From the IMG/VR virus record IMGVR_UViG_3300032893_000059, positions 1-55,581 of that record: a DNA stretch of 55,581 nt; one strand, written 5' to 3'. Both the position numbers and the translations under genes were made by a program. The stretch's first letter is position 1. Each line of letters opens with the position of its first letter. This stretch comes from a virus. A model generated the notes under the pieces. That model did not search any database and was not told the DNA's origin. It worked only from the letters and a program-made list of their open reading frames with translations. This document shows positions 1 to 55,581 of this stretch, piece by piece.

Positions 1-342
1 CGGCAGCGGCAGCGGCATCGGCATCGTCAGCGGCATCGGCAGCGTCATCGGCAGCGTCATCGGCAGCGTCAGCGGCATCGTCAGCGGCATCGTCAGCGGC
101 ATCGGCAGCGGCAGCGGCAGCGGCAGCGGCAGCGGCATCGGCAGCGGCAGCGGCATCGGCAGCGGCAGCGTCAGCGGCAGCGGCATCGGCAGCGGCAGCG
201 GCAGCGTCAGCGTCAGCGGCATCGGCAGCGGCAGCGGCAGCGTCAGCGGCATCGTCAGCGGCAGCGGCATCGGCAGCGGCAGCGTAAGCGGCAGCGTCAG
301 CGGCAGCGTCAGCGGCAGCGGCATCGGCAGCGGCAGCGGCAG
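1..342. repeat. Two-state hexamer array CG(G/T)CA(G/T), left part
   Basis: Fifty-seven uninterrupted hexamers in perfect 6-bp phase. Only positions 3 and 6 vary, each G or T, except one CGTAAG at 283-288. On the minus strand in the coding frame CGGCAG gives Ala-Ala, CGGCAT Asp-Ala, CGTCAG Ala-Asp and CGTCAT Asp-Asp. The array continues at 55457-55581, giving at least 77 units if the ends are joined. Array length in the assembly is uncertain because short reads cannot resolve it. Confidence 0.95.
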
Positions 343-745
343 GCCGGAAGATCGGGATCGTCTTCGGCGCAAGGTCAGCCATGCGCGACCTGGTTCCCAC
401 CACCAGCACGGTCGCGGCGCGACGGATCGCCGCCTTCATTTCGTCCGGGCGAAGGAGGCGACCACAGATCTTTCGCTGTGCTTCGGGATGCTCGCGCAGC
501 CAACGGGCGCAGAACGCCAGGCGCCCAGCAATCCGAGCGACGTCTGGGGATGCGCAGAACACCACGCGCGTCTTCTTACCGTCGAGCCCGATGCTGTTGT
601 AGATGCCACGAATTGCCGCCTCGGCCTTTGAGCGATCCTCGGCAGTCATCGGATCGGTTCTGCGGGCGTTGGCCAGCACCTTGTCTGCCCAGGCGTGCAG
701 CAGCTTTCGGTGCTGCGGGGTCATGTGATAAAGCTTCTTGCCCAT
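1..745 (-). CDS. DUF6745-like protein, N-terminal part (runs off the contig edge, continues at 55581-54729)
   Basis: An open frame starts at ATG 745 (MGKKLYHMTPQH), preceded by AGGA seven bases upstream, and has no stop before base 1. The first ~120 residues fit the N-terminal half of DUF6745 proteins: a PMTAEDRSKAEAAIRGIYNSIG-like segment, then a strand with CASPDVARIAG. From about residue 135 the frame enters the hexamer array and becomes a tract made only of Ala and Asp, plus one Tyr. The same frame emerges from the array at the right end of the window and continues as the DUF6745 C-terminal half, so the two are almost certainly one gene on a circular molecule. Function is unknown; the family is common in phages and actinobacteria. 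Confidence 0.8.
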   Translation of the reverse strand, partial: MGKKLYHMTPQHRKLLHAWADKVLANARRTDPMTAEDRSKAEAAIRGIYNSIGLDGKKTRVVFCASPDVARIAGRLAFCARWLREHPEAQRKICGRLLRPDEMKAAIRRAATVLVVGTRSRMADLAPKTIPIFRPAAAAADAAAADAAADAAAYAAAADAAAADDAADAAAAAADAADADAAAAAADAAAADAAAADAAAAADAAAAAAAAAAADAADDAADDAADAADDAADDAADAADDADAAAAA

Positions 746-754
746 GGTGATTTC

Positions 755-1051
755 CTAGTCCTCGACGGCTCTGTCGCCATCGCCACCGCGCTCGCGCTGG
801 GGACCGATCGAATAATCCCCCTTCGGCAACAAGGTTTCTTTGTGGCGACTGGCATGCACAATCTTGGTCTTTCGAGCCACGCGCACGAGTCGAGCGTCTC
901 GTTCCACGCGGGTCATGCACTTGCCGAGGATCGTGTGCGCCCCCTCGTGGCTGCCGGCGATGACCAGGTTGGTTGCCGGCAAAAGCTTGCCCTTGATGGG
1001 CTTGTCGAGCTTGATAATCCTCTGGTCCCCCTGTAGCGCGAAAATTTCCAT
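755..1051 (-). CDS. Conserved-looking hypothetical protein (98 aa)
   Basis: Starts at MEIFALQG with AAAGGA six bases upstream; a GTG 18 bases further up is possible. The protein has a mixed beta N-terminal half and a very basic, Arg/Lys/His-rich C-terminal half (MTRVERDARLVRVARKTK), which suggests nucleic-acid contact. No family was recognised. It ends about ten bases before the start of the DUF6745-like gene, so the two are probably cotranscribed downstream of the sigma-like gene. Confidence 0.7.
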   Translation of the reverse strand: MEIFALQGDQRIIKLDKPIKGKLLPATNLVIAGSHEGAHTILGKCMTRVERDARLVRVARKTKIVHASRHKETLLPKGDYSIGPQRERGGDGDRAVED

Positions 1052-1073
1052 TGCTGTTCCTTTCGTCACTTAG

Positions 1074-1667
1074 TCACCGGTCGCGCAGCGCCACTCGCAG
1101 CGCTCGCATTGCCCTGGCGGTATGGTCGTACACTTCCGCGCGCGTGAGCCCCATCCGCGCCGCCACCTCCGCCGGCTTCTCGTCGTCGAGGACCACGGCT
1201 CTGGCTGCCGGGTGGCGTGCCTCCAGCAGCTCGACCGCGGTGGCTAGAGCCCGGGCGCGGTCCAGGCGCTCCTCGATGGGCTGCCAGGACTCCACGGAGA
1301 TGCGGGCGGTTTCCGGACTCTCATCGCAATCCGCCTCGGAATTCTCATCGCAGCCTACGTCGTTGGCCGGTGTGGACAGACCGACTGCCTTGCTGGCCGA
1401 GGCCACTTCCCACGAGGCCCGCTTGGCCTTCGGGAGCGACACCGGGCATCTCGCCGCAGCCGCGAAGCGAGACACCACCAGCCCGACCTTCCACGCCTCC
1501 CAGGCCTCGCGCGAGCTGCCGCCATCTGGGCACCACGTGCGGCTAGCCTCGATCGCCGTGACTGCTGCCTCCTGCTCGAGATCGCGGATATCGATGAACG
1601 GGTTTCGGCGGGCGTAGCCGTGAACGGCGCAGCGGGAGCCGGGGGCGAGCCTGAGAGCATCCGACAT
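1074..1667 (-). CDS. Sigma-70-like transcription factor
   Basis: The 197-aa protein starts at MSDALRLAPG, with TGATG overlap to the upstream HNH gene. Residues ~20-85 resemble sigma region 2: RNPFIDIRDLEQEAAVTAI, then a tryptophan-rich helix and a VSRFAAAARCPVSLP segment, like the region where sigma factors bind core polymerase and the -10 element. The C-terminal ~45 residues (VVLDDEKPAEVAARMGLTRA then VYDHTARAMRALR) look like the region 4 helix-turn-helix. The middle is acidic and unassigned. It probably directs host RNA polymerase to phage promoters, perhaps late ones. The assignment is by motif only; a non-sigma HTH protein cannot be excluded. Confidence 0.65.
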   Translation of the reverse strand: MSDALRLAPGSRCAVHGYARRNPFIDIRDLEQEAAVTAIEASRTWCPDGGSSREAWEAWKVGLVVSRFAAAARCPVSLPKAKRASWEVASASKAVGLSTPANDVGCDENSEADCDESPETARISVESWQPIEERLDRARALATAVELLEARHPAARAVVLDDEKPAEVAARMGLTRAEVYDHTARAMRALRVALRDR

Positions 1668-2437
1668 CACGCTACCCTCCGAGACAGGTGCCAGCCTCGG
1701 CTGCGACATGGAGTCGGTTCCCGAAAGTCCGGCGGTAGGAGATGACGCCAGAGCTTCCCGCGGCAGATCATCGAGATGAGCGAATTGCTCACCTTGCGAG
1801 CTCGAGCAATGTCGACAGTCTTGGCGCCGGCCGCTCGGTCAGCTCGAATGGCTAGTATTTCTAGGTCGGTGAACTTTGCGTTCGTATTCTTGGAACCGAA
1901 CGTTGATCTGCCCATCCGGACCGTGTCTTCGCAGTTCTCCTTCTGCGTTCCGGGCGTGAGATGAGTAGGTCGACAGCAGGGAGCATTTCCGCAGACGACG
2001 TGCCGGATCGCCTTGCCTGCCGGGATGGGTCCGAACGCCAGAGCCCACGCAACCCGGTGGGCCTGCGACTCGACTTGGCCATCTCTCGATCTGACGCAGC
2101 AACTGCCATAACCAGAACGCCTGGTAGGCCCTGTCCACGGCCAGCATCCATCCGTGTCGGAACAGTCGACACGGGCGCAGAATGCTTTCGCCGCCTCAAT
2201 GCCGAATATCTCAAGCCCAGCCTGGGAGCATAGGCTCAGAAGGCCGATGCTCTGTCCGGATTGAGCTATGGGCACAGAAACAAGGCAGTCTGCATCGCCC
2301 ATGGTGGAAACGCAATCTCGCGCCTCGGAGGTAACCGCCACGTCGACCTCTGGATATGCATCACTGTCTACATGAACAACACCAGGGGAGGGAGCGGCGG
2401 CTACCTTCGATGCGCGAAAACGGTTGGGGTGGTTCAT
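1667..2437 (-). CDS. HNH endonuclease with C-terminal HTH
   Basis: 256 aa. The ~85-residue N-terminus is unassigned. A homing-type HNH core follows: DGCWPWTG, SQAHRVAWALAFGPIPAG, then RHVVCGNAPCCRPTHLTPG, matching the W-TG / AHR-AW / C-N-C-N-HL pattern. The C-terminus (KFTDLEILAIRADRAAGAKT and a following helix) is a resolvase-like HTH, usual for homing endonucleases. The layout closely parallels the HNH gene at 21810-22340. It lies between the integrase and the sigma-like gene and overlaps the latter by TGATG, so it is a likely selfish insertion. Confidence 0.8.
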   Translation of the reverse strand: MNHPNRFRASKVAAAPSPGVVHVDSDAYPEVDVAVTSEARDCVSTMGDADCLVSVPIAQSGQSIGLLSLCSQAGLEIFGIEAAKAFCARVDCSDTDGCWPWTGPTRRSGYGSCCVRSRDGQVESQAHRVAWALAFGPIPAGKAIRHVVCGNAPCCRPTHLTPGTQKENCEDTVRMGRSTFGSKNTNAKFTDLEILAIRADRAAGAKTVDIARARKVSNSLISMICRGKLWRHLLPPDFREPTPCRSRGWHLSRRVA

Positions 2438-2512
2438 GTAGACCGGTCGAGCCTGCGCCTGTCGGAGCCGCCCGTCAAGGAAAAAGGCGTACCCTTCCCG
2501 AAATGCCTGAAT

Positions 2513-3568
2513 CTAAGGCCTTTCTTTTCTGATCCGCAACTCCGCTCGAATGAGGTCCAGGTTGTAGGCGAGGTAATGGCGTGTGTCCATGGTGGGTTTT
2601 CTGGCGCCTTGAAACGTTCCAGCGTCGTCAAATTCTGGCGCTCCCTCGTGGCCTTGAGCCTGTCGGATGTACTCGAGCGACCAGCCGCGTGCAGCGAGCA
2701 TGCTCGCGAAGCTGCGGCGCAAATCTTGGTCTGGCTTTACCCGGGCGAGGCCGCAGCGATCGCAAGCGGCCGTGAATGTCTTGGACAGGCACCAGAGGTG
2801 CCCGACCACGAGAGAATCAGCAGATCCGGGAGAGCGCAGGATGGTCTGCGCGGCTTCGCGCGCCTCGGGTTCCATGGGGAACCAATTGGGCTGACAGTGC
2901 TTGTTCTTGTGGTTGTGGCGCAAGTATCTTCCACGCCAGAGTTCGGCGCCGTTTTCGTCGCACCAGACATAGTCGGGCTCGATCCACCGTCTCGTCATGC
3001 GCTGGATGTCTCGGCTGTGGAAACCGTACCAGAAGGCGGCGTCGGCGAAGATCCGGAAGCGCTCGGGAAGAGCAAGCCTCAGCTCGCGGAACTCGGCGAC
3101 AGTAACAACGCGCTTGCCTCTGTTGCTGTCATTGGGAAGCCGAGGCATGTCGGGCACGTCGTCGCGACGGTACCGCTGCCCATCGCACTCCACCTTGCGA
3201 GCTGCTGCATATTTGAGAGCGGCGAGCATGAAGGTGTAGCGTTTTTTGACGGTGGTCCACATCAGCCCGTAGCCAGGCGGCCCCCAAGCACGCGCTACCG
3301 CCTCCAGTGTTTCAAGCGAGATCGCGGTCAGCTTCGTCGACTCGCCGAATGCCTGCAGCAACCACGAAATGCGCGTCTGGTAGTCCGTTACCGTGTCGTC
3401 GGCGATCTCTCCGATCAAGCGCCGCAGGTGGGAGTCCAGCGCTTCCTTGAGTGTCCCGCGTGGCCAGAAGCCGAGCTCCAACTGCAGGGGAGCCAGGCCC
3501 CGGTCACGCCCAAATGGGCCAACCTTCGCGAAATCAGGCTTACGACGTACGGCTAAGCGAGACGACAT
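2513..3568 (-). CDS. int: Tyrosine recombinase / phage integrase
   Basis: 351 aa from MSSRLAVRRK, chosen over an upstream Met because AGGAG lies seven bases before it. A SAM-like core-binding domain occupies ~residues 30-150. The catalytic domain shows the first Arg in YGFHSRDIQRM, box II DQDLRRSFASMLAARG, the QAQGHEG histidine and the nucleophile Tyr in DTRHYLAY. The usual first His of the H-x-x-R motif is Gln here (QDLR), a tolerated but uncommon change. It catalyses site-specific integration and excision. Its presence, with no Mu-type transposase, shows that this Mu-like virion belongs to an integrating phage. Confidence 0.93.
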   Translation of the reverse strand: MSSRLAVRRKPDFAKVGPFGRDRGLAPLQLELGFWPRGTLKEALDSHLRRLIGEIADDTVTDYQTRISWLLQAFGESTKLTAISLETLEAVARAWGPPGYGLMWTTVKKRYTFMLAALKYAAARKVECDGQRYRRDDVPDMPRLPNDSNRGKRVVTVAEFRELRLALPERFRIFADAAFWYGFHSRDIQRMTRRWIEPDYVWCDENGAELWRGRYLRHNHKNKHCQPNWFPMEPEAREAAQTILRSPGSADSLVVGHLWCLSKTFTAACDRCGLARVKPDQDLRRSFASMLAARGWSLEYIRQAQGHEGAPEFDDAGTFQGARKPTMDTRHYLAYNLDLIRAELRIRKERP

Positions 3569-3876
3569 CAGTTGCTCCTGTTGTCTTTCGGCGGGACGCA
3601 CCGCTGTAGCGCCCACGCTGGCCGCCTCCCCGCTGGTCTGACCATAGGCGGACGACGACCACCGTCAAGTTTGCGGACACAGCGCAGCGTGCCTAGTGTG
3701 CCCGCGCTCCATTTTCAATGGCAACACACGTCGGAGGTCGTCGCCCAGCATGAACTACGAGAGGACGTCAATCCCATCGACGGTGCTGCTGCTACTGCGC
3801 CGGCGGCGTGGCGCGATCACTGTCGCGCTTCCGACGGCGGTTTGTAAATCCTAGATGTGGTCCGGCCTGCGGAATA
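3569..3876. other. Non-coding region upstream of the integrase
   Basis: About 308 bp with no convincing ORF. It contains a sigma-70-like promoter for the integrase (3641-3668) and a small perfect inverted repeat CCATT-TTC-AATGG. It could hold integrase arm sites or attP, but no tRNA-like core was seen here. Confidence 0.5.
3641..3668 (-). promoter_or_regulatory. Predicted integrase promoter
   Basis: On the minus strand TTGACG (3668-3663) and TATGGT (3646-3641) are separated by 16 bp and lie about 70 bp before the integrase start. Both hexamers are close to the sigma-70 consensus. Confidence 0.5.
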
Positions 3877-4191
3877 TCACTGCCTGCTATCGCGCGAGTC
3901 GTTGCGACGGACCCTCCAGAGGTCGTCGACCAAGCTGGCGATCTTCCCGATGAGAGTGATCCCCGGCACACCTCGCGGAACATCGCGGCCGTTGGCGGCC
4001 AGCAGGTAGATCGCCAGCGGGGAGACACCAAGGCCTCGCGCGATGGCCTCGACGGCGCAAATGGTGGGCCGACGGCGCCCAGATTCGAGCATCGATATCG
4101 AGGCCTGCCGGCGCCCAGCTCGCTTGGCGAGTTCCGCCTGAGAGAGGCCTGCGCGGTGGCGCGCGCTACGTATACCGCTGGCGTAGTGCAT
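3877..4191 (-). CDS. XRE-family transcriptional regulator
   Basis: 104 aa from MHYASGIRSARHRAGLSQAE, chosen because a strong AGGAGG lies six bases upstream. The first ~65 residues are a typical lambda-repressor-like HTH: IRSARHRAGLSQAELAKRAG, then RRQASISMLESGRRRPT, then a helix ending GVSPLAIYLL. A short helical tail follows. It lacks a peptidase domain, so it is not a LexA/CI-type self-cleaving repressor. It sits upstream of the integrase and just downstream of a 35-bp dispersed element (4255-4290), making it a candidate lysogeny regulator and a candidate binder of that element's palindrome. Confidence 0.85.
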   Translation of the reverse strand: MHYASGIRSARHRAGLSQAELAKRAGRRQASISMLESGRRRPTICAVEAIARGLGVSPLAIYLLAANGRDVPRGVPGITLIGKIASLVDDLWRVRRNDSRDSRQ

Positions 4192-4254
4192 TCGTGTCCT
4201 CCTGGAGAGCCGGCGCGGCGGGCCCTGGTGGTCGTGATGGTTGAGGGCCGTCAT

Positions 4255-4290
4255 CCAGGTACTTGGGCGGTTCACCCAGTTTTCAGATCG
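4255..4290 (-). repeat. Dispersed 35-bp intercistronic element, copy 1
   Basis: Plus-strand pattern CCAGGTACTTGGGCGG, exactly 9 variable bases, then TTTTCAGATC. The same pattern with the same spacing occurs at 10279, 11785 and 46304. The left part is a near-palindrome (CCAGGTACTTGG). The stop codon of the upstream minus-strand gene (ATC TGA) lies inside the element. Confidence 0.9.
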
Positions 4291-4702
4291 GGATTGCGGC
4301 GACGGCAGTGAGGCTCGCCTCGTACTCCGCGCGCTGTTGGGCCACCTGCTCGTTCTCCCATCGGTGGATCTCTTCGCGAGTCCAGCCACGCCAAGGACCG
4401 AGGCGCTCTTCGACGTCGCGATGGTGGGACCGGCAGAGCGAGTAGGCCCGGCGGTCGTCCTTCACGTTGGCGCCCATCGATGCCCCGTGCTCGTTGTGGC
4501 GCAGGTGGTACGGATCTCCGCCGTGGTGATGAGCGGTGCCTGGGGCCCGACACGGTCGCGTGCGCAGTCAGGACAAGTAGAGCGGATCGTCGAACTCGCC
4601 GCGGCCGCGCTTCTTGGGGCTCCAGCGGAGCGGTTTTGATCGTCGGAGCGGTTGGCGGCTTCGCAAGGGAGTGTAGCGCCGCAGTGGCGAGCGGCGGAGC
4701 AT
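4283..4702 (-). pseudogene. NinG/HNH-type recombination nuclease with an in-frame TGA at codon 45
   Basis: The frame starts at ATG 4702 (MLRRSPLRRYTPLRSRQPLR), the typical basic N-terminus of small phage HNH/NinG proteins. It reads ...FDDPLYLS, then TGA (4570-4568), then LRTRPCRAPGTAHHHGGDPY and on to YSLCRSHHRDVEERLG. Relatives have a Trp at this position (Y-x-x-W-V/L-R-x-x-P-C), so TGA replaces an expected TGG. The remaining 95 codons stay open and well conserved, with the Cys/His metal and catalytic signature intact. Either it is a fresh nonsense change, a sequencing error, or stop readthrough. The overlapping downstream ATG at 4477 would lose the first Cys-His part of the domain. Confidence 0.75.
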
Positions 4703-4705
4703 CGG

Positions 4706-5011
4706 CTACACGCCCCAGTAGCGCCAGTGCACGCGCCTCCCGGGATCCGGTCGCGGTGGCTCGTGGCGTTTGTACAAGGGCGGACGCTTTCCTGGCGGGA
4801 AGTACGCGTCCGGCACCACCTTCGCCGGCTGGGCTGCCTCATCCCAAGCCGCAAGCGCGGTCGAGCAGATCTCGTCATACTCCTGGGCGAAGACCCGGCG
4901 GCGCTCGGCGCTGTAGGCAATGAACCTCAGCCAGGCTTGCTCTCGCAGACGCTCGAGGTCTGCCGGCGCCCAGCCAATGCGGAACGCCCTGGCCTGTCCA
5001 GGTTGAATCAC
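4706..5011 (-). CDS. Hypothetical protein (101 aa)
   Basis: Starts at GTG 5011, overlapping the upstream stop by four bases (GTGA) with GGAG upstream. The central part is helical (LERLREQAWLRFIAYSAERR) and the C-terminus is basic and Pro/Arg-rich, ending HWRYWGV. No family was recognised. It is cotranscribed with the CxxC-type protein upstream and the HNH pseudogene downstream. Confidence 0.7.
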   Translation of the reverse strand: MIQPGQARAFRIGWAPADLERLREQAWLRFIAYSAERRRVFAQEYDEICSTALAAWDEAAQPAKVVPDAYFPPGKRPPLYKRHEPPRPDPGRRVHWRYWGV

Positions 5012-5541
5012 TTGAACATCTCCACTTGTCCGCCGGATTCCCGAGCCAGCTGGCTTAGCTCCTGTGCAGCGGCCGGAAGCCGTGCCACCCCAGCGAATGC
5101 CACCTGGTAGGCCCACTCGCGCGGTGGCCATTCGAGTGTGATGCCGAGCGAGAGCATCGTCGCCGTCACTTCGAGACCCATCGCCTCGGGACAGCGAGTG
5201 ACCCAGCGGGCCGCCTTCTCGTCCGCCATGAACCTCTCGATTTCGGCGTCAAGAGCAGCTCGAGCGCGGAGCTGCCAGTACAAGCAGCAGTAGAGCTGTC
5301 GCTCCGACCACCGTGGATACTTCGCGCGGAGAAAGCGCACGTGGTCGCCGAGCGCGAACGCGTTCCAAATCACGTGGGTCGGAAGAGACAGGTCGAAGTA
5401 AGCCTCGATGTGCTGCGCCTGCGGTGGGCAGCCAAGCTTCTTGCCAAAGTTGGGGCACCCCTTCGGGTGTAGCGGGTAAGGCTTCACACAGAGGCCACGG
5501 ACCTTCAGGTCGATGACCGGTGTTACCTGGGCGAACGGCAT
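5008..5541 (-). CDS. Cysteine-motif protein, possible metal-binding (DUF2284-like N-terminus)
   Basis: 177 aa from MPFAQVTPVIDLKVRGLCVK, with TGATG overlap to the ASCH gene. Near residues 18-40 is a run with C, Y, GCPNFGKKLGCPP, similar to the cysteine cluster of small metal-binding proteins that use C-x(n)-GCP-x(n)-CPP. The rest is helical and Trp/Arg-rich with another Cys pair (LYCCLYW). No catalytic motif is visible. It could be a redox or Fe-S protein acting on nucleic acid; this is inference from the cysteines alone. Confidence 0.65.
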   Translation of the reverse strand: MPFAQVTPVIDLKVRGLCVKPYPLHPKGCPNFGKKLGCPPQAQHIEAYFDLSLPTHVIWNAFALGDHVRFLRAKYPRWSERQLYCCLYWQLRARAALDAEIERFMADEKAARWVTRCPEAMGLEVTATMLSLGITLEWPPREWAYQVAFAGVARLPAAAQELSQLARESGGQVEMFK

Positions 5542-5903
5542 CAGCCCCGGTCCTCTCTGGCGCGCTCGCCGAGCAGCTTCCACCCGTAGAGCCCGACGAA
5601 CCACCGCGACGGGTGCCCGGTCACCCATCCCCCGTAGGTCGCCACGGCTACGATGCTGCCCTCCTGCCTGCGCAGATGGGCGAGCGTGGGGACCTTGGTT
5701 GTCTCGTCGATAACCCCCATGGCCGCCATGCCGGCAAACGCCTCTCGAATCTCCATCGCCGAGGGCATCTTGCCGGCGTGGATGGCGAACTTCTCGCCCG
5801 GGCGCAGCTGCGTTGGGGACGGCCGCCAGTTGCGGTTCTCCAAAGGTTTCCCGAGGTAGCAAATGGCCCATGGCCAGGGAATCCGGATGGTGAGCGCCTT
5901 CAC
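5541..5903 (-). CDS. ASCH-domain protein
   Basis: 120 aa starting at GTG (KALTIRIPWPWAICYLGKPL), GTGA-overlapping the gene upstream and with GGGAG eight bases before. The opening matches the ASCH fold signature ALTIRQPWA-x-I-x-x-GxKx-x-ENR, followed by GEKFAIHAGK. ASCH domains are beta-barrel RNA- or modified-base-binding modules related to PUA and EVE domains; some are hydrolases of acetylated nucleosides. In phages they often lie near recombination genes. The substrate is unknown. Confidence 0.85.
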   Translation of the reverse strand: MKALTIRIPWPWAICYLGKPLENRNWRPSPTQLRPGEKFAIHAGKMPSAMEIREAFAGMAAMGVIDETTKVPTLAHLRRQEGSIVAVATYGGWVTGHPSRWFVGLYGWKLLGERAREDRG

Positions 5904-6262
5904 GTCGCGTACTCCCTTCGCCTGCCAGCCGCCACGAGCTCGGCCTTCCTTGTGATGAGGGCCAGTCGCCCGCTCGCCCCGCGCTTGCGCCAGTTTCCAA
6001 CCGAGAACGCCGTCGGCGGCGGCTCGTTGCCGGTGCGGATGCCGAGCGCCTTGAGCTGCTGGCACTGCTCACAGGGCGGATCCTGTTTGCACGGGCAGGC
6101 CGCCACAGCATCGCCGCGAGCCTTCTTGGCAAGGCAGCCCTCGCAGCGGTCATCGAAGGTCTTGGGCAAGCTCGGGTCACGTCCGCCGCGGCAGGCTGCG
6201 CACAGGTTTGCCTTGAGCCCCTTGCGGACGCGGCTGGGATGGGAGCTGCGGGGAGGCGTCAG
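5900..6262 (-). CDS. Cysteine-rich zinc-binding protein
   Basis: About 120 aa. The frame carries CAACRGGRDPSL, CEGCLAKKARG and CPCKQDPPCEQCQQLKALG, three Cys clusters typical of zinc ribbons. The frame overlaps the stop of the ATPase upstream. The best start is a CTG exactly at that stop (CTGA overlap), since no ATG or GTG is available in frame before the first Cys pair. It ends with a GTGA overlap to the ASCH gene. The start codon is therefore uncertain, but coding is supported by the tight packing and the Cys pattern. Confidence 0.65.
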   Translation of the reverse strand: MTPPRSSHPSRVRKGLKANLCAACRGGRDPSLPKTFDDRCEGCLAKKARGDAVAACPCKQDPPCEQCQQLKALGIRTGNEPPPTAFSVGNWRKRGASGRLALITRKAELVAAGRRREYAT

Positions 6263-7860
6263 ATGCCCGCCTTGCTGCCCTTGGGCTTCGGCACTTGCTC
6301 GCCTGGCATGACGATCGTCAGCCGGCCCGGCTTCTTGGGTTCCGGCAGCGGCTCCTCGGCTCCCTCGTCGTCGGCATCGATACCGACGATCCGAAGCTGT
6401 CCCGCCTCGACCACGGTGCCGATGATCTGCCAGCCGCCCCGCTTGGCCCGGCGAATGAACTGCTCGCGCAACGCCGGGTCCATCTGCTCCATCTTGTCGA
6501 CCCGCAGGAGCTTGCCGTCGGGCGCGATGCGCTTCACCAGGTCGACGCACAGCTCGGTCTTCTCGCTCTCGGATAGCAGCTTGAACACGTGGCCGTCCAG
6601 CGCGATGTCGTCGTCCACGAAGGTTAGCCCCGGGATCATGTTGGCCCGCTTCGCCAGTTCGGCTGGGGCGTCGTGGTCCAGACGCTTGACGATGTCGTCG
6701 AGCCGCTTGGCCTCGGCCTTGGCGGATTCCAGCTCGTCGGCCAGGGCGCCGGCGGAGGCCTGCGCATCGTGGGCGGCGCGGGCGGAGCGGATGAGGTCGG
6801 CCTTGGCCTGGGCGGTCGTGACCGCCTGGGTGGCGGCGGCAACTTCCTCGGCAGTAGGGGCCGCGATGGCGGTTTCGGTGAGGGTGGCTTCGAGCTCGCG
6901 GGCCTGCGCCCGGAGCGCGGCAGACTTGGCGTCTGACTTCGCGTGCTCGGCCTGCTGCAACTTGGCCCGCTCGACTGCTCGATCCGCCTGTTCGAACGCA
7001 CGTTCGGCTTCCTTCAGCGCGGCCCAAGCGGCATCCTTCGAGGCCAACAAACCGTCCATCACCGCCGCAGGAACGGGAGCGTGCCCGGCCGCGTCCTCTG
7101 CGTCTGCTTCTGCCCGAAGGTCGCTAATCTTCGCCCGCGTCCGCTCGGTACGTCTTGCCACGGACTCGGCCTGCTGGCGGCGCTGCTCCAGTGCTTCCAC
7201 CTGCCACTGCGCCTCCCGAACCGGCGCGTCCTCTTCACCCGGCAGCAGCACCACCACGCCCACGTGCTCGGGCTTCGCTAGCCCGTCGGCCTTGTCCTGA
7301 GCGAGCTTGAGCGCGTGCTTGGCGTCCTCCACCGCGGTGTTGGCCTTGGTTCGCAGGGCGTAGTAGTGGCCGTGCATCTCCGCCACCACCTCGAGCCCGT
7401 GCTTGCCCTCCTCGATCTCCCAAGCCTCGCCGGTCCAGTTCCTGGCGTCTTCTTCGGTCGCGGTCGCCGGCATGGCGGCCAACACCTTGCGGCGGCGCTC
7501 CGCCGATGTGTCGGACGCGAGCTTCAGCGGGTCGATGAGATCGGGGAAGCAGGCGTCGAGCTTCGCCTGCGGGCTGCCGGGGCCGAGGCCGTCGACCTTG
7601 ACCGACTTGGTGCCGTTGCGACGAACGATCGTTTCCACCGTGGCGGTGTCGAACTTCAGAAGCACCCGCCAACGGTCGGCGTCGTCGCAGATGTACTCGG
7701 GGCCAAATCCGCGCGACTTGAGAGCCGCATAGATGCCGTTGGCGAGACTGGTCTTGCCGGACTTGCTCTCGCCGATGAATTGGACGCCAGCGGTTCCGAC
7801 GGAAAACTTGGCGCTCTGGACGCCCATGAACTGCTCGATCTCTACATCCCTCAGCTTCAT
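6259..7860 (-). CDS. SMC/SbcC-like AAA ATPase
   Basis: 533 aa. Walker A GESKSGKTS lies at residues 30-38, after an MKLRDVEIEQFMG opening typical of RecF/SbcC/Rad50 ATPases. Residues ~165-400 are a long Ala/Glu/Lys-rich coiled coil. The C-terminal part has a degenerate ABC signature (LSESEKTEL) and a QIIGTVV strand. Such proteins work in DNA repair and recombination with a nuclease or annealase. The gene is in the block with SSB, ERF annealase and the DUF2800-like protein. GAGGAG lies six bases before ATG. There is no nuclease partner of the SbcD type next to it. Confidence 0.82.
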   Translation of the reverse strand: MKLRDVEIEQFMGVQSAKFSVGTAGVQFIGESKSGKTSLANGIYAALKSRGFGPEYICDDADRWRVLLKFDTATVETIVRRNGTKSVKVDGLGPGSPQAKLDACFPDLIDPLKLASDTSAERRRKVLAAMPATATEEDARNWTGEAWEIEEGKHGLEVVAEMHGHYYALRTKANTAVEDAKHALKLAQDKADGLAKPEHVGVVVLLPGEEDAPVREAQWQVEALEQRRQQAESVARRTERTRAKISDLRAEADAEDAAGHAPVPAAVMDGLLASKDAAWAALKEAERAFEQADRAVERAKLQQAEHAKSDAKSAALRAQARELEATLTETAIAAPTAEEVAAATQAVTTAQAKADLIRSARAAHDAQASAGALADELESAKAEAKRLDDIVKRLDHDAPAELAKRANMIPGLTFVDDDIALDGHVFKLLSESEKTELCVDLVKRIAPDGKLLRVDKMEQMDPALREQFIRRAKRGGWQIIGTVVEAGQLRIVGIDADDEGAEEPLPEPKKPGRLTIVMPGEQVPKPKGSKAGI

Positions 7861-7885
7861 TGTGATCTCCTCGACTTTCGTTTCG

Positions 7886-7940
7886 TGGAGCCGCCGGGAA
7901 TTGAACCCGGTCCACGTTGCTCACCGTGAGCTACGGACCC
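7886..7940 (-). ncRNA. tRNA-like sequence lacking an anticodon arm (possible attP core)
   Basis: The minus strand reads GGGTCCG (5' acceptor), TA, GCTC-ACGGT-GAGC (D-arm like), eight bases, then CCGGG-TTCAATT-CCCGG (a perfect T-arm with canonical TTCAA loop), CGGCTCC (3' acceptor, one mismatch with the 5' strand) and A. The anticodon stem-loop is missing. It may be a degenerate tRNA or the copy of a tRNA/tmRNA 3' end that often forms the attachment core of tyrosine integrases. It sits in the 176-bp gap before the SMC-like gene. Confidence 0.6.
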
Positions 7941-7971
7941 AAAGCGCCGGCCGCTCATCGGTGCGGCGCCC

Positions 7972-8016
7972 GTGACTGCAAACCGGCAGTCACCACGGTG
8001 GCGGGACCATCCCGCC
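7972..8016 (-). promoter_or_regulatory. Two adjacent perfect hairpins in the SSB-ATPase gap
   Basis: GTGACTGC / GCAGTCAC (8-bp stem, 6-base loop, 7972-7993) and GGCGGGA-TGG-TCCCGCC (7-bp stem, 8000-8016). Neither is followed by a T-run, so they are not classic terminators. With the tRNA-like element they may control processing or expression of the downstream ATPase. Confidence 0.45.
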
Positions 8017-8036
8017 TGAATCGTTGGCGCAGCAGG

Positions 8037-8426
8037 TCAGAAGGGCACGTCGTCGTCCTCGGGTCGCGGCGATTGTCCGCGCCAGCCGCTGTCGCTCGCC
8101 TGTCCTCCGCCCGTTCCCGGCATCTCCTGCTGCTTCGACGGCGCTTCCGCCACCACTTCGATCCTCTCCCCCACGATGTCGGCGTAGACCTTGCCGTGCC
8201 ATTCGCGCCCGCCCAGCCTGCCCGTCACCTCGACGACAGACCCGACAGCGAGCCCGCGGGCTTGGTCGGCAACTCGGCCGAAGAACTTGACGGGAACTAA
8301 CTGCGGGTAGCTGCCCTCGACCTGCAGCACCAGCGTGACGATGTCCTTGCCGTTCTTGGTGGTGTAGACCTCCTTTCGGTCGACACGTCCGCGGCCATCG
8401 AAGGCGAATCCGCTCTTTGTTCCCAT
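8037..8426 (-). CDS. ssb: Single-stranded DNA-binding protein
   Basis: 129 aa with an OB-fold core (YTTKNGKDIVTLVLQVEG, VPVKFFGRVADQARGL, VVEVTGRLGGREWHGKVYAD) and a Gly/Gln-rich linker. It ends in the acidic tip PEDDDVPF, the conserved protein-interaction tail of bacterial SSBs. It coats phage single strands and recruits partners. It lies directly after the ERF annealase gene, as in many temperate phages. Confidence 0.9.
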   Translation of the reverse strand: MGTKSGFAFDGRGRVDRKEVYTTKNGKDIVTLVLQVEGSYPQLVPVKFFGRVADQARGLAVGSVVEVTGRLGGREWHGKVYADIVGERIEVVAEAPSKQQEMPGTGGGQASDSGWRGQSPRPEDDDVPF

Positions 8427-8430
8427 GGTG

Positions 8431-9207
8431 CTACGCAGCCTCCCTTGCGAGTGCGGCTGCGTCCTGGGTGAGCTGCTCCACTTCGGCCGGCGTCAATTCC
8501 TTGGTACCCTTGATCGTGCGCTTCAGCCGCTCTGACATCCACGCCAGCACGTCGGCGGGCTTTTCCTTGCCGGCCTTGGCGAGTAGGTCGACCAGGGCCT
8601 TCGCCGCGCTTCGGGCGCCGTCAGCCGGCTGCTGTTGGGTAGGCTTGTTGCCCGACTGGGACGGCTGCGACTGGGCAGGCTTCGTCTGGGATGGCTTCGG
8701 CTTCTCGGTCTTGTTGAAGCCGTTGCCCTCGGCGCCGTTCGCGTCGTCGTCGTCCTCGCTGGCCACGCCCAGCAGAGGGGACAGCAGGTAGCGTCGGTAG
8801 TAGGTCACCTGCGAGCCAAACTGCTGCGGCCCGCCTGACGAAACCAGCGGAGCCTCCGAGGCGAGCCACTCTCCCGAGGAGTGCAGCAGCATCACCCGAA
8901 TAAGCCCTCCCCCGATGAGCGCAACGTGGGACAGCTCCTCGCCCGACAGAGCCGCGGACGTGGCCTCGATGACGGCGCCGAGGTCGGCGTATTGGAACGT
9001 GTAGCTGCCGGCCGGTCGACCGTCCCTCGCCTGATAGCTGACCTTGCCCTCGCAGTTCTTGATCAACGGCTTGAACTTGCCCTGGGCGCGGGCCAGGGCC
9101 GCCGCCACCTTGCAGATGGTTGGCGATGTGGATGACTTGAACGGTGTCTGCCGCGCCTGTTCTGGCGTCGGTTGCTCTGGGTGTTGCTGGGTCTGTTCGC
9201 TTTCCAT
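8431..9207 (-). CDS. erf: ERF-family single-strand annealing protein
   Basis: 258 aa. Residues ~35-155 match the ERF domain: KVAAALARAQGKFKPLIKN, YTFQYADLGAVIEATSAALS, a middle MLLHSSGEWLASE, and GSQVTYYRRYLLSPLLGVAS followed by EDDDDANG. A Gln/Pro/Lys-rich linker and a helical C-terminus follow. ERF proteins anneal complementary single strands during phage recombination and circularisation. The neighbours SSB and DUF2800-like protein support this. GAGGA lies upstream of ATG. Confidence 0.9.
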   Translation of the reverse strand: MESEQTQQHPEQPTPEQARQTPFKSSTSPTICKVAAALARAQGKFKPLIKNCEGKVSYQARDGRPAGSYTFQYADLGAVIEATSAALSGEELSHVALIGGGLIRVMLLHSSGEWLASEAPLVSSGGPQQFGSQVTYYRRYLLSPLLGVASEDDDDANGAEGNGFNKTEKPKPSQTKPAQSQPSQSGNKPTQQQPADGARSAAKALVDLLAKAGKEKPADVLAWMSERLKRTIKGTKELTPAEVEQLTQDAAALAREAA

Positions 9208-9240
9208 GTTGTCCTCGCTGTTGTTGAACCTGTTGGGCGC

Positions 9241-10263
9241 CTACCGCCGCCTCGCTGCCGGCGCCGCCTTGATGTTGCGCCACCCGAACTGTTCGTAAGG
9301 GTCGCCCGTCTTGATGCTCGCCAAGACCTGTCGCTTGAGGGCGGCCACCTCGGGCGGGTCGGCGGGGTTGTCCTGGGCGATTTCCTTCAGGTCGGCAACG
9401 CTCGCAGTCTCTCGGCCATCGCGCGATCCCGGGTAATACTCCTTGCCGGCTACCACGCAGCACCCCCCATTCCGCACGAACGCTTGGACCTGCTTCTTGG
9501 CCAGGTCACACGCATTTTCGAGGAACCGGATCCGCATGATGACTTGGCCGGCCAGCTCGCTGGTCAAGTCCAACTGTGGAATCTGAATCTCGGTCGGCTT
9601 CGTATCCTCGGTAATATCGGCCGCTCCGGTCTCTTCCGAGAACACCGTCAGCGCCGTCTTGGCCCTGGCGACCCATGCCTCGCAGTACGCCGCTTGCCTG
9701 CATCCCCCACACCAGTCCCCGGGGCATGCAACGGGTGGGCGCGCCTTCGCCGCCTTGATGCGTGCGAGCAGGGCCGGATGCTTGTCAGGCTCTACCGGGT
9801 TCGACCGTTCCACGAACGCCGCCCCGTCGTCGCCCACTTGGACCGTGGCCACGCGGAAGGGTCGCCCCCCGCAGGCAGCAAGTCCCATCGCAAGCTCGCC
9901 CAAGTCGTCCCCTGGTACAGCGTCAGTGTGCCAGTCGGTCGATGCCCACGAGACCACCAGCACGCAATCGGGCCCGTCGATGACTGCTCCCGGCTTCCCG
10001 CCTACCAGCACCTCTCCGGTGGCGGGGTCGATGAGGTCCAGCTCCTCGCCTACGGTGCGGACGGTGCCCGGCTCGGTCGACAGCCATTGCAGGGCGGCGA
10101 GCGCGGCCGGTAGCTGCGGCTGGTCGTTGGCGTGCCAGCATCGCGCGATCTCGGTGCGGGTGTCCACGAAGTCGCCCTCGCCGATCTCTCGGTGTTCAGC
10201 CGCCAGCTTTGCGGACAGCCCACAGCGTTCCAATTGCATCAACAATGCGGGTCCAAGTTTCAT
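9241..10263 (-). CDS. DUF2800-like PD-(D/E)XK/Cas4-type protein, catalytic residues apparently lost
   Basis: 340 aa. The order fits DUF2800: a GTAD-x-like strand pair, a long helix, a Cys cluster (CPGDWCGGCRQAAYC) and a C-terminal helical region before a positively charged end. In active relatives the core reads G-T-A-D ... V-V-D-Y-K-T; here it is GGKPGAVIDGPDCVLVVSWA, so the Asp, Asp and Lys are gone while the Cys cluster is kept. It may be a structural or DNA-binding partner of the annealase rather than a nuclease. GAGGAG precedes ATG, directly after a dispersed 35-bp element. Confidence 0.7.
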   Translation of the reverse strand: MKLGPALLMQLERCGLSAKLAAEHREIGEGDFVDTRTEIARCWHANDQPQLPAALAALQWLSTEPGTVRTVGEELDLIDPATGEVLVGGKPGAVIDGPDCVLVVSWASTDWHTDAVPGDDLGELAMGLAACGGRPFRVATVQVGDDGAAFVERSNPVEPDKHPALLARIKAAKARPPVACPGDWCGGCRQAAYCEAWVARAKTALTVFSEETGAADITEDTKPTEIQIPQLDLTSELAGQVIMRIRFLENACDLAKKQVQAFVRNGGCCVVAGKEYYPGSRDGRETASVADLKEIAQDNPADPPEVAALKRQVLASIKTGDPYEQFGWRNIKAAPAARRR

Positions 10264-10274
10264 GTCGTTCTCCT

Positions 10275-10314
10275 CACCCAGGTACTTGGGCGGTCGGCCG
10301 CCTTTTCAGATCGC
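10275..10314 (-). repeat. Dispersed 35-bp intercistronic element, copy 2
   Basis: CCAGGTACTTGGGCGG, nine bases, TTTTCAGATC, immediately upstream of the ribosome-binding site of the DUF2800-like gene. The stop codon of the preceding small gene (ATC TGA) lies inside it. The nine-base spacer here lets GGCGG pair with CCGCC. Confidence 0.9.
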
Positions 10315-10551
10315 GATCCCGGCGAGTTCGGCCAGGTCAGACCAGGGCAGGCCGCACGCCCGGAGCGCATTGACGGCTGCTGTCCCCGGCCGGCTCCACC
10401 AGCAGCGCCACCAGTAGGCCCAACTCCAGCGCAGGTGCTTGCCGGCGGCGTGGGCGCGGTCCTCTGCTACCGCTGCTACCGCGATCGCGAGTGCCGTCCT
10501 CACGAAGTCGCGCGCATCCGCCGGCCTGCGTAGCATGATCAGGCTACGCAT
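10306..10551 (-). CDS. Small hypothetical protein (81 aa), Trp-rich
   Basis: Starts MRSLIMLRRPADARDFVRTA; the centre is unusually Trp-rich (LRWSWAYWWRCWWSRPG). Helical throughout, with an Ala-rich stretch that could touch membrane, but no clear transmembrane span. Its stop lies in the dispersed element. No family was recognised. Confidence 0.55.
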   Translation of the reverse strand: MRSLIMLRRPADARDFVRTALAIAVAAVAEDRAHAAGKHLRWSWAYWWRCWWSRPGTAAVNALRACGLPWSDLAELAGIAI

Positions 10552-10561
10552 GGCCCTGCGC

Positions 10562-10735
10562 CTAAGTCGGACGCGTGCGACCGACCATCAGCGCAGCCAG
10601 CACCAAGCGCTCGATCGCCAGGTCGATCACGCGGTCGCACGCCGCCTTGGTGTCGTCCGAGTAGGCAGGCCCGGCAACCTCCAGACGTTGTGCAAAGGCT
10701 GCCCGAAGTTCCTTTTCCGCGTCGATCACTTTCAT
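10562..10735 (-). CDS. Small hypothetical protein (57 aa)
   Basis: Starts MKVIDAEKELRAAFAQRLEV with an ATGA overlap to the gene upstream. It is helical and acidic, ending MVGRTRPT. The overlap and codon pattern support coding. No family was recognised. Confidence 0.6.
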   Translation of the reverse strand: MKVIDAEKELRAAFAQRLEVAGPAYSDDTKAACDRVIDLAIERLVLAALMVGRTRPT

Positions 10736-10977
10736 GTTGACTCCAGCACTGTGACCGCCTCGACCAGCAGCCTCTTCGCCTCCGCCCTGATGGCCGATTC
10801 CGCCCGGTCGCGAATCTCCGCGATGACGACGACTTCGCCGTCCAGTGTACCGACCCAGATGTTGCGGCCAAGGATCGCCGCTCCACCGCACACCAGCGTC
10901 GCTTTGAGGTGCCCGATGTGCGTGACCTCGATGGTGTATCCCGGGCGCAAGCACGTACCCCACAGCAAGTACTTCAT
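10732..10977 (-). CDS. Hypothetical protein (81 aa), small beta-barrel-like
   Basis: Starts MKYLLWGTCLRPGYTIEVTH. The first 50 residues alternate as beta strands (TIEVTHIGHLKATLVCGGAA, VGTLDGEVVVIAEI) like a small SH3/KOW-type barrel, then a helix. It is packed by four-base overlaps between two other small genes. Function is unknown. Confidence 0.65.
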   Translation of the reverse strand: MKYLLWGTCLRPGYTIEVTHIGHLKATLVCGGAAILGRNIWVGTLDGEVVVIAEIRDRAESAIRAEAKRLLVEAVTVLEST

Positions 10978-11183
10978 CGGAGATCACCTGACGGCGTGGG
11001 GTCCGGGATCGCGACGACGTCGCTGCAGGTCCGCCGAGTGAGCTGGTTGCGGTGCAGCCGGCATCCCTGGGATCCGAGCACCCGGGGCGCCGGGCAACCC
11101 TTGACCGCGCACTTGTCCCAGTCCGGCATGTGCGGGTTGTAAGTCGCGGTCGGGAGAATGATTTTCGTGCCTTGCTTGACCAT
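10974..11183 (-). CDS. Small zinc-finger-like protein (69 aa)
   Basis: Starts MVKQGTKIILPTATYNPHMP. Residues CAVKGCPAPRVLGSQGCRLH give a C-x4-C-x8-C-x2-H zinc-knuckle-like pattern. It overlaps the next gene by ATGA. Probably a small nucleic-acid or protein-binding zinc protein. Confidence 0.65.
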   Translation of the reverse strand: MVKQGTKIILPTATYNPHMPDWDKCAVKGCPAPRVLGSQGCRLHRNQLTRRTCSDVVAIPDPTPSGDLR

Positions 11184-11184
11184 G

Positions 11185-11577
11185 CTATTGCTCCTTGGGT
11201 CCGTACTTCCGAGCCAGCCAGCGCGCGACCGCGTCCACGATCGAGCTCACCTGGCGCATCTCCGGGTCGCTTGTCGTCCCGGACGGCTCGAAACGAAGGC
11301 GACTCCACTTGTCGATCAAGGTCGCGACCGGGACGCCATATTGGAGCGCGATGCTGGCCGTGATGCTCAAGGCGTCGAGCAGGCCAGAGATGGTCGAGCC
11401 ACTGCGATCGGCCTTGATAAACAGCTCCCCGAGCGACCCATCGGGGAAGCATCCCGTGGAGAGGTAGATCTTCAGTTCGCCGTGCGGGTGCCGCAGGTGG
11501 ATGCGCTTGGTAAGCCCTCGCCGCTCAACCGGTAGACGGCGGCGGACAGACACGGGGACAGACGTCGAGTCGTCCAT
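11185..11577 (-). CDS. Stand-alone TSCPD-domain protein (ribonucleotide-reductase C-terminal module)
   Basis: 130 aa from MDDSTSVPVSVRRRLPVERR, TAATG-coupled to the gene before, with GGGGGAAG upstream. The body matches the TSCPD module: LKIYLSTGCFPDGSLGELFI, SGSTISGLLDALSITASIAL, QYGVPVATLIDKWSRLRFEP, then VSSIVDAVARWLARKYG. This module normally sits near the C-terminus of class II (B12-dependent) ribonucleotide reductases. Stand-alone copies occur in phages; their role is unsettled. No reductase catalytic subunit is present in the window, so it may act on the host enzyme. Confidence 0.8.
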   Translation of the reverse strand: MDDSTSVPVSVRRRLPVERRGLTKRIHLRHPHGELKIYLSTGCFPDGSLGELFIKADRSGSTISGLLDALSITASIALQYGVPVATLIDKWSRLRFEPSGTTSDPEMRQVSSIVDAVARWLARKYGPKEQ

Positions 11578-11789
11578 TAGTTCTTCCCCCGGCGCTGCGC
11601 CTGATCGACCGCGTGGTCGACCGCGTCCTTGCCGTGGAGCTGGCACGCCAGCTTGTACGCCGTCTGCTCGTTGAGCTTGGCAATCACCGCCAGCTCATCC
11701 GCTCTGGCGCGTTCCTCCCGCGCCTCCTGCCGAGCCTTGGCCAGTTGTCGCTCAGTGCGTCGCTTGGATGTGGAGAGGCTCACACCCAA
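11577..11789 (-). CDS. Short coiled-coil protein (about 68-70 aa)
   Basis: Start is TTG 11789 or GTG 11783, both within the dispersed element copy 3; no ATG is available. The sequence is a basic/acidic helix (TERQLAKARQEAREERARAD) ending QRRGKN. Coupled to the TSCPD gene by TAATG. Initiation inside the repeat makes it a candidate for regulation by that element. Confidence 0.55.
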   Translation of the reverse strand: MGVSLSTSKRRTERQLAKARQEAREERARADELAVIAKLNEQTAYKLACQLHGKDAVDHAVDQAQRRGKN

Positions 11790-11820
11790 GTACTTGGGCG
11801 GCTGGACCCGTTTTCAGATC
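11783..11820 (-). repeat. Dispersed 35-bp intercistronic element, copy 3
   Basis: Here the left half is the perfect 14-bp palindrome CCCAAGTACTTGGG, then CGG, nine bases, and TTTTCAGATC. It lies between the last tail gene and the recombination/metabolism genes, at a module boundary. Confidence 0.9.
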
Positions 11821-11828
11821 AGGATTCG

Positions 11829-12587
11829 CTATACGCCGATGATCGTGACCGCGACGTCGCAAAGGCTGCCCGAGTCGCCAGCGCCCTTCTTGTACCAGAC
11901 GCGCAGTACGTTGGGGTCGCTGCCGATGTTCGGATTCGTACCCACCATGCCGCCGTATGGCGACCCGCCAGTCATCATCGAGACCTGCGCCGAAAGGAGA
12001 ATCGTGTACAGTTTCGTCGTCGCGCCGTTCAAATCGACGTCGCAGTAGCTGTCTGCGGGCACGTTTATAAGGCGGAACGTGATGAACTTGAACAGCCCGA
12101 GTGTAGGGAGGGTCAGCATGTCGAACGTCAGCATGTCGACTTGACTGATGCTGGCGCCGTGGCTGACAGTCCAGCCGGTGAGTGCGCTGATGTGAGTGGC
12201 GCCGATCTGGCGGATCTCCTTTTCACTGTAGTCGCAGCGAGCCCAGTAGTCCGATTCGCCTTGGGTCAGGCCAACATCGGGCCGCTGGTTTAGACTCGTC
12301 GCCTTGCCTCGATAAATCCGGGCATCCTGCAGGTTGACCACGACCATACCCGGACCGAAGGTGTCGGTGCCCCGCCAGTATCGGATTCCCAGAAAGAGCG
12401 CCAGGCGCTGCTTGAGGAAGGTGATCCAGTCTCCAGCGACCTTGAAGGCCTGGTCCCAGGTTGAGGCGCTGAAGTCGTCCACTCCGTCCTCCGGCAGGTT
12501 GAGGATTGGATTGACGCCCTCATTCAAGGTGGGCGCTGGCGATGGTGGCTGGGCTGCTGTTGGATCGGGATTGTACGCTACTGGCAT
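11829..12587 (-). CDS. Tail appendage / fibre protein
   Basis: 252 aa. The N-terminus is Pro/Ala-rich, followed by a DDFSASTWDQAFKVAGDWITF segment and a beta-rich C-terminal half. It is the last gene of the baseplate/tail block, immediately downstream of the gp48/gpI-position gene, where fibre genes usually sit. No enzymatic motif. Assignment rests on position and composition. Confidence 0.55.
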   Translation of the reverse strand: MPVAYNPDPTAAQPPSPAPTLNEGVNPILNLPEDGVDDFSASTWDQAFKVAGDWITFLKQRLALFLGIRYWRGTDTFGPGMVVVNLQDARIYRGKATSLNQRPDVGLTQGESDYWARCDYSEKEIRQIGATHISALTGWTVSHGASISQVDMLTFDMLTLPTLGLFKFITFRLINVPADSYCDVDLNGATTKLYTILLSAQVSMMTGGSPYGGMVGTNPNIGSDPNVLRVWYKKGAGDSGSLCDVAVTIIGV

Positions 12588-12590
12588 GAT

Positions 12591-13370
12591 TCACTCCGGT
12601 GCAATGAAACGGGAGCCCGTGGCCCCAATGGTCCCGGTGTCCCCAACCTTGAGACCTGGCGGCCAGCCCAGCACACGCGCGCCGCTGGCCACAGGAACCA
12701 CCGAGGCCCCCACATAGTGTGCACCGCCCTGGCGCCACCGTTGGACCGTTTGGTTCAGGATGGCCTTTGCAGTATTGCCAGCGTTGTTGGTCAGGGACGG
12801 CACGTCCTGCAGGAACAGGATGCAGAAGTGGGAGGAGAACTGATCGCGCGCATCTAGCGTGAAGCCAGTGAGAAGGGGCGAAGGCACCACACCCGTCCGA
12901 TCCACCCGGTTCGCACACGCGTCGCACGGGTTGCTGACGTTGAGGTCGCCTCCCTCCTCGAGGTAATAGCGCCGGCCGGCGTGGTTGAAGACCGAGGTGC
13001 CCGTCGCGCCCACGGGGAACCCCTGCACCGCCAGCTCGGTCAGCAGCCCCTTGGCACTGCCGGCCATCTCCCAGGTGGTCCAGGCGTTCTTCAACCGTGC
13101 CGCCCAATCCGCCAGGGGCTCATCATTGGCGCCCGGGGTGGACCCGCCACGCGGCAACATGCGGTCACGGCCAATCTCCTCAAGGGCATCCACCATACCC
13201 ATCGCCGCGGCGTCCTCCGGACAGCGTGCGCGGACACCGGTTTTCATGCGCTCGACCTGCAGGTCGAACACTTTGCCCACAGATCCCCAGTAGGCCTGCC
13301 CGACGGGATCGTGCATCCACCCGGGCCCGAGCTCGGGGTTCTTGAACCACTCCTCGTAGAAACCGCCCAC
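12591..13370 (-). CDS. Baseplate-associated tail protein (gp48/gpI position)
   Basis: 259 aa from a GTG that overlaps the stop of the baseplate J-like gene (TAGTG). It starts GGFYEEWFKNPELGPGWMHD and has DNPC/CDACANRVDRTG near the middle. In Mu-like phages the gene after gp47 encodes the gp48-type baseplate wedge protein, so the role is inferred from order. Similarity to gp48 itself is not obvious. Confidence 0.55.
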   Translation of the reverse strand: MGGFYEEWFKNPELGPGWMHDPVGQAYWGSVGKVFDLQVERMKTGVRARCPEDAAAMGMVDALEEIGRDRMLPRGGSTPGANDEPLADWAARLKNAWTTWEMAGSAKGLLTELAVQGFPVGATGTSVFNHAGRRYYLEEGGDLNVSNPCDACANRVDRTGVVPSPLLTGFTLDARDQFSSHFCILFLQDVPSLTNNAGNTAKAILNQTVQRWRQGGAHYVGASVVPVASGARVLGWPPGLKVGDTGTIGATGSRFIAPE

Positions 13371-14875
13371 TACGCGATCTCCTGCCAGGTCATCCCCTGG
13401 CTGGGCAGGCCCGCCGACTCGTCCAGCGTCGCGCACTGAAACGCCGTGAGGACCAGGTCGGCCGCCGTGCCGTTGAGAGTCAGGCCCGTGGCGTTGAATG
13501 CTCCGGCATCATGCATGGCGTTCTCCAGCGCCAGCAGCTCCACCAGCCCATCGGGTTGCTCTCCACCCAGCGCGAGGGCAGCAATGTACTTTATCCATGC
13601 GAGGTCGGCCGCCGATTTCACCGCCGCGGTCGTGCCACGCCGGCAGCGAATCGTGCCGCCCACCGCCACTGCTACCGCCGCTGCCGCGGCCACGTTGGCG
13701 TAGTCGACCTGTCCGGACTGCTCGTCGAGGTATGCCTGGACGGCCGCCACTTGGGCTGGAGTCGCGGTCGCCGTGGTGCCAGCAATGTACACGTCCTCGA
13801 TTCCGGACACGGTCAATGATGGCCTGGCCTTGACCTTCACCACCCCGAGGTGCTGGGCGGCTTCGCAGGCGCGTACCCAACCCTCGAAGCGGTTGCCCGT
13901 TGGGATGACGGACTGCTCGGCAAAGCGATCCTGGCAGCGGAGGGCCAGCGCCGCGAGCGTCTCCTTTTCGGCGCCCATCTGGATGAGCGGCGTCCCTGGC
14001 AGTCCCACGATCCACTCGTCGCCCTCGTTGAAGGACTGGGTGCCCTCCGCTCCGTCGGTCAATGTGACCTCGAGGTCGCCCTGGGTGAAGGTTCCGCTGG
14101 CGGCGAAAGGTCCGGTGGTCGTCGCGGCGCCGCCCTGGTAGACCGTACACGTGAACGCCGCGCTGTTGTCGTCGGCCCTGCCGGCGGTGGTGAAGGCAAG
14201 CTTTACGGTCCGGCGAGACGTCGTGATGGTCGTCGAGCTGACAGCGATCGAGCCCGATCCGGTGATGTAGGACGCAGGCAGGCCGGCGGGGGTGGCCGCA
14301 TTGGTCACCGATACGCCAGGCAGAGGCGTCACCAGTGCGACGATGCTGCCGATCGAGTCCTGGTATCCTACGCCCGGGCTCTCGGCCTGGAAGACTGCCG
14401 TCACGCTTCCGCCATCCGGGATCGTCACCTCGTCGTCCAAGAGCACGTACTTGTTGCCGGTGCTGGGCGAGTAGGCGACGAGCTCGCCCTTGCTGCGAGT
14501 GTAAGGGCCAGGCCCCGAGGTACAGGTGAGGGTCAGGACTTGCTTTGTGTAGGTCGCATCATTGCGGTCGCGCCCATAGTTCTGCGCGGCCAGTATCTCC
14601 ATCCACCCCTCGATCGGATTTCCATCGGCGTCGAGCAACGTGGACGCGAGCCGCAGGAAGCCGCTGGCAGTCAGCATTCTGATCGTGTCTTCGCGATCGA
14701 GCAGGCCCGTCGCGGCCATTTTTACGAAGGTCCGCTCGAAACCACCCTCGATCCAATCCGTCACAGGGAAACCGCCGGGCTCGCCCTCGATTGGGGCCTC
14801 CTGGAGGACGGAAAGCAGCAGGGCTTCGAGCGTGTCGCGGTTGCGGGGCGATAGCAGTTCGGTGAGCGTCGTCAT
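13370..14875 (-). CDS. Baseplate J-like protein (Mu gp47 type)
   Basis: 501 aa. Early residues (MTTLTELLSPRNRDTLEALL) and the central GSVTAVFQAESPGVGYQDSI, then a beta-sandwich region and KETLAALALRCQDRFAEQSV, follow the pattern of Baseplate_J proteins (wedge component of contractile tails). The C-terminal third includes QVAAVQAYLDEQ, also typical. An insertion of ~100 beta-rich residues (TGSGSIAVSSTTITTSRRTV onward) makes it longer than usual. It overlaps its neighbours by four bases or fewer. Confidence 0.85.
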   Translation of the reverse strand: MTTLTELLSPRNRDTLEALLLSVLQEAPIEGEPGGFPVTDWIEGGFERTFVKMAATGLLDREDTIRMLTASGFLRLASTLLDADGNPIEGWMEILAAQNYGRDRNDATYTKQVLTLTCTSGPGPYTRSKGELVAYSPSTGNKYVLLDDEVTIPDGGSVTAVFQAESPGVGYQDSIGSIVALVTPLPGVSVTNAATPAGLPASYITGSGSIAVSSTTITTSRRTVKLAFTTAGRADDNSAAFTCTVYQGGAATTTGPFAASGTFTQGDLEVTLTDGAEGTQSFNEGDEWIVGLPGTPLIQMGAEKETLAALALRCQDRFAEQSVIPTGNRFEGWVRACEAAQHLGVVKVKARPSLTVSGIEDVYIAGTTATATPAQVAAVQAYLDEQSGQVDYANVAAAAAVAVAVGGTIRCRRGTTAAVKSAADLAWIKYIAALALGGEQPDGLVELLALENAMHDAGAFNATGLTLNGTAADLVLTAFQCATLDESAGLPSQGMTWQEIA

Positions 14876-15306
14876 ACGGCCTCCGTCGGTCCCGTCCCAG
14901 CCAGACCCTGATTGAGCTTGGCGACGGTCAAGTCGCGCACGGGCACCACGAGCGAAAATGGCCCCACCGCGGACTCACCATCGATGTAGATCGTGAGGCC
15001 GTCCTGGCTCGCGACGATTCGAGCCCTGGCATCCTGCACCCGCGGGTCCTTCCGCAGCTCCGCCGCGATCGCGCTTCCCTCGGCGGCCATCTCGCCCGTG
15101 CCGCTCCAGTCCCTATTGAGCAGGTCGTTTACGTCATAGCCGTAGGTCTGCTCGTCGCCGATTGAGGCCAAGCATCCCTGGGACGCGTTCAACCTGCGCA
15201 AGAGTGAATTCTGTAGGTTCTCCACGCCCCAGCAGAGCTGCATGCGCAGCGGGAAGCCTGTGGTGCAGGCGATGCCGACGCCAAGCGGGTCACCCTGGTT
15301 TGCCAT
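14872..15306 (-). CDS. Baseplate wedge protein (Mu gp46 / W-like)
   Basis: 144 aa. The sequence DPLGVGIACTTGFPLRMQLC, VENLQNSLLRRLNASQG, YGYDVNDLLNRDW and the C-terminal VARIVASQDGLTIYID-like strands match phage GP46/gpW-type baseplate proteins, which start beta and contain a YG-x-D motif. It precedes gp47-like J by an ATGA overlap, the usual order. Confidence 0.8.
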   Translation of the reverse strand: MANQGDPLGVGIACTTGFPLRMQLCWGVENLQNSLLRRLNASQGCLASIGDEQTYGYDVNDLLNRDWSGTGEMAAEGSAIAAELRKDPRVQDARARIVASQDGLTIYIDGESAVGPFSLVVPVRDLTVAKLNQGLAGTGPTEAV

Positions 15307-15310
15307 GGTC

Positions 15311-15925
15311 CTAGGTGCGGTGGTCCTCTATTTTGGCGGTTCCGTCAACCCCGAGCGTAGCGGCAGCAAGGAAGCAGTCGGCCCGGTACGCGTTACGAGC
15401 CTCGCGGCTGGTCGAGCAGTGGCTCTCCTTTGCCGCCGTCGCCCAGTCGGGCGGGATGGCGTTGCACGCTTTCAACAGATTGGGCCAACCCTCCAGGCCG
15501 GGATAAGGGCCGGTGCCAAGGTTCCAGCCAAGATCGAGAAGGCCGCACTTTGCCGGCGCGGGAAAGCCATCGAAACCGGGGCAGAGTTCGCGAAGCCCCG
15601 CAATCGTAGCGCGCAGCCGCGAGAACGCGAGCTCGTCCACCGCCTCATCCGAAAGCGCGAGTGGCCCGTGGTACGCGTGCGCGGGAAGGCCACCTCGCAT
15701 CGACTGCACCCGAAAGAAGTCGGTGGCGATCTCGGCGGCTGTGGCGCGCTGACCATTCGAGACGTGGTGGAATGGCAGGGCCTGCGCCTTGGTAACGCTG
15801 GAGAGCAGGCACCCGACGCCGATTGTGACGTTTGGAGGCTTGTCGCCGTCGAGGTACATCTGGTGTTCACGGCCCTCGTAGTGCTCTAGCTCGGCCAGGA
15901 CATCCCGAAGCTCGTCATCGTTCAT
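15311..15925 (-). CDS. Endolysin, T4-lysozyme-like (GH24)
   Basis: 204 aa. The N-terminus has LEHYEGREHQMYLDGDKPPN then VTIGVGC, the GH24 catalytic pattern Glu ... Asp ... Thr (E17, Asp in the YLDG turn, T34). The C-terminal part has LLDLGWNLGTGPYPG as in lysozyme-like muramidases. It cleaves peptidoglycan. No signal peptide is present, so it needs a holin; membrane proteins lie just upstream in transcription order. The gene sits between the phospholipase-like gene and baseplate genes. Confidence 0.82.
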   Translation of the reverse strand: MNDDELRDVLAELEHYEGREHQMYLDGDKPPNVTIGVGCLLSSVTKAQALPFHHVSNGQRATAAEIATDFFRVQSMRGGLPAHAYHGPLALSDEAVDELAFSRLRATIAGLRELCPGFDGFPAPAKCGLLDLGWNLGTGPYPGLEGWPNLLKACNAIPPDWATAAKESHCSTSREARNAYRADCFLAAATLGVDGTAKIEDHRT

Positions 15926-16809
15926 GAGGCTACCTCCGTCATCAGTTCAAGAGCCCGCAGCGTTGCCGCCACGGCGCGCACCGATAGCCTCAGGGCGACA
16001 TCGCCAGGACACTCCGGCATGTCGCGGGGCTCGCCAAACGCTCGACGAGTCCAGAGGCTGTTTTCGATACACAGATCCTCGATGGACGTAGCCTTGATGT
16101 CCGCTAGTTCCTCCCGCACCGCGGGCGCGAGGACATCCGCGACCTGCTCCGCTTCGATCATCTCGGCGAGCGTCTCGTGCCATTGCGCTTCGAGGGCGTC
16201 CTCGAAGGCCGCGTGGCCGTGGAGTATCTGGCCCCAGCCGTGGGGTGGACAGCACGCATCCGTTACCAGGTGCGCCACCATGCCAGCACAGCGCCGCGCC
16301 GGGTCCGGAGAACCGTTTGCGAGCCAGTACCGAGCTCCCTGAGCATAGTGGTCCGCTTCCTCGCCAGCCGAAGGAAAGCGGAATGTGCCGACCGTGGCGC
16401 CCGGCTGCTCAAGCAAAGCTCGCTCCAGCGGCGTGGCGCCTTCCAGGCCGGTCGGAGGAGGCCGCAGGCCGTTCCGATACTCGACGATCTGCGCGCCGAT
16501 CACGGCACCAGCAGCCGCCACCAAGGCGCCCCCGATTGACAGCGAATCGTCGGCAAGCCAGCGGTAGCCACGCTCGCCCACCTGGAAGTGTCGGAAGCTC
16601 GACAGGTTGTGCCCGAGCAGTACGGTCTGCGGACCTTCACCCGGCAGCACGCACGCAACCTCGTCCACCCGATCGGGCAATGAGCAAGCGGCGATGAAGT
16701 CGGGCCGTCCTTCGAGCAGCAGAGACATCGCGGATGGCGTGAGCCCGCAGGTCAGGACGAGCCGGGCCGCGGCCTTGCCGATTTCCTCATGCGTTCGTCC
16801 ATTTGGCAT
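15922..16809 (-). CDS. Zinc-dependent phospholipase C / S1-P1 nuclease-fold protein
   Basis: 295 aa from MPNGRTHEEIG (TGATG overlap with the previous gene). Metal-ligand pattern of the PLC/P1 fold: H7 in RTHEEIG, D37 in GRPDFIA, H67 and H74 (LGHNLSSFRHF), H154 in ADHYAQGARYW, and AHLVTDACCPPHGWGQILHG with H180, D184, H190, then AFEDALEAQW. The family binds three zinc ions and cleaves phospholipids or single-stranded nucleic acids. No signal peptide is visible. Its place between membrane proteins and lysozyme suggests a role in envelope disruption at lysis, but a role in the virion or as nuclease is possible. Confidence 0.75.
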   Translation of the reverse strand: MPNGRTHEEIGKAAARLVLTCGLTPSAMSLLLEGRPDFIAACSLPDRVDEVACVLPGEGPQTVLLGHNLSSFRHFQVGERGYRWLADDSLSIGGALVAAAGAVIGAQIVEYRNGLRPPPTGLEGATPLERALLEQPGATVGTFRFPSAGEEADHYAQGARYWLANGSPDPARRCAGMVAHLVTDACCPPHGWGQILHGHAAFEDALEAQWHETLAEMIEAEQVADVLAPAVREELADIKATSIEDLCIENSLWTRRAFGEPRDMPECPGDVALRLSVRAVAATLRALELMTEVAS

Positions 16810-17384
16810 CAGTCCCACCTTTCTGCGGGCTTGTCGTCATCCTTCGAGGCCCCGGCCTGCAGGAACCCCCACCGCCCGCCGAGGAGGAGCAGCGGCGCCA
16901 GTGGCTGCCCCTGGACGAACAGAAGGCCGAATCCTCCGTTGAACCAGTCCTTCCAGTGAAGCATGAGCGAGCCGAAATACTGGTTGGGCTTGTCGCTGTT
17001 GAGTTGTAGGTTGGCGCATCCGTCGAGCCCGAGATCGGCCGGCAGATACGTCACCCCGAGGCACGCACCCAGAGGCGGGGCGGCATTGATGCCCTCGCTG
17101 TGGGCACCGGTTCGAAGGTTCACGGCGACCACGGACGCGGCCAGGGACGGCCCGTAGCTCCAGCTGCCGCGCGTCTCCGCGGGCACCTCGCCAGCGCGGG
17201 CCGGTCCCGACGCCAGGAGCGCCAGCAGCAGCAGGACCATGAAGCACGCGACGCCGCGCGACCGCTCGCACAAGACCTCGAGGGCGGCCCTCTGGCCCGG
17301 CCACTCAACCCTCTCCTCGGCGGCGCGGTAGCACCTGCCGGCGGTCGCCGCGATCACCGACACCAGGACGGCGCGCCACCACAT
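16809..17384 (-). CDS. Exported beta-rich protein, outer-membrane-like
   Basis: 191 aa from MWWRAVLVSVIAATAGRCYR, with GGGAG upstream and TGATG coupling. A second hydrophobic segment CFMVLLLLALLASGPARA ends in a signal-peptidase-like site before GEVPAETRG. The mature part has alternating strands (GSWSYGPSLAASVVAVNLRT, ACLGVTYLPADLGLDGC, SLMLHWKDWFNGGFGLLFVQ, GGRWGFLQAG) as in small outer-membrane barrels. It may help outer-membrane rupture or alter the lysogen surface. An internal start at the second hydrophobic segment is possible. Confidence 0.65.
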   Translation of the reverse strand: MWWRAVLVSVIAATAGRCYRAAEERVEWPGQRAALEVLCERSRGVACFMVLLLLALLASGPARAGEVPAETRGSWSYGPSLAASVVAVNLRTGAHSEGINAAPPLGACLGVTYLPADLGLDGCANLQLNSDKPNQYFGSLMLHWKDWFNGGFGLLFVQGQPLAPLLLLGGRWGFLQAGASKDDDKPAERWD

Positions 17385-17497
17385 CACGAGACTCCCGCGA
17401 CGCGCTCCGCGCGATCTACGAGCCAGCCGACGAGGCCGAGGGCGAGGACAACGGCGGTAATTCCCAACCCGACGACCGCCAGGCCGACGCTTCTCAT
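17384..17497 (-). CDS. Single-pass membrane miniprotein (37 aa)
   Basis: MRSVGLAVVGLGITAVVLAL and GLVGWLVDRAERVAGVS form one transmembrane helix followed by a charged tail. ATGA overlap upstream and TGATG overlap downstream support translation. Candidate holin or antiholin, or a small lysis regulator; position is the only evidence for that. Confidence 0.65.
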   Translation of the reverse strand: MRSVGLAVVGLGITAVVLALGLVGWLVDRAERVAGVS

Positions 17498-17979
17498 CGC
17501 GCCTTCTCCGGCTTGGTGACGTCCTCGCTCTTCGGCACGACGGCCAGTTTCGGCGTCGGCCGGTCATCGTCGGGTATGGGCAGCTTGTCCACGGCGGCGT
17601 CGACCGACGCGATCGCGGCCCGCCACCGGGTGAGGAGCACGACGAGCACCCCAAGGTCGGCCGTTATCTTCTCCGTCACGCCGAGCTTCGAAGTCACGAG
17701 CCACACGGCAACGCCGAGCGCGCCCGCCACGAGGACCCCCGCGAGGTGGAGGACCCGGTGGAGCTTCGCCTTGGTCGGAGGGTACACGAGCCCGGCCGCG
17801 TGCCTGAGGCTGCGCCCGAGGACGCGCAGCCCGCGCCGGGCCTGCGCGAAGAACACCTGCCGCTCGTTCCCCACCCACCCGACCGTGGCGGGCTGCACGC
17901 GGCCGAGGTACCAGAGCATGAAAGCGACGACGAGGACCACGACCGAGGCGCCGCCGATGCAGACACTGAACGTCGTCAC
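17494..17979 (-). CDS. Membrane protein (161 aa), lysis cassette
   Basis: N-terminal helix VVVLVVAFMLWYLG and a second hydrophobic stretch VLHLAGVLVAGALGVAVWLV, with a basic region between. The C-terminus is soluble and charged (PIPDDDRPTPKLAVVPKSED). Two-pass topology resembles holin-type proteins, but no family was recognised. Packed by four-base overlaps. Confidence 0.65.
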   Translation of the reverse strand: MTTFSVCIGGASVVVLVVAFMLWYLGRVQPATVGWVGNERQVFFAQARRGLRVLGRSLRHAAGLVYPPTKAKLHRVLHLAGVLVAGALGVAVWLVTSKLGVTEKITADLGVLVVLLTRWRAAIASVDAAVDKLPIPDDDRPTPKLAVVPKSEDVTKPEKAR

Positions 17980-18356
17980 GGGATCACCCCCAGGGCGCCG
18001 AGCGATTCCGGCGCGTTCTGCGAGTGGAGCAGTCCGTGCTCACGCAGCACGTCCAGCACAGCGGCTCGCGTGGTCTCTTTCAACGTCGTTTTCGCGAAGA
18101 GGATCCCCAACGAGTTCAGAGTTACGACGACCCCGAGGAGCACGCACGCGACGATCGCCCACCGACGGAGCACGCGCAGCGCCGGGCACCACTGTTGATG
18201 CCGCGACACGTACTCCTTAACCCACCCGACGGAGGCCGTCATCATGAACTCCTTCGCGAGTTGCCTCGGCGGCGGCGTCTCGTCGCGCGCCCTCCGCCCC
18301 GCGGAGTCGTCCTCGGGTATTGGGCTGATGATGCCGAACGGATTTTCATCGGACAT
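17976..18356 (-). CDS. Membrane protein (126 aa), lysis cassette
   Basis: An acidic soluble N-terminus (MSDENPFGIISPIPEDDSAG) is followed by one membrane span RRWAIVACVLLGVVVTLNSL and a helical tail. It is the first gene of the cassette in transcription order. Possible holin accessory or anchored regulator. Confidence 0.65.
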   Translation of the reverse strand: MSDENPFGIISPIPEDDSAGRRARDETPPPRQLAKEFMMTASVGWVKEYVSRHQQWCPALRVLRRWAIVACVLLGVVVTLNSLGILFAKTTLKETTRAAVLDVLREHGLLHSQNAPESLGALGVIP

Positions 18357-18383
18357 GGTTGCTACTCCTTCATTGACTTCACG

Positions 18384-19931
18384 TTATCGGTACTCGACGA
18401 GCAACTTCTTCACAAGCATGTCCGAGGCCCCCGCTGTGTTGCCAGAGATCACTGACATCCACACGACGGGCACGTCGAGTGTGGTTTGGATGGCGCTACC
18501 CGAAAGTCGGCTGGCGTGCATCGCCGGTAGCAAGGTCAGGTAGCCGGGGAAGGACCCTCCTGACGAAGTGCCGTAGTACGCGTCGACGACGCCGGCAGAC
18601 ACGCGGAACATCATGACGTCGTAGTTCTGCGGGTTCGACGTCGTACCACCTCGGTAGGTCGTAACACCGGCCGTGTACGTCACGCTCGCGGATCCCGCGA
18701 AGCGGCCTCCGTTGTAGCCGAAGGCATTGGTGAACCTGTCGATGTTAGCGTACCCCCACGCTCCGCTGTTCCACCCTACGAAGGCCGCCTGCGCGTATTC
18801 ATAGTTGGCGTTCGGCGCGTGAGGTTGCGTGATCAGGAACCAGATCCGCAGCTCGGACCAGCCCGCGGTGTCCAGCACGCTGTTCAGGTTGTACGAGGAC
18901 GTGTAGAGCTGCCCGCCGGTCAGCGACGTATTGCCATTCAGAGAGTTGTTGGTGTTGCAGCGCAGGTACAAACCCGCGTGCGTGCCGTCGTTGATGTACG
19001 CCGTCTGCAAGTTGGCGGAATTGACCAGCGTCCAAGTCTTACCGTCGATCGTCTTGGTGCCGTCGCCGCCCGTAAGCAGGTTCAGCCCCGCTAGTCCGGT
19101 GTAGTCAACCGAGTACGCGGTGACGAAGGCGTTACTCTGCGCCGGCACAGACCACGCACCCGCACCGTTGAGGTACTTAGTTGAGTCGTTCGGCGCCGCG
19201 GGCGCGAACCCGTGGTGCCCCGTCGTCACGTTGCCCTTGGTGCTTGTGGACGTCGCAGTAGTCTCCGACCACAGGATGTACGAGGTCATGTCGGCCGTGG
19301 TTTGGTAGTCGGTCATTGACGACGTCGGCACGTCCCCCGATAGGTGCGTGACCGTGGCGTCCATCTTGGAGGTGAGCGTACCCGTCGTGAACGCAGTCGC
19401 CGACCCGTACGCCGACGTCGCAGCCCCGCTCGCGTCGAAGTCCCCCACCGCGTGCGTGGCGGCCGTGCCGAGCCCGTGCACGCTCGTTCCCGTCGATGTC
19501 GTGTGCGCGTCGAGGTTGTTCTGCACCGTGGTCGCGGCACCGGCGGGGTCGGCCCCGACCTGCGAGTAGGTCGGCGTCGACACCGCTGCGTCTTCCACGC
19601 CGCTCGTGACGTGACGCCAACCAGTTCCCGACGGGGTCGAGCCTCCCGCGGGCGTAGCCCAACTCCCGACGCCATTGAGATACTTTCCGGCGTCGTTGGG
19701 TAGGACTGGGCAGTATCCGTGCTTGCTCGTCGAGACGTCGCCGGTCGTGTTCGCCGTGAAAGTGACCTGCGTCTCGGGAATGACAATCTTGCTCGCGGGC
19801 TCGACGTGGCCCGTGTCGCAGTCGACGCGCGGAACACCGCAGATACCCGACGCTTCCGCCGGACGCGAAATTATCCCCGCGAAGAGCCCAGCCCAGAAGC
19901 AAGCGCAGACAAACACGATACCTTTTCTCAT
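18384..19931 (-). CDS. Tail fibre-like protein with N-terminal signal-peptide-like sequence
   Basis: 515 aa. Two copies of the phage fibre motif HG-x(n)-P-N-D-x-x-K-Y-L-N-G-x-G-x-W (KHGYCPVLPNDAGKYLNGVG and HHGFAPAAPNDSTKYLNGAG), a Thr/Ser/Ala-rich shaft, and a C-terminal jelly-roll-like domain with LVNSANLQTAYINDGTH. The N-terminus MRKGIVFVCACFWAGLFAGI ending PAEASG looks like a Sec signal peptide, which is odd for a virion protein. The C-terminal domain is paralogous to the middle of the neighbouring fibre protein. Confidence 0.75.
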   Translation of the reverse strand: MRKGIVFVCACFWAGLFAGIISRPAEASGICGVPRVDCDTGHVEPASKIVIPETQVTFTANTTGDVSTSKHGYCPVLPNDAGKYLNGVGSWATPAGGSTPSGTGWRHVTSGVEDAAVSTPTYSQVGADPAGAATTVQNNLDAHTTSTGTSVHGLGTAATHAVGDFDASGAATSAYGSATAFTTGTLTSKMDATVTHLSGDVPTSSMTDYQTTADMTSYILWSETTATSTSTKGNVTTGHHGFAPAAPNDSTKYLNGAGAWSVPAQSNAFVTAYSVDYTGLAGLNLLTGGDGTKTIDGKTWTLVNSANLQTAYINDGTHAGLYLRCNTNNSLNGNTSLTGGQLYTSSYNLNSVLDTAGWSELRIWFLITQPHAPNANYEYAQAAFVGWNSGAWGYANIDRFTNAFGYNGGRFAGSASVTYTAGVTTYRGGTTSNPQNYDVMMFRVSAGVVDAYYGTSSGGSFPGYLTLLPAMHASRLSGSAIQTTLDVPVVWMSVISGNTAGASDMLVKKLLVEYR

Positions 19932-21256
19932 GTGAAAGACCCTCCTGTGACTTTCCAGAACGGCGCGGCGCCGTCTTTGCGAAGCTGAAGTTCGACGACG
20001 TCGTCCGCTTGGGCGTGGATGTCTTGCGGGTTGGTGTCACCCATCCGCGGCGTCTTGATTGCGGCACCGGATGACGGTGTCCCCATCGCCGTGATAACCG
20101 TCGCGTACTTGAAGGTCACCCTCACGCGCTCACCGCCGACCAGACCGGCGGTTTCAACCCCTGCGAGTGTGGCTCCGCTGCTCGTGCACATGAGGTTGCG
20201 AGCGCGCCCGAACCCCGCGATCACGCCGTCGTCGATCGCTACATTCGTGTACGGCTCGTCGCCCCCGCCGGTGCCCGACGCTTCCGACTGCACAGTAGGC
20301 GACTGGATCAGCGGTACGACCTCAACCCGAATCTTCTTGAGTAGAATGTCCTGCGCACCCGCGCCGGCCGACTGCAGCCCGCACCACGCCCAGTGGGCTT
20401 GGCTGCCGGGGGTGATAAAGAAGCTTCCGTCGGGGGTGATTTCCACAGAGATCTTCGGCGCTGCTAGCGTCACGCGATCCGGGAAGTCGCTGTTCACCGA
20501 AGCGCCTCGCCAAATCGTCCACGATGGGTGGCGCCATCGTACGCAGGCCACGTCGTTGTGATTCCCGGCAGCCTCGCCCCAGGAATCCGCGCTGCCGCAC
20601 TGGCTATGTACAATACCCGCGCGAAGCCCGTCCGTAGTGGTGTACACATCCTCCAACGTCAAGCGCAGCATGTGCGCGGCGGTGTAGGCCCCGGTCAGCG
20701 TGAAGAACCCGACGCCCGCCCCTTCGCCGTTCGCATCCGGCGTGTGTGGTACCTCGAACATCATCCAAACCCACGTTTCGAGCGCTACGCCCGGGGAAAC
20801 ATAGTTGAGCGGCGCCCACGATCCGAGCGCAGTGAGAGAGGTGTAGATCGCACCTCCTGTGAGAAGCCCGCCCGAGTTCACCCCAACGTTGCCGTTCGCG
20901 CGCAGATACAAACCCGAATGCGTTCCGTCGTTGATGTACGCCGTCTGTAGGTTCGCACTGTTTACCAGGTACCACTGGCACCCATCGATGACCTTCACAC
21001 CGTCGCCGCCCGTGAGAAGGTTCTGAGCCGGCAGAGTCGAGAAATCCATCTCTGCGGTCGTGTAGAAGGTGTTCCCCACCGCACCTGCCCGGCACGCCTC
21101 GAGCAGCTCAGTCAACTCCCTCTGCAGCTCGTTCTTGCGGTCCCGGCTCAGGTCTTTGTACCGCGAACCCCACTCGTACCAGAACGCCTCCGAGACCTTT
21201 CGCATGGCTTCGGTCACTTCTTTGGCGATGGGTATACCGACCGGGGTGTAGGTCAT
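19928..21256 (-). CDS. Tail fibre / receptor-binding protein
   Basis: 442 aa from MTYTPVGIPIAKEVTEAMRK (ATGA overlap with the gpV-like gene). A helical, tail-attachment-like N-terminus of ~70 residues is followed by the domain LLTGGDGVKVIDGCQWYLVN and LQTAYINDGTHSGLYLRANG, shared with the downstream fibre, and a beta-rich C-terminus. It ends in an ATGA overlap with the next gene. It likely binds a surface receptor. Confidence 0.7.
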   Translation of the reverse strand: MTYTPVGIPIAKEVTEAMRKVSEAFWYEWGSRYKDLSRDRKNELQRELTELLEACRAGAVGNTFYTTAEMDFSTLPAQNLLTGGDGVKVIDGCQWYLVNSANLQTAYINDGTHSGLYLRANGNVGVNSGGLLTGGAIYTSLTALGSWAPLNYVSPGVALETWVWMMFEVPHTPDANGEGAGVGFFTLTGAYTAAHMLRLTLEDVYTTTDGLRAGIVHSQCGSADSWGEAAGNHNDVACVRWRHPSWTIWRGASVNSDFPDRVTLAAPKISVEITPDGSFFITPGSQAHWAWCGLQSAGAGAQDILLKKIRVEVVPLIQSPTVQSEASGTGGGDEPYTNVAIDDGVIAGFGRARNLMCTSSGATLAGVETAGLVGGERVRVTFKYATVITAMGTPSSGAAIKTPRMGDTNPQDIHAQADDVVELQLRKDGAAPFWKVTGGSFT

Positions 21257-21813
21257 TCGCCCCTCAGCTTCGACGAGAGGTATCCCCTGGCTGCCGTGGC
21301 CCCGCTGATGAACTTCTGGAGCGCCTCCGACGCCAGCTGCACTCCCGGCTCCAGGGGCCCAAGTGGTCCGCTCGTGCAAGCGGCAGCCATCGCTGCGAAC
21401 GCTTCCAGCAGCTCGGACAGCATCGTGTCTTCAGCGTCGCGGTAGCTCGTGCCGAGCACGAAAGCCTCGGCAGCATCTCGGCTGCCCAACTTGATGAGGT
21501 CCGCGACAAGTGAGACCTTCAGGACGCGAACGTCTCGGTTCCACAGCGCCGCAAACGGCTTGTCCGGCCGCCCGTTGTCCCACCCCACCAGCAGATACGA
21601 CCCGATAGCCACTTGGACCCGCAGGCCCGGTATCCCGTGGCGCAGGGGAATCTTGGCCATGTCGGGCAGCCGTGGATCGTCGGGCCGCACGTCAACCTCG
21701 TCGGAATCGTCCTCTTGGTGCACCACCTTGGCGCGGTAGGTGCGGGCGTACAGACCCATGGGATCCTGGGAGTTTTGGACATCAGTCCACGCGGATTGGG
21801 AGCGATCGCTCAT
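21253..21813 (-). CDS. Baseplate spike-type protein (gpV / Mu gp45 position)
   Basis: 186 aa from MSDRSQSAWTDVQNSQDPMG. The central part EVDVRPDDPRLPDMAKIPLR and GIPGLRVQVAIGSYLLVGWD has the OB-fold pattern of baseplate assembly V proteins, followed by a helical stem. Overlaps the HNH gene upstream by ATGA. Confidence 0.7.
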   Translation of the reverse strand: MSDRSQSAWTDVQNSQDPMGLYARTYRAKVVHQEDDSDEVDVRPDDPRLPDMAKIPLRHGIPGLRVQVAIGSYLLVGWDNGRPDKPFAALWNRDVRVLKVSLVADLIKLGSRDAAEAFVLGTSYRDAEDTMLSELLEAFAAMAAACTSGPLGPLEPGVQLASEALQKFISGATAARGYLSSKLRGE

Positions 21814-22340
21814 GCTACCAACCTCAAGTGGGTCCAACTCTTGCCACGCAGGACGTCGCTAACAGACGATTGATTCACTCCACATGCGCAGGCGATCCGC
21901 GTTTGCGACAACCCTTGGGCGCGCAGTGCGAAGATGCGATTAACCTTTCCCTCCGTAAGTCTGGAGTTCGGGTGTTTCTCGCCGCGGACCAGGCACTCGG
22001 GATGCCTGCGCGATCCGTGGGCATCGCCACGCGAGATGCCCGCCACCTGCCTGCCCTTTGCAACCATGTCGGCGTTGTTATCGGCCTGCGTTCCCAGGAA
22101 CAGATGTTCCCCGTTCACGCAAGGCGGATTGTCGCAGCGGTGGAGGACACACAGCCCGTCGGGTACCGCCCCGTGCTCAAGGCACCACGCCACTCGATGT
22201 GCCAGCGCCGACACTCCGGAAACTCTAAATCTGCCATACCCATTCTTGTCGCGACTGGCGGTCCACTCTCGACAGGGCGTAGCCATTCCCGGCCGACAGC
22301 TGGCAGCCATCTTCGTCTTCGCAAAGAACCGCTGTCGCAT
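21810..22340 (-). CDS. HNH homing-type endonuclease inserted in the baseplate operon
   Basis: 176 aa: CREWTASRDKNGYGRFRVSG, ALAHRVAWCLEHGAVPDGLC, VLHRCDNPPCVNGEHLFLGT (HNH core) and a C-terminal HTH RIACACGVNQSSVSDVLRGK. Overlaps both neighbours (TGATG and ATGA), so it is fully embedded in the tail operon. Similar in layout to the HNH protein at 1667-2437. Confidence 0.88.
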   Translation of the reverse strand: MRQRFFAKTKMAASCRPGMATPCREWTASRDKNGYGRFRVSGVSALAHRVAWCLEHGAVPDGLCVLHRCDNPPCVNGEHLFLGTQADNNADMVAKGRQVAGISRGDAHGSRRHPECLVRGEKHPNSRLTEGKVNRIFALRAQGLSQTRIACACGVNQSSVSDVLRGKSWTHLRLVA

Positions 22341-23002
22341 CAGACGACCTCCCCGAAGAGCAGATTGGTTCGGTCGGCGTCGAGGTCGTGGCGCACGTAA
22401 TCGACCCGGCGGCCCGCCAGCAGTGTGCCGGGCCAGATCTGGGGAATGTCGGTGCCGACGATGCTCGCCCCGTTGGCACCGTCCGCTTCAATCGAGCGCG
22501 CGTCGACGCCCGAGTCCGGCCACGCCTCGGTGCCGATCCAAACCGTGCCGTCGGCCAGGACGCGCCAGTTGGTGTCGTCGCCAATGACCTCGCACAGAGC
22601 CGCAAGCATCGAGCCCATGGGCACCGCCAGCGTGGTCCAGGCTTCGAGGCTGGTGTCCAGCGCGTCCTGCCCGGCCGTGGTGGACAGTGTCTCTCCAGCG
22701 TCGCGCAGGAGGTCCACGAGCACATGGCGGGCCAGGGGGGCGTGATAGTGCTTGGGCCGGGCCGTGTCGCCGAGCCCACCAGCGCCGCCAACGATGCGAG
22801 CCTCGGTCATACCGCCGATCAGCTCGGCCTTGACCACCGCGGCTGGCATCTCGACGGCACCAAGCTGCAGCGTCACCTGATCGGGCAGCTCGTCGCGTTC
22901 GTCGACCCGCAGATCCGCCAGCCACACGCCCGTGCGAGGCAACAGCACCTGGCCACCGGTGACGTTGCGCTTCCGGCCGCCGGCGAGTTGGAGCGTCACC
23001 AT
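22340..23002 (-). CDS. Baseplate/tail hub-region protein
   Basis: 220 aa from MVTLQLAGGRKRNVTGGQVL (TAATG coupling). Beta-rich throughout, with GAASIVGTDIPQIWPG-like and YVRHDLDADRTNLLFGEVV near the end. It lies where Mu-like phages encode gp44 (P), the hub protein. No direct motif match was found; role from gene order. Confidence 0.55.
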   Translation of the reverse strand: MVTLQLAGGRKRNVTGGQVLLPRTGVWLADLRVDERDELPDQVTLQLGAVEMPAAVVKAELIGGMTEARIVGGAGGLGDTARPKHYHAPLARHVLVDLLRDAGETLSTTAGQDALDTSLEAWTTLAVPMGSMLAALCEVIGDDTNWRVLADGTVWIGTEAWPDSGVDARSIEADGANGASIVGTDIPQIWPGTLLAGRRVDYVRHDLDADRTNLLFGEVV

Positions 23003-23820
23003 TACCCGCCCGCCTTTCCGGGTTCGAGCGCGGCAGCCCGCGTGCTTGGGGGCTTGGGGGCCCGGGCGTCCTTCGCCTTGATCTCGCGGTCGAAAGCGTT
23101 CTCTCCTCGGCTGCTGGTCTGCCCTTTGACCTTGCGGATCGCCGAGGGCTTCTTGGCCGGCTCGGGTACGTACTCGACGCAGTCGATGGTCATCTGGCGC
23201 ACGCCCGGAATCGAGTGAGGAACCAGCGGCGTGATTTGGCGGATCACCAGCGCGAAGATGCCGAGAACGTTGAGCGCCGGGGTCAGCACTGGCAGCGACT
23301 GCTGCTCGACGACGATCTCGCCCTCGTCCTTCTCGACGGCTGAAATGCGGCCCTTCTTGCCGAGCTGGACATCCTGCGCGGCGATCTTGTTTGGCCGCCG
23401 CCAGATCGCGGGGATGATCTCCTTCAGCAGTCCGAACTGCTTCGCGGTCCACAGCAATCCCGTGAGGGTGATGCTGGCGGGCAGGTACCCGCGAGTGATT
23501 ACCGCGGCGCCGTCAAAACCGATCGGTTTCTGCACGTCGAGGCGCAGCCCTGGCGTGCCGCTGGCGGTCCAGATGCCAGGCAGCTGATATTGGCCGAGCT
23601 GCACGCGGTCCCAGGCGTTGTCGCCGTACACTGGAGAGCCCTCGGGATCCAATGGCTGGCCGTCATCGCGGTACGCTTCCAGGTCCCAGAATGGCTCGGA
23701 GAATTCGCCCGACGTGGCGGTCACGTCGTCGGTCAGACCCTGCAGGTCGACCGGATCGCCCGTGCCGACGGTGTTCTGATGGCTGGCGCTCATCAGCGTT
23801 TCCAGTCGGTTAGCCGCCAC
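23002..23820 (-). CDS. Tail protein following the tape measure (Mu gp43 position)
   Basis: 272 aa from a GTG overlapping the tape-measure stop (TAGTG). Contains DGAAVITRGYLPASITLTGL, LTPALNVLGIFALVIRQITP and a basic, Lys/Arg-rich C-terminus. In Mu the equivalent position is the DNA-circularisation/tail protein N (gp43). Function is inferred from position only. Confidence 0.55.
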   Translation of the reverse strand: MAANRLETLMSASHQNTVGTGDPVDLQGLTDDVTATSGEFSEPFWDLEAYRDDGQPLDPEGSPVYGDNAWDRVQLGQYQLPGIWTASGTPGLRLDVQKPIGFDGAAVITRGYLPASITLTGLLWTAKQFGLLKEIIPAIWRRPNKIAAQDVQLGKKGRISAVEKDEGEIVVEQQSLPVLTPALNVLGIFALVIRQITPLVPHSIPGVRQMTIDCVEYVPEPAKKPSAIRKVKGQTSSRGENAFDREIKAKDARAPKPPSTRAAALEPGKAGG

Positions 23821-25382
23821 TACCGTGTCCTCCGCGCTTTGCGGGTTCCGGCGTGTAATGCTTGCTGCTCGAGCGCCGTCGTCATGCCGGCGTGCACGCC
23901 TGCCTTCGCCGCGTGCTTGATGGACTCGGGACTGGCCGCAGCGGAGCCGCTCACGTTGACCACGACATCGGCCTTGCCGCTGATGCGTGGCGCTCCTCCC
24001 CCTGCGTCCGCCGCTTGCGCAGCCGCGAACCGGCCCTCGACGCCGGACCAAGCCGCCTCATTTCGCGCTCGCAGGGCGGGCGGCATGCGCTTACGCTTGC
24101 GCTCCGCCGCCAGCTCATCCTCAACCTCGCGCCAGGCCTGTTCATTCGTGTCGGCAAATCGCGCCTGCTCGCGCGCCTGGTGCGCCGTAGCCTCCTGATG
24201 GAGTTGGCTTCCCTTGCCGAAAAATTCAGCGTCCCCGCCGCCGAGTTCGGGGTGAAGTTTCCGCGCCAGATAATCGCCGATGTCAGAGCCGAACGTCGGC
24301 AGTGCCGCCAGCCCAGCGGCCAGCTTCTCAACCCATCCGACCACCTTGGACAGCGGATCGATCCATTTGCCGATCGAAGTCGCAACGCTGCCGACCTCAA
24401 GGGCGACCTCACCCCAGTTGGTGTCCTCCAGGAAGTCCCCGACCGCCACCATGAGACGGTCCAGTCCCTCGACCATCTTGGCGCCCTTGGGTCCGTTCGG
24501 GTCGAAGGCCTCCAGGGCACGATCGAAGGCCCTCTCGATCTTGTCCATGGCCGGCGACTCGGCCACGGCCTTCATGATCTTGTCGGGAAGCTCTTTCAGG
24601 TGGGTCAGCTTTGCGTCTAGGCCCTTGCCCGCCTTCAGGCCAGCTTCACCCAACCGGCGGCCGGTCTTGCGCTCGAGCGCCTCCAGCACCGTCTCATAGG
24701 CGCGAGCGGCGGGGATGCTGCCCTCCATCAGTCCCTTCTTGACCGCCTTCTCGGACATGCCGAGGGCGTCGCCGAGGTCCTTGACCACGTCCTTCACGTT
24801 CAGGCGAAGGCCCCTCAGCGTGCGGGCGTCGATCTTTTCCGTGAGCTGCATGCGGGTCAGGGAGGCGATAGCCTCTTGCGCACCCTCGATCTTGTTGGGC
24901 GCCATCGATGCGGCATCGGCAACGGCGGCCATGGCATCCTTCCACTTCTGGCCCGAGTAGCCGGAGTTGAGTAGCTCGATGCCCCAAGCCTTGGTATTCT
25001 TCTCACCGAACTCGCTCAGATCGCTGAAGCGCTCCATGTAGTGCAGCGCCTTCTCTGCTTCTTCAGTACCGCCCAGCAGGTTGGTGAGCGCCATCTTTTC
25101 CCGGCGTTCTTCGCCCGCTACGGCGACCGTGTCCTTGATCAGCTCGCCGACTTTCTTGACCCCATCCCAAGCCATTTCGGCGCCCTTTTCGAGCGCCTTC
25201 ATCGCGAACTCGGCTTTGAACACGTCCTGGGTCAGTCCGCGCGCGTGGCCGCCCATGTCCTGCAGATGGCGGTCGGCGCGCCCGGCGGCATCCTCCACGC
25301 GCGAGAGGGCGGTGTCAGCCGCCGCCGCGCCACCGGTGCGGCTATCCAGGTCGATGAGGAATTTCACGCCGTCACCACCCAC
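23820..25382 (-). CDS. Tail tape measure protein (short)
   Basis: 520 aa from GTG. It has a conserved tape-measure N-terminal pattern (AFMLGGTEEAEKALHYMERF-like, GIELLNSGYSGQKWKDAMAA, ALGMSEKAVKKGLMEGSIPA, a LVALERKTGRR-like segment), central helices and a polar C-terminus. It follows the frameshifted chaperone gene, the usual order. At ~520 residues it predicts a short contractile tail (roughly 75-80 nm at 1.5 angstrom per residue). Confidence 0.85.
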   Translation of the reverse strand: MGGDGVKFLIDLDSRTGGAAAADTALSRVEDAAGRADRHLQDMGGHARGLTQDVFKAEFAMKALEKGAEMAWDGVKKVGELIKDTVAVAGEERREKMALTNLLGGTEEAEKALHYMERFSDLSEFGEKNTKAWGIELLNSGYSGQKWKDAMAAVADAASMAPNKIEGAQEAIASLTRMQLTEKIDARTLRGLRLNVKDVVKDLGDALGMSEKAVKKGLMEGSIPAARAYETVLEALERKTGRRLGEAGLKAGKGLDAKLTHLKELPDKIMKAVAESPAMDKIERAFDRALEAFDPNGPKGAKMVEGLDRLMVAVGDFLEDTNWGEVALEVGSVATSIGKWIDPLSKVVGWVEKLAAGLAALPTFGSDIGDYLARKLHPELGGGDAEFFGKGSQLHQEATAHQAREQARFADTNEQAWREVEDELAAERKRKRMPPALRARNEAAWSGVEGRFAAAQAADAGGGAPRISGKADVVVNVSGSAAASPESIKHAAKAGVHAGMTTALEQQALHAGTRKARRTR

Positions 25383-25385
25383 GGT

Positions 25386-25966
25386 CTACCCCTTCCTCCC
25401 AAGCGACTTGGCGTAGCTGACCGCGAAGCGCGCACAGACGTCGAGATTGGCCAGGGCCTCGGCCAGTACCAAAGCCCCAGCCTCCGCGGCGGGCGAGTCC
25501 TCGCCGTCCTTCCAGGCGGTGAGGCATTCGGCCATCTCCTGCAGCCTTTCGCGCGACCGCCGGAACTGCGCTACCGCCGCTCGACTTTTTTTGCTTTGAG
25601 GAGTCCTGCGTATTCGACCAGCTCGCCGCCGCACAGCTCGACGAGACCCGGGCGCTCGGCAATGAGTCGCAGAAACTCCGCGCGAGCGGGGAAGATGCAG
25701 CAGGGGATGACGATGCTCTGCAGAGCCCGCGCCTTGACCTGCGGGTTGGGGTCGAGAGCCTCGGACCGGTAACGGTGCCACTCGGGATCGGTTGGCCCAC
25801 GAAACGCCATGGTCGGGCCCGGCTTGTCGTCGTCGTCCGGGTCAGGCACGGTGATTCGCAGAGGCTTGCGCGTGAGGCCCGCCGCGACCTTGGCGGCCTC
25901 GATGGCCTGATCCTCTGCTGCGCGGCGAGCTTCTTCATCGTTCGGTTGCGGGGTCGGGTTGTCCAT
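25386..25966 (-). CDS. Tail assembly chaperone, -1 frameshift fusion product
   Basis: At AAAAAAAG (T7 at 25586-25592 on the plus strand) the zero frame reads GCA AAA AAA GTC and stops three codons later. A -1 slip reads AAA AAA AGT and continues as SRAAVAQFRRSRERLQEMAE through ALVLAEALANLDVCARFAVS to the stop at 25386, adding about 65 residues. The second frame has no start of its own and ends just before the tape measure start. This is the classic G/GT arrangement of tail chaperones. Confidence 0.8.
25571..25966 (-). CDS. Tail assembly chaperone, zero-frame product
   Basis: 131 aa, MDNPTPQPNDEEARRAAEDQ to LKAKKVERR. An acidic N-terminus, then PTMAFRGPTDPEWHRYRSEA and a helical domain. It lies between the tail tube and tape measure genes, as do chaperones of the Mu gp41 / lambda G type. 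It ends just after a slippery run of seven A residues. Confidence 0.8.
   Translation of the reverse strand: MDNPTPQPNDEEARRAAEDQAIEAAKVAAGLTRKPLRITVPDPDDDDKPGPTMAFRGPTDPEWHRYRSEALDPNPQVKARALQSIVIPCCIFPARAEFLRLIAERPGLVELCGGELVEYAGLLKAKKVERR
25586..25592 (-). promoter_or_regulatory. A7 slippery sequence for -1 ribosomal frameshifting
   Basis: Seven consecutive A on the coding strand in phase A AAA AAA, followed by G, at the end of the zero-frame chaperone ORF. It is the best heptamer for tandem -1 slippage. Confidence 0.8.
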
Positions 25967-25998
25967 GGGCTACCTCTCCATGTGGTTGCGACCGCCGG

Positions 25999-26535
25999 CT
26001 AGAACGCCGCGGTCGAAATAACGCCGTCGACCGGCGAAAGCTGCATGTAGCCAGGCGCCCCCTGGCCCTTGCCCCAGACGACCCTCATGATGTCCAGCTC
26101 AAGGGGGATGGTCACCGCGTCGGTGCCCTCCTGGCCTCCGCCCTCCGGACTGTGCACGCGGGTGCCGAGCAGGATGTCCTGCACGGTCAGCGCGGGGTTG
26201 CTGGGCTCGCCGTAGGAGACGAAGATGGGCAGGGAGATTTCGGCAAAGCCTGCCTTCTGCGGCCCACCGCCAAGCGCGACGATCTCGGCCATGATCTGAT
26301 CCCAGGCCGAGCGGTAGACCTCCCAGGTCCCGGTGGGGTCCGACTGGCCTCGGGTGCGGATGATCTTGTGCGGCGACGTGCCCCAGCCCTTCCCGATTTG
26401 GAGCGGGTCTCGGTACTTGAGCGACTTGGTCGCGACGACTTTCTTGATGCCGCCGATCGAGATCTCGACCGACGACCAGGAATGAGCCCAGCCCTCATCG
26501 TCGGGGTAGGCCAGGACTTGCTCATACGTCGGCAT
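25999..26535 (-). CDS. Tail tube protein
   Basis: 178 aa, MPTYEQVLAYPDDEGWAHSW, then beta-rich with KVVATKSLKYRDPLQIGKGW and a Gly-rich loop. Immediately downstream of the sheath gene, the standard tube position. Size fits phage tube proteins. Confidence 0.75.
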   Translation of the reverse strand: MPTYEQVLAYPDDEGWAHSWSSVEISIGGIKKVVATKSLKYRDPLQIGKGWGTSPHKIIRTRGQSDPTGTWEVYRSAWDQIMAEIVALGGGPQKAGFAEISLPIFVSYGEPSNPALTVQDILLGTRVHSPEGGGQEGTDAVTIPLELDIMRVVWGKGQGAPGYMQLSPVDGVISTAAF

Positions 26536-26547
26536 GGGTGCGCTCCT

Positions 26548-28236
26548 TTATGCGTTGAGGCGCGGGTTGACGAAGCCAATGGGGATGTCGATGTTTTCGC
26601 TGTAGCCCCTGGGCACGACCGACACGGTCGCGGTCAGGGTCGCGTCGGACAGTAGGTCGGCGTCGGGGTCGAGGACGACGGTACATCCCGAGATGTCGTC
26701 CTTGGCGCTGCCTCGCTGGCCGGTCATCGCGCTCTTGATCTCGTGCTCGACCTTGCCCTCGACGAGCGCGGCGTCTCGTCGGTCGATCTTGCCGGTGTCT
26801 GGATCGATCCTCCAGTCCCCGTTGAGGTAATCGGTCAAGGCATGCTGGGCGATGGTGGCAGCGCGGTCGATGACCCGCACGAACTGGATCGCGTGGTAGT
26901 CGCTGGTGGGCACGTCCATGGTGTTGCCGCGGGTGACGTAGTAGCCCGCGCGCCCCGGAATGGTCCGCAGGGTGACGAAGCGCGAGCCGTCGAACGTGTC
27001 CGCGACGGTGCCGCCGCCGTAGGCCAGGTCGATGCTCTGGACGCCCGGCAGCGCTCCGCCCTGAACAAAGCCGGGGTGCGTGCTGTACTTGGTTGCCGCG
27101 ATGCGGGTCGTGTACTCCCAAGCCGCGTTGCGCTTCATCAGAAGCCCGGTGTCGGCCGAGGTCAGCTCGGATAGGCCGATCGCAATTCCCAGCCGGCCGG
27201 TGTTGCTGACCAGGTTCGCGAAAGCTGCCTGCACGGTGGCGTCGGCCTCGACGGTCGGGCATTCCGACACGCCCCAGATGTACCGGAGGTATTCGGTCTC
27301 CGCGCTCTGCAGCTCTCCGTCGAGCATGGTGGCGAACGTGTACGCGCTGGCCGCGGTCGCGGGCGTTCCCACGATGTGGATTCCCTCGAACTCGTATGCG
27401 CTCTGCAGGGCCGCTTCGATGGCGTCCTGGGCGTCGGCCGAGGTGAAAGACGGGCCCGTGGTGGTTCCCGTGAAGATGTCGTCCTTCACATAGGCGGCGT
27501 CCGAGAACGACAGCACCACGCCGGCGTTCGGGATCGCGAAGGTGGCGGCGGTGGTGTAGACGCGCGACACGTTGTTGCCGCCGTCGAGCGAATAGGTGAA
27601 CTCAGCCGTTCCCCGCGCTCCCGCCTTGGTGATGGTCACCAGCAGGCGGTATGCGTCCACTGGGCTCGATGCTTGCGTGACGGTATCCGAACCGCCCGCC
27701 GTGACCGTGACTGCTCCAGCGGTCGTTACGGTGTAGACGTCATCCTTGCGATAGGTACCCGGCGCGAAGATCAGGTTGGTGAAGGTACCCGGGACCCGAT
27801 AGGTCCAGGTAGTACCGGCGCTGGCCACGCTCGGGCTATACGCGCCGCCACCCACCGAGAACTGGAACTCGGCGGTGCCCACGGCGCCAGCCTTGGCGCA
27901 CTTCGCGAGGATCTGCGCAACGGGGCCGCCTGCGCCGGTCGGCACTCCTGCCCCTGTGCCCTGTTGGGCGAGGGCGCTCACGGTTCCGAGTGTGGTAATC
28001 GGCACATTGATGGCCAGGACAGTGGCACCGCTGCGGCGGGTCTGGTTGACCACGCAGTCGCAAAGCGGGCCACCCTTGAGCAAGCGCTTTGCCACCGTGC
28101 TGCCCGAGCAGACTTGGATCGTGTTGGCGTCGCCCAAAAGGGAGATGCCGACCTTGACCGAGGCCTTGCCCGCGCCGCTGGTGACGATGCCGAGGCCGCC
28201 ATTCAGGAACCGAGCTTTTACGGATGGAAGCGACAT
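26548..28236 (-). CDS. Tail sheath protein (DUF2586-like) with tandem internal domain
   Basis: 562 aa. N-terminal MSLPSVKARFLNGGLGIVTS, middle DAQDAIEAALQSAYEFEGIH and FATMLDGELQSAETEYLRYI, C-terminal TDYLNGDWRIDPDTGKIDRR with SVVPRGYSENIDIPIGFVNP follow contractile sheath proteins. Residues ~110-255 hold two copies of a ~70-residue beta domain (KAGAVGTAEFQFSVGGG ... APGTYRKDDVYTV and KAGARGTAEFTYSLDGG ... DAAYVKDDIFTG), probably surface decoration. Confidence 0.85.
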   Translation of the reverse strand: MSLPSVKARFLNGGLGIVTSGAGKASVKVGISLLGDANTIQVCSGSTVAKRLLKGGPLCDCVVNQTRRSGATVLAINVPITTLGTVSALAQQGTGAGVPTGAGGPVAQILAKCAKAGAVGTAEFQFSVGGGAYSPSVASAGTTWTYRVPGTFTNLIFAPGTYRKDDVYTVTTAGAVTVTAGGSDTVTQASSPVDAYRLLVTITKAGARGTAEFTYSLDGGNNVSRVYTTAATFAIPNAGVVLSFSDAAYVKDDIFTGTTTGPSFTSADAQDAIEAALQSAYEFEGIHIVGTPATAASAYTFATMLDGELQSAETEYLRYIWGVSECPTVEADATVQAAFANLVSNTGRLGIAIGLSELTSADTGLLMKRNAAWEYTTRIAATKYSTHPGFVQGGALPGVQSIDLAYGGGTVADTFDGSRFVTLRTIPGRAGYYVTRGNTMDVPTSDYHAIQFVRVIDRAATIAQHALTDYLNGDWRIDPDTGKIDRRDAALVEGKVEHEIKSAMTGQRGSAKDDISGCTVVLDPDADLLSDATLTATVSVVPRGYSENIDIPIGFVNPRLNA

Positions 28237-28249
28237 GGGGTCTCCTTGC

Positions 28250-28516
28250 TTACCGAGCGTCCGCAGCGGCCACAGTTGCCGCGGCGTCGAGGTAGGTCCT
28301 TTCGTCGATGGAATCGTCGAGGGTCAGCTTGAGGCGAGCGCACACCGCACGCGCGATCCACGCCTTGCGGTTGTTGCGGACCGGCCGCATCTTGTCGCCG
28401 GGGAAGGTCTCGGGCAGATGGCCTGCCTTCTCGGCCCACGCGCGCAGGGACTGCACCTCGACCGCCGGCGCCGCTTGGGTCGAAACCTCGGGCGTTTGCT
28501 CCTGGATATCATCCAT
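28250..28516 (-). CDS. Small tail-region protein (88 aa)
   Basis: MDDIQEQTPEVSTQAAPAVE then a helical domain AWAEKAGHLPETFPGDKMRP and WIARAVCARLKLTLDDSIDE. Overlaps the gene upstream by eight bases. Located between tail terminator-position and sheath genes. Function unknown. Confidence 0.65.
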   Translation of the reverse strand: MDDIQEQTPEVSTQAAPAVEVQSLRAWAEKAGHLPETFPGDKMRPVRNNRKAWIARAVCARLKLTLDDSIDERTYLDAAATVAAADAR

Positions 28517-29084
28517 GGTGCGCGAGCTCCGCGTTGGCTTTGACGTCGGTGATAGTGACGGTGGGGTTGTCTTCGCGGATGAGCGGCAGCTTGAACTCCA
28601 CCACCAGCTCGCAGGCCATGCCGATGCCCGTCCGGCCACCCTTGAACCAGATGGCCTCGCCCAGCTCGTAGGACTGCTGCGAGACCCGGCGGTGAATGCA
28701 GTTCACGATCCGCGACATCAGGATCTCGGTGAGGTCGCAATCGTGGAAGGGCGTCTCTTCGTCGCTATACATGCCGTCGGCCTCGACACCGCCGCAGAGT
28801 CCGAAGGAGACCGGGATGCTGCGGTTGTGGAGTGGGCCGGGTGCCTTGGGTGCCCCGAGTCGCTGGCCCGGCAGAAACCGCTCCTTCGTGGGCCACCAGT
28901 ACACCGACGGCGGGGCCGCATCGGCGAAGTCGTCCGCGGGCCCGTAGACTACGAGCGGAAGATTCTTCGGCCCGAAGGTCGGGTTCTTGCTCCGCAGCTC
29001 GGTGAGGATCGGCATGACCACCGCGCCGATGTGGGCGACCTGCTGAGTGAGCGGGGGCGGCACCCTGCGTTCGGGATCGGCCAT
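28509..29084 (-). CDS. Tail terminator-position protein
   Basis: 191 aa from MADPERRVPPPLTQQVAHIG, TAATG-coupled to the G-like gene. Contains ILMSRIVNCIHRRVSQQSYE and CELVVEFKLPLIREDNPTVT strands. Sits between the virion-morphogenesis G-like gene and the sheath, where tail terminator/completion proteins are encoded. No motif proof. Confidence 0.55.
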   Translation of the reverse strand: MADPERRVPPPLTQQVAHIGAVVMPILTELRSKNPTFGPKNLPLVVYGPADDFADAAPPSVYWWPTKERFLPGQRLGAPKAPGPLHNRSIPVSFGLCGGVEADGMYSDEETPFHDCDLTEILMSRIVNCIHRRVSQQSYELGEAIWFKGGRTGIGMACELVVEFKLPLIREDNPTVTITDVKANAELAHHG

Positions 29085-29605
29085 TACGCCCGCGCTCCCT
29101 TCTGAACCCACCGGGTGAGCAGGCCGACCGTCTCACGCTGGATCATCCGCTGCCAGGTGCCGGGAAGTCCCTGCTGCCGGTCGGGCAGCATCATCCGGCG
29201 TGGAATGACGCCAATCTGGTGACCGCCCCGCATAACCCGACCGCCGTCCTGGTGCACAGCCGCGTAGCCGGTCGGAATCGCGACGCCACCGCTGCGGCCC
29301 ATGTGGATCGGGGCCGTGCTGTTCCGCATGCGGCTGGTGTCGATGAGGATCTTCTGCCCGCGGGGCATCCGGCCGCGCCTCTCCGCCAGCAGCCGGGCCG
29401 TTCTGTCACGGGCACGCTCGCGGGCCAGCGGAGCCCACTGCCGACCGTAGGGGTCGCGCTGGTTGCGGAATGTGTCCATGGTCAGCTTCACGCCGCCGAC
29501 GGCAATGAGCTGCGCGAGCCGTGGGACGTACATGCCGAGCCGCAGGCCCTGCAGGCTGCGGTGCATGTCCGCCATGGCCTGACGGTCGTAGGTCACGCCG
29601 GCCAT
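29084..29605 (-). CDS. Virion morphogenesis protein (Mu gpG-like)
   Basis: 173 aa, MAGVTYDRQAMADMHRSLQG, FRNQRDPYGRQWAPLARERA, LLAERRGRMPRGQKILIDTS, YAAVHQDGGRVMRG. The D-P-Y-G-x-x-W-A-P-L and L-x-D-T-S/T-x-x-x-x-S and Y-A-x-x-H-Q-x-G signatures are those of the phage virion morphogenesis / tail completion family. Confidence 0.88.
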   Translation of the reverse strand: MAGVTYDRQAMADMHRSLQGLRLGMYVPRLAQLIAVGGVKLTMDTFRNQRDPYGRQWAPLARERARDRTARLLAERRGRMPRGQKILIDTSRMRNSTAPIHMGRSGGVAIPTGYAAVHQDGGRVMRGGHQIGVIPRRMMLPDRQQGLPGTWQRMIQRETVGLLTRWVQKGARA

Positions 29606-30048
29606 CAACCGCTCCTCCCAGTGAAAGCCCCAGCGCCCGTGTAGCCGCGGCTTGGGCAAGACAGCACATCCGGCCGAGCCCCGGAAGCTGATTGGCCCTC
29701 GGTATTTGCCGAGGAGTCGGTCAGATCCGGGTGCACTCGCTGAGCCGAGATGCCTTCGAGCGTCTTGATGGCATCCTCGTAGTTATCTCGGATCAGCTCC
29801 TCACCGGGTCGCGCGGGGTTGAAACCACGGACCATCATCAGCGTATAGACGGCCAGTTTGGCGCATGTCTCGGAAAGGTCAGTTCCCCAGCGCGCGAGGG
29901 GCAACGTGTACCGAGCTCGGAGGTAGCTGTCGATCTTGGCGCTCGCCGCAGCGATCGCGCGCTGGAGCTCATTGGGGTCGATACTGCGCAATGCCTCCGC
30001 CCGAATCCCGTAGGACGTCAGGTCGTCGGCCGTGCAGTACAACGCCAT
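29605..30048 (-). CDS. Mu gp36-like protein (DUF1320)
   Basis: 147 aa. N-terminal MALYCTADDLTSYGIRAEAL, then AIAAASAKIDSYLRARYTLP and CAKLAVYTLMMVRGFNPARP, DNYEDAIKTLEGIS match DUF1320, a head-tail connector family. It is in the expected position after the major head protein. Confidence 0.88.
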   Translation of the reverse strand: MALYCTADDLTSYGIRAEALRSIDPNELQRAIAAASAKIDSYLRARYTLPLARWGTDLSETCAKLAVYTLMMVRGFNPARPGEELIRDNYEDAIKTLEGISAQRVHPDLTDSSANTEGQSASGARPDVLSCPSRGYTGAGAFTGRSG

Positions 30049-30052
30049 GCAG

Positions 30053-30640
30053 TTATCCCTTGCCCCTGCGGCTGCGAGCCGGGATGGGCGTCGCTGGAGC
30101 TGGTTCGGTGGCCGCGGGTGGCGCGGCTGTTTCGGGCTGGGGCTCCGGCGCTTCCGCGGGCTTCGACTCTGGGGCAGCCAGTGGCGCGGCGGCCGGGGCC
30201 GGGGGCGCGTCTCGCTTCGAGAGAGCCTCGGTCAGGGACGCCTGCAGTGCCGCCAGGCGGCTATCGAGCCCGCTCTCAATTGCCTTGAGGCGGCTATCGA
30301 TACCAGCTTTGACCCCGGCCAGGTCCTCGCGCAGCTTGCGGTTCTCTTCCTTCAGCTGCTCGGTGGGATTGGCTGGCGGGAGCGTCAACTCCGCGTCGTC
30401 TGGCGCCTCGTTCTTACTCAGCAGCAGGCAATCCTGAATTTCCTTCCAGGCATCCCGTCCGATGCGAACCGGGTCGAGCATCTGGACGCCTTCGCGGGTG
30501 GGGTGAGGAATGCGCGGGCACTCGGCCTGGTCGAGGACCTCGACGACGACCGGCTTGCCTCCCGGCCAATGGCGGCCGGCGCAGCAATAGGTGCTGAAAC
30601 CCATCGACGACCGGTCCGGAGCTGTGACGGAGAACTTCAT
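30053..30640 (-). CDS. Head-region protein with coiled coil and Pro/Ala-rich tail
   Basis: 195 aa from MKFSVTAPDRSSMGFSTYCC; an upstream Met six codons earlier is possible. N-terminal ~60 residues are beta-like; then a coiled coil (EQLKEENRKLREDLAGVKAG, LKAIESGLDSRLAALQASLT) and a Pro/Ala/Glu-rich tail ending RSRRGKG. Between the major head gene and gp36-like gene. Perhaps a connector or decoration protein; not recognised. Confidence 0.6.
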   Translation of the reverse strand: MKFSVTAPDRSSMGFSTYCCAGRHWPGGKPVVVEVLDQAECPRIPHPTREGVQMLDPVRIGRDAWKEIQDCLLLSKNEAPDDAELTLPPANPTEQLKEENRKLREDLAGVKAGIDSRLKAIESGLDSRLAALQASLTEALSKRDAPPAPAAAPLAAPESKPAEAPEPQPETAAPPAATEPAPATPIPARSRRGKG

Positions 30641-30664
30641 GAGTCTGCTACCTCTCATCTCGGG

Positions 30665-30680
30665 AAGGGCTTTTGCCCTC
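30665..30680 (-). terminator. Weak hairpin between head genes
   Basis: GAGGGC-AAAA-GCCCTT on the minus strand within the ~100-bp gap after the major head protein gene, without a clear T-run. May attenuate transcription so that head protein is made in excess. Confidence 0.3.
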
Positions 30681-30738
30681 GGCCCGCCTCCCGAGGGGAC
30701 GAGCCGAGGGTCGAAGGAAGTTAGCTACGCGGCCTCGG

Positions 30739-31719
30739 TTACGAGGCAGACAGGCGCACGCAGAGCTGCGGCAGCGAATAGCCGCCGTTGCCACGCGACT
30801 CGGCGCCGTAGATGAACTCGCGGCGCTCGAACATGTTGGGCAGGGTGGGGTCCACCAGGGCCGCGAACACCGGCGCCTTGCGGAGCTGCCACACGAACGG
30901 CTTGATCGGCCGCGCCGAGCACATGATGTACGCGGCGTTGGTCGTCAGGTACGGGTTCACGATGATGTTCTTCAGCGTGCCCCGCCAGACGTTCGTGATT
31001 CCCGCCGCGGCGACGTTCTGGTCTGCGGCGACGTTCTTCACCACCTGCGCGGTGATTTCGGCCTGTCCAATGATCTTGGCCGCGGTTTCCAGGGCCGGGG
31101 GGACCATCAGGGTGTCGGCCTGCAAAGCGAGCACCTTGCCAGCATCTCCGACGAAGGTCGCCATCTTGGCGCGGCCCAAGGACCAGGCCGCCACCGCGTT
31201 GCCGGCTGCGGCGATGTCGTACGCGGCGCCGACCAGCTTGTTGGAGAAGGTCGCCACGCCGTCAAGCCCGACCGCGTACGGGTCGCTGATCGACACCGGG
31301 TGGGACGTGTCGAAGAAGGGCTGCCCGTCGTAGCACAGGTTGGAGGTGCCACCCTCGACGATGGCGGCCATGACCTCGTCCGGCCACCGGCCGACGCTGT
31401 CGCCGAATCCCTGCACGGTCGGCCCGAAGGCGCCGTACTGGTCATCCTCGACCAAGAACTTGTCGAGGCGGATCGAGTCCTCGTAGTTCTTGTTGATGAG
31501 GGAGTAGTTGCGGAGGACGGCGTTGTTGAGCTGCCGCTCGCCGATCCACTCCTTCATCCCTGGGATCTGGGCGATCCAGTGGTAGAGCTGCTGGGTCGAC
31601 GTCGACGGCATGGTGGTGCAGTACTGGTCGACGAACTTGGGCGCCCCCGCGTACGCGCCCTGGTAGAGCGCGTTGAAGGTCGTGAAGAGCGCCTGTCCTG
31701 TGCTGGGAATGAGCTCCAT
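30739..31719 (-). CDS. Major head protein (Mu gpT-like)
   Basis: 326 aa. STGQALFTTFNALYQGAYAG, YHWIAQIPGMKEWIGERQLN, YEDSIRLDKFLVEDDQYGAF, MCSARPIKPFVWQLRKAPVF and EFIYGAESRGNGGYSLPQLC are the signature segments of the Mu major head subunit family (Mu-type HK97-fold capsid). Follows the decoration protein gene as usual. Confidence 0.93.
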   Translation of the reverse strand: MELIPSTGQALFTTFNALYQGAYAGAPKFVDQYCTTMPSTSTQQLYHWIAQIPGMKEWIGERQLNNAVLRNYSLINKNYEDSIRLDKFLVEDDQYGAFGPTVQGFGDSVGRWPDEVMAAIVEGGTSNLCYDGQPFFDTSHPVSISDPYAVGLDGVATFSNKLVGAAYDIAAAGNAVAAWSLGRAKMATFVGDAGKVLALQADTLMVPPALETAAKIIGQAEITAQVVKNVAADQNVAAAGITNVWRGTLKNIIVNPYLTTNAAYIMCSARPIKPFVWQLRKAPVFAALVDPTLPNMFERREFIYGAESRGNGGYSLPQLCVRLSAS

Positions 31720-31764
31720 GGTCTGTTGCCTTTCTTCTTTGTGACCTGGTTGAGGCTCCGCCGC

Positions 31765-32727
31765 CTAGGCGCGCACTCCGGTGATGACGAGGGTCCCCTC
31801 GCAGCCGTTGGTCGTCTTGGTCCAGTTCGCGACCAGGGTCGCGCCAGCGGCCAAGGAGCCGTAGGTCGGACTGACGCTCGCCGCGCGAACGATTGCGCCG
31901 GCCGCCTTGGAGTTGAGATCCAGGCTGTCGGTAATGTCGTGGGTGCCGTCGGTCAGCTTGATGCTGTCGGTGGCGCCGCCGGCGCTCCCCGCCTTGACGA
32001 AGTGGACGTCGAGGATCTTGAGCGCCCCGTAGGTGGCGTGCAGCATGACCGTCTTGGTCCCGCTGGCGGCGTCCGCGACGGCGATCGTGTGGACCACGGG
32101 CACGCCGCCCACGGTGGCGTCGTTCGCGGTGGCGGCGATGCGTTTTCCCGCGATGGCTTCGGCCAAAGCCGCCTCGACGGTGGTCGCGACGAACTTGTCG
32201 GCCGCGTCGTAGAGGCCGATGAGGGAGGCGCCGCCGGGCGTGGTGGTCAGGGCCAGCGCAGCGATGAGCGCCTGGCGCGCGGCAGTCTCGACTGCCAGTT
32301 GGTCGCCGTTCGTCTCGCTGAACTCGACGAGGGCGCCCAGCGTACCGACCGCGCGAAGCACGCCGGCGATGGAGCGCTGGGCGCTGCCATCGGTGCGAGC
32401 GATCGTGTGGTCGTCGTACAGGAAGACCGTCTTGTCGACGTCGGCCTGAGTGACGGCATCGCTGCCGTAGATGTCGAGCCACGCTGGCCGGCGGTCGACA
32501 CCCACCGAAAGGGCGCCGTTTCCGCCCGAGGTATTGTCGACGTCCTGCATGGCGATGCCTCGGCAAACGAGGCCCGTGCCGGTCTTGCCGGCGCAGCCGT
32601 AGCCGGTCGCCGTGTCGGTGACGACGATGCCACCGGCGAAAACCTTCTTGCCGGCGCCCAGCTTGACCGTGCTGAGGGTCAGAACGTTGGACTGCTTGGT
32701 GTCGCGGAAGCTTGCGAGTGCGGACAT
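31765..32727 (-). CDS. Capsid decoration-type protein
   Basis: 320 aa. N-terminal MSALASFRDTKQSNVLTLST and the small beta domain with YGCAGKTGTGLVCRGIAMQD resemble DUF2190-type capsid decoration proteins. The long C-terminal beta-rich extension ends TLVITGVRA. Between protease/scaffold and major head genes. Confidence 0.65.
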   Translation of the reverse strand: MSALASFRDTKQSNVLTLSTVKLGAGKKVFAGGIVVTDTATGYGCAGKTGTGLVCRGIAMQDVDNTSGGNGALSVGVDRRPAWLDIYGSDAVTQADVDKTVFLYDDHTIARTDGSAQRSIAGVLRAVGTLGALVEFSETNGDQLAVETAARQALIAALALTTTPGGASLIGLYDAADKFVATTVEAALAEAIAGKRIAATANDATVGGVPVVHTIAVADAASGTKTVMLHATYGALKILDVHFVKAGSAGGATDSIKLTDGTHDITDSLDLNSKAAGAIVRAASVSPTYGSLAAGATLVANWTKTTNGCEGTLVITGVRA

Positions 32728-32766
32728 TGCATTTCTCCTTGAGGGGGTGATGGCCTCGAGCTGCGG

Positions 32767-33414
32767 CTACCCGCCGGCCCGCTGCGACTCCTTGAACTTC
32801 TGCAAGTTGGCGAGCGGCAGGCCGACCGCCGCGGCGACCTGCGCCTCTTGCGGAGTGAGCGCCACGTCGGGCTTGGGCTCGGTGGGGGCGCGGAGCTGAA
32901 CGATCGGTTCCGCGGGGATGGCGCCCTTGAGGAAGGAGAGCGCCTGAGCGGTACCCACGCTCGCCTTGAGCTTGACGATGTTCTCCTTGCTGGCCAGGCC
33001 GCCGGCGGGGGAAATCTTCCCAGCCGCGACGGCGCCGTCGAGCAAGGTGGTGAACTCGGTCTCGAGCGCCTTTGCGTCGGCCTCTGCGATCTTCTGCTTG
33101 AGAGCGACCAGCTCCTGGCCCTGGGTGACAGCAAGTGCCACCGCGCCGAGCGCTTCGGCTGGGTCGGTTTTGCCCGTCAGCTCGATGACCTTGCCCTGGA
33201 ATGCCGTCAGGGCGGTCAGCTGCGGCTTGACCCGCTCGCGCTCTTGGCGCTCCTCGTCGCGCTCGCTGAGGGTCTTGTGCTCGTCGGACTCTTCCTTGGC
33301 CCAGTCGTCGAACGACTTGCCCAGCCTCTTGAGGCACAGGGCGTTCATCTTCTCGCAGCGGGCGCCCAGCTCCTCGACCTTGTCCTTGAGGGCTTTCAAT
33401 TCTTTCTCGTCCAT
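32767..33414 (-). CDS. Nested scaffold protein (Mu gpZ-like), internal start
   Basis: In the same frame as the protease, ATG 33414 (MDEKELKALKDKVEELGARC) is preceded by AAAAGGA seven bases upstream. It would give a 215-aa scaffold without the protease, as Mu does with I and Z. Confidence 0.6.
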   Translation of the reverse strand: MDEKELKALKDKVEELGARCEKMNALCLKRLGKSFDDWAKEESDEHKTLSERDEERQERERVKPQLTALTAFQGKVIELTGKTDPAEALGAVALAVTQGQELVALKQKIAEADAKALETEFTTLLDGAVAAGKISPAGGLASKENIVKLKASVGTAQALSFLKGAIPAEPIVQLRAPTEPKPDVALTPQEAQVAAAVGLPLANLQKFKESQRAGG

Positions 33415-33960
33415 GTCGGTGTCCTTTTCAGGGGTGGTCAGGCCGGCGGCCACGAGGGGTTCGATCTCGTAAGACGCGGGCAGGTTGGTCAGCGCGAAGT
33501 TGATCAGGGCGGCGATCCGTCCGTCCTTGTCGGGGATGAAAGCGGGCGAGTACATGCGGTACTGGCCAGACTCCAGCTCTTTGCGGGCGTCGTCGGTCCA
33601 CTGCACCTGGGTCGCCCACAGCTCGGGCCCGCCCTGGGCATCGCTACGAATCGCGGGCACGAACTGCGTGGCGGATGCCAGCGCCTTCATGGGCGGCGTC
33701 GCGAGCGACTGGTGCTCGTAGTCGCCCATCAGCGGCACCTGCTGGTTGCGGGCCGCATAGGCCGCCATCACCGAGTGTGCGGCCACGTCGTCGAAGACGA
33801 AGTCCCCCTTCGCGGTGTGGTTCACGCCGGAGTGGAAAAGCCGAAACTCCGTCGGTGCTACTCGCTTCTGTCCCTCGGCGGGCTCGTCGAACGAGCAAAC
33901 GGCGTAGGCCGTAAGTGCGACCATCTGCTCGTGTGCTCGTCGGCGCTTTGCCTCACCCAT
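32767..33960 (-). CDS. Prohead protease with fused scaffold (Mu gpI-like)
   Basis: 397 aa from MGEAKRRRAHEQMVALTAYA. N-terminal ~180 residues match Mu protease I (RLFHSGVNHTAKGDFVFDD, VPLMGDYEHQS, YRMYSPAFIPDKDGR, INFALTNLPA). C-terminal ~215 residues are helical, Lys/Glu-rich scaffold. A start for the scaffold alone lies inside (32767-33414), as in Mu I/Z. Confidence 0.88.
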   Translation of the reverse strand: MGEAKRRRAHEQMVALTAYAVCSFDEPAEGQKRVAPTEFRLFHSGVNHTAKGDFVFDDVAAHSVMAAYAARNQQVPLMGDYEHQSLATPPMKALASATQFVPAIRSDAQGGPELWATQVQWTDDARKELESGQYRMYSPAFIPDKDGRIAALINFALTNLPASYEIEPLVAAGLTTPEKDTDMDEKELKALKDKVEELGARCEKMNALCLKRLGKSFDDWAKEESDEHKTLSERDEERQERERVKPQLTALTAFQGKVIELTGKTDPAEALGAVALAVTQGQELVALKQKIAEADAKALETEFTTLLDGAVAAGKISPAGGLASKENIVKLKASVGTAQALSFLKGAIPAEPIVQLRAPTEPKPDVALTPQEAQVAAAVGLPLANLQKFKESQRAGG

Positions 33961-34049
33961 TAGTCGGGGTGGTACGGCAACGTCGGGGAGCGCGGAATAA
34001 TCTCTTGACTTCCCCGGCCCAAAAGTTACCACCTGCTCACGGGTGACTG
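33961..34049. promoter_or_regulatory. Divergent intergenic region
   Basis: About 90 bp between the minus-strand protease gene and the plus-strand cassette. It has TTGACT on the plus strand at ~34006 but no clear -10. It must hold the promoter of the plus cassette. Confidence 0.4.
33964..33975 (-). promoter_or_regulatory. Shared start-proximal motif, protease copy
   Basis: The minus strand has GTACCACCCCGA just before the protease ATG. The same twelve bases occur before the small terminase gene and, with one change, before the portal gene. Confidence 0.45.
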
Positions 34050-34304
34050 ATGACGGGTAACGCTCAACTGGAGAACGCAAAGAGGACAGAAGACCCAGAG
34101 TTGGCGCCAGCCACCGCAGAGCAAGCGGCACGCGTCGCCCAGCTCATCGGCAAGCACAACAGCCTCGCGCGCACCGCAGTTCTGCTGCGAATGAGCCCGC
34201 TCACCGTGGCGAAGATCGCTGGGGGGCAAGTCCTCTCGCGCGGGTCGCGGGCGCTGCTGGCGGACAGACTGCGCGAGCGAGACGCCGCGGGAAAGGTCCC
34301 ATGA
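34050..34304 (+). CDS. Small HTH-like protein (84 aa), first gene of plus cassette
   Basis: MTGNAQLENAKRTEDPELAP, then a helix-turn-helix-like stretch (NSLARTAVLLRMSPLTVAKI, GGQVLSRGSRALLADRL). Could regulate the cassette or recognise DNA. ATGA overlap with the next gene. Confidence 0.65.
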   Translation: MTGNAQLENAKRTEDPELAPATAEQAARVAQLIGKHNSLARTAVLLRMSPLTVAKIAGGQVLSRGSRALLADRLRERDAAGKVP

Positions 34305-34525
34305 AGGACGGCGAGCGCCTCGTGTGGGCGGCAGCCTTCGCACAGGCGATAAGCGCCTTCGCGTTCGCCGATCCCAATGAGGCGGTGGAGCAGATGGGGA
34401 CAGCCGCCGCCAAGGCATACGGGGCGGTGGTCGCGCTTCGCAAGGCGGCCGAGGTTTTCGAGACATTCGGAGCGAAGCACGAGGGATGGGCCATGCTCAG
34501 AGACATGGCCGGCCTGTCACACTGA
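34301..34525 (+). CDS. Small helical protein (74 aa), plus cassette
   Basis: MKDGERLVWAAAFAQAISAF, Ala-rich helices, no membrane span long enough to be certain. Typical of small phage accessory proteins of unknown role. Coupled to the first gene by ATGA. Confidence 0.65.
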   Translation: MKDGERLVWAAAFAQAISAFAFADPNEAVEQMGTAAAKAYGAVVALRKAAEVFETFGAKHEGWAMLRDMAGLSH

Positions 34526-34540
34526 AAGGAAAAGATCCCG

Positions 34541-35077
34541 ATGAGTCAGAGCAAAGAGAACCCCGTGGCGCTGATGTCGGCGACCGTCCCCAACCCTCTG
34601 CCGGTCGGCTATAGCCTCGGCATCGATGTCCATCTGGCGGTCATGCCCAGGCGGAATATCATGATCGTTCCGGCGGACAAGCTGCGCACCGCCGACGATG
34701 GCACCACCGAGGTCCTCGTCGAAGAACCCGACAAGCCAGCAGAGTGGCGGAAACCGCCAGCACCCATCGAGGCCTGGCCGCTCGGCAAGCAGCTCCCGCC
34801 CGACAAGTGCGATCTCGTTGCCCTGCTCAACACCGTGGTTGAGGACACCATGGCGCCGAAGCTGGTGGACCTGGCGACTTGGAAAGCGCGAGGACGCTTC
34901 TCGGGCGGACCGCTGGGAGAGCTGGCGCGCGTGCCGCTGGACAAGTGGCAGGCGGCGCACCTGGGGGCGCAACGCGGAGCAGAGGCCCGGCTGATGCGGC
35001 CGCGAAAGGGCCCCCTTGGCACATCTATACCGCTTGACCTCGGCGACACCTTCGGCGAGAAGCCAGGGGATCGATGA
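34541..35077 (+). CDS. Hypothetical protein (178 aa), plus cassette
   Basis: MSQSKENPVALMSATVPNPL; AAAGGAAAAG lies upstream. Central beta part VGYSLGIDVHLAVMPRRNIM then acidic/proline region. Ends in an ATGA overlap. Not recognised; lies in a moron-like cassette. Confidence 0.65.
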   Translation: MSQSKENPVALMSATVPNPLPVGYSLGIDVHLAVMPRRNIMIVPADKLRTADDGTTEVLVEEPDKPAEWRKPPAPIEAWPLGKQLPPDKCDLVALLNTVVEDTMAPKLVDLATWKARGRFSGGPLGELARVPLDKWQAAHLGAQRGAEARLMRPRKGPLGTSIPLDLGDTFGEKPGDR

Positions 35078-35304
35078 AGTCACGCGTCGCCAAGAAGGTG
35101 CTTCTGCAATCGTTCAGGGGGAGGCCGTATCGCTGTTCAACGATGCGCCGTATGTGGAAATGGCTGTTTAGAAAGCACCCCGAGGTGCGTTCCCGTTCCG
35201 AGCGCGAGATGTCCGAAAGGCGCTCACGTTGGTATCATTGGATCGCCCGGCTTCCAAGTGCGGCCCAATTCGTCGAGCACAATCTGACCGGGAAGCTCCC
35301 TTGA
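35074..35304 (+). CDS. Small basic protein (76 aa), plus cassette
   Basis: MKSRVAKKVLLQSFRGRPYR, highly Arg/Lys-rich with several Trp. ATGA and TGATG overlaps on either side support translation. May bind nucleic acid. Confidence 0.6.
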   Translation: MKSRVAKKVLLQSFRGRPYRCSTMRRMWKWLFRKHPEVRSRSEREMSERRSRWYHWIARLPSAAQFVEHNLTGKLP

Positions 35305-35492
35305 TGGTCTCCTACCTGGCCGGCCTCTGCGAGTTCTGCGGTGAGTCCGACTCCCTGGCCACGCCCGAGGAGTGCAAGGCGGCTGGGCTCGATATCGATG
35401 TGGCAGCGTGCCGGGAGTGCCTCAAGCGCATGAACCCGGCCGCTGAGGGCGCGCCGCCGGCGCCACCACCAAAACCGCACAAGCCGAGTTGA
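35304..35492 (+). CDS. Small zinc-ribbon-like protein (62 aa), plus cassette
   Basis: MVSYLAGLCEFCGESDSLAT with CEFC and later AACRECLKRM form a C-x2-C ... C-x2-C zinc pattern; Pro-rich tail. Overlaps the previous stop (TGATG). Confidence 0.65.
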   Translation: MVSYLAGLCEFCGESDSLATPEECKAAGLDIDVAACRECLKRMNPAAEGAPPAPPPKPHKPS

Positions 35493-35523
35493 CGCCGCAA
35501 ACGGGCGGCGTGAGGATATCCGG

Positions 35524-35697
35524 ATGACTTGGCTATTCCCTCTCGTCGTTGTGGTCGGCGTCGCCCTGTTGGACTGGAAAGTCAACAAGGGACTGAGGCT
35601 GCTCAGGGAAGGCGTCGAGCTGCTCCGCCAACTCCGCGACGCGGCCAACCGCAGCGAGCAAGACAGCCTTGACCAGCGGGCCGATGGAGTGGACTAG
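35524..35697 (+). CDS. Single-pass membrane protein with helical tail (57 aa), plus cassette
   Basis: MTWLFPLVVVVGVALLDWKV forms an N-terminal membrane helix; the rest (GLRLLREGVELLRQLRDAAN) is an amphipathic or coiled-coil helix. GAGG lies eight bases before ATG. Topology resembles small inner-membrane accessory or spanin-like proteins. Confidence 0.65.
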   Translation: MTWLFPLVVVVGVALLDWKVNKGLRLLREGVELLRQLRDAANRSEQDSLDQRADGVD

Positions 35698-35759
35698 ATC
35701 CGGACGCCGAAGGCGAAGGTGGTCCACCCGATCCGGCCGACAAGCCTCCAGTGCCCTGA

Positions 35760-35918
35760 TTACCGTGGCACAGGAGGAGGGACCGCCGGCGCCTCGCTCT
35801 CGTCGCTCGGAGCAAAGCCGCCCACGTCCCGCGCTTGAGGATTCCCGTCCTCATCGACATAGAACGGGTTCTCTTCCAGCTCGCTGTCGTCGATCGTCCG
35901 TGGTCGGTCCTGTGGCAT
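35760..35918 (-). CDS. Small acidic protein (52 aa)
   Basis: MPQDRPRTIDDSELEENPFY ... ending VPPPVPR, with AAGGAG before ATG, directly downstream of the MuF gene. Acidic with a Pro-rich tail. Missed by size, but spacing and ribosome-binding site support it. It overlaps nothing on the plus strand except intergenic DNA. Confidence 0.65.
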   Translation of the reverse strand: MPQDRPRTIDDSELEENPFYVDEDGNPQARDVGGFAPSDESEAPAVPPPVPR

Positions 35919-35921
35919 GGC

Positions 35922-37274
35922 CTACTCCTTGAGTCTACGCGCGCGATAGCCCACATCAAGCTTGGACTGGACCCGCATCCAGATCAGGTGTTGGTACTTC
36001 GCGCTGGCCTCGTCTATCGTCATTCGGCCCGCCCGAATGGCCGCGACCACCTCGTCCTTGACCTCGGCCGCCGCCTTGTTCCACGTGCGCCTCAACGCAG
36101 GTACGCTGGGCCAGCCTGCCTGTGGGCGTTGAACCGAGTACGACCACACTTCTCGCGTGACCGCATTGCGACCGACCGCGCGGATCTCCCGTGCGTTGGC
36201 GTGCTCGGCCAGCTCGTAGTCTTGACGAGAAAGCGACGTGCCGTTCGGGTGATTGTGCGTGACGATGGCGTCGCGGTTCCTGAACGCTTCGAACTCCGCG
36301 ATGGTGAAGCCAACGCGGCTCTTGGTCCCGCCCTTGTGCACAAGCGCCTCGCCGGTCGGAGCCATGATGAGGGCATTCTCGCGCGGGGCATCGACGTGCG
36401 CGTCGGCGTGCTGCTGCAACGCCTTGGCCACTTCGGGAGCGTGGCCGTCCTGATCGAGGGTCGGCTCCGGCTCTGGCGCGGGCACCTCCTCGGGCACCGG
36501 CTTCGCCTTGGGCATGGGCGAGGGCTCGGCCGGTGCTGGAGTTGGAGCGGTGCGCGGCTCTGGCTCTCCCCAGCCACGACCCCTGAGCTCATCCAGCTTC
36601 GCCTCGAGGACTGCGCGCAGCTCCGGATCGATGTTGGTCAGGTCGGGCGACCAGTCCTTGCCCTGGCTACTGGGCTGGTTGCCGAAGCCTTCGTCGGCCT
36701 CAACGTCGGGAATGTCATTGCTGGAGGTAAGCCCCTCTTCGTCGGCTTCTTCGGGTGATAGAGCGTCGATGTTGCATTCGCACTGATGGTGCAAGGGCGC
36801 GTAGTGGGTCAGCCAGAACGGATGGTCAGCCGGAAGGATCACGCCGTGGCACTCGTGGCACAGCTCGCATTCCCGATCGTTGTCGGTGTCGTTGTAGCGC
36901 CAGAAAGGCCGCGCCTCCCGCACCGCTGGCGCGTTGTTGATCGCGTGCCGGCCCTCGGCGTAGGAGACCATCAAATTGGTACGGAAGATGGTCTCGATGC
37001 GGTTCGGGATCTCCCCGCCCCACTGGTCGATCAGTTTGTCGGCAACCTCGTCGCGAAAGTCCGTGATCGCTGTCCCCGTGGTCACTGCCTTGTCGATGGA
37101 GTCGAGCACCTGCTGCAGCACCTGGGTGCGAGCCACCTGGATGACCGTGAACGCGTGCTCGCGCTCCTGAGCCTGCATGGTGTCCCAGACCGCCCTCGGC
37201 ACGGGCACCCGCTTGCGAACGGCGTCGATGGCCTCGCGGTAGTGCTCGTGCTCGGGGATCTGCAGGTCGGGCAT
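35922..37274 (-). CDS. MuF-type head morphogenesis protein fused to a JAMM-like domain
   Basis: 450 aa. N-terminal ~170 residues are the MuF domain (IETIFRTNLMVSYAEGRHAI, CELCHECHG, LTHYAPLHHQCECNIDALS; the Cys/His pattern is the usual minor-capsid signature). A Pro/Glu-rich linker (240-275) leads to a C-terminal module with GEALVHKGG (E309) and AIVTHNHPNGTSLSRQDYEL (H340, H342, S349, D352), resembling JAMM/MPN/RadC metal sites, though one residue shorter between second His and Ser. MuF proteins with extra C-terminal effector domains are delivered with DNA; this tail may act on host ubiquitin-like or peptide bonds, or be inactive. Confidence 0.8.
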   Translation of the reverse strand: MPDLQIPEHEHYREAIDAVRKRVPVPRAVWDTMQAQEREHAFTVIQVARTQVLQQVLDSIDKAVTTGTAITDFRDEVADKLIDQWGGEIPNRIETIFRTNLMVSYAEGRHAINNAPAVREARPFWRYNDTDNDRECELCHECHGVILPADHPFWLTHYAPLHHQCECNIDALSPEEADEEGLTSSNDIPDVEADEGFGNQPSSQGKDWSPDLTNIDPELRAVLEAKLDELRGRGWGEPEPRTAPTPAPAEPSPMPKAKPVPEEVPAPEPEPTLDQDGHAPEVAKALQQHADAHVDAPRENALIMAPTGEALVHKGGTKSRVGFTIAEFEAFRNRDAIVTHNHPNGTSLSRQDYELAEHANAREIRAVGRNAVTREVWSYSVQRPQAGWPSVPALRRTWNKAAAEVKDEVVAAIRAGRMTIDEASAKYQHLIWMRVQSKLDVGYRARRLKE

Positions 37275-37283
37275 GCCTTGGTC

Positions 37284-38333
37284 TTATTCTTCGCCGACTG
37301 CCTTCCAGTTCGTCGCGCCTGTGCCGGTTTTGGTCCACGCTTTGGATCCGTCCACCGTCCTCGCGACCGACTGCAACGGAGCGTTCAGGCCGCTGACCGT
37401 GGGATCGAAGTCATTGGGAATGATCCCTAAAGTTGGCCCGCCCCGCACCACAGGATCGACTCCGTTCTGCATGCCGGTGTTTGTCCCAACCGACGTGACC
37501 GTGTTGGTGGTTGTCCGGCTCGAAGTCACAGTGGCGGTATTGGTTCCGGTTGCAGTGCCCGTTGCCGTTGCGGTGTTCGTGCCAGTCGCGGTGCTGGTGT
37601 CCGTGGACGTCTGTGTTTCCGTCGCGGTCTGGGTCGCGGTTCCGGTATCGGTATCCGTGGACAGGGCTGTGGTGGTGTCGGTGTAGGTCTCGCTATTGGT
37701 ATCGGTCAGGGTCACCGTCATGGTGTCTGTTAGGGTGATCGTGACCGTGGCCGTGGCCGTGATGGTCACCGTGTCGCTATTCGTATTGGTCAACGTGCTG
37801 GTGACCGTGCTGGTCGCCGTGTTGGTCACCGTCGCCGTTCGAGTGTTGGTGTCTGTCGCTGTGATCCGCGTCTGCAGCCGCCAAACGATCGGCACGTTGG
37901 CCGCCATGCCTGCGTCTTTGCTGCTGAGATAGACGACCCCACCGTCTGCTCCGGCCACTACCCTGGCCGAGTTGTTTGCCGCGATGGCGGCTAGTACAGC
38001 CGTCGCGCATCCGTCCGCTGTAGCACACGCCGTCCCCGTGCAGTTGATGCCATGGTCCGGCGTCCCTGCGTCGTCGCTAGTGCGATAGACCGTGTAGGTC
38101 GTGCCCGCCACTGTGACGGTGTCGCCCGAAACTGGATCCACGGGACAAATGGTGCTGCCCGTTGCGATCGAGCCGACAAGTAGCCTCGCCTCTTCACCAA
38201 CCAAAGCCTGCACCTTGGCGGCGGACACTCCCCACCAGGTCGCGATGGTCACCAATGGAGCCGCGACGCCCGCCAGGAGGGCCAGTGCTTTCGCGTTTGG
38301 GGAGGGAGGCCAGAGATTCGCCGCGACGCCCAC
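37284..38333 (-). CDS. Thr-rich repeat protein of the head region
   Basis: 349 aa from GTG. The N-terminal hydrophobic stretch (KALALLAGVAAPLVTIATWW) may be a membrane anchor or helical plug. Residues ~155-265 are almost purely Thr with Ala, Val, Ser, Asp and Asn in an alternating T-x-T pattern, a stiff beta-like or mucin-like stalk. The C-terminus has a small globular part with GMQNGVDPVVRGGPTLGIIP. Could be a head fibre or accessory spike; not recognised. Confidence 0.6.
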   Translation of the reverse strand: MGVAANLWPPSPNAKALALLAGVAAPLVTIATWWGVSAAKVQALVGEEARLLVGSIATGSTICPVDPVSGDTVTVAGTTYTVYRTSDDAGTPDHGINCTGTACATADGCATAVLAAIAANNSARVVAGADGGVVYLSSKDAGMAANVPIVWRLQTRITATDTNTRTATVTNTATSTVTSTLTNTNSDTVTITATATVTITLTDTMTVTLTDTNSETYTDTTTALSTDTDTGTATQTATETQTSTDTSTATGTNTATATGTATGTNTATVTSSRTTTNTVTSVGTNTGMQNGVDPVVRGGPTLGIIPNDFDPTVSGLNAPLQSVARTVDGSKAWTKTGTGATNWKAVGEE

Positions 38334-38334
38334 G

Positions 38335-38733
38335 TTATGCCCCCGCTCCGTAGGCCACGTAGCCTACCGGCAGAATCCCAGAACCTCCACTCGACGGCGT
38401 GAACACCGCTCTGACCAGCAGCGCGGGCGAAAGAAACGGGATGAGAGTATCGACCTCACTGCCAGCCGGCTGGCTTGCCTCCTGGTAGTAGGAGGATTCA
38501 GGAATCGTGGCTCCGGATACGAGCGCGGCCGCCGCAGGAGCTGCGCCAGCTTCGGGGAAGTTGGTGCCCTCGACTGTCCACCTACCTGTTACGCCAGCTG
38601 GGGTGTGCAGATGCAGGGACATCGGTTTTCCGGGCACCGCCGGCAACCACTGCGTGACGATCGCTCGGTCCATCTGCATCGCAATGGATCCAGTGGCAGC
38701 GTCGTAAAACCTGAGAGCTTCTTGTCCGTACAT
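38335..38733 (-). CDS. Hypothetical head-region protein (132 aa)
   Basis: MYGQEALRFYDAATGSIAMQ, beta-rich, jelly-roll-like pattern with Pro/Gly turns. Between portal and Thr-rich protein genes. Perhaps a head decoration or fibre partner. Confidence 0.6.
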   Translation of the reverse strand: MYGQEALRFYDAATGSIAMQMDRAIVTQWLPAVPGKPMSLHLHTPAGVTGRWTVEGTNFPEAGAAPAAAALVSGATIPESSYYQEASQPAGSEVDTLIPFLSPALLVRAVFTPSSGGSGILPVGYVAYGAGA

Positions 38734-38754
38734 GATCGGTTCCTTTCTTTGTCG

Positions 38755-40413
38755 CTACCTCAGCACGTTCGCCAAGGCCGCCTCGCGTCCATGCAGTCGG
38801 GCCAGCAGGTTAGCTTGCTCGAACAGCTTCGCCATCTGGGCCAGGTCGGCACCACTGCGGCGGGCTTGGGCAACGATGGCCCGGCGCAGGTCTTCGAACG
38901 AGTGGGCGCCGTCGATGGCGGCAAGTACTTCCGTGATGAAGGGCCGCAGCATCTTGCTGGCCGCCCGGGCCGCCCGCTGCGCCTGCACCACCTGGTACTT
39001 CGCGACCTTGCGGGTTGCACTGGTGCCAGCGCGCAGGGCAACCGCTTCCGACAGCGCGCTCACGGCCCGCAGGTCAACCTGGTTGCCGCCTGGTGCTGGA
39101 GGCTGTCCCTCCTGCGGTTGGCCCTGGCCCGGCAGGGCAGGGGGCGCCGCCGGCCGTAGCGCTCGCATCTGCTCGAGCCGCGCCGCCAGCGCGTCGCCCT
39201 CGTTGATGGGCATGCCGTGCGCCTCGAGGATGGACACCACGTCGAGCTCGGGCGGGGCCTTCTCGATCGCGGTAACGATGGTGAGCAGCTCCTGCGCGTC
39301 GGCCAGCGGGTCGTCCGGCGTGCCGATCTGAGGCTCTGGGTAGGGCGCCAGCTCTGGGTCGCCGAGGTTGTGGTACGCATGCCAGCAAAGCACTTGGTCG
39401 CGCAGCCGCGGGAAGATCGCGGCGTCGTCTCGCTTGATGTCGGTGCGGGTCTTCTCGTGCACCTCACCCAGAGCGCGGTTGCCGTTGGCGGCCGTCGAGG
39501 TCGTCAGCTCCTGGCCCAACACGCGGATGGCGATGTCGGCATCCAGGCTTTTCTTGCGGTCGCCGAAGCACTGCCAACCCTCGCCCTTCAGCTCGTGCAG
39601 CTCGATGCCGTACCCGGGCTTTCCGAGCTTCTCGTCCCGCTGGGGCGTCATCACCGTGGGCTCGTTGCCCAGGCCTGCGAGCTGTCCCTTCCACCGCTCC
39701 TTGTCCGGCTCGCTTGCATCTGCTGGGTACTTCCCCTCCAGGATTGCCATGCCGTATTTCTCGTTACGGCGGGACCAGTCACGCTCGTTCCAGGTTCGGT
39801 CGATGAACTTCATGCCCAGTGAGCGAATGAGGCCCTGCATCCACGAGCGATGCCCGCCCCACATGAACCAGGCCCCATCGCCGCGCGGCTCCTCCTCGGT
39901 GTCGGGCATCATGATCTGCTGGCCCTCGAGCGTGACTACGAAGAACCGACGCTGCCCATGGTCCCAGCGCAAGTACTTCGGATGCCAGGGGATCACGCGC
40001 GGAGTAAAACTGTCCTTCGTTGGCGTCCACACGATCGGACCGAAGGCCACGCCCAAGCCGATTTTCCACCGCAGCAGCTCCTTGGCAGCATCGTGGGAAA
40101 CGATGCGATTCCACAGGCCGTCGTCGCGAGTCCGGTCGGCGCCCCCCATTGCGTCTGCCAACTTGGAGGCCTTCTGTTTCTCCAGACCTGGCTTGAAGAT
40201 CAGGTCCGCGCACATCAGGCCACCGACACGCGTCTCGACAACCGCGGCGATCCGATCGTCGGTCAGCATTTCCTCCCACAGCGGCGCCGAGTTGATGAAC
40301 GTCCCGTACTCGTGCTCTTCCATAATCTGGCGCAGCTGCCAGACGCTGTCAGTCTGCCGCCAGTTGGTCAGGATCGGAATCTGTGTGTACCGCTGCAGAC
40401 TCGGGGTCGACAT
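38755..40413 (-). CDS. Portal protein (DUF935 / Mu gp29-like)
   Basis: 552 aa from MSTPSLQRYTQIPILTNWRQ; the upstream extension in this frame is rejected because ATG 40413 directly follows the shared hairpin. Segments WQLRQIMEEHEYGTFINSAP, VVETRVGGLMCADLIFKPGL, GIGLGVAFGPIVW-like, GMKFIDRTWNERDWSRRNEK and LDADIAIRVLGQELTTSTAA are characteristic of Mu-type portals. It follows the terminase gene. Confidence 0.9.
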   Translation of the reverse strand: MSTPSLQRYTQIPILTNWRQTDSVWQLRQIMEEHEYGTFINSAPLWEEMLTDDRIAAVVETRVGGLMCADLIFKPGLEKQKASKLADAMGGADRTRDDGLWNRIVSHDAAKELLRWKIGLGVAFGPIVWTPTKDSFTPRVIPWHPKYLRWDHGQRRFFVVTLEGQQIMMPDTEEEPRGDGAWFMWGGHRSWMQGLIRSLGMKFIDRTWNERDWSRRNEKYGMAILEGKYPADASEPDKERWKGQLAGLGNEPTVMTPQRDEKLGKPGYGIELHELKGEGWQCFGDRKKSLDADIAIRVLGQELTTSTAANGNRALGEVHEKTRTDIKRDDAAIFPRLRDQVLCWHAYHNLGDPELAPYPEPQIGTPDDPLADAQELLTIVTAIEKAPPELDVVSILEAHGMPINEGDALAARLEQMRALRPAAPPALPGQGQPQEGQPPAPGGNQVDLRAVSALSEAVALRAGTSATRKVAKYQVVQAQRAARAASKMLRPFITEVLAAIDGAHSFEDLRRAIVAQARRSGADLAQMAKLFEQANLLARLHGREAALANVLR

Positions 40414-40415
40414 AT

Positions 40416-40435
40416 GGCGGGTGGTACTCCCCGCC
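40416..40435 (-). promoter_or_regulatory. Start-proximal hairpin, portal copy
   Basis: GGCGGG-GAGTACCA-CCCGCC, a perfect 6-bp stem, ends three bases before the portal ATG. Related sequence precedes the small terminase and protease genes. Confidence 0.5.
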
Positions 40436-40451
40436 CACAGGACGGTCAAGG

Positions 40452-41885
40452 TCAGCGCCGCGGGCGGTAGAGGCCGCTGGTCTGCTGGTAATGGAGCGGC
40501 TGATGCTTGCGCGCGATGTTGTAGGCGCCGGTCAGGCAGTCGACCTGGTTGTCCTTGCGTGCGCCGACACCGGTGAAACGCTGCACCTCCTTCAGGAAGG
40601 CCTTCACGTCCCAATCCACCTTCTCGGCGTGCGGGACGCTGATGAGCTGCCGAGCCCAAGCTGCGGCGGCCGGCTGCGCTCGCTGGAACTTGTCGCCCTC
40701 CGGGAAGTCCTCAGCGATGCGCAGCTCCGAGTCGATCTCGCGCAGCATCTGGGCGACGGCCTTGAAACCGGATACCGACTCGACCCAGGTCTCGACACCA
40801 CCGTGCTTTGTCTGGAAGGCGAGGAGCTCGCGCGCGTACTGCGGCACTGTCCAGTGTCCCTTTCTGACCTCGACCACGTGGCAGCGCATGTCGGGCCCGT
40901 AGCCCTCGCAGTCCAGCGCCAGCATCGCACCGTCGTCTGCCGTGGTCTTCTCGCTGGCAGCGGGGTCGCCGTAGATGATGCGCCGGTGCTCCGCCAGCGG
41001 GACGTCCCGGTAGGTCTCCACCCCGAACACATTGTGCCCGCGAGGCCTCGGCCTACCCTGGTAGAGGGCGGCGAAAGACCACTCGCCCATGATGGCGCGA
41101 ATCAGGGCCAGAGCCTCGGCGGTGTAGAGCGGATTTTCCGCCCAGAGCGCCTCGCCTGGTGCGCGTCCAAGCGGGTCGCCCTCTTCGGCCAGCGCGGCGA
41201 GGTTGATGTACTCGAAGCCCTTTTCATCCACAAGCCGCCCGACCATGTCGTCGGGGTTCCACCGCTGCATCACAGCCATGAAGGACCCGCCCTCTAACCG
41301 CGGAATCATGCCCTCGGTCAGCGTCGACCAGATCTGGTCGTTGTAGGCGTCGCTGTCGGCCTCCAGCCGGCTCTTGTACGGATCGTCGTACACCAGCCAG
41401 CCAGATACGCGACGGCCCATAATGCCGGCCTCCGCACCTGCGGCCAAGAACCGACCGCCTTCGCGCGTCTCCCATTCCCCGAGATTCTCGGCGCCCTCCA
41501 GATCTATGCCCGCACGGATGGCGAGATTGCGGGCCCGACGTGATTCCGACCACGCCTTGCGCTCGTTGTATGTCAGGTAGGCGTTGGTGTCGCCCCCGTG
41601 GTACTGCATCCACCAGGCGATACCGTTCAGCACGGTGAGCGTTTTCGCGTGGCCAGGAGGAAGCGATACGCAGGCGAACACCTGCTCGCGCTCTCCCCTT
41701 TCGAATAGATCGAGGAGCGGTTGAATGTGCCGAGGCGGCGGCAGGTGCGGGGACACGCGCCGGATGAAGTCCGCAGGTCGCTCGGGCGCGATCCAGTCCT
41801 GCAGCAGCTGCACGACGTGCGCGCGCTCGGTCGGGCTCATCCTGGGTAGCTCTGCGCGGATGCGCGCGAGCTGGGCCGCGTTCAC
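40452..41885 (-). CDS. terL: Large terminase subunit
   Basis: 477 aa from GTG, GTGA-overlapping the small terminase-position gene. Walker-A-like VSLPPGHAKT (residues ~73-82) in the lysine-late form used by Mu/P2-like terminases, Walker B GWLVYDDPY (~162-170), and the nuclease domain starting IIYGDPAASEKTTADDG with its first Asp, then ETWVESVSGF and KDNQVDCLTG. It packages DNA into heads as ATPase and endonuclease. Confidence 0.93.
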   Translation of the reverse strand: MNAAQLARIRAELPRMSPTERAHVVQLLQDWIAPERPADFIRRVSPHLPPPRHIQPLLDLFERGEREQVFACVSLPPGHAKTLTVLNGIAWWMQYHGGDTNAYLTYNERKAWSESRRARNLAIRAGIDLEGAENLGEWETREGGRFLAAGAEAGIMGRRVSGWLVYDDPYKSRLEADSDAYNDQIWSTLTEGMIPRLEGGSFMAVMQRWNPDDMVGRLVDEKGFEYINLAALAEEGDPLGRAPGEALWAENPLYTAEALALIRAIMGEWSFAALYQGRPRPRGHNVFGVETYRDVPLAEHRRIIYGDPAASEKTTADDGAMLALDCEGYGPDMRCHVVEVRKGHWTVPQYARELLAFQTKHGGVETWVESVSGFKAVAQMLREIDSELRIAEDFPEGDKFQRAQPAAAAWARQLISVPHAEKVDWDVKAFLKEVQRFTGVGARKDNQVDCLTGAYNIARKHQPLHYQQTSGLYRPRR

Positions 41886-42358
41886 GGCGTGGCCTTCGGC
41901 TCCCCGACCACCGGCGCCGCCACTGCTACCGCCGCTGCCGTTGCTGGCGTTTTGCCTTCCTTGGCGTCGAGCGCGGCCAGCACTCGGTCGAGCTCCTGGC
42001 GAGTCTCGGCCGTGGTGGGCTTGCGGTCGGCGGCGAGCGGCTTGCCTCCGCTGGTGACGTCCACCTCCAGGCGCGCCTTGCCTTTGTAGTGGTCGATCAC
42101 GGTCTTGATGGCTTGGTCGCTGCCGTGCTCGGCCCGCGATATAGCCTTCAGGATGACCTTCCGAATGTGGGACACGCCGTGCGTGTCCTGCTCCTCGAGC
42201 ACGCTCACCACGTAATCGGAGCGCTCGCGCCCGTTCTTTCCCGTGGGGTTGCGGATCTCGCCCTTCTTGATCTTGTGCTTTTCGAGATTCGCCAGGCTGC
42301 GGGCGCGCCGTTCGGCCTTGGTCGTTGCCCTCTCGTTGCCAGGATGCGAAGTTGCCAC
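41882..42358 (-). CDS. Small terminase-position DNA-binding protein
   Basis: 158 aa from GTG (ATSHPGNERATTKAERRARS). A basic N-terminus with KKGEIRNPTGKNGRERSDY, helices, and an Ala-rich tail. Overlap with the large subunit gene, size and basic character support the small-terminase role; the N-x-T-G-x-N motif is also seen in DUF5681-type proteins that occupy this slot. Confidence 0.65.
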   Translation of the reverse strand: MATSHPGNERATTKAERRARSLANLEKHKIKKGEIRNPTGKNGRERSDYVVSVLEEQDTHGVSHIRKVILKAISRAEHGSDQAIKTVIDHYKGKARLEVDVTSGGKPLAADRKPTTAETRQELDRVLAALDAKEGKTPATAAAVAVAAPVVGEPKATP

Positions 42359-42364
42359 CTTACG

Positions 42365-42383
42365 TCGGGGTGGTACTCCCCGA
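42365..42383 (-). promoter_or_regulatory. Start-proximal hairpin, small-terminase copy
   Basis: TCGGGG-AGTACCA-CCCCGA, a perfect 6-bp stem, six bases before the GTG start. The rest of the 42359-42470 gap has no ORF. Confidence 0.5.
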
Positions 42384-42470
42384 GGTCATGGGACGCAAGG
42401 ATTGCAAGGTCGGGTGGCCTGCTGGTGGCCTGGCGCTCGACCTGCGGAAGCCTACGCGGTCACCATCAGG

Positions 42471-43313
42471 TCACTGCTCCGCCCGGGCCTCTATGTCCCG
42501 CAGGAGCAAGAGAATCCACAGGCAATCGTTGCCATCCACCTCAAAAGACCGGGCATTGCGCACAGCCTCGTCGACGTCCTGGACGGTTACGGTCGAGCTC
42601 GTCTGGGGATCGTGGTTGGCTTCGATGCACTCCTGCACACGGGAGATCTTTGGGTCGTCGGGTTTGGACACCTTGACCCCGTTCTCCTTCGCCTTCGCCT
42701 CGGCTCTTTCGATGGTCTCGTCTGCCGCTCGCAGTTCCCGCTGCGCCTCGTAGATGGCGGACTTGTTGAGCACGCCACCGATGCGCGAGTACTTCTTCTC
42801 TTTCGCGATCTCCGTCTTCGCGCGGGCTCTTCGATCCTCGGCCAATGCGGCTCGATACCCAAGCACCGCGCCCATCCAGCTCTTGATTGCTTCGGGCTGG
42901 CGCTCGGCTATCGCCTGCCGACGACGCTGCCCGTCTTCCTGAGCCACCTTCCTGGCATGGGCGCGTTCAGCGTCCTGCGCGGCCTGGACGCGTGCCCGAG
43001 CCTGCGCTTGCTCGGCTTTGGCCTGAGCGCCGTTCGCCTCCAGCGAGCACATCGTCACCACCAACTTCGGGCCCGCGAGCTTGCGAATCCCCTTGTCTGC
43101 GCAGGCGCGAAACGTGTCGTCGTAGAGACTCCAGTTAACCACGCCGTCGGGCCGGGTGTACTGCCGTTGGTACTCCTGCATTATAGCGGGGTTGGCGCGG
43201 GCCCACTCCGCGGCCGGGTTCCACTGCGCGGGTGCCGGCTGCCCTGCGGACGCCCTTGTCATCGCCGTAACGGCGAGAATGACCGACGGTGCTGATGCCA
43301 TCGACAGCTTCAT
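42471..43313 (-). CDS. Exported coiled-coil protein
   Basis: 280 aa. N-terminal MKLSMASAPSVILAVTAMTR ending ASAGQ looks like a signal peptide. A globular segment (EWARANPAIMQEYQRQYTRP, FRACADKGIRKLAG) is followed by a long Ala/Gln/Arg-rich coiled coil (EQAQARARVQAAQDAERAHA) and a second helical part. GAGGAG before ATG. An exported protein just upstream of the terminase genes is unusual; perhaps a lysogeny or superinfection factor. Confidence 0.65.
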   Translation of the reverse strand: MKLSMASAPSVILAVTAMTRASAGQPAPAQWNPAAEWARANPAIMQEYQRQYTRPDGVVNWSLYDDTFRACADKGIRKLAGPKLVVTMCSLEANGAQAKAEQAQARARVQAAQDAERAHARKVAQEDGQRRRQAIAERQPEAIKSWMGAVLGYRAALAEDRRARAKTEIAKEKKYSRIGGVLNKSAIYEAQRELRAADETIERAEAKAKENGVKVSKPDDPKISRVQECIEANHDPQTSSTVTVQDVDEAVRNARSFEVDGNDCLWILLLLRDIEARAEQ

Positions 43314-43516
43314 GTTCTCCTCCTTGGCCGCCGCCCTTTGTTCACATGGGAACTGCCAAGTGATTGTCTCTCAAATTTCCCGGCGACGCCAGTGCTCGCG
43401 CGGCGACTTGCACGCCCGTCGCGCGGGACCGCGGCCCGCGATAGGGCCACTCGCAGCAGGTCCGCGATATCATTCTCGGGCCCGCCATCGAGGCACATGC
43501 CTCTTGCCCTACGCAT
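43310..43516 (-). CDS. Small basic hypothetical protein (68 aa)
   Basis: MRRARGMCLDGGPENDIADL then Arg-rich; ends in an ATGA overlap with the exported-protein gene and overlaps the previous stop by eight bases. Codon third positions are less GC-rich than neighbours, so coding is only probable. Confidence 0.4.
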   Translation of the reverse strand: MRRARGMCLDGGPENDIADLLRVALSRAAVPRDGRASRRASTGVAGKFERQSLGSSHVNKGRRPRRRT

Positions 43517-43709
43517 CGGCGACCTCTGCGAGCAGGGCGCCGTACTTGGCTTGTACCCTGGACAGCGAGAGCTTGCCGTCGCCGATGAGCGCGCACAGGC
43601 GCTCCTGGATACGTTTCCGGCCCGCCAGGCGGAGGATCGCCCGCTGATCGTCGGTCAGCTCGGCCGGACGGATGATCCAGTAAGTGCCGATGTCGCGCGG
43701 GAGAGTCAT
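43509..43709 (-). CDS. Small hypothetical protein (66 aa)
   Basis: MTLPRDIGTYWIIRPAELTD, helical, ending ALLAEVADA. Overlaps the previous gene by ATGA and has GAGGAG upstream. Unknown function. Confidence 0.6.
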   Translation of the reverse strand: MTLPRDIGTYWIIRPAELTDDQRAILRLAGRKRIQERLCALIGDGKLSLSRVQAKYGALLAEVADA

Positions 43710-43876
43710 GCCAGCATCTCCTCGTCCGTGAGCGCCGGCATCTCGCGGGTGATGGCGCACTCGGTTTCAAAGCACTCGTCCCGGTAGGTCTTCGGGGTGC
43801 AGAGCAGTTGCTCCACGGTCTCCGCTGGAATCTCCTGGGTCTGGCTGAGCCGTCGTCGCGTTGTCGTTGTCATCAT
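43706..43876 (-). CDS. Small protein (56 aa), apparently leaderless
   Basis: MMTTTTRRRLSQTQEIPAET ... LTDEEMLA, with three Cys (LLCTP, ECFETECA). No Shine-Dalgarno; ATG 43876 lies seven bases after a -10-like hexamer, so the transcript should start at or next to the start codon. First gene of the run 43876-41882. Confidence 0.6.
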   Translation of the reverse strand: MMTTTTRRRLSQTQEIPAETVEQLLCTPKTYRDECFETECAITREMPALTDEEMLA

Positions 43877-43883
43877 GATGTTA

Positions 43884-43911
43884 ATGCTAGCACGTCGCTA
43901 GCGCTAGTCAA
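43884..43911 (-). promoter_or_regulatory. Promoter/operator B with leaderless geometry
   Basis: Minus strand TTGACT, 16 bp, TAGCAT, then seven bases to ATG 43876. It contains AGCGACGTGCTAGCATTAAC, nearly identical to the element at 44703-44731. TGCTAGCA and CTAGCGCTAG palindromes lie inside. The -35 overlaps the stop of the GIY-YIG gene. Confidence 0.6.
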
Positions 43912-44416
43912 GGTGGAATCGGTCCCACCAAAGAAACCCGGTCTGACACTTTCTGGAAACTGTAGCGATTCTCACGGCTTCCTTAAATTCGCCAGACACA
44001 CGGCAGAGGCCACGAGCCGCTCTTGAAAGATGCTGAGCCGAACATCCGACCACGAATGCCAAGCTTTTGAGCGTATGGCCTGCATTCTTTGCCACCCGCC
44101 GCAGACTCCTCGTATTTGGTTCGCAGTTCGGAAACCCGCCCTTTTTGATCTTCCTGTTGATGAGCCGGCCAACTTTAGAGTAGTGCCGCAGCCACCTGCT
44201 TTCAGCGCTGGCGGCCCATCGCAACGGCGCCCATTCGAGCGTCTTAAAGACCGGCTCTTCATGGAGTCCAGCGACCCAGGACCTCGTCACCCGATCCCAA
44301 CCCAGCCGGTGGCTCCTCGCCCGCGCTTCTGGATATCGTGTCGCTCCGACGTACCTTGTCTCACCCGTCGCCGGATCCTGGAGCGCGTAAACGCACACCA
44401 GCTCCTGAGTAACCAT
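43904..44416 (-). CDS. GIY-YIG endonuclease with C-terminal HTH
   Basis: 170 aa. N-terminal VCVYALQDPATGETRYVGAT with VYAL (9-12) and RYVG (21-24) spans the GIY-YIG pair; YPEARARSHRLGWDRVTRS supplies the Arg. The C-terminal ~60 residues (SLRRVAKNAGHTLKSLAFVV, GCSAQHLSRAARGLCRVSGE) form an HTH similar to that of the upstream regulator. Starts directly after the regulator's stop (TAGATG). Probably a homing-type or regulatory nuclease. Confidence 0.75.
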   Translation of the reverse strand: MVTQELVCVYALQDPATGETRYVGATRYPEARARSHRLGWDRVTRSWVAGLHEEPVFKTLEWAPLRWAASAESRWLRHYSKVGRLINRKIKKGGFPNCEPNTRSLRRVAKNAGHTLKSLAFVVGCSAQHLSRAARGLCRVSGEFKEAVRIATVSRKCQTGFLWWDRFHLD

Positions 44417-44818
44417 CTACTCCACCCGCAGGCCGGGCCAGTTCTCCTTGTTCGCCCCGAACCCTTCGGGATGTTTGGCTGATCGCGTGGCCGCTCGTAC
44501 CCGCTGTGCCAACTCCATTGAGATGGTGCGATCGCCTTTCCGCGCCTGAGTCAAAAGAGGTCCGGAGCAACCGACGCGTGAGGCCAGATCGCGCAGCGTC
44601 AAGCCAGCATCGCTTGCGTACTCCACGAGCGAGTTCTTGCTTTGTCCCCTTGCCATCTTCAATCGAGCTGCTTGCGAGACTTGTGTTTTCGACATACTGT
44701 TATTGCTAGCATGTCGCTTACGCGCGGTCAACTCTTCTTCGGCCAGGGCAAGCCTGCGCTCCAGGTCGGCAATCCTCGCCTCGAGCACGGCGATCAGGTC
44801 GTCGGAGGTTCCCGGCAC
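44417..44818 (-). CDS. HTH regulator with N-terminal coiled coil
   Basis: 133 aa from GTG 44818 (VPGTSDDLIAVLEARIADLE). Heptad-rich coiled coil for the first ~32 residues, then MSKTQVSQAARLKMARGQSK and the HTH SLVEYASDAGLTLRDLASRV, GCSGPLLTQARKGDRTISME. A second start, ATG 44695, sits seven bases after an internal -10-like hexamer and would give a 92-aa form without the coiled coil. It is probably autoregulatory and binds the TGCTAGCA dyads. Ends next to the GIY-YIG start. Confidence 0.7.
   Translation of the reverse strand: MPGTSDDLIAVLEARIADLERRLALAEEELTARKRHASNNSMSKTQVSQAARLKMARGQSKNSLVEYASDAGLTLRDLASRVGCSGPLLTQARKGDRTISMELAQRVRAATRSAKHPEGFGANKENWPGLRVE
44703..44731 (-). promoter_or_regulatory. 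Internal promoter/operator A with leaderless geometry
   Basis: Minus strand TTGACC, 17 bp, TAGCAA, then seven bases to ATG 44695. The AGCGACATGCTAGCAATAAC core matches element B (43884-43911) except for two bases. Confidence 0.55.
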
Positions 44819-44825
44819 GAGCGGC

Positions 44826-44854
44826 ACCCTAGCCCGATCGGGCGTACCATGCAA
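44826..44854 (-). promoter_or_regulatory. Promoter C with leaderless geometry and CCCGATCGGG palindrome
   Basis: Minus strand TTGCAT, 17 bp, TAGGGT, then seven bases to GTG 44818, the same distance as A and B. The spacer holds the perfect palindrome CCCGATCGGG, an operator candidate shared with the divergent plus gene. Confidence 0.5.
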
Positions 44855-44865
44855 AGGAGGCCTCG

Positions 44866-45861
44866 ATGAGTGCGCGGATGAAACTCTGGCTTTGCAACTT
44901 GGCGCTCCTGGCGCCAGCAACCTGGTTGTTCTGGAACCGCTTCACCGTCTTTTCTCAGCCGGGCACGTTGGCCCGAACCATGGCCGGAATGCGAGCGATC
45001 CTCGATGGCTCTGCTCCCACGCCCTACCGGTACCGTCCGCTGGTGGCATTCGTGTTCGTGCATGGGCAGCAGGCATTGTGGTCTCTTGGACTTCCACCAT
45101 TGCGAGCACACGAGGCCATAGCCAGCTTTCTCCTCGCTTTTGGCAGTGCAGGCCTTGTGACTGGGTTACGCGCGTGGCTGGACTGCTGGATCGAGGATGG
45201 CGCCCTAGCCGCTCTCGGCACATCGATCGCCTTGGTGCTCTTTCTTGGTCTATCGCCCAACCTTCAGGCAAACCCATGGCACCTGGTGGAAGACTCTCTG
45301 ACCTGCTGGGGCCTGGTGGCTATACGTCGCGGGCGCGTCGGGATCGCAATAGCTCTGCTAGTTCTGGCGGCCCTTACCCGAGAGACAGCTGTTTTCTTCG
45401 CCCTGGGAGCCGCGGTACTTACCTGCCGCCGGGGCTGGTGGCCCGTCGCAATGCTCGCGGTCTGGGGGGTGTGCTACGGGCTGCTTCGTCTGTGCGTGGG
45501 ACCAGGTGCGGACTACAACACGCTGGCGCAGCGAATGATGGAGAACCGCGCCCACGCTGGGCACTGGCTCGGCTTGTGGGCTCTGTTCCTCGCGCCTGTG
45601 CTGGCAATGGGTGTCTATCGCCTGGCCCAGACCCATCGACGCGGAGAATGGCACCAAGCACGTACGGCGCTTGCACTTGCTGCCGTCGGAGGCTGCTACC
45701 TCTGCGCGTTGCTACTCTTCACCTTTTGGGCCGAGATCCGCATCGCCCTGTGGATTTGGCTTGCGCCGGTCGCCCTAAGCGGCTGGAGCAGGAGAGCATT
45801 GTTGGCCGAAAGAGAGCAGCGAGCAACTTCTGCCCGGCCCCGACCGATAAGCCTGGCATGA
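44866..45861 (+). CDS. Polytopic membrane protein, GT-C glycosyltransferase-like
   Basis: 331 aa, AAAGGAGG five bases before ATG. About eight to nine membrane helices (LWLCNLALLAPATWLFWNRF, ALAALGTSIALVLFLGLSPN, IAIALLVLAALTRETAVFFA, VAMLAVWGVCYGLLRLCVGP, LGLWALFLAPVLAMGVYRLA, CYLCALLLFTFWAEIRIALW). The L-T-R-E-T motif and periplasmic loop Asp/Glu resemble lipid-linked sugar transferases of the GT-C type. A lone plus-strand gene with an own promoter suggests a lysogenic-conversion (surface-modifying) gene. Exact activity unknown. Confidence 0.7.
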   Translation: MSARMKLWLCNLALLAPATWLFWNRFTVFSQPGTLARTMAGMRAILDGSAPTPYRYRPLVAFVFVHGQQALWSLGLPPLRAHEAIASFLLAFGSAGLVTGLRAWLDCWIEDGALAALGTSIALVLFLGLSPNLQANPWHLVEDSLTCWGLVAIRRGRVGIAIALLVLAALTRETAVFFALGAAVLTCRRGWWPVAMLAVWGVCYGLLRLCVGPGADYNTLAQRMMENRAHAGHWLGLWALFLAPVLAMGVYRLAQTHRRGEWHQARTALALAAVGGCYLCALLLFTFWAEIRIALWIWLAPVALSGWSRRALLAEREQRATSARPRPISLA

Positions 45862-46256
45862 CCACCGACCTCAGAGCGATGGCCCAAGAGTCCTGCTTCG
45901 TCGCCTCGCTGGCTCTGGCGTCTTCCCAGATTGACCTGGCGGCAGCTGCTCTGGACGATGCCGTGGCGGCGCTGCGACTGCGGGCCGATGGCCCCAATCG
46001 AATCGCACCAGGTATCTCGGCCCGCTTGCAGGCCGGGCAGAACATCACGTGGCCGAGGTCTCTCAGCAGCTCCCCCACAGCGTTGGCCATGATGGAGTTG
46101 CAGGACCTCGAGGAGGGGCGGGCCTTGGGCATCAGCGTGACCTCTGCTGCCGTGCTTGTTGCGGGCGCTGGATTCGAACCAGCGATGGGAGGGTATGAGC
46201 CTCCAGCCTTAGACCTCTGGGCGAGCCCGCAGAACGTGACCGCCACCGCGCCTTGA
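45858..46256 (+). CDS. Possible second gene of the plus island (132 aa)
   Basis: MTTDLRAMAQESCFVASLAL then DLAAAALDDAVAALRLRADG, helical. Overlaps the membrane protein stop by ATGA and has GC-rich third positions. Its last ~33 codons run antisense through the tRNA gene, so either the true stop differs or the ORF is chance. Confidence 0.4.
   Translation: MTTDLRAMAQESCFVASLALASSQIDLAAAALDDAVAALRLRADGPNRIAPGISARLQAGQNITWPRSLSSSPTALAMMELQDLEEGRALGISVTSAAVLVAGAGFEPAMGGYEPPALDLWASPQNVTATAP
46159..46231 (-). tRNA. tRNA with CAU anticodon (Met or lysidine-type Ile)
   Basis: Acceptor TGCGGGC pairs perfectly with GCCCGCA; D-arm GCC...GGC with AGAGGTCTAA loop; anticodon stem GGAGG/CCTCC with loop CTCATAC (anticodon CAT); T-arm GCTGG-TTCGAAT-CCAGC; discriminator A. 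3' CCA is not encoded. Lies between the plus island and the dispersed element copy 4. Confidence 0.93.
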
Positions 46257-46301
46257 GCAGGGGATTCTTGGGTCGGAGCAGTTTTGGCGCGCTGGCGGTC
46301 A

Positions 46302-46336
46302 CACCCAGGTACTTGGGCGGTGCTCCGCTTTTTCAG
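46302..46336 (-). repeat. Dispersed 35-bp intercistronic element, copy 4
   Basis: CCAGGTACTTGGGCGG, nine bases, TTTTCAGATC, between the end of the small zinc protein gene and the tRNA, again just after a stop codon on the minus strand. Confidence 0.9.
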
Positions 46337-46337
46337 A

Positions 46338-46535
46338 TCAGGCCGCGCGAGATTCTTGCCTGAACGGTCGTTTCACCGCGGCCGGCGCCGTCGTCTCGTC
46401 GAACAGCTCCGCTTGGGCCAGCATGATGAGCTCGCGCCGCGCCTGGCGCTCGCGCATCTCTTCAGCACACGCCGGACAGTGGTAGGGGCAGGCCGCATCC
46501 GCGACCAGCGACTCGACTTGGATTCCCTTGGGCAT
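46338..46535 (-). CDS. Small zinc-ribbon-like protein (65 aa)
   Basis: MPKGIQVESLVADAACPYHC with CPYHCPAC, then helices (MRERQARRELIMLAQAELFD). GAGGAGGTAG before ATG is a strong ribosome-binding site. Unknown role. Confidence 0.75.
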   Translation of the reverse strand: MPKGIQVESLVADAACPYHCPACAEEMRERQARRELIMLAQAELFDETTAPAAVKRPFRQESRAA

Positions 46536-46788
46536 GACCTACCTCCTCTCTCGGACGTATGGTCACATACTGTCACCCAGAACGAGGGTAGGCAAGGCAC
46601 TAAAGAAAGGCGCGTCAATTCCGCACCAAACTAGAGCCGCTATGTGGCTCCAGAAGGGCCGTACTTCCTCTTTTTCGACCCTAAACAAGGTGGCAGAAGA
46701 GGAAGTGAGGGGAGAAGGGAACGGGAGATCGGTCGATTTCCGCGCAAGCTCGCGCAAGCATTCAACTGTGGGGGTATCGAGCAGCGAC
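46536..46788. other. Gap after the BCS1-like gene
   Basis: About 250 bp, richer in T and A than its surroundings. A minus-strand frame (46563-46850) is open but has poor codon pattern. Contains GTGACAGTATGTGAC with repeat character near 46560-46576 that could be an operator for the gene at 46338. Probably holds a promoter. Confidence 0.4.
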
Positions 46789-48024
46789 TTAGAGATCGCC
46801 TCCCAGCTCGCAAGTGGCCATTGTGCAGCCGCGACGAGCGACATCCGCAAAGCGAGTCTGCCACTCAGCGCCGGTGCCGGCTGGCATGCTGTCGACCAGC
46901 TGCCGAATGAATTCCCGGCTGCGGTCGGGCAGGAAGGCCGCCCCCATTGCCAACACCTCAGTTCGCCCCATGCTACCTATCTCGACTCGCAGGTTCACCC
47001 GTCCATCGCGAATGAGAGCGGAGTCCAGGCGATCAATGTGGTTCGTGGTCATCACCAGCACTCGCCCTTCGGCTGCGCCAATGCCATCGAGGGCATTCAG
47101 CACGGCTGATAGGGTGGGTCCCTTGTTTGCTTGGACGGTCTTGACGTCCGCAGGGCCGGAGCCATCAGGGGCCGGAGGCTTGGCCTCATCGCGCTTCGCC
47201 ACTGAGGTGTCCACATCCTCGATCAGCAGGATCGACCTTGTTCCCACGTTGGCGAGAGCCCGCTTCAGCGCGTTGTCGCTGTCGAGGTCGGCTGGATTGA
47301 GAATGTAGATCGTCAAGTCGAACACGCCAGCGATGGCCTGCACCAGCGATGTCTTACCGGTTCCCGGAGGGCCGTACAGCAGCAATCCCGTTCGGTACGG
47401 GATTCCGCGGTCGGTGAACCATTGGCGGTTGTCGAGGTACCACCCAACGTGAGAGAGAATCTCCTCCTTCACGGCGCTGGAGATGAACACGGAGTCGAGC
47501 TTGCGGTGCTCGCGCTTGGAAAGCATGGTCCAGTTTCCCCACGAGTCGCAGGTCAGGACGCGGAGCGATCCGCGCGTCTCCGAGTAGTCCAGGATCTGGC
47601 GGTAGATTCTTTCGATGGAGCGGCGGCCGAAGTCCAAGGTCGAAATGACGATCTTCTCTCTGCTGCCCCCGCTGGGTCCTGCCAGCTTCTCATTCTCCTC
47701 GCGAGTGATGCGCATCGGCCTGCCGTTCTCCCAGAACCAGTGGGAGCCGTACCCGGGCACGATGATCATCCGCTCGCCGTTGCGGTATGTGTAGGACAGC
47801 TTCACGCGTTTGGCCTTGGCCGAGTAGGTACGGTCGGCCAGCCATTCCTCGGTCCAGCCAAACGCCGGGCTGTTGTCGCTGATGGCGATCTCGGCGGTAG
47901 CTCGCTTGATGAAGAGGTCGAGTGCCTTCGCGGGCAGACTGCGCAGGAGATACATCAGCGCGCCCGAGAGTATGAGCCCGGCCGCACCGGCAAGGACTGG
48001 GTTCGTCAGAAGCAGTTCTTTCAC
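46789..48024 (-). CDS. BCS1-like membrane-anchored AAA ATPase
   Basis: 411 aa. N-terminal membrane helix (LAGAAGLILSGALMYLLRSL), then a BCS1-N-like beta region (to ~210), DRGIPYRTGLLLYGPPGTGK with Walker A at 218-225, Walker B SILLIEDVD, LNALDGIGAAEGRVLVMTTN sensor 1, and SALIRDGRVNLRVEIG with Arg finger. The order and TTNHIDRLDSALIR motif are those of mitochondrial BCS1 and its few bacterial and phage homologues. BCS1 translocates folded proteins. Role here unknown: chaperone, membrane extraction, or counter-defence. Confidence 0.85.
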   Translation of the reverse strand: MKELLLTNPVLAGAAGLILSGALMYLLRSLPAKALDLFIKRATAEIAISDNSPAFGWTEEWLADRTYSAKAKRVKLSYTYRNGERMIIVPGYGSHWFWENGRPMRITREENEKLAGPSGGSREKIVISTLDFGRRSIERIYRQILDYSETRGSLRVLTCDSWGNWTMLSKREHRKLDSVFISSAVKEEILSHVGWYLDNRQWFTDRGIPYRTGLLLYGPPGTGKTSLVQAIAGVFDLTIYILNPADLDSDNALKRALANVGTRSILLIEDVDTSVAKRDEAKPPAPDGSGPADVKTVQANKGPTLSAVLNALDGIGAAEGRVLVMTTNHIDRLDSALIRDGRVNLRVEIGSMGRTEVLAMGAAFLPDRSREFIRQLVDSMPAGTGAEWQTRFADVARRGCTMATCELGGDL

Positions 48025-48030
48025 CGGTTC

Positions 48031-48546
48031 CTACCTGCCACTGAGCCGCCACATCTTGCGCCCGAGCTCGGCCAGCAGGGAAGCCTCGGCGCGGCCGTCG
48101 AGCAGCCCCCCACGAGGGCCACGAAACAGATGGGCCGCCGTCGGGAATACGCGCTCGGCCTGTTCTACGGACGACTCCTTGCCCTTCGGCAGGCCCGCCA
48201 GCATCATCGGCTTCCACTTGGAGGGCGGATACAGGTGAGGCCTTATCCCGCGGCTGGCCAGCTCGCGCCTCCATGCCCCATAGCTGGCGCCGAGCTTGAA
48301 AGCCGAGTTGGTGTCGTGCGCGACCGGCCTGCCCTTGATCGCGTGGGGCATTGGGCGCACTTCCTCGATCGAGACGTCGAGGCACTTGTCGAGCCCCAGT
48401 AGGGCGTCGAAGATGCTCCCCATTGCGTCGTAGTCCAGCTGCTCGTTCTCGTCCAGTGGCTGGTCACGGACGAGCACCACCCTGCGCTCCTGGTTGATGG
48501 CGAAGGTAGCACCGTGCTTTCCGCAGTCGATGCCGACAAAGAGCAT
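48031..48546 (-). CDS. RuvC-like Holliday junction resolvase
   Basis: 171 aa. RNase H-fold signature MLFVGIDCGKHGATFAI (D7), VSIEEVRPMPHAIKG (E61/E62), and DGRAEASLLAELGR (D150, E154). SKWKPMMLAGLPKGKESS is the phage RuvC middle motif. It resolves branched DNA before packaging. Confidence 0.85.
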   Translation of the reverse strand: MLFVGIDCGKHGATFAINQERRVVLVRDQPLDENEQLDYDAMGSIFDALLGLDKCLDVSIEEVRPMPHAIKGRPVAHDTNSAFKLGASYGAWRRELASRGIRPHLYPPSKWKPMMLAGLPKGKESSVEQAERVFPTAAHLFRGPRGGLLDGRAEASLLAELGRKMWRLSGR

Positions 48547-48752
48547 CAGCGCCGCGCTCCTCCTGTCTTGCCCATGCCGTTCTTGGTGAGATGCCACTGG
48601 CCGCAGAACCGGCAGTGGTACGGCTTCTCCGTCCACACCTTGCCGGTGCGGGCAGCCTCCTTGCGGGTAGCGAATGCGACCTTGCCAGTGCAGCCGCGGT
48701 CGCGCTGGTGGAGCTGGTTTGCGTACGGGCGGAGGGCGTCGGCCATGTTCAT
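48546..48752 (-). CDS. Small zinc-finger-like protein (68 aa)
   Basis: MNMADALRPYANQLHQRDRG, KPYHCRFCGQWHLTKNGMGK: a C-x2-C-x3-H zinc knuckle in a basic protein. ATGA overlap with the next gene and TGATG-like coupling to RuvC. Confidence 0.7.
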   Translation of the reverse strand: MNMADALRPYANQLHQRDRGCTGKVAFATRKEAARTGKVWTEKPYHCRFCGQWHLTKNGMGKTGGARR

Positions 48753-49021
48753 GAGGCGTCGCCCCTGCACTGCGACTTCGGTGGCGTCTTGAGGATGCGC
48801 CAGCCCGCCTCCATGCTCCAGAGCACCCAGCGCTTCCCGTGGTCGGTGGTCGCCTCCCACATGTGGCCGATCCTGCCTCGGTAGCAATCCACCCTGGCCA
48901 CGACCAAATGCGCCCCGTCGGGCAGCCGCACACTGCTCAACCGCCTCACGACGGCGCTCTGGCCACGAAAGATGCTGTTCGAGCCCTGGTGTTTTGGCTG
49001 CTGCTGTTGCTGCGTGGGCAT
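48749..49021 (-). CDS. Hypothetical protein (90 aa)
   Basis: MPTQQQQQPKHQGSNSIFRG followed by beta-type residues (VRLPDGAHLVVARVDCYRGR, WEATTDHGKRWVLWSMEAGW). Probably a small barrel. Four-base overlap downstream. Confidence 0.65.
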   Translation of the reverse strand: MPTQQQQQPKHQGSNSIFRGQSAVVRRLSSVRLPDGAHLVVARVDCYRGRIGHMWEATTDHGKRWVLWSMEAGWRILKTPPKSQCRGDAS

Positions 49022-49024
49022 GCT

Positions 49025-49645
49025 TCACCTCACGTTGGCTGAATGAAGTCGTGCGAGTGTCCCTGCGCTCTGCTGAGCACGAACAGCGAGACCCGGTGCA
49101 CGTGGCCACTGGCATCGACATCGGTCTGGCCATCGCCGAAGAAATCGACCTTGGCTGTGTGGCGGTGGCTGCGCGCCGTGCTGGTAGTGAGGGTGGCGCG
49201 CTTGGTCTTCTGGCCGCCCTGCTGCCGTTTCACTTCGGCGCGCAGCTCGTCTCCGGTTGCGCCGCCGGGTCTCCTCATCGTCAGGTCCCTTGAGGGGAAT
49301 CGGGTAGAGCCCTTGCCTTTCAAGCTTGTAGCGGTCCTGGCTTACCGTCGAGCCAGAGACGCCGACCTCCTTCGCGATCTGGCCGACGGTCTTGTCTTCG
49401 TGGAGTAGGGCCAGCACGCGCTCACGACGTGCCTGCACGGTCATCTCGAAGGACAGGCCGAGGGAACGATCGATCTCGTCCTTGAAATCCTGCACCTTCT
49501 GCTCTGCCGTGGCCAGCGCGGCTCGGAATTGCTCCTCGGCTACGCGCCAGCCCTCTTTGATGGTCTCGACCTCGGCCTCGCGGCGCTTCAGTTCCGCCTT
49601 CAGAGATGCCAGGGCCTCGATGGGTGAGATGGTTTTGTCCGTCAT
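49025..49645 (-). CDS. Coiled-coil HTH protein
   Basis: 206 aa if read to its stop. MTDKTISPIEALASLKAELK coiled coil, then HTH VLALLHEDKTVGQIAKEVGV, SGSTVSQDRYKLERQGLYPI. GGAG before ATG and an ATGA overlap upstream. The last ~85 residues (Arg-rich) are in the overlapped region and lack a natural look; the true C-terminus may differ. Confidence 0.6.
   Translation of the reverse strand: MTDKTISPIEALASLKAELKRREAEVETIKEGWRVAEEQFRAALATAEQKVQDFKDEIDRSLGLSFEMTVQARRERVLALLHEDKTVGQIAKEVGVSGSTVSQDRYKLERQGLYPIPLKGPDDEETRRRNRRRAARRSETAAGRPEDQARHPHYQHGAQPPPHSQGRFLRRWPDRCRCQWPRAPGLAVRAQQSAGTLARLHSANVR
49030..49278 (-). CDS. Hypothetical protein (82 aa) inside a larger overlap
   Basis: MRRPGGATGDELRAEVKRQQ ... 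FFGDGQTDVDASGHVHRVSL, with very GC-rich third codon positions. It overlaps 250 bp of the coiled-coil HTH gene in another frame. Of the two, this frame has the better codon pattern in the shared region. Confidence 0.6.
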   Translation of the reverse strand: MRRPGGATGDELRAEVKRQQGGQKTKRATLTTSTARSHRHTAKVDFFGDGQTDVDASGHVHRVSLFVLSRAQGHSHDFIQPT

Positions 49646-49860
49646 GTCAGCTCCGCAAACGCTTCCGCCGGCAACCCAGCCGGCAGAACCACCGGCACCA
49701 CCTTGCCGGTCACGATCACCCGCTGGCCGCATTGCTGGCACGTCCCCGCGCGCCCGTCCCAGGCAAGGTCATCGCTGCGGCACTCGGGACAGCGGCCGTC
49801 AAACTTGCTGGCGCGGAGAACGAGAGTCATGCGAGGGGCAGCGGTGCGGGCGGGTGTCAT
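49642..49860 (-). CDS. Zinc-ribbon protein (72 aa)
   Basis: MTPARTAAPRMTLVLRASKF (start may be the second Met), CPECRSDDLAWDGRAGTCQQ CGQ gives two C-x2-C pairs. Overlaps the methylase end by four bases. Confidence 0.75.
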   Translation of the reverse strand: MTPARTAAPRMTLVLRASKFDGRCPECRSDDLAWDGRAGTCQQCGQRVIVTGKVVPVVLPAGLPAEAFAELT

Positions 49861-50391
49861 TCAGCACACCTCCCGAGTAGGCCGGTCTGCACTGGCCTCC
49901 AGATGACGATCACCGACGCAAAGAATCCCGATGCGCGGTACGGACCTCCGGTCAGGAAACGCACGCGCCCGCGGATGTATCGGACCTCGGCGTGGCCAAC
50001 CACGTCCTCGTGCCACCATGCCAGATCGCACGATGCCGGAAGAAGCCCTACAACGAGCGCCCCCCCCCCGAGCCTCTTCACGTGCCTTGCGGGTCCAAGC
50101 GTAGATTTCACGCCCGTAGGGCGGATTCATGAACACGCGCTCGCCGGCCCACGACTTCGTCAAGCCGTCGTCGCGCTCCGTGTAGAAGCGCCCGCATTTC
50201 GACGTGGCCATGGAGGAGCAGCACGGATCGAGCGTGAATCCAAACTCACGGTTGAGCGGGTCGAATACCTCGGGAGGCGTTCCCCAGTTGCGCCCGTTGC
50301 CGTTGTAGCGGCCGTTGTTCTTCGCGCGCATGCCACCGACCGCCGCAGGGTTCGCCGAGGCACCGATGGTCATGCGCGCGGGTGTGGGCAT
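49857..50391 (-). pseudogene. Dam-like DNA adenine methyltransferase split by a G10 tract
   Basis: 178-aa-equivalent. Frame 1 reads MPTPARMTIGASANPAAVGG ... NGRNWGTPPEVFDPLNREFG, RVFMNPPYGREIYAWTRKAR (NPPY at 89-92) and then runs into nonsense after GGGG. Frame 2 (49857-50111) continues the family: ALVVGLLPASCDLAWWHEDV, GHAEVRYIRGRVRFLTGG, FASVIVIWRP. The break lies exactly in ten consecutive G (50060-50069, C on plus). Nine G would join the frames. Either phase variation, decay or a homopolymer error. Confidence 0.8.
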
Positions 50392-50393
50392 GG

Positions 50394-51215
50394 CTAGAAG
50401 GCGCAGCCGGGGGGCGGGGTGGTGTCGACGCCGTTGGGGTTCTTCTTGCCCCGCTTGCGAGACTTCTTCGCCTCGGCATGCTCTTGCAGGGTGGCCGTGA
50501 GCGGCTCCTGGCCTGGCTTCGTCTCGTCCCCGGCGCCGTCCGTTTCGCCTTCGGCCGGTTTCGTCTCGCCGGCCTTCTGCGGCCAGCGCCAGATCTGCGC
50601 CTCAATCGGGATGTGCATCGGCTCGGCCTCGCCCTCGACCTCCACGTCGAGCACGCTGCCGCTGCTGGGCAGGACCTTGCCGGGCTTCCAGCCGGCCCGG
50701 GTCTCAACCTCGATTGCGTCACCGGCGACGGGCGTCTTGCGCTCGCCGGGCTTGCCGTCGCCGACCTTCTTCGCGTTCTTCACCTCGCCCTTGTCCTTCT
50801 TGTGGTCGACGCCGAACATCTCCCGCTGGCGCTCCTCGTAGCTCATCGCCCGCGTCGAAATGACCTCCTTGGTGTCGGCGCGAACCACCTGCACCTCGTT
50901 GGTGCGCCAGTTGTAGATCACGTCGACGTCGAGCTCGCGGTCCTGGGTGCCAGCGCGAATGATGTCGGCCAGCTTCTTGGCGGCTTCCTCGAGCAGGGCA
51001 ATGTCGCCCTTGATGGCAGCGTCGGCGGTCTTCTTTTCCTCTTCCTTCGCCGCGATCTTGTCCAGCGTCTCCACGTGCTCAGTGGAGATCTTCGCTTTCT
51101 CCTTGTCGGTGAGTTTCACCGGGATGGTCCGCTTCTCGCGGCGGCTCATCACGTCCTTGTCCTTCGTCTTCACTGTCTTCTTCTCTCCGTCACTCTTCTT
51201 TGCCTTGGCTACCAT
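50394..51215 (-). CDS. Lys/Glu-rich hypothetical protein (273 aa)
   Basis: MVAKAKKSDGEKKTVKTKDK, helical coiled-coil (LDKIAAKEEEKKTADAAIKG), a small beta domain (VYIYNWRTNEVQVVRADTKE-like, RAGWKPGKVLPSSGSVLDVE) and a basic tail RGKKNPNGVDTTPPPGCAF. Possibly a nucleoid-like or DNA-binding protein. Not recognised. Confidence 0.65.
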   Translation of the reverse strand: MVAKAKKSDGEKKTVKTKDKDVMSRREKRTIPVKLTDKEKAKISTEHVETLDKIAAKEEEKKTADAAIKGDIALLEEAAKKLADIIRAGTQDRELDVDVIYNWRTNEVQVVRADTKEVISTRAMSYEERQREMFGVDHKKDKGEVKNAKKVGDGKPGERKTPVAGDAIEVETRAGWKPGKVLPSSGSVLDVEVEGEAEPMHIPIEAQIWRWPQKAGETKPAEGETDGAGDETKPGQEPLTATLQEHAEAKKSRKRGKKNPNGVDTTPPPGCAF

Positions 51216-51243
51216 GGGGCTCCTTTTGGGGTTGTGGGTTCGG

Positions 51244-51732
51244 CTATCGCTTCCAACGCCAGGCGGACACGCCGCCGACGATGTTGCTGTACACCGCGAT
51301 CACGAGGTCTTTCGGGTACCCTTGCGAGTGACCCACGAAGGTCACCCGCGGGGTCAGCTGCACCACGTGCGCACGGTTCCACACGTATCGCAGGTACCAG
51401 TTCGCGCCGGTCGCCGCGGGCAACAGCACGAAGATGCGTCCCTCGCGGTTGCGCTGGGCCTGACACTTGGCCACCCACGGCTCGAGGTTCGCAAAAGGCG
51501 GATTCAGCCAGCAGTCGCCGTTGATGGGCCACTCGGCCGCCAGGGAATCCTCGCCGAGCTTCGAGCCTGGCCCGAAGTACTGTGACTGCACAGAGGCGAC
51601 CGAATTGCTTGCGGTGGCTGCCAGGTCCATTCGCCAGGACAGCACGCGAAACTGGTCGGCGATGGCGGCCAGCAGCTCGGGCGGGGTGCACACGTCCTGG
51701 ACGGAGCGGTGGGGCTTTTGCTGGGGGGCCAT
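51244..51732 (-). CDS. Dam-like DNA N6-adenine methyltransferase
   Basis: 162 aa. VQDVCTPPELLAAIADQFRV, DCWLNPPFANLEPWVAKC (NPPF motif) and IFVLLPAATGANWYLRYVWN match the phage Dam family. Intact, unlike the neighbour at 49857-50391. It modifies adenine, probably to resist restriction. Sequences upstream are coupled to a P-loop fragment. Confidence 0.8.
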   Translation of the reverse strand: MAPQQKPHRSVQDVCTPPELLAAIADQFRVLSWRMDLAATASNSVASVQSQYFGPGSKLGEDSLAAEWPINGDCWLNPPFANLEPWVAKCQAQRNREGRIFVLLPAATGANWYLRYVWNRAHVVQLTPRVTFVGHSQGYPKDLVIAVYSNIVGGVSAWRWKR

Positions 51733-51744
51733 CAGAACAGCTCC

Positions 51745-51930
51745 TCACTCGCGCTTATCTCGCCACGCCCAGTGACCAACTCCAGCGCACGCAGGCGGGA
51801 CAAGTATGATGACGGCGGCCCCGTTACTCTTGCCGCCACCCCGCATGCCGAGAGACGCGACTACCTCGGTGGCAAACTCTGCCGCGGGGAACGACAGACC
51901 GCGCGCCATGCTCACTGTTTTGCTCGTCAC
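51745..51930 (-). pseudogene. Truncated P-loop ORF (HerA/helicase-like N-terminus)
   Basis: 61 aa from GTG 51930 with perfect AAGGAGG. MARGLSFPAAEFATEVVASL and GMRGGGKSNGAAVI is the N-terminus and Walker A (G-x-x-G-G-G-K-S-N) of HerA/FtsK-like ATPases, which are normally about 400-500 residues. Here the ORF stops after 61 codons and Dam2 follows nine bases later. Remnant or short regulatory form. Confidence 0.55.
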
Positions 51931-52421
51931 GACTGCCCTCCTTGCCTTGAACCCGCGAGCATCCCCAGCACACGCCGGCTGTAGCTGCTTTCTCGGCAGT
52001 GCCGCCACCCGGCGTAGACACTCAATCCGCCGGCAGTGAATCCGCACAGCGTGAGACAGCGGGCCAGATGCTTGGCCGCGGCCTCGACGTTGGTGGCCGG
52101 GTCGCGTAGCTGCTCCAGCGTGTATCCGCGCGCCGCGCTTCCCGATGGAAGAATCTGGCCCAGGCTCAGCTCGCCGCGCGCACCGACGGCGTCCTTGCGG
52201 CAGCGCGACTCGGCGGCGATGAGTGAAGCCAGGAGCGTCGGCCGTAGCAAGAACCGATGCGATGACTCGCGCACGAGTGGCGCGATCTCGGTTCCGCGGC
52301 GGCCGCACAGGTCACGGAGGACTCGGTCGAGCGTGTCGGCGCGGGCGGGTCCGCAGGTCGCGGATGTACAGATGGCGGTTCCAAGTACACCGACGAGCAG
52401 GCGAAGAAGTACAAGCAGCAT
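51927..52421 (-). CDS. Exported lytic transglycosylase
   Basis: 164 aa. Signal peptide MLLVLLRLLVGVLGTAICTS ending ARA; SLT motif LLASLIAAESRCRKDAVGA with E71, ELSLGQILPSG, then SVYAGWRHCRESS. It cuts peptidoglycan glycan strands. Its early/replication-block position rather than tail block is unusual; it may modify the host wall. Confidence 0.8.
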   Translation of the reverse strand: MLLVLLRLLVGVLGTAICTSATCGPARADTLDRVLRDLCGRRGTEIAPLVRESSHRFLLRPTLLASLIAAESRCRKDAVGARGELSLGQILPSGSAARGYTLEQLRDPATNVEAAAKHLARCLTLCGFTAGGLSVYAGWRHCRESSYSRRVLGMLAGSRQGGQS

Positions 52422-52423
52422 GG

Positions 52424-53122
52424 CTATGCAGCCTCCTTCAGCACCACCAGGTGCTTCCCGCGACGGCCCACCATGGCCATTGCGCGGTCGATGGTATCGC
52501 TTGGGATCCGCCAGTGGCGTTTGTGGCCCGGCTTCGGTGGCAATGGCAGCCCTGACACCAGCAGCCTATCGACGATGGTCTCGGCGGCGAGCCCTAGCCG
52601 GCGCGACGCTGCCTCCGGCGTCTCCGTCGCGAGCCAAGCCGCGACCGCATCGTCGACCCGCTCGGGATTCACGAAAAACCGCCGGCATGTGCCGGACACA
52701 CGACGTCGTATCACCTTCTCGACGTGCACACCAGCCCAGCGGAGAATCATCCGCAAGGTGCTGGTAGCGAATCCAGCTCGCGTGGCCGCGTCTGACAGAT
52801 ACTCGTAGCCCCGCGGGCAGCCAAGGCCGAGCCCGAGGCGCTGTGCCCGCCAGTAGGTCGTCATCGCGCTCCGCCCGAGCTTGCTGGCTACCGTGGCCAG
52901 CGAGCAGCTTCCCCAGAGCAGCATCAGGTGGCGCTCGTCGGCGCGGGTCCAGAGGCGGCGCTTTTTCACGCCTAGCTTGTGCCATCGGTGGAAGACTGCG
53001 GACACCGACCTGCCAGGAAGGCTCGCGGCGATGTCCTTGGCCTCGAGGCGTGGCCCAAGCTCGAGGATGATGGCGTCCTCGGCTGGGGTCCAGTGCGGGC
53101 CCTTGCGTGCGCCGGGGTTCAT
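52424..53122 (-). CDS. SANT/HTH DNA-binding protein
   Basis: 232 aa, ATGA-coupled to the loader gene. Two SANT/Myb-like repeats: HWTPAEDAIILELGPRLEAK and LWTRADERHLMLLWGSCSL, followed by further helix-turn-helix parts (AATRAGFATSTLRMILRWAG, TPEAASRRLGLAAETIVDRL) and a basic end. It probably binds phage DNA as regulator. Confidence 0.75.
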   Translation of the reverse strand: MNPGARKGPHWTPAEDAIILELGPRLEAKDIAASLPGRSVSAVFHRWHKLGVKKRRLWTRADERHLMLLWGSCSLATVASKLGRSAMTTYWRAQRLGLGLGCPRGYEYLSDAATRAGFATSTLRMILRWAGVHVEKVIRRRVSGTCRRFFVNPERVDDAVAAWLATETPEAASRRLGLAAETIVDRLLVSGLPLPPKPGHKRHWRIPSDTIDRAMAMVGRRGKHLVVLKEAA

Positions 53123-53655
53123 GCCACCTTCCTCCGCAGGTCGGGCCCACCCGCAACAAAGAAGGCACCGTCCTCGTTCAGTCTGCTGGCAATGCGCTCC
53201 TTGTAGCGTTCGGCGAATAGTGCGGGGTCGGTGATGTTGGTAGTGATGAGCGTCCGCCGCATCTTCGCGAACCTCCGACTCAGCACCTCGTCGAGGGTGC
53301 AAAGGTAGCGCCCTTTTTCGTCCAGGTACTCCAGACCCAGATCGTCGATGACCAGGCCGTAGGCCGAACACAAGGCCTCGAAGGACTCCTGGTCGTAGGC
53401 GAAGCCGCGGGCGAGGTCACCTGACTGCACCCAGCGCATGCACTCTGTCTTTCCCTTGCACGCGGCAACAAGCCAGAGCATGGCCGCCACGCTCTTGCCG
53501 ACCCCCGGGCGCCCTCCGATGACGAGCAACCCCTTCCAGTCCCGCGATACCCGCTCGGTCGCGTCGGTGGCTGTGGCGTTGATGGAGGCCCTCACGGTGC
53601 GCTCGGGAACGCCTCGGCGCATGAGGGCTGGCAGCATTGCGAGTTCTAGTTTCAT
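53119..53655 (-). CDS. DnaC-like helicase loader
   Basis: 178 aa. Walker A GGRPGVGKS (48-55), Walker B YGLVIDDLGLE (~101-110), sensor TTNIT, with a short N-terminus. Loads the host replicative helicase at the phage origin. ATGA coupling with the initiator gene upstream. Confidence 0.85.
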   Translation of the reverse strand: MKLELAMLPALMRRGVPERTVRASINATATDATERVSRDWKGLLVIGGRPGVGKSVAAMLWLVAACKGKTECMRWVQSGDLARGFAYDQESFEALCSAYGLVIDDLGLEYLDEKGRYLCTLDEVLSRRFAKMRRTLITTNITDPALFAERYKERIASRLNEDGAFFVAGGPDLRRKVA

Positions 53656-54506
53656 GGGACCTGTAGCTCTCCCGTTCTGGTCGGCTCGTCCGAGGTAGCG
53701 GCAAAGTGTCCGCGCGCCGGATCTCGAATCCAGGCGCTCGGAACAGTCGGCGACGAACCGCCGTGGTCCTGACAGCGAGACATCCAACTCACCAGGAATC
53801 TGGCCATCCCCCGTGCGGTCTTGCGCTTCGTTGGATTGGCGTTGATCCAGGCCAGGGCTTTGCGCGCCTCACCGAGAACATCAACGGCAGGGTAGGCGGT
53901 CTCCCACTCCGATCGATTGGCTTCCGTCATGTCCCAGACTTCGGGTGATCCGGAGCAGGGGAACGAAACCAGCGCGGTAGCTGCGACAGCAGGCTCCGCG
54001 CAAGCCTTCTCTTCCTCCCCTTTACTTGTCTTGTCTTGACTGGACTGGTCTTGTCTTGTCTGGTCTGGTCTGGAGGGTATCGTACCGGCTTCGCCGTCGC
54101 CGCGTGCCGGTACGGTGGCAGTACGATGCTGCTTCTTTTCCTCCTCGTGCTTCGCCTTCGCTTCTGCCCTACGCTGCCTATTTTCCTTAGCTTTCTTGTC
54201 CATCTTCTTGATGGCGGCTCCCGTGTAATCCATCCAGTCGTGGATTTCCGCCTCGCCATCCTCTGCGCGTTCGATGAATCCAGAGCCAATGAGCGCTTCG
54301 GCGCATTTGCCGTCCATCGGGGTGTACCGCACAGCTTTCTCGATCGCCCACGCTGTGATCTTTCCAAGCTTGCCGGTCTTCGCGGATCTCACCGCCCACT
54401 TCCAGAGACGTGGCGGGTACGTGTCGGCTCTCTCGTCTTGCAGGCGTGCGCACAGATCAAGGGTCTTCGGATGCTCCCAGTAGCCCTCGTCAATCTCGAT
54501 GTACAT
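53652..54506 (-). CDS. Replication initiator / organiser protein
   Basis: 284 aa. N-terminal winged-helix-like domain MYIEIDEGYWEHPKTLDLCA, GKLGKITAWAIEKAVRYTPM; Lys/Glu/Gln-rich linker containing RPDQTRQDQSSQDKTSKG; C-terminal domain (WINANPTKRKTARGMARFLV SWMSRCQ). Typical of phage O-like initiators whose gene carries the origin. It is followed by the loader. Confidence 0.75.
   Translation of the reverse strand: MYIEIDEGYWEHPKTLDLCARLQDERADTYPPRLWKWAVRSAKTGKLGKITAWAIEKAVRYTPMDGKCAEALIGSGFIERAEDGEAEIHDWMDYTGAAIKKMDKKAKENRQRRAEAKAKHEEEKKQHRTATVPARGDGEAGTIPSRPDQTRQDQSSQDKTSKGEEEKACAEPAVAATALVSFPCSGSPEVWDMTEANRSEWETAYPAVDVLGEARKALAWINANPTKRKTARGMARFLVSWMSRCQDHGGSSPTVPSAWIRDPARGHFAATSDEPTRTGELQVP
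54024..54073. repeat. Iteron-like short repeats inside the initiator gene (candidate origin)
   Basis: Plus strand CTTGTCTTGTCTTGACTGGA then CTGGTCTTGTCTTGTCTGGT then CTGGTCTGG: alternating five-base CTTGT and CTGGT units. Lambda-like phages carry origin iterons at this place in the O gene. The region is less GC-rich than the flanks. Confidence 0.5.
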
Positions 54507-54723
54507 CTGGGCTCCGCTGTTCCTGTTGCCTGGCCCGCTTGTCTACCCTGGCCGCCTGCGATGCCTTGAGCCGCTCCCACTCCTCGGCAGCTTGCTCCCG
54601 CTCGTTGTACGTCGTGACCTTGCCGGACCCGCCACATAGCGTGCAGCACAGACCGGTGTCTGGATCGCGCCACTTGGGATCGCCCTTGCAGACGCCGACG
54701 CAGGTCATGGTGAGGCCGGACAT
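54490..54723 (-). CDS. Small zinc-binding protein (77 aa)
   Basis: MSGLTMTCVGVCKGDPKWRD, PDTGLCCTLCGGSGKVTTYN: DnaJ-type zinc pattern C-x3-C ... C-C-x2-C-G-G-S-G. Then helical charged tail. Upstream ribosome-binding site is weak; a start at the second Met is possible. Confidence 0.65.
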   Translation of the reverse strand: MSGLTMTCVGVCKGDPKWRDPDTGLCCTLCGGSGKVTTYNEREQAAEEWERLKASQAARVDKRARQQEQRSPDVHRD

Positions 54724-54728
54724 GGCAA

Positions 54729-55581
54729 TCAGGTGTGCTGGCCGACCTTCAGCGCGGGGTCTCTGTCGCACTCCTCGGCTGTCCACCATCTACCACTCGG
54801 GTCACGGGCCACCCGCCACTTGCGAGCGCCGGCAGCCGTCCTGAGACCTTCGTGGACTGGCTCCAGGTAGTACGGCTGCGATCCGTCTTGCAGCATCGGG
54901 CTTTGCATGCGCAGGTACTGCGAGCGGTCAGAACACCTGATCAGCTCGTACTCCAAGCCGTCGATGGCCGCCTTGTCCACCGGCGAGGATCCGAGCATCT
55001 TCAGAACGCGGTCCCAGCCGAGGTGTTCGCCAAGAGCGCGCCGCTGTTCCGCCGGCAACGCCTTGTATTCATCGCCGGTGTAGGACTCAGGCTGCTCAAT
55101 CAGGCGCCTCGGAACCCTGACACCGTGCCAGTAGAACATACAGGACCCGTCGCTCCACCCGATAGCCGGGCCATCAGCGGAGTGGAGGCGGTTACGCGGG
55201 TCGTTGTGCAACACAGAGCAGCGGTCCGAGACGATGCAGAAGTCGCGGTACATGACCCTCGGGCCCGAGGCAAAGGCTGCAGTCTCAATCTGCGGATAGG
55301 TGCGCCAGTTGATGTCGAGCTTCGCCACGTGGAGGTAGAACCCGCACTTGACGATCCGCCACGTGCGCAGGTTCCCGGCGTGCCAGCGCCGCCACCAATA
55401 CCGCCTGTACGACCGAACGAAGTAGTACGTGCAAGCACCGACGACATCTCGATGGTCGGCAGCGTCATCGGCAGCGGCATCGGCAGCGTCAGCGGCAGCG
55501 TCAGCGGCATCGGCAGCGGCAGCGGCATCGGCAGCGGCATCGTCAGCGGCATCGTCAGCGGCATCGGCAGCGTCATCGGCA
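54729..55581 (-). CDS. DUF6745-like protein, C-terminal part (continues from 745-1 across the ends)
   Basis: Open from the contig end: Ala/Asp tract, then ADHRDVVGACTYYFVRSYRR, YWWRRWHAGNLRTWRIVKCG, VAKLDINWRTYPQIETAAFA, FCIVSDRCSVLHNDPRNRLH, SADGPAIGWSDGSCMFYWHG, VRVPRRLIEQPESYTG. The V-S-D-R-x-x-x-L-H and H-S-A-D-G-P-A-I and W-H-G-V-R-V-P motifs are typical of DUF6745. A GTG at 55328 could start a shorter form, but the frame is open upstream into the array. Confidence 0.8.
   Translation of the reverse strand, partial: ADDAADAADDAADDAAADAAAAADAADAAADAADAAADDAADHRDVVGACTYYFVRSYRRYWWRRWHAGNLRTWRIVKCGFYLHVAKLDINWRTYPQIETAAFASGPRVMYRDFCIVSDRCSVLHNDPRNRLHSADGPAIGWSDGSCMFYWHGVRVPRRLIEQPESYTGDEYKALPAEQRRALGEHLGWDRVLKMLGSSPVDKAAIDGLEYELIRCSDRSQYLRMQSPMLQDGSQPYYLEPVHEGLRTAAGARKWRVARDPSGRWWTAEECDRDPALKVGQHT
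55457..55581. repeat. Two-state hexamer array CG(G/T)CA(G/T), right part
   Basis: Twenty full hexamers plus five bases, same alphabet as 1-342. The last 35 bases (55547-55581) equal bases 19-53. This supports circularity and warns that array length is unresolved. Confidence 0.95.

Follow-up and report, generated by a model that had tools for sequence, protein, structure and literature searches.

The window analysed here is the whole of IMG/VR virus record IMGVR_UViG_3300032893_000059, 55,581 nucleotides long, and its genes include those for terminase, portal, sheath and baseplate proteins, an integrase and replication functions, the gene set one would expect in a temperate, contractile-tailed phage. 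Both ends of the window lie within a tandem array of hexamers, and each array piece adjoins one part of a gene of the DUF6745 family, with a companion gene upstream of the N-terminal part (Table 1).

Table 1 Features of the split DUF6745 locus in the window
Feature	Position	Strand	Description
Hexamer array, N-side piece	1..342	(-)	57 in-register units, (Ala/Asp)n, ~113 residues including 28 Asp and 1 Tyr
N-terminal part of DUF6745 gene	343..745	(-)	ATG at 745; AGGAAA ribosome-binding-like site upstream; homologous to other DUF6745 N-termini
Companion gene	755..1069, stop included	(-)	phrog_27831-type, H..H / QRE motif; stop 9 bp before the DUF6745 start
C-terminal part of DUF6745 gene	54729..55456	(-)	PF20530 DUF6745 domain; stop at 54729
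Hexamer array, C-side piece	55457..55581	(-)	20.8 units, (Ala/Asp)n, ~41 residues including 14 Asp

A DUF6745 gene divided between the ends of the window

The longer array piece consists of CGGCAG (30 units), CGGCAT (13), CGTCAG (11), CGTCAT (2) and a single exceptional CGTAAG, which codes for Tyr, and the shorter one of CGGCAG (8), CGGCAT (6), CGTCAG (4) and CGTCAT (2), followed by CGGCA; their TRF scores were 474-496 and 160-182, respectively. Four positions of the hexamer are fixed and depart once over 77 units. The remaining two are dimorphic for G/T, and between about a quarter and a third of units have the second base at each. These counts confirm the preliminary description of four hexamers with two binary G/T positions and one exception. 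Its reading of each choice as Ala or Asp also holds on the coding (minus) strand, where the units are GCC/GAC followed by GCT/GAT, and the two pieces together code for ~154 residues. Repeated unit words, the signal of block duplication, were not significant against expectation in the window array.

The minus-strand frame is open from the ATG at 745 to base 2, and the other frame is open from 55580 to the stop at 54729. PF20530 matched the C half with 61.4 bits (E = 9.8e-17; gathering score 27 bits), which makes it a member of DUF6745. No Pfam model covers the N half, and the PF20530 model spans neither the array nor the N-terminal block TPEQ..P.DR..AEAA..Y..G....SP; this block was recognised in the N half by eye and by MAFFT alignment with the phage DUF6745 proteins L003 and L004. 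Both flanks are DUF6745-like, as had been proposed, and the N-terminal block and overall order resemble those of other phage members.

The same gene was found intact, as one 518-residue ORF with a PF20530 score of 46.1 bits, in contig IMGVR_UViG_3300038455_000034 (L065), where the N-terminal block is contiguous with the DUF6745 domain and the array is complete with 145 Ala/Asp residues. Positions 5159-6216 of L065 match window 1048..1 and positions 6164-7010 match window 55581..54729, covering the one ORF and the upstream companion gene; nucleotide identity over the two genes is 76-78%, and the proteins are about 79-80% identical. L065 was retrieved only by a DNA-pattern scan for the hexamer. 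Scanning viral contigs with the C half of the window protein gave no relative, a scan with a two-sequence alignment gave no further close relative beyond L065, and the first alignment had been too diverse to serve for scanning.

Because L065 carries the gene in one piece, the ends of the window are, judging from this comparison, adjacent in the molecule. The simplest reading, and a probable one, is that of a genome that is circular, or circularly permuted, and that the assembler cut inside the repeat, its most repetitive part; the circular molecule proposed earlier is supported in this wider form. The related claim of one frame running across both ends stood for the gene, which spans them, and failed for the literal junction. 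When 55581 is joined directly to 1, one frame is offset from the other by a single base, and the C half then reads PMTLPMPL... with an early stop. The last unit of the window is one base short, and both the hexamer register and the frame call for a further base (1 mod 6). The record therefore lacks part of the junction, and the exact unit count is uncertain. No terminal overlap longer than 5 bp was found between the window ends.

Breakage inside arrays is not confined to the window. Of the 19 viral contigs with an array, seven terminate within it, where 0.47 would be expected (P about 1e-7), and IMGVR_UViG_3300032897_000003 is cut likewise, the N half and array forming its tail (L137) and the array and C half its head (L012). 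The arrays break assemblies, and circular phage genomes are then recorded as linear with a single gene divided between the two ends; the window and IMGVR_UViG_3300032897_000003 are examples. As a separate observation, both ends of IMGVR_UViG_3300047509_000145 lie inside an Ala/Val/Asp array of another family (L113 and L123); here too, a circular genome seems to have been cut within a coding repeat.

Comparison also revealed the companion gene, a feature beyond the preliminary description. It encodes a protein of ~110 residues with the pattern GHAHAI ... HEEH ... LPxGxYxVxRQREY. An HMM built from four seeds, window included, matched window 758-1069(-) with 118.8 bits on the same strand as the adjacent DUF6745 gene, and across the records the companion adjoins DUF6745 in 31 of 38 (fused to it in L069), with 27 of the 31 positive records not being seeds. 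Nucleotide similarity between L065 and the window is limited to this ~1.9-kb gene pair, the contigs being otherwise non-syntenic. As the rest of L065 has no nucleotide match to the window, the companion and DUF6745 genes have probably moved as a module, and the pair would behave as a mobile two-gene unit.

Arrays at the same site in other DUF6745 genes

A further 23 DUF6745 genes, drawn from IMG/VR, GenBank phages, plasmids and genomes, have a tandem array at the same site; in most phage members this site is fixed, with a helical N-terminal domain on one side and the DUF6745 domain on the other. The earlier view that the window protein had gained a special insert must therefore be dropped, since most phage DUF6745 genes have an array there, built from a different unit. 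Whereas the window unit is 6 nt long and codes for Ala/Asp, theirs is almost always 12 nt long and typically codes for [G/R/W]-[D/small]-[S/Q/N]-L. Written as X1-X2-(S/Q/N)-L, this unit has Gly, Arg or Trp (NGG) at X1, and sometimes Glu, Asp, Gln or Val; at X2 it has Asp or a single small residue (Gly, Ala, Val), or else a fixed Ser. The window array can be regarded as a 6-nt relative of this 12-nt theme in which the Asp/small choice is kept.

In most 12-nt arrays the first two codons of each unit contain the variable sites, and codons three and four are near-constant; 54 of the 68 variable sites fall in codon positions 1 and 2. Across the 23 arrays, 81 of 1316 fixed codons deviate (34 synonymous, 47 non-synonymous), mostly in degenerate arrays such as L006 and L037. 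Clean arrays are uniform, with CAG in 46/46 and CTC in 46/46 units of L004 and CAG in 70/70 units of L038, and the Leu codon of the fixed site varies between arrays (CTC, CTG, CTT or TTG). Fixed codons that are uniform within arrays and different between them are the signature of homogenisation within each array.

The array is dispensable, given that some DUF6745 members have none (e.g. L005, L008, L019, L044 and L046-L048). In L023 (4710-5713), a DUF6745 gene without an internal array is followed by at least five small ORFs that consist almost wholly of [xxQL] array (MISVKDQL[xxQL]n...REET), are joined by ATGA start-stop overlaps and are apparently translationally coupled. L033 (4735-5195) likewise has a DUF6745 gene without an internal array, followed by at least three similar small ORFs.

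Further members depart from the common layout. On Nocardia farcinica plasmid 3 (L043), the array is partly in a shifted frame, reading GPGVGPGG... before DQVRAQV..., and the annotated gene starts inside the array, owing to a frameshift or a sequencing error. In genome G135 (L042), a DUF6745-like domain is fused behind leucine-rich-like repeats with no short-unit array. A bacterial survey found the domain in 3 of 299 genomes of one phylum, too few for statistics. PHROGs matches of the array to tail proteins were weak and of low complexity and were disregarded. No paper naming DUF6745 or DUF7666 was found in the open literature searched, nor anything relevant on array-bearing phage proteins.

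Turnover of the array units

Array length varies between close relatives. L014 and L016 are 97.2% and 98.6% identical in the two flanks, yet they have 20 and 33 units, respectively, and the X1 alphabet has shifted from Asp to Glu. This repeat-number comparison bears out the variable length suggested before. Unit order in the two arrays is slightly more alike than chance (p=0.025), which means that array turnover is incomplete. Repeated 4-unit words exceeded shuffles in 7 of 19 arrays (L003, L004, L010, L016, L034, L035 and L038), consistent with block duplication. Variants linked over two or three bases, such as GAC/GCT (L010), GAT/GGG (L014) and TCG/GAC, indicate that they behave as discrete unit alleles, and this pattern fits the shuffling of variant units rather than targeted mutagenesis.

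A diversity-generating retroelement, or a like system of targeted mutagenesis, would write the variable bases directly, and the limitation of substitutions to fixed positions would suit it. We regard this as extremely improbable. A search with PF00078 matched no reverse transcriptase in the 24 records covered, window included, although fragments could miss one. A free base would give both Arg codons within an array, but CGG and AGG are mixed in 0 of 23. The linkage of variants over several bases also speaks against it, as does the change in the type of substitution from array to array (G/A, C/A, T/A). The Arg codons and the linked variants also count against random mutagenesis.

Slippage or unequal recombination of a few founder unit variants, together with selection for the residue mix, fits best. 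We infer that duplication, loss and shuffling act on whole units, in steps that are multiples of 3 nt and would preserve the frame, and that unit turnover would homogenise the fixed codons. Selection at the protein level would in turn retain both residue types at the variable codons, Asp and a small residue, and in 12-nt arrays also Gly/Arg/Trp. Slippage had been put forward earlier as a source of varying length and charge; it explains the length, but not the restriction of variation to one or two non-synonymous codons in each unit.

Predicted structure and candidate role of the array product

AlphaFold2 modelled the L065 array, with moderate to low confidence, as two helices of 79 (129-207) and 57 residues (221-277), and much of the DUF6745 core at a pLDDT of 90 or more. 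For the 12-nt array of L014 (period 4), pLDDT was about 50 or less, so a helical rod may not hold for the 12-nt arrays. In both window pieces, Asp spacing peaks at exactly 100 degrees, or 3.6 residues per turn (p=0.0006, any peak). This helical periodicity was not reproduced in the closest relative L065 (p=0.74), nor in L069; as a sign of a helix it is suggestive only, and selection for an amphipathic helix does not hold as a rule across the family. A sequence search of the PDB with DUF6745 gave no relative, and Foldseek matched the core to no solved structure below E=0.7. VIA-align of the core gave a best Z of 3.8 and nothing usable, which does not show a new fold; the sole strong match in BFVD was the DUF6745 protein of Microcystis phage LMM01.

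On these models, the array product is most likely a variable-length, acidic, mostly alpha-helical spacer or rod that would set the distance or charge between two conserved domains. The small array ORFs of L023 and L033 imply that arrays can also be separate peptides, and a pure spacer role does not account for them. The account as a whole, in which a coding minisatellite in one DUF6745 gene of a circular or permuted phage genome was cut by the assembler, evolves by unit shuffling and selection, encodes a spacer and belongs to a mobile gene pair, is one that we hold with moderate confidence.

The arrays might instead be recognition strings comparable to TAL effector repeats or the PRDM9 zinc-finger minisatellite, made of short units with one or two specificity residues and diversified through an arms race against the host or a rival phage. 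Such a role would agree with the restriction of variation to one or two non-synonymous codons in otherwise homogenised units, with the recurrence of chemically extreme alphabets (G/W/R/E and D/small) in unrelated phages, with the great difference in unit order between L014 and L016 despite flanks 97-98.5% identical, and with the free-standing tandem array ORFs of L023. No modular recognition fold known to us is built from units as short as 2 or 4 residues. The low pLDDT of the 12-nt array, the limitation of the window array to Ala/Asp and the lack of a known ligand also weigh against recognition, which we consider unlikely. In its fullest form, recognition would make the DUF6745 arrays a new class of hypervariable string in phages, composed of micro-repeats of 2-4 residues in which one or two variable residues are reshuffled at a faster pace than the flanking genes. 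The strings would sometimes be made as start-stop-coupled mini-proteins in tandem (L023) and would be mobilised with the conserved companion as a two-gene module; we judge this reading quite unlikely to hold.

There are two further readings. The repeat could act as DNA, as a recombination hot spot or a replication or packaging site with an incidental coding frame, and the strong homogenisation at the DNA level, synonymous sites included, the predicted replication initiation protein nearby (53652-54506) and the out-of-frame array of the Nocardia copy could all be cited for it. We give this little credence, because unit sequence is wholly different between phages while protein position and residue alphabets recur, the period is a multiple of 3 and the variable sites favour codon positions 1 and 2. 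An assembly artefact, by which the window array or its length is not real, would be in keeping with a metagenomic contig that breaks in a repeat and with a literal junction 1 nt out of frame. It is nevertheless very improbable, as the hexamer array is complete in the independent contig L065, at 145 residues against the ~154 summed in the window. By this comparison, the array itself is real and only its exact length at the junction is uncertain. If the pattern described here holds, the arrays would offer a ready experimental system for studying how repeats keep at least two residue types at given codon sites while homogenising the rest.

The central repeats of TAL effectors (e.g. PMC4522561), with their repeat variable di-residues, resemble the DUF6745 arrays as near-identical coding repeats that differ at one or two residues and vary in length and order between relatives. 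The DUF6745 units differ in having 2-4 residues, against 34 in TAL effectors, and no known target, recognition being a candidate role here. A TAL-like array would be expected to form a solenoid with a residue-to-ligand code, and the AlphaFold2 models of the arrays offered helices at low to moderate confidence. The PRDM9 zinc-finger array, a rapidly evolving coding minisatellite (PMC8925151), similarly lies in an otherwise conserved protein, but it is eukaryotic and its repeats fold into DNA-binding zinc fingers. Variant units are already known from other coding minisatellites; the 6-nt Ala/Asp form and the division of the gene between the two ends are particular to the window. The serine-aspartate (SD) repeats of staphylococcal Clf/Sdr proteins are encoded by a short tandem DNA repeat and, like the window array, form an acidic dipeptide repeat of variable length between conserved domains. 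They differ in being a bacterial cell-surface stalk and in their Ser/Asp rather than Ala/Asp composition, and no homology is claimed.

Arrays of similar style also occur outside DUF6745. Other phage families (L063, L078, L094, L090 and L117) have Ala/Asp/Val or Ala/Asp/Tyr hexamer arrays and share the N-terminal block C..EA....PHSD.P.CV....R..LND; a Pfam scan of the L063, L078 and L090 proteins gave no match. In L081 (9085-9939), a DUF7666-like protein, below the Pfam cut-off, carries an AAAW/DAA array.
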